From an uncultured Synergistia bacterium (GTDB taxonomy: Bacteria > Eremiobacterota > SpSt-956 > JAKJGF01), in contig CALARM010001058.1 of assembly GCA_937888925.1 (NCBI GenBank), positions 1-11,032 on the forward strand: a DNA stretch of 11,032 nt, read 5' to 3'. Below the pieces are notes generated by a model. The model had not been told where the DNA came from. It worked only from the letters and a program-made list of their open reading frames with translations, and made no database searches. Made by a program: the position numbers and the translations under genes. Positions 1-11,032 of the stretch are shown here, piece by piece (the stretch's first letter is position 1; each line of letters begins with the position of its first letter).

Positions 1-264
1 TATAACAAATTCACCGTAATTATGGACTTTAAAGGTTATTTCTTTATCATCATTTTCCATTACATTTTTCTCTATATATATTGTTAAATCTTCCACTGAA
101 AATTGAGTAAAAAATTCCTGATTTTCCGGTTTTTCCATAAGACCTGCCAGGCCTTCAAGTGCTCTTCATCACCCCTCCATAAACTGACGGTTAGTAATAT
201 TCATCACTCCTCCGAATTTACGGATATAATTTTTAAGCCATTCCGATGGTATGTTCACTGTCAT
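1..264 (-). CDS. Putative Sec-Sec selenoprotein of unknown family, C-terminus outside window
   Basis: Reading on the minus strand from an ATG at 264 gives 88 codons to the window edge, open except for two adjacent in-frame TGA codons (171-169 and 168-166), residues 32 and 33. The local sequence is MEG-U-U-RALEGLAGL, so a Cys-Cys pair replaced by Sec-Sec is the natural reading. The start overlaps the arsC stop by four bases (ATGA), a translational-coupling signature that supports a real gene. A second possible start is the Met at residue 21, just after a strong GGAGGA. A hairpin at 155-139 fits a bacterial SECIS. The protein looks soluble and acidic beyond the UU; no signal peptide or membrane segment is visible. 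I do not recognise the family. Its position as last known gene of an arsenic operon suggests a redox or arsenic-thiol role (inference). The alternative, a gene killed by two tandem nonsense codons, is less likely. Confidence 0.62.
139..155 (-). promoter_or_regulatory. Candidate bacterial SECIS hairpin for the Sec-Sec gene
   Basis: Read on the minus strand, AAGGCCU pairs with AGGUCUU (seven pairs, one G-U) around a GGC triloop. The loop starts 18 nt after the second UGA and 21 nt after the first. This fits the usual bacterial SECIS rule: apical loop about 16-37 nt downstream of UGA, with a G in its first two positions. Pairing was found by hand; no folding energy was calculated. Confidence 0.5.
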
Positions 265-659
265 TTATTTTCACGTCCGAGTAAATCTAAAACATTTTTC
301 TCTATATCATCTCTGACTTTTCTGAAAAATTCCATATCATGTCCTTTCGGATCATCTATCTTCCATTCGATTTTATTTCCCGAATAAATCACAGGACAGA
401 CTTCTTCAACAGAACAGCATCCCATAGTTATAACCATATCATAGGAGGAAAAATCTTCTGGTAATCCTTTTGAAGTCTGCCCTGAAATATCTATGCCCTT
501 TTCCTTCATTACTTCAATTCCCTGAGGATTTACTATGCCTGAAGGACATGAACCTCCACTTTCTGCAATAAATTTGCCACTGCCATGATGGTTTAAAAAT
601 CCTTCAGCTATCTGGCTCCGGCATGAGTTTTCATTGCATACAAAAAGTATTTTTTTCAT
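261..659 (-). CDS. arsC: Arsenate reductase, low-molecular-weight phosphatase fold
   Basis: Reduces arsenate to arsenite in the cytoplasm so that it can be exported. The 132-residue length and the N-terminal P-loop CNENSCR (C8-x5-R14, followed by S) are those of the LMW-PTPase-like ArsC family. The redox cysteines are in MGCCSVEEVCP (C81/C82 and C88), and the catalytic-acid motif is DDPKG (D103-P104). This architecture relies on thioredoxin for recycling, unlike the glutaredoxin-linked ArsC. The start at 659 has an excellent Shine-Dalgarno, AGGAGGA, nine to ten bases upstream. It lies 22 nt after the permease and overlaps the next gene by 4 nt. Its TGA terminator is the only TGA stop seen in the operon. 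Family assignment is firm; a phosphatase role is excluded mainly by the extra cysteines and the operon. Confidence 0.93.
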   Translation of the reverse strand: MKKILFVCNENSCRSQIAEGFLNHHGSGKFIAESGGSCPSGIVNPQGIEVMKEKGIDISGQTSKGLPEDFSSYDMVITMGCCSVEEVCPVIYSGNKIEWKIDDPKGHDMEFFRKVRDDIEKNVLDLLGRENK

Positions 660-681
660 AACAATAGTTCCTCCTGCAAAA

Positions 682-1728
682 TTACATAATCATATTAAAA
701 ATATAACCCACACATATAATCCCTGCTGTAACTATAGCTATATAAATTAATATTAACTGAATCTTCAAAACCTTTTTAATTATTATTATTTCCGGAAGAG
801 AGAGAGCTATTACTGACATCATAAAAGCCAGAACTGTTCCCAGAGAAGCACCTTTCTCAAGTAATGCCTGAACAACAGGAATTATACCTGCAGCATTGGA
901 GTACATTGGAACTCCGAGTAATACAGCCACAGGAACAGACCACCATGACGATTTTCCCATAATAGAAGCTATAAAATCTTCAGGCACATATCCATGAATA
1001 AAGGCACCTGCGCCTATTCCCAGTAAAATATAAGGCCATACCTTACCGATAATATCTCTTACTGCTTCTTTACCTTTATCGATACGAATAAACCAGTCTA
1101 ATTTTTCTTCAAAATCCGATGTGCCTGTATTTATTTGATAAACCCAGTCCTCTACAAATCTTTCCAGTTTCATTCTTCCAATAATCCACCCTGAGACTAT
1201 AGCAATAAAAAGCCCTGTCACCATATATATAAGAGCAATTTTCCATCCAAAAATAGCAAATAAGAGTATAAGTGCTACTTCATTCACCATAGGAGCAGAT
1301 ATAAGAAAGGAAAGTGTTACTCCAAGAGGAATTCCTGTTGTAACAAATCCTATAAAGAGAGGAACTGCCGAACAGGAACAGAAAGGTGTAACAATACCTA
1401 AAAGTGCAGCAAGTATATTTCCTATATATTCTTTTTTACCTTTAAGAATTTTTCTTGTTTTTTCAGGGGAGAAAAAACTTCTTATAATACCCACTACAAA
1501 TACTATTAATGTAAGAAGCATAAACACTTTTGGCACATCATAAAGAAAAAATTCTATAGATTTACCTGAGTGGCTTTCTTTAGAAAAGCCGAGTAAATTA
1601 TATGTAAGAAATTTAGAAATACTATCAAGACATAAATAAAGAGGTATCCATACCAGAACTGACAGTAAAATATAATATAATTGCCTGTAAGATTTTTTTT
1701 CATTTTTCTCTACAATATTTTCTGACAT
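682..1728 (-). CDS. arsP: ArsP-type permease (DUF318), organoarsenical efflux
   Basis: A 348-residue multi-span membrane protein with about eight hydrophobic segments. The diagnostic motif TPFCSCSAVPLF (about residues 115-126) and the downstream ISAPMVNEVA segment mark the DUF318 permease family. Characterised members (ArsP) export trivalent organoarsenicals such as methylarsenite, with the paired cysteines implicated in binding. A central hydrophilic loop (about residues 190-225) precedes the second half, which carries LGVPMYSNAAGIIPV. ATG 1728 is preceded by GGTGA at about 8 nt. It sits between the small thioredoxin-like gene (96 nt upstream, with a long inverted repeat in the gap) and arsC. 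Other DUF318 proteins have unproven substrates, so the ArsP label rests partly on the operon; some homologues work together with a small CxxC protein like the upstream neighbour. Confidence 0.75.
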   Translation of the reverse strand: MSENIVEKNEKKSYRQLYYILLSVLVWIPLYLCLDSISKFLTYNLLGFSKESHSGKSIEFFLYDVPKVFMLLTLIVFVVGIIRSFFSPEKTRKILKGKKEYIGNILAALLGIVTPFCSCSAVPLFIGFVTTGIPLGVTLSFLISAPMVNEVALILLFAIFGWKIALIYMVTGLFIAIVSGWIIGRMKLERFVEDWVYQINTGTSDFEEKLDWFIRIDKGKEAVRDIIGKVWPYILLGIGAGAFIHGYVPEDFIASIMGKSSWWSVPVAVLLGVPMYSNAAGIIPVVQALLEKGASLGTVLAFMMSVIALSLPEIIIIKKVLKIQLILIYIAIVTAGIICVGYIFNMIM

Positions 1729-1754
1729 TTATATCTTCACCGGTCTTTCCATTA

Positions 1755-1820
1755 TAATCTTTCAGCTATCAGCAGTCAGTTTTTATATAAAAAATCTGAT
1801 ACTTGATAGCTGAAAGATTA
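1755..1820. repeat. 17-bp perfect inverted repeat built from heptads
   Basis: Positions 1755-1771 and 1804-1820 are perfect reverse complements (17 bp), with a 32-nt partly complementary, AT-rich centre. Both arms also read as 7-bp units: TCAGCTA, TCAGCAG, TCAGTTT on the left (1762-1782) and CTGATAC, TTGATAG, CTGAAAG on the right (1796-1816). It fills the gap between two operon genes and would form a strong hairpin in the mRNA. No T-run follows, so a standard terminator is not evident; it could stabilise or segment the transcript. Confidence 0.85.
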
Positions 1821-1824
1821 CATG

Positions 1825-2055
1825 TTATTTAACCCATCCTTTAATCTCTTCCTTACCTGGCACACGACCGGCACATATTACCTTCCCGTCTATTACAAGA
1901 GCGGGAACAGTCATTACACCGTAAGACATAATCTTCTTCATGTCCTGAACCTTTACTAATTCTACATTAAGACCTTTTTCTTCTATTACCTGTTTTACAA
2001 GTTCATAGGTTTTTGTACAGTTTGCACAGCCCGGGCCTAAAACTTCTACTTTCAT
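1825..2055 (-). CDS. Small CxxC thioredoxin-like protein (redox-active disulfide protein 2 type)
   Basis: A 76-residue cytosolic mini-thioredoxin. It begins MKVEVLGPGCANCTK, giving the redox pair C10-x-x-C13, and has the cis-proline segment GVMTVPALVIDG. No signal peptide or membrane helix is seen. This matches the Thioredoxin_3 family found beside ArsP/DUF318 permeases and arsenic genes. The chosen ATG at 2055 is preceded by AAAGGAAG about 8 nt away. An in-frame ATG at 2082 directly abuts the ccdA stop (TAGATG) and would add nine basic residues; it has no better ribosome site. It may shuttle electrons to ArsC or supply thiols to the permease; which partner it serves is inference. Confidence 0.85.
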   Translation of the reverse strand: MKVEVLGPGCANCTKTYELVKQVIEEKGLNVELVKVQDMKKIMSYGVMTVPALVIDGKVICAGRVPGKEEIKGWVK

Positions 2056-2082
2056 TTTCTTTACTTCCTTTCTTTTAAACAT

Positions 2083-2775
2083 CTAAACCGCCTGCCAGAA
2101 TATATAAAATCCTCCAAGAACAAAAACAATACCGCTTACTTTTTTCATAATTGCAGAAAAACTCCCTATTCCTCTGGTTTTTGCCAGTTTATCAACAAAA
2201 CCCACACTTATTCCTGCCATAAGAACAAGAGTCCAGTGGCCTATGGCATAGAAGAGTAAAAGCGTTGCCCCGTAAAGAGCTTTCCCTTTTACTGACGCAA
2301 GGGCAAGAATGCCTATAAGAGCAGGTGTGGCACATGGAGCAGAAGCAAGGCCAAAAAGAAGACCAAGGATAAAACCACCGAGAATTCCCTTCTGTTTCGG
2401 CCGTATCTTCTGTATCGGTGCAGGCACCGGTATATTTAAAACACCCAGTAACTGTAATCCTGCTCCCACTGCCACAAGGGCTATGGCTATATAACCCCAT
2501 TTACCGAAGAGCTTCATAAAACCTCCGACAAAACCTACAGTTGCACCGAGAAGGGTAAAACTTACTGTCAGTCCTATGACAAAAATTATGGAATAAGACA
2601 CTGCTTTTCTTGTGTCTCCTTCTGCATATCCTCCTATAAAGCCTATGACAAGTGGTATTATGGCAATTACACATGGACTTGCACAGGAAAATAATCCCCC
2701 CAGGAAAACTGCTATATATGCAATGGCAGGGTTGGCATCAATCAGACCTGTCAGTTGATTGGCAATCTGTTCCAT
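2083..2775 (-). CDS. ccdA: CcdA-type transmembrane thiol:disulfide electron carrier
   Basis: A 230-residue inner-membrane protein with about six hydrophobic helices, the size and layout of the CcdA/DsbD-beta family. These proteins carry reducing equivalents from cytosolic thioredoxin to extracytoplasmic thiol proteins. Candidate redox cysteines sit in helix 1 (FSCASPCVIAIIP, C31 and C35) and helix 4 (ASAPCATPA), each next to a proline as in the family. Its ATG (2775-2773) shares one base with the TAA of the upstream Sec-thioredoxin (TAATG), so the two are translationally coupled and almost certainly work together. The gene ends 27 nt before the next start. The likely client is the membrane-tethered UGAC thioredoxin encoded just before it. 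Confidence 0.88.
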   Translation of the reverse strand: MEQIANQLTGLIDANPAIAYIAVFLGGLFSCASPCVIAIIPLVIGFIGGYAEGDTRKAVSYSIIFVIGLTVSFTLLGATVGFVGGFMKLFGKWGYIAIALVAVGAGLQLLGVLNIPVPAPIQKIRPKQKGILGGFILGLLFGLASAPCATPALIGILALASVKGKALYGATLLLFYAIGHWTLVLMAGISVGFVDKLAKTRGIGSFSAIMKKVSGIVFVLGGFYIFWQAV

Positions 2776-3179
2776 TATTTTATGAATCCTTTTTCTTTGA
2801 AAATTTTCTTTATATCTTCTTCCGCCAGAAAACCTTCATGACGGTAAACTTCTTTTCCCTCTGAGTCATAAAAAATCTGGGTAGGAATAACTTTTATAGA
2901 TACTTTCATAACTTTTTCTCTGTTTTCCTTTATCTTTACATCTATAAAATCCACTCTTATTTGCCCTTCATATTGTTTCTGTAGAGATTCCAGCACGGGA
3001 ACCATTTTTTTACAGGCTCCTCAGCCATGAGAACCATAATCAACCATAGCTGGAAATGTTTCGTCTTTACTGGCAGATGTGCCTGTGCCGGAAGGTTTGT
3101 TTTTTATAAGGTACATTCCTATAAATACTGCCACGACGATTAATATTATTGATGTTTTGAATACCATATTTCTGTTCAT
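2775..3179 (-). CDS. Membrane-anchored selenocysteine thioredoxin (UGAC active site)
   Basis: From ATG 3179 the frame encodes 134 residues with one in-frame TGA at 3023-3021 (residue 53). Residues 8-25 form a hydrophobic N-terminal anchor, followed by a Gly/Ser/Thr linker. Then comes a thioredoxin fold: GSHG-U53-G-A-C56-KKMVPVLE, VDFIDVK, and the cis-Pro segment VIPTQIFYDSEG (P99). U53 falls exactly on the first Cys of CxxC, so Sec is strongly indicated; the half after the TGA cannot work alone because it would lose the attacking residue. A SECIS-like hairpin lies at 3003-2986. The purine-rich AGAGGAGG is about 19 nt from the ATG, longer than usual, so initiation is slightly uncertain, but an in-frame TAA just upstream bars a longer protein. 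The stop overlaps ccdA by 1 nt. Predicted to face outward and be reduced by CcdA. Confidence 0.85.
2986..3003 (-). promoter_or_regulatory. Candidate SECIS hairpin of the thioredoxin gene
   Basis: Minus-strand GGUUCC pairs with GGAAUC (six pairs, one G-U) around the loop CGUGCU. The loop begins at nt 24 after the UGA and has G at its second position, matching bacterial SECIS rules. The lectin gene has the same CGUG at the same distance. A competing hairpin, GGAGCC with GGUUCC directly after UGA, shares one arm and may alternate with it. Confidence 0.65.
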
Positions 3180-3260
3180 AAATTATTTAGATAAACTGCC
3201 TCCTCTAAAGCTTTATTTTATTCAATTAAAAATGAAGATTATACCTTTGAATATCTCCTG

Positions 3261-3818
3261 TTATTTATCAAATTCAACTATACAGGCAGGTAAAACAGTA
3301 TCTTTACTGATATCATTCCATAATGGCTTATCTTTCATACCGGGCCTGTAAAAACACATAGCATCTTCTGTGCCTTTATAATTATTCGGCTCTCCCTGTG
3401 CCCAGCTGCTGTATTTAATTTTTTCTCCTTTAATCCATTTCCACATTCCCTCTTTTTTATATCCTCCTATCCAGGGGCCGCATCCGTTACCGGAACCATC
3501 TATTACCCATAATTCTTTCTTTTTACATATTAATTTATAAATAAAATTATTTTCACTTTCCGATGTTATTGTTGCAAGATATCCTCCTGAATCTTCGGCT
3601 GCTTTCTTTGCATCTTCCCAGGTAAAACCCCAGGGAACAGGCAAAACCTGATAGGAATGACCGTTACCTCCGTCACTTTTTGACCATATGGAAGGGCTCA
3701 CGGCCCCGCTACAACTGCCTGGCCCTCAGCCTCCGGCATATGCAGGACATATGAGTGAATACAGGATTGTCAGACAGAACAGGGATGCCAGTAATATTAA
3801 ATAATTTTTTTTATACAT
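3261..3818 (-). CDS. Exported C-type-lectin-like selenoprotein
   Basis: The gene starts at ATG 3818, seven or so bases after AGGAGAG, and encodes 185 residues with one in-frame TGA (3728-3726, residue 31). The N-terminus is a textbook signal peptide: MYKKNY, a hydrophobic core, and cleavage after PAYA (residue 28). The mature protein would begin GG-U-GPGSCSG, placing Sec at position 3 and a Cys five residues later (U-x4-C). Residues about 53-183 form a C-type lectin domain: WEDAKKAAEDSGGYLATI, WIGG (116-119), the sugar/calcium motif EPN (143-145) and WND (167-169). Further Cys residues could form disulfides. Gene callers would start at the GTG at 3701, losing export signal and Sec. The frame is open on both sides of the TGA and a SECIS-like hairpin follows. 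Ligand and role are unknown; position before the Sec-thioredoxin suggests it is its redox partner. Confidence 0.82.
3693..3707 (-). promoter_or_regulatory. Candidate SECIS hairpin of the lectin gene
   Basis: Minus-strand GGGGC pairs with GCCCU (five pairs, outermost G-U) around CGUGA. The loop starts at nt 24 after the UGA with G second, identical in position and first four bases to the thioredoxin element. A longer competing stem, GAGGGC with GCCCUU, starts inside the UGA and would enclose this region. Confidence 0.6.
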
Positions 3819-3836
3819 AGTATCTCTCCTTTTTTT

Positions 3837-3878
3837 GTAATTCGTAATGCGTAATGGGTGATGCGTAATGTGTCATTA
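3837..3878. repeat. Six degenerate heptanucleotide repeats
   Basis: On the plus strand the stretch divides cleanly into six 7-mers: GTAATTC, GTAATGC, GTAATGG, GTGATGC, GTAATGT, GTCATTA. Each differs from GTAATGC by one to three bases. It lies in the 62-nt gap between the small exported protein gene and the lectin gene, ending just before the lectin ribosome site. It resembles the 7-bp periodic sequences at 1755-1820 and 9006-9144, though the unit sequence differs. Confidence 0.85.
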
Positions 3879-3880
3879 TA

Positions 3881-4246
3881 CTATTTACTTACCCTGATTG
3901 TTCCCTCGCTTATTCCTTCTTTATCACATTGCCGCCATACACGGATAGTCCCCTGAGCATCTGTCAGTTTTATGTCAAGAACTATCTCGAACACTCTTTT
4001 ACTGACCTGTTTCCATTCCCCCTTTTTTATTAATTTTACTCCTGTGTAATCGAAATTTACATCTTTCAGTTTTTCCGGGCAGTTTTTATGGGCCAGTTCC
4101 AGAGTTACCTTTACGGAAGCCATGTTATTACTGTTTACTTTTATCGCCGACGGCTCGAAGGTAATGTCACAGGCAAAAAGTTTTTCTCTGTTGAAAACAA
4201 GTAATATTAATAACAGGAGTGGCAACAAAATGTTTGTTTTTTTCAT
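3881..4246 (-). CDS. Small exported protein of unknown function
   Basis: A 121-residue protein that I do not recognise. It begins MKKTNILL followed by a Leu-rich core, and the export signal ends near KLFA-CDITFEP. The residue after the likely cleavage is Cys, so a lipoprotein is possible (LFAC is a poor lipobox because of Phe). The mature part is beta-rich by appearance (alternating hydrophobics: SVKVTLEL, VFEIVLDIKL, GTIRVW), suggesting an immunoglobulin-like sandwich. It has three cysteines: that one, HKNCPEK and WRQCDKEG. ATG 4246 was chosen because AAAGGA lies about nine bases upstream and the signal peptide starts there. An in-frame ATG at 4300 would overlap acr3 and add 18 residues before the signal. 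It lies 28 nt after acr3 and 62 nt before the lectin gene, grouping with the extracytoplasmic redox proteins. Confidence 0.8.
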   Translation of the reverse strand: MKKTNILLPLLLLILLVFNREKLFACDITFEPSAIKVNSNNMASVKVTLELAHKNCPEKLKDVNFDYTGVKLIKKGEWKQVSKRVFEIVLDIKLTDAQGTIRVWRQCDKEGISEGTIRVSK

Positions 4247-4274
4247 AATTAAAATTCCTTTCAAAATTGATTTT

Positions 4275-5339
4275 TTATTTATTACAATATTTCTCGACAA
4301 ACCATGTACCCTTCAATTTGAATGCCACATTTACAAGACTGATTAAAACAGGCACTTCAACAAGAGGTCCTATGACTGCAGCAAAAGCCTGATCTGAGCC
4401 GATTCCGAATACTGCTACTGCAACGGCAATGGCAAGTTCAAAATTATTACTCGCTGCTGTAAAGGAAAGACTTGTACTCTGTTCGTAATTCGCTCCCATT
4501 TTATAAGAAGTAAAATAAGAAACAAAAAACATAATAATAAAATAAATTACAAGAGGTAGGGCTATAAGAAGCACATTGAGAGGGTTTTTAACTATATAAT
4601 CCCCTTTTATTGAGAACATTACAACTATTGTAAATAAAAGAGCTATAAGTGTTATTGGACTTATTTTCGGGATGAATTTTTCCTGATACCAGATTTTATC
4701 TTTTATCCGAAGCAGGCTGTATCTGGTAATCAAACCTGCTAAAAAGGGAATTCCGAGATATATAAACACACTTACTGCAATCTGGCCTATTGTAATGGGA
4801 ACGGCAGTTCCCTGTGTAAGTCCGAGTGCTTTCGGGAGAAGTGTTATGAAAATATAGGCATAGACGGAAAAGAATAATATCTGGAAAATAGAGTTGAATG
4901 CCACAAGTCCTGCACAGTATTCCGTATCGCCTCCGGCAAGCTCATTCCATACTATTACCATGGCAATACATCTGGCAAGGCCAATCATTATAAGACCTTC
5001 CATAAATCCCTGATGAACTCGAAGGAAAATTACTGCAAGTATAAACATCAAGATTGGCCCTATGAGCCAGTTCTGTAAAAGAGAAATGGCAAGGATTTTT
5101 AAGTTTTTAAACACCTGAGGTAATTCTTCATATTTCACCTTTGCAAGAGGAGGATACATCATGAGTATGAGGCCTATGGCAATAGGTATTGAAGTTGTTC
5201 CTATCTGAAACCTGTTTATAAGCTCCTTTAACTGGGGAACGAAATAGCCGAGAGCCACTCCTGCTATCATGGCAAGAAATATCCAGAGTGTTAAAAACCT
5301 GTCCGGGAATGGTAGTTTTTTTATAGCCGATTCAGACAT
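4275..5339 (-). CDS. acr3: Arsenite efflux transporter, ACR3 family
   Basis: Exports arsenite (and possibly antimonite) across the cytoplasmic membrane. The 354-residue length, about ten hydrophobic helices and the family motif [12 protein letters not shown] (conserved Cys at residue 124) identify ACR3 rather than the unrelated ArsB. The late segment [21 protein letters not shown] is also typical. ATG 5339 has AGGGAGAG about eight bases upstream. It is the second gene of the operon, 75 nt after arsR, and receives arsenite produced by the arsenate reductase encoded downstream. The gap before it contains a possible second ArsR operator. The gene appears intact. Confidence 0.95.
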
Positions 5340-5376
5340 ATAAAATCTCTCCCTGTAATTTAAATTTTCATATAAA

Positions 5377-5390
5377 CATATATTAATATG
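5377..5390. promoter_or_regulatory. Possible second ArsR operator in arsR-acr3 gap
   Basis: CATAT-ATTA-ATATG is a perfect 5-bp inverted repeat with a 4-nt spacer. The operator at the arsR promoter contains CATAT-TATG-ATATG with the same half-sites and spacing. It may let the repressor tune acr3 separately. In AT-rich DNA such a match could be chance. Confidence 0.4.
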
Positions 5391-5414
5391 AACTGAAAAA
5401 AAATAATATAAAAT

Positions 5415-5777
5415 CTATTTACATTTACATTCAATTACTCTCATGTTTTTTGAAAGTCCGGCCAGGTTATTACATTCCGCTTTAAATTCTTCCAGTTCTT
5501 CAAGATTGGAAGCAATAAAATTATTAAAAGAACTTAAAAAATCTTCAAGAACTTTTTTATTCAGAGAATAATAGGCCCATTTACCCTCATTTCTTTCCCT
5601 TACAAGCTCTACTTCTTTAAGTCTTTTAAGCTGCTGTGATACAGTGGGCTGTTTTAACCCCGTAACTTCTTCAATCTCACAGACACATAATTCTTTACAG
5701 GTAAGGAGTTTGAAAAGCTTCAGTCTTGCAGGATCACCGAGTATTTTTAATATATTCACATAATTATGTATTTTCAT
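5415..5777 (-). CDS. arsR: ArsR-family arsenic-responsive repressor
   Basis: A 120-residue winged-helix repressor of the ArsR/SmtB family, expected to leave the operator when arsenite binds. The helix preceding the recognition helix carries ELCVCEIEE, the classic ELCVC arsenite-binding motif, followed by the DNA-reading segment TGLKQPTVSQQLKRLKE. The beta-wing follows (VRERNEGKWAYYSLN). The C-terminus adds a further Cys cluster, ECKCK, plus a Cys in AECNN, which may form or extend a metal site. ATG 5777 is preferred because GGAG lies five bases upstream; the longer reading from 5798 lacks a ribosome site and would overlap the operator. It is the first gene of the ars operon and most likely autoregulated through the site at 5795-5810. 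Confidence 0.95.
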   Translation of the reverse strand: MKIHNYVNILKILGDPARLKLFKLLTCKELCVCEIEEVTGLKQPTVSQQLKRLKEVELVRERNEGKWAYYSLNKKVLEDFLSSFNNFIASNLEELEEFKAECNNLAGLSKNMRVIECKCK

Positions 5778-5794
5778 AATATCTCCATAAATTC

Positions 5795-5810
5795 TCATAT
5801 TATGATATGA
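5795..5810. promoter_or_regulatory. Predicted ArsR operator
   Basis: TCATAT-TATG-ATATGA is a perfect 6-bp inverted repeat with a 4-nt spacer. It touches the -10 box and covers the predicted transcription start, where a bound repressor would block initiation. Further TATATGAT-like sequence continues to 5820, so the full operator may be longer. Confidence 0.6.
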
Positions 5811-5838
5811 TTATATGATGAAATAAAATTCCTGTCAA
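5810..5838 (-). promoter_or_regulatory. Consensus sigma-70 promoter of the ars operon
   Basis: On the minus strand TTGACA (5838-5833) and TATAAT (5815-5810) are separated by exactly 17 nt. Both boxes and the spacer are perfect consensus. The start site should fall near 5803, giving a leader of about 25 nt before arsR. Such a strong promoter makes sense only if tightly repressed, consistent with the overlapping inverted repeat. Confidence 0.85.
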
Positions 5839-6216
5839 GAGAAATTATAATTTGAAGAAAATCTGGCATAATATTTGTCGTACTGTCCATATTCTCTCCC
5901 TCTTCTGGCAGGAGTACATCACAGGGAGAATTAAATACTTCACAGGTCTTACCTTCAAGATAATTTTCAAATTTAGTAAGGAGTCGCCTGAGGTATCTCT
6001 GATGGTTAAGGGTCGGAGCGGGACTCATATCATAAGGCTCTCCTTCTATTATTTCCCATCTCTCTTCATCAGGCCAGGTAGCATAATCTGAATAAGTATA
6101 AATCTTTTTTCTTTTTTTAATGGATCTGCCATAAATATCAACTCCAATTAATATTATATTACCATTTTGCATTTATTATGTATATAAATTTAATGGAAAA
6201 AGGGAATATAGTATTT

Positions 6217-6236
6217 CTGTAATACGACTGTTACAG
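6217..6236. promoter_or_regulatory. Inverted repeat upstream of the VIT-vWA gene
   Basis: CTGTAA and TTACAG (6217-6222, 6231-6236) form a perfect 6-bp inverted repeat with an 8-nt spacer, lying just before the ribosome site AAGGAG (6239-6244). It could be an operator or a small mRNA hairpin. No convincing -35/-10 pair was found for this gene; the A/T-rich stretch 6176-6216 is where one would lie. Confidence 0.3.
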
Positions 6237-6255
6237 TGAAAGGAGTGATGTTTCA

Positions 6256-9015
6256 ATGCAATGTAAAGAAGGCAGCAGAACATATGTTTATGAAGACAGA
6301 ATAATAACCGGCGGAACTGTTATAGTGCCGGAAATGAACAATTGCTCAATACCGCTTAAATCTACGGAAGTAAAAGGAAATATTAAAGGAGTAATAGCAG
6401 AGATAGAAGTAATACAAAAGTTCCATAATGATCTGGAGAAAAAAATAGAAGCTGTATATGTATTTCCCCTGTCAGAGAAAGGTTCGGTACATTTCCTGGA
6501 AATAAAAGCGGGGGAAAGAATAATAAGAGGAGAAATAAAGGAAAGGCAGGAAGCAAAACAGATATATAATAAAGCAAAATATGACGGAAGGAAAGCTGCC
6601 CTTCTTGAGGAAGAAAGACCCAATCTTTTCACCATGTCAGTTACCATTGAAGCAGACCAGGAAATAGAAGTTAAACTAAAATATTATGAAACACTTAAAT
6701 ATGAAAATAATGAATATGAATTTCACTTCCCCATGACAGTTACTCCCAGATATATCTCACATGAAGTAAGAGATGAAGAAAGAATCTCTCCTCCCATAAA
6801 AAGTTTTGATGAAAATAATAAGAGACATATTCATATATCTATAAATTTAGATACAGGTTTTGAAGTGGGAAATATCTATTCTCCGACACATAAATTGTAT
6901 ATAGAAGATAAGAGTAAATCTGTAAGAAACATAGAACTTGCCGGAGAGGGGGAATTACCGGATAAAGATTTTGTTCTTAAATATGCTTCTAAAGGTGAAA
7001 AGATGGAAAATACCATGTCTTTTTACAGGGAAAAAGGCAAAACAGGAACATTTATGTTAAATATTACACCGAAATTTGAATATGGCCCCGGGGAAATAGT
7101 AAAAAGAGAGGTTATATTTGTTCTTGACAGATCAGGTTCTATGTCCCTTTCATCGGGCCATAATGTAATTATACCTCCCTTTTACGATAAAATTCTTACA
7201 GTTCTACAGATTGAATTTTACAGTTTTCTGGACTATATTGACAGGCTGGAAAAAGATTCTGACTCTTTATCCATACAAAATAATCTGGAAAAAATTAAAG
7301 AAAAATCAGAGAATCTGCAGAAAATTATTCAGTCCCTGAAAAAAGAGGCATCCCTTTTCCGCACCAATACTGCTTTAAAGAAACTCGAAACATTTGAAAA
7401 TAAATTGAGAAAAATAATGGAAATAACATCTGATACACAGGATAGCCTTTCTTCCCATATTTCAGAAAAAAATTATTCTATCCTCTCAGATTCCCTTTTT
7501 CAGGTAAACATGGCTATGATAAAAAAAGAACTCTATGGAATTACAATTATTCATTTTGCTCCGGAAGTAACAATCTGTGATACGTTAAGTGTTATGGATC
7601 AGGCAAAGGATTCTTTAAAGAAAGCCCTTAAAACACTCAGGGCAGGCGATATATTCAATATTATTACCTTTGATGACAGAGTAGAAATACTATCAGAAAA
7701 ATCTCTGGAATTAAATGAAATAACTCTTATGATAGCAGATAATTTTATAAACAGCACATATGCAAGAGGAGGAACAGACATACTTTCTGCAATGAAGCGT
7801 GCCCTTTCTGTACCATCATCAAAGTCACATTTAAGACAGATTGTATTCCTTACAGACGGATCTGTAGGGAATGAAGAATTTGTTTTCGGAGAGGTAGAAA
7901 AATCTATGGGAAGAGCAAGAATATTTACCTTTGGCATAGGCCCTTCGGTAAACAGATATCTCCTGGAGAAAATGGCAAAATCTGGAAAAGGTTCTTCCTA
8001 TTTTATAACAAATCCAGAAGAAACAGGAGATACTATAGAAAGATTCAGTCTCCAGACTTCAACTCCTGTTCTTTCTGACATTACTCTTGACTGGGAAGGA
8101 GTCAGTGTATCGGACACCTATCCCTCTACCCTGCCGGATCTCTATACAGGACAGATCTTTAACGTATTCGGAAGATTTCATTCGGAAGGAAAAGGTAAAG
8201 CAATTTTAAAATACAGAACAGGTGAAGGAGATTTTAGAGAAGAGTTAGATGTGGAACTCCCCGGAGGAGAAATTTCTTATCCTGCAATAGAAACTATATG
8301 GGCAAAAGAGAGAATAGATTATCTTCTGGACAGACAGAGGGAAAATCCTAAAGAAAGATCTTCTCTGAGAGATGAAATCCTGGGACTTGCCCTGAAATAT
8401 AAAATCATTACTCCCTTTACATCCCTTGTGGCAGTGGAAAAAGATAATGAAGAGAGAGAAAGAGAAGAAATTATAACAGTAAAAGTTCCCCTCCTTCCTC
8501 CTGCACCTGTGCCGTCCAGCGAAGGTGTAGTATATTGTAAAGTAACTCCCGGAACAGGAAGTATTTCCAGAGGAACCAGAAAATCCGAATCACTTCTAGG
8601 ATATGATCTTTATTCCAGTACAGGAGAAAGTTTCTGGAACAGAGTATCAGACAATGCCGGTTTTATAAGTTCCATAGGAGACTTTCTCGTCCCTGATCCG
8701 GGAGCAGAAGTAACTTCCAGATACGGCTTTGATCCAATGCCGGGGAAACAGATGGCTATAAGTGCAGACCTGAATGGAGGTCTTATAAACCCTGATGAAG
8801 CTAAAAGGATAAGAAGAGAAAAAGAAGCTGAATATGAAAGGGAATTAAGAAAGGCAAGGGGCTGGTTCTATTATGCGAGATTGATATTCTTTACTCCTCT
8901 TTTCATATTGCTTTATATTATTACGGCCATAATTACAGGAGCAGTAGATATATTAAACATGTTATTTAATATAATAAAAGGATTTTCTAAATTTCTGTTT
9001 AAAAATAGTGAGTAG
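6256..9015 (+). CDS. VIT-vWA domain protein with helical insert and C-terminal membrane anchor
   Basis: A 919-residue protein. Residues about 10-140 form a VIT domain (IEAVYVFPLSEKGSVHFLEIKAG, then the EERPNLFTMSV segment). The vWA domain follows: MIDAS D291-R-S293-G-S295, T507 in ARGGTDI, and D534 in LTDGSVGNE, so all three metal-coordinating positions are present. Between the DxSxS strand and the first helix (which normally follows within a few residues) lies an extra stretch of about 147 residues (298-444) rich in Lys/Glu/Leu and probably coiled coil. A C-terminal helix at about 873-898 (RLIFFTPLFILLYIITAIITG) should be membrane-spanning, after a charged RREKEAEYERE run. No N-terminal signal peptide is seen, implying a cytosol-facing tail-anchored protein. 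Start 6256 has AAGGAG 11 nt upstream. The stop lies inside heptad repeats. Likely a scaffold for complexes; partner probably the downstream kinase. Confidence 0.9.
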   Translation: MQCKEGSRTYVYEDRIITGGTVIVPEMNNCSIPLKSTEVKGNIKGVIAEIEVIQKFHNDLEKKIEAVYVFPLSEKGSVHFLEIKAGERIIRGEIKERQEAKQIYNKAKYDGRKAALLEEERPNLFTMSVTIEADQEIEVKLKYYETLKYENNEYEFHFPMTVTPRYISHEVRDEERISPPIKSFDENNKRHIHISINLDTGFEVGNIYSPTHKLYIEDKSKSVRNIELAGEGELPDKDFVLKYASKGEKMENTMSFYREKGKTGTFMLNITPKFEYGPGEIVKREVIFVLDRSGSMSLSSGHNVIIPPFYDKILTVLQIEFYSFLDYIDRLEKDSDSLSIQNNLEKIKEKSENLQKIIQSLKKEASLFRTNTALKKLETFENKLRKIMEITSDTQDSLSSHISEKNYSILSDSLFQVNMAMIKKELYGITIIHFAPEVTICDTLSVMDQAKDSLKKALKTLRAGDIFNIITFDDRVEILSEKSLELNEITLMIADNFINSTYARGGTDILSAMKRALSVPSSKSHLRQIVFLTDGSVGNEEFVFGEVEKSMGRARIFTFGIGPSVNRYLLEKMAKSGKGSSYFITNPEETGDTIERFSLQTSTPVLSDITLDWEGVSVSDTYPSTLPDLYTGQIFNVFGRFHSEGKGKAILKYRTGEGDFREELDVELPGGEISYPAIETIWAKERIDYLLDRQRENPKERSSLRDEILGLALKYKIITPFTSLVAVEKDNEEREREEIITVKVPLLPPAPVPSSEGVVYCKVTPGTGSISRGTRKSESLLGYDLYSSTGESFWNRVSDNAGFISSIGDFLVPDPGAEVTSRYGFDPMPGKQMAISADLNGGLINPDEAKRIRREKEAEYERELRKARGWFYYARLIFFTPLFILLYIITAIITGAVDILNMLFNIIKGFSKFLFKNSE

Positions 9016-9144
9016 TGAGTGGTAATCAGGCATTATGCATTTCGATTATAGGTGAAGGGTGAAGATTGATGGGAGTTTATAGTTTAAGGTTTATAGTTGA
9101 GAGTTAGCTGGTTTTAAACTCTCAACCCTCAACTATAAACTTAC
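9006..9144. repeat. Heptad repeats ending in a long inverted repeat
   Basis: The gap between the vWA and kinase genes is largely 7-bp units. TAGTGAG occurs twice (9006-9019) and GGTGAAG twice (9051-9064). GTTTATA, GTTTAAG, GTTTATA, GTTGAGA, GTTAGCT follow (9075-9109), then the complementary series AACTCTC, AACCCTC, AACTATA, AACTTAC (9117-9144). Positions 9089-9101 and 9128-9140 are perfect 13-bp inverted repeats, and 9099-9105 pairs with 9117-9123. The first unit supplies the last codons and stop of the vWA gene. No terminal T-run follows the hairpin. Confidence 0.85.
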
Positions 9145-9170
9145 TGTCACTCCGGATTGTTTTATTAACT

Positions 9171-11032
9171 ATGGAAGATTCTACAAAAAATCTATCTCTT
9201 CAAAAAGGAAAAATCCTTGAAGGAAGATATGAAATAATAAAACTCATAAAAGCAGGAGGTATGGGAGCTGTCTACAGAGGGTATGACAGAACTCTGGAAC
9301 ATATCTGTGCCGTTAAGGAGCTACTTCCTTCCTCTGATGATGAAAAAGCCACAGAATGGTTCAGGCGGGAAGCAGAATTACTTGCAGGCCTGAACCATTC
9401 CGGTATGCCGAAAGTAACAGATTATTTTATTTACCATGGCAGATATTATCTTGTCATGAATTTTATAGAAGGTGAAGATCTACATAAAATACTTGTTAAA
9501 GAAGGAAAACCCGGCTTATCTGAAGAGAAAGTCATTGAAATTGCAATAGCGATTTTACATATTCTTCATTATCTTCACAGCCAGTCACCTCCTGTTATAT
9601 ATCGTGATATAAAACCGTCAAATATTATGATAGATAAAGACGGAAGGGTAATGTTAATAGATTTCGGCATTGCAAGGGTACTGACAGACAGAGATATAAA
9701 GAACACCACTGTAGGAACTCCCGGATATGCACCGTTAGAACAGTACAGAGGACAGGTAGAACAGAGGTCTGATATCTATTCTCTCGGTGCCACAATGCAT
9801 CATCTCCTTACAGGTAATGCTCCCATACCATTTAATTTTGTACCTGTAAAAAACGTTAATCGTAAAGTTTCGGATGAAATAGAATCCATTGTCATGAAAG
9901 CTCTGAAGGAAGAGCCGGAGAATAGATTTTCTTCTGCAGAAGAAATGTTAAAACTTCTGGAAAGACTTGAGAAAGGAGAAAAAGATTTACCTCTTGACTG
10001 GCTGGATAAGGGAGATATGTGTTTTGATCGTGGTAAATATGAAGAATCAATAAAATATTACGATAAAGCCATAGAGCTCGACAGAAAAGACGGAAGAGCC
10101 TGGACTGCCAGAGGTCTTGCCCTCCATAATAAAGGCATATACAAAGAAGCACTTAAATGTTATGACAGTGCTTTGAAATTTGAACCACATTATCTGCTTG
10201 CCTGGCGGGCTAAAGGTCTTACATTGAATAAACTCGGGAAATACAGAGAAGCAATCGCCTGTTATGATAAAGCCATAGAGCTTGACCCAGATGACGGAAG
10301 AGCCTGGAATAATAAAGGCGTCATTTTAAATACTCTTAAGAAATATGAAAAAGCTGTTATATGTTATGATATAGCTTTAAACATTATACCTGATTATATA
10401 AATGCATGGAATAATAAGGGAATAGCCCTGTATCATCAGGGAAAAACAGAAGAAGCTCTGAAAAATTTTTATAAAGCTATGGAAATAAACCCTTCCTTTG
10501 AAGACGGAAAGAAGAATCTAAAATCTGCCCTTAAGGTTTTCAGAGGGAAATTTCCTTTTGATCTTGCCAGGCCGGGTCATCATCTCTGTGAACAGGGCAG
10601 ATATGAAGAAGCAATTGAATTTTATGATATGGCTTTAAGCATTAACGGCGAACATATCATTGCCCTTTATAATAAAGGTCTCGCTTTATGGGAATTAAAA
10701 AAATACAACGAAGCCCTTGAATGTTACAACATGGTTCTGAAGATAAACCCCTGTCATGATATGGCATGGTACGGTAAAGGAAAAGTTTTTCAGGCCGTCG
10801 ATGACTATGACGAAGCTATTAAATGTTATGAAACAGCAGTAAAAACAAATTGCAAAAATAAACCGGCAATCCTCGATCTTGCCTTTATGCTGAACAGGAA
10901 AGGAAGATATGAAGAAGCCCTTGGGCTCTATGATAAAGCCCTTGATATTGACGAAGAGGATATTTATGCACTGAATAATAAAGGTTTTGCTCTTTACAAT
11001 CTGGGAAAATTTAAAGAAGCACTGTCATGTTA
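9171..11032 (+). CDS. Ser/Thr protein kinase fused to TPR array, C-terminus outside window
   Basis: 620 codons are visible and the frame is open at the window edge. A Hanks-type kinase domain starts at about residue 20: glycine loop KAGGMGAVY (27-35), catalytic Lys in CAVK (K49), YRDIKPSN (D146), DFG (164-166), TVGTPGYAPLEQ (A187-P-L-E, the APE-like motif), and SDIYSLGATMHHLLTG. The loop has Tyr in place of the usual His before RD, common in bacterial kinases; all catalytic residues are present, so it should be active. From about residue 277 there are roughly ten TPRs of 34 residues with the pattern W-x-NKG-x8-Y-EEAI-CYDKAIELDP. No membrane segment separates kinase and TPRs, so it appears cytosolic. 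ATG 9171 lacks a clear ribosome site but no upstream start exists. It is 155 nt after, and co-oriented with, the VIT-vWA gene. Confidence 0.93.
   Translation, partial: MEDSTKNLSLQKGKILEGRYEIIKLIKAGGMGAVYRGYDRTLEHICAVKELLPSSDDEKATEWFRREAELLAGLNHSGMPKVTDYFIYHGRYYLVMNFIEGEDLHKILVKEGKPGLSEEKVIEIAIAILHILHYLHSQSPPVIYRDIKPSNIMIDKDGRVMLIDFGIARVLTDRDIKNTTVGTPGYAPLEQYRGQVEQRSDIYSLGATMHHLLTGNAPIPFNFVPVKNVNRKVSDEIESIVMKALKEEPENRFSSAEEMLKLLERLEKGEKDLPLDWLDKGDMCFDRGKYEESIKYYDKAIELDRKDGRAWTARGLALHNKGIYKEALKCYDSALKFEPHYLLAWRAKGLTLNKLGKYREAIACYDKAIELDPDDGRAWNNKGVILNTLKKYEKAVICYDIALNIIPDYINAWNNKGIALYHQGKTEEALKNFYKAMEINPSFEDGKKNLKSALKVFRGKFPFDLARPGHHLCEQGRYEEAIEFYDMALSINGEHIIALYNKGLALWELKKYNEALECYNMVLKINPCHDMAWYGKGKVFQAVDDYDEAIKCYETAVKTNCKNKPAILDLAFMLNRKGRYEEALGLYDKALDIDEEDIYALNNKGFALYNLGKFKEALSC
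10062..10308 (+). repeat. Near-identical TPR DNA copies 204 nt apart
   Basis: Positions 10062-10104 and 10266-10308 (43 nt each) differ at only a handful of bases, including GATAAAGCCATAGAGCT and GACGGAAGAGCCTGGA. The offset of 204 nt equals two 34-residue repeats, so a two-TPR unit probably duplicated recently, or was homogenised, within the kinase gene. Confidence 0.7.

What the first reader, a model, noticed from the sequence alone, without database searches (positions are those of the whole stretch)
1..5838. An arsenic operon with three selenoprotein genes
Four in-frame TGAs occur in three genes of one operon, each at a Cys-like redox position and each set followed by a SECIS-like hairpin. 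The operon combines standard arsenic genes (ArsR, ACR3, ArsP, ArsC) with an outward-facing redox branch (CcdA, Sec-thioredoxin, exported Sec-lectin, exported Cys protein). I do not recall this combination being described. Inference: selenols, which are strong reductants and bind arsenic(III) tightly, serve arsenic or arsenic/selenium handling outside the cytoplasm.
Basis: partly seen in the sequence, partly recalled or inferred. Interest (0 to 1): 0.93.

Follow-up and report, generated by a model that had tools for sequence, protein, structure and literature searches.

The report
Arsenic operon encoding three predicted selenoproteins
A bacterium, probably of the little-studied phylum Eremiobacterota, carries an arsenic-resistance operon in which three genes hold in-frame UGA codons predicted to be read as the rare amino acid selenocysteine, which would likely give the cell selenium-based reductants for dealing with arsenic at its envelope.

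Summary
A minus-strand ars operon (ArsR, ACR3, exported Cys protein, lectin, thioredoxin, CcdA, ArsE-like thioredoxin, ArsP-family permease, ArsC, small protein) has four in-frame TGAs in three genes. The thioredoxin is the firmest case: in 34 related loci with at least two ars/CcdA neighbours the aligned residue is Cys in 32 and TGA in 2, and both TGA genomes have SelB and SelD. All three genes have a hairpin that fits three of four published bacterial SECIS rules; the energy rule is doubtful. The nearest lectins and all UU relatives found start just behind the TGA, but no Cys form of the lectin was found. The all-Cys CcdA/thioredoxin/redox-disulfide ars module is already published (PMC2963123). 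New, as far as my searches reach: its selenocysteine form plus two further predicted selenoproteins, one a C-type lectin. Inferred mechanism: electrons pass from a cytoplasmic thioredoxin through CcdA to a membrane-anchored Sec-thioredoxin and on to exported Sec/Cys proteins that meet arsenic outside the membrane. The window's own genome is not held, so its sel genes could not be checked. New variant of a known kind.

The parts
5415..5798 (-). ArsR/SmtB-family repressor, first gene of the operon
   Evidence: NF033788 93.3 bits, cut-off 55
4275..5339 (-). ACR3 arsenite efflux transporter
   Evidence: TIGR00832 452.7 bits, cut-off 282.8
3881..4246 (-). Predicted exported 121-aa protein with three Cys; beta-sandwich in a single-sequence model (pLDDT 79)
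   Evidence: No Pfam hit; hydrophobic N-terminus and Cys 26, 56, 107; model; best PDB match E 1.2e-3
3261..3818 (-). Predicted exported Sec-lectin: signal-like N-terminus, U31 in AGGUGPGSC, then a C-type lectin domain
   Evidence: PF00059 30.5 bits, cut-off 22.6; model pLDDT 86.5 with C-type lectin fold; the four nearest proteins start behind the Sec codon; AGGAG before the ATG
3726..3728 (-). Predicted Sec codon (TGA) of the lectin
3693..3707 (-). SECIS-like hairpin of the lectin: 5 bp, loop CGUGA, 23 nt after the UGA
   Evidence: folded
2775..3179 (-). Predicted membrane-anchored thioredoxin with UGAC active site (U53)
   Evidence: PF00085 48.6 bits across the Sec codon; KD19 2.36 from residue 7; Cys/TGA at this position in relatives
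3021..3023 (-). Predicted Sec codon (TGA) of the thioredoxin
2986..3003 (-). SECIS-like hairpin of the thioredoxin: 6 bp, loop CGUGCU, 23 nt after the UGA
   Evidence: folded
2083..2775 (-). CcdA/DsbD_TM membrane electron carrier, start overlapping the thioredoxin stop
   Evidence: PF02683 70.2 bits; TAATG junction
1825..2052 (-). ArsE/MTH895-family thioredoxin-like protein (CANC), no hydrophobic segment
   Evidence: TIGR00412 106.7 bits, cut-off 62
682..1728 (-). ArsP_1-family permease
   Evidence: PF03773 260 bits; 57% identical to the permease of the Cereibacter all-Cys module
261..659 (-). ArsC, low-molecular-weight phosphatase type arsenate reductase
   Evidence: PF01451 87.3 bits; TIGR02689 and TIGR02691 under their cut-offs
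1..264 (-). Small protein with two consecutive predicted Sec (U32, U33); open at the window's end
   Evidence: NF041239 'CC/Se motif family (seleno)protein' 33.9 bits, cut-off 40, match spans the UU; 4 of 4 database relatives start downstream of UU
166..171 (-). Two adjacent predicted Sec codons (TGATGA)
139..155 (-). SECIS-like hairpin of the UU gene: 7 bp, loop GGC, 17/20 nt after the UGAs
   Evidence: folded

Best explanation
An arsenic-resistance operon holds three genes with in-frame UGA codons predicted to be decoded as selenocysteine, and it likely runs an electron relay in which the cytoplasmic ArsE-like thioredoxin would reduce CcdA, CcdA would pass electrons across the membrane to an anchored Sec-thioredoxin (UGAC), and this would keep the exported Sec-lectin and Cys protein reduced and free of arsenic adducts. 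Shown: the gene order, the four in-frame TGAs, SECIS-like hairpins, TGA/Cys exchange at the thioredoxin position in other ars clusters, and the C-type lectin fold (model). Inferred: selenocysteine insertion itself, membrane topology, direction of electron flow, and the clients. ACR3 and the ArsP-family permease would export arsenicals, ArsC would reduce arsenate, and ArsR would switch the operon on. The cytoplasmic UU protein would bind As(III), or a selenium compound, through a selenol pair, much as a metallochaperone does; this is the least supported step.
For: Sec/Cys pairs: of 38 thioredoxin loci compared, 34 have at least two ars/CcdA neighbours; there the residue aligned to U53 is Cys in 32 and TGA in 2 (G126 GSKG*MSCKMM; G093 GRDT*ASCKRM), and the second Cys is kept in the best match of all 38. 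Both TGA relatives carry the same hairpin at the same place, and both genomes have SelB and SelD over the cut-off, which only 2 of 14 control genomes reach for each; tRNA-Sec is over its cut-off in G093 (80.2 bits). The four best thioredoxin hits in 398 genomes of G003's phylum all lie in permease-ArsE-thioredoxin-CcdA clusters. All three window genes satisfy rules i-iii of the bacterial SECIS model; thioredoxin and lectin share CCGTG at +23 to +27. The four nearest of 134 lectin hits and 4 of 4 UU hits begin at one and the same residue just behind the TGA. An Owens River Cereibacter plasmid has ArsR-permease-ArsE-rhodanese-thioredoxin(Cys)-CcdA some 10-15 kb from arsA, ACR3 and arsC.
Against: The window's own genome is not held, so its Sec machinery is unseen. 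Hairpins are moderate: z -1.6 to -2.0 alone, and in a 40-nt fold the thioredoxin and lectin prefer other pairings. In G126 the best tRNA-Sec score is 46.5 against 47 and may be another tRNA; the tRNA-Sec test is also not very specific (over the cut-off in 5 of 14 controls and in G044, which lacks SelB). No DNA of a lectin or UU relative could be read, so conservation of their TGAs rests on truncated protein starts. No Cys form of the lectin was found: of 31 relatives aligned, 25 have a complete N-terminus and none has a residue at the Sec column. The UU protein is under the NF041239 cut-off (33.9 against 40), and that family was not found in 294 and 299 genomes of two phyla, though no control rang either. 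Lectin matches in 6 of 26 genomes with a thioredoxin hit lie on other contigs. The thioredoxin tree neither groups the three Sec forms nor excludes one origin. Nothing here shows arsenic as the substrate of the exported proteins.
Confidence: 0.68

Rival explanations
1. The redox branch serves ArsC: thioredoxins and CcdA feed electrons to cytoplasmic arsenate reduction, as proposed for the Cys version in 2010; selenocysteine only makes it faster.
For: PMC2963123 found these three redox genes in 8 ars operons, 7 of them with arsC, and proposed a putative arsenate reductase system (section 3.9). ArsC lies in the window operon and beside the Sec-thioredoxin in L092.
Against: The Sec-thioredoxin and the lectin have N-terminal hydrophobic segments, and the ArsE-like protein already supplies a cytoplasmic thioredoxin. 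The same authors call transmembrane electron flow less likely, but give as reason only that ArsC is cytoplasmic.
Confidence: 0.2
2. The relay is a general envelope thiol or cytochrome c maturation path that happens to be co-regulated with arsenic genes.
For: CcdA and thioredoxin domains are general (PF02683, PF00085); an Acetoanaerobium CcdA (35%) next to a thioredoxin lies in a stretch where none of the window's ars proteins matches. Sixteen weaker thioredoxin loci have no permease, ArsE or CcdA match.
Against: 34 of 38 compared loci have at least two ars/CcdA neighbours, and the four strong thioredoxin hits in G003's phylum are all in ars-type clusters.
Confidence: 0.08
3. The TGAs are real stops, pseudogenes or sequencing errors.
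For: One contig only; no reads seen; the own genome is not held.
Against: Four TGAs in three otherwise intact genes; at the thioredoxin one, two other genomes also have TGA where the rest have Cys; independent database proteins are cut at the same points; reading frames continue into conserved domains.
Confidence: 0.03
4. UGA is reassigned to another amino acid genome-wide.
For: In-frame TGA as such.
Against: Two window genes end in TGA; the long VIT and kinase frames hold none; the thioredoxin TGA falls on the active-site Cys.
Confidence: 0.01

Closest known systems
[quoted passage not shown] passages read)
   Same: Same redox trio beside ars genes; found here as an all-Cys module on plasmids and in genomes of three sampled phyla.
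   Different: The window's thioredoxin has predicted selenocysteine; two further predicted selenoproteins (lectin, UU protein) and an exported Cys protein are added.
Bacterial Sec-thioredoxin, UxxC (listed in PMC13188914)
   Same: PF00085 domain, UxxC active site, SECIS-like hairpin directly downstream.
   Different: Predicted membrane anchor, next to CcdA, and encoded in an ars operon.
CC/Se motif family (seleno)protein NF041239
   Same: Small protein; profile match spans the UU pair.
   Different: Under the curated cut-off (33.9 against 40); two adjacent Sec, whereas the catalogue lists one Sec per protein and the motif CxxU.
SAO (selenocysteine-assisted organometal) and Tso operons
   Same: Several selenoprotein genes in one operon with transporters or DsbD-like proteins (named in PMC13188914; the two Haft papers are not held).
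   Different: Window proteins are far under the Sao/Tso cut-offs (SaoE 148.3 against 325, TsoB 65.4 against 805); none of the ten window proteins scanned reached the cut-off of a Sao or Tso model.
Sec-ArsC and Sec-arsenite methyltransferase (listed in PMC13188914, PMC9312934, PMC2398784)
   Same: Selenocysteine in arsenic-related proteins.
   Different: Here ArsC is a Cys protein and the Sec lies in the redox relay, an exported lectin and a small protein.
C-type lectin domain proteins
   Same: PF00059 over the cut-off and a C-type lectin fold in the model.
   Different: N-terminal Sec/Cys motif GGUGPGSC, seen in none of 25 relatives with a complete N-terminus; the word 'lectin' does not occur in three selenoprotein papers searched for it.
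ArsEFG organoarsenical efflux system (cited in PMC9144182)
   Same: ArsE/MTH895-family protein over the cut-off.
   Different: The CcdA-like protein is far under the ArsG cut-off (52.8 against 200).

Membership tests
Bacterial selenoprotein genes | In-frame UGA in an otherwise intact coding frame | tested here: met
Bacterial selenoprotein genes | SECIS hairpin rules i-iii (loop and stem, G, 16-37 nt) | tested here: met
   rules
Bacterial selenoprotein genes | SECIS rule iv, MFE at most -7.5 kcal/mol | tested here: inconclusive
   Hairpins alone -4.9, -6.0, -6.9; 40-nt folds -7.9 to -12.6, but with other pairings for thioredoxin and lectin
Bacterial selenoprotein genes | Cys homologues at the Sec position, thioredoxin | tested here: met
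   32 Cys and 2 TGA of 34 clustered loci
Bacterial selenoprotein genes | Cys homologues at the Sec position, lectin | tested here: not met
   None of 31 aligned relatives has a residue at the Sec column; 25 have a complete N-terminus without the motif, 6 are cut or start behind it
Bacterial selenoprotein genes | Cys homologues or conserved TGA, UU protein | tested here: inconclusive
   Only truncated protein starts are seen; family name NF041239 'CC/Se'
Bacterial selenoprotein genes | selA, selB, selC, selD in the same genome | not testable with these tools
   own genome not held
ars operon with CcdA/thioredoxin/redox disulfide protein (PMC2963123) | The three redox genes next to ars genes | tested here: met
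ars operon with CcdA/thioredoxin/redox disulfide protein (PMC2963123) | arsC in the operon (7 of 8 published cases) | tested here: met
   LMWPc 87.3 bits
NF041239 CC/Se motif family | Score at or over the curated cut-off of 40 bits | tested here: not met
   33.9 bits
SAO / Tso systems | Members over the NCBIfam cut-offs | tested here: not met
   SaoE 148.3/325, TsoB 65.4/805, TsoX 18.8/52, TsoR (NF045707) 39.8/115, SaoT 17.7/65
ArsEFG | ArsG over the cut-off | tested here: not met
   52.8/200
C-type lectin domain | Pfam PF00059 over the cut-off and fold | tested here: met
C-type lectin domain | Calcium and sugar binding | not tested
   no assay available

The most novel reading that the evidence does not exclude
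This is a selenium-powered arsenic defence of the cell envelope: an electron relay ending in selenols outside the membrane, with the first selenocysteine-bearing lectin as its exported client or arsenic trap, and a cytoplasmic double-Sec protein that carries arsenite as a bis-selenolate.
Probability: 0.25. Interest if true: 0.87.

Novelty: new variant of a known kind. Interest (0 to 1): 0.63.

Why it matters
Selenium and arsenic antagonise each other in animals (recalled), but a bacterial operon that places selenoproteins among its arsenic-resistance genes would be a direct, testable link. The data give a Sec/Cys pair for the ars-linked thioredoxin, with TGA in three separate genomes, one candidate new selenoprotein family (an exported C-type lectin) and a protein with two adjacent predicted Sec. 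The database versions of the lectin and UU relatives are cut behind the UGA, so such operons are probably under-annotated.

Tried and rejected
Rfam scan of the window for a SECIS or other RNA family: ten matches, all under the gathering score and of unrelated families. Relatives of the lectin in genome contigs (3 weak ones; neighbourhoods not read) and viral contigs (34 loci at 31-44% identity, not read), of the UU protein in viral contigs (none) and plasmids (none). NF041239 in 3, 294 and 299 genomes: none, and no control rang, so no absence is claimed. Lectin in the 26 genomes with a thioredoxin hit in G001's phylum: matches in 6, each on another contig than the thioredoxin. Class of G126: 6 genomes, 3 with a hit, no new TGA case. 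Tree of 36 thioredoxins: too weak to date the Cys-to-Sec change. Fold search of the exported Cys protein: no match at E 0.001 or better. PDB search with the thioredoxin profile: the 60 of 257 rows shown are thioredoxins or thioredoxin-domain proteins, one uncharacterised. Genome-wide UGA reassignment and pseudogenes were considered and rejected (see rivals). TGA flags in G102, G264, G800, G700 and in G580, G327, G552, G607 were checked: the aligned active-site residue is Cys in each.

Selection in the 38-locus count: 2 plasmid loci, the 4 strongest loci, 12 loci, and 20 fetched regions (18 of the 26 genomes with hits in G001's phylum and 2 of the 58 with hits in G002's phylum). Six of the 20 (G126, G102, G264, G093, G800, G700) were fetched because the search had flagged a TGA, so 2 of 34 is not a frequency. 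The four loci left out of the 34 are L038 and L088 (only CcdA matched within reach) and L106 and L107 (no neighbour). Eight of 26 and 44 of 58 hit genomes were not read. Sixteen weaker loci (L052-L067) are not in the count: Cys in all 15 that aligned, no permease, ArsE or CcdA match.

Papers: PMC13188914, PMC2963123, PMC4220137, PMC5029168, PMC9144182, PMC12013277, PMC8938466, PMC9312934 and PMC2398784 were read by passages only; all others only as search listings. The two Haft papers on Sao and Tso are not held. Novelty in print rests on ten searches in an open-access library: nine on selenoproteins or ars redox genes (41 and 69 with Eremiobacterota, both empty) and one on ArsEFG. Most listings were capped (for example 25 of 1,183, 20 of 65).

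Full report
What is there. The minus strand of window 1-5798 is one gene run: ArsR, ACR3, a predicted exported 121-aa Cys protein, a lectin, a thioredoxin, CcdA, an ArsE-like thioredoxin, an ArsP_1-family permease, ArsC and a small protein cut by the window's edge. Upstream lie a Uma2 gene and, on the plus strand, a VIT/VWA gene and a kinase-TPR gene. The three best hits of the VIT protein that carry an organism's name are Candidatus Eremiobacterota (49-54% identity over about a third of the protein), so the host is probably of that phylum. No genome is held for the window.

The four TGAs. Reading TGA as Sec gives a thioredoxin with HGUGACKK (U53), a predicted exported lectin with AGGUGPGSC (U31 from its ATG) and a small protein with MEGUURA (U32, U33). 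TGA also ends ArsC and the Uma2 gene, so it is a stop elsewhere. Pfam's thioredoxin match runs across the TGA (48.6 bits). NF041239, a family named 'CC/Se motif family (seleno)protein', matches the small protein across the UU pair, though under its cut-off (33.9 against 40).

SECIS. A 2026 review gives rules for bacterial SECIS: (i) loop 3-9 nt and stem 4-16 bp, (ii) G in the first two loop positions, (iii) 16-37 nt from the UGA, (iv) MFE at most -7.5 (PMC13188914, passages). All three genes meet i-iii: thioredoxin 6 bp, loop CGUGCU, 23 nt; lectin 5 bp, loop CGUGA, 23 nt; UU 7 bp, loop GGC, 17 and 20 nt. Thioredoxin and lectin share CCGTG at +23 to +27. Hairpins as stable occur at 2.1-4.0% of 3139 coding positions. 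Each is the MFE structure of its +10 to +39 stretch, but in the 40-nt fold the thioredoxin and lectin pair otherwise; single shuffle tests are modest. I count the hairpins as supporting, not proving.

Relatives of the thioredoxin. A search of 398 genomes of G003's phylum (record title of L003: Chromatiales) gave 106 genomes with a hit at 1e-12; the four best (E under 1e-28) all lie with permease, ArsE and CcdA genes, all with Cys; 16 weaker loci do not. In 294 genomes of G001's phylum (record title of L001: Planctomycetota) 26 had a hit at 1e-20, in 296 of G002's phylum (record title of L002: Chishuiella) 58. Of 38 loci compared, 34 have two or more ars/CcdA neighbours; the aligned residue is Cys in 32 and TGA in 2 (how the loci were chosen is told under Tried and rejected). 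The two: G126, thioredoxin-CcdA-ArsC; and G093, ArsR-ArsE-thioredoxin-CcdA-permease. Both have the hairpin GGTTCTGGAGGAAC behind the TGA. Both genomes have SelB (373.0 and 293.8 bits, cut-off 242) and SelD (361.2 and 384.3, cut-off 125); among 14 control genomes 2 reach each cut-off. tRNA-Sec is over the cut-off in G093 (80.2 bits); in G126 the best is 46.5 against 47; this test is less specific, with 5 of 14 controls over the cut-off. Of eight other genomes tested, all with Cys thioredoxins, four have SelB and SelD over the cut-off and four do not. So Sec and Cys exchange at this very residue inside arsenic clusters of other lineages. The tree does not say how often or in which direction.

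Relatives of the other two. The four closest lectins (69-86% identical in the alignment) are 148-154 aa long and all begin at the residue that is a GTG codon in the window, nine codons behind the Sec codon; all four UU relatives begin at Met 43, ten codons behind U33. This is what gene callers produce when a TGA blocks the frame; with Cys the proteins would be longer. Their DNA could not be read. Against this stands that no Cys form of the lectin turned up: of 31 relatives aligned with it, 25 have a complete N-terminus and go straight into the lectin domain, with no residue at the Sec column. The Sec motif therefore looks like an addition of this lineage. The lectin model is confident from residue 41 on and matches C-type lectins (best Foldseek E 5.6e-10); the Sec lies in a low-confidence linker, residues 25-37 of the modelled chain. 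In 26 genomes with a thioredoxin hit, lectin matches are on other contigs (6 genomes).

The module without selenium. A Cereibacter plasmid from the Owens River has ArsR, permease (57% identical), ArsE (41%), rhodanese, thioredoxin with SCAAC and CcdA, some 10-15 kb from arsA, ACR3 and arsC and beside a molybdopterin oxidoreductase cluster. Sulfuricella pSCD has the thioredoxin-CcdA pair in an ars region. Seven permease neighbourhoods on plasmids that I opened, of 206 records with a match, all include a thioredoxin-family gene. [quoted passage not shown] The core is therefore known; the selenocysteine form is what is new here.

Mechanism. Inferred: ArsE-like protein, CcdA and anchored thioredoxin form a chain like other CcdA-dependent periplasmic thioredoxin systems (recalled). 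A selenol at the end would react faster and bind As(III) more tightly than a thiol (recalled chemistry). Its likely duty is to keep exported Sec/Cys proteins reduced and to strip arsenic from them. The rival of 2010, electrons for ArsC, is not excluded.

Novelty. A 2026 catalogue lists Sec-thioredoxin, NF041239 with one Sec, Sao and Tso operons, and several arsenic-linked selenoproteins, but its text holds no 'lectin'; nor do two older selenoproteome papers. Ten library searches, most with capped listings, listed no paper whose title or abstract describes a selenoprotein ars operon of this kind. One paper on deep-sea sediments proposes arsenic-selenium crosstalk in general terms (PMC8938466, passages). 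Subscription papers, and the two key Haft papers, are not in the library. I file it as a new variant of a known kind.

Noticed in passing
window 1755-1820: Inverted repeat with 33-nt arms (82% complementary, no spacer) between the ArsE-like gene and the permease gene; it gives sub-threshold microRNA-like Rfam hits. Could be a terminator, attenuator or small mobile repeat inside the operon.
   Followed up: partly
window 9074-9141: Another intergenic inverted repeat (25-nt arms) between the VIT/VWA gene and the kinase-TPR gene.
   Followed up: no
window 3838-3876: Short direct AATGCGTAATG-type repeats between the lectin and the exported Cys protein gene, seen by eye in the sequence.
   Followed up: no
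window 5795-6172: Uma2-family gene whose stop overlaps the annotated ArsR start; its best stretch matches only positions 3-68 of the 172-position Pfam profile, so it may be a remnant.
   Followed up: no
window 6256-9015: VIT/VWA protein with a match to part of the FHIPEP profile (residues 817-859, PF00771, 44 bits), also precomputed for its four closest database proteins.
   Followed up: no
L042 4228-4446: Sulfuricella pSCD carries a 'GDCCVxC domain-containing (seleno)protein' gene between ACR3 and the permease of its ars cluster, another link of a Cys/Sec family to arsenic operons.
   Followed up: partly
L041 7496-9982; L095 downstream of 9699: A molybdopterin oxidoreductase gene lies near the module on the Cereibacter plasmid, and a frame that looks like one by eye lies downstream of the Sec-thioredoxin cluster of G093; a tie to respiratory arsenic metabolism is possible.
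   Followed up: no
L094, L096, L111: Some clusters hold two or three thioredoxin paralogues with CcdA, ArsC and ACR3.
   Followed up: no
G093, G111, G054, G015, G126: Five of six SelD genes over the cut-off have one internal TGA flagged by the search; my quick pattern check of two of them did not settle its position.
   Followed up: partly
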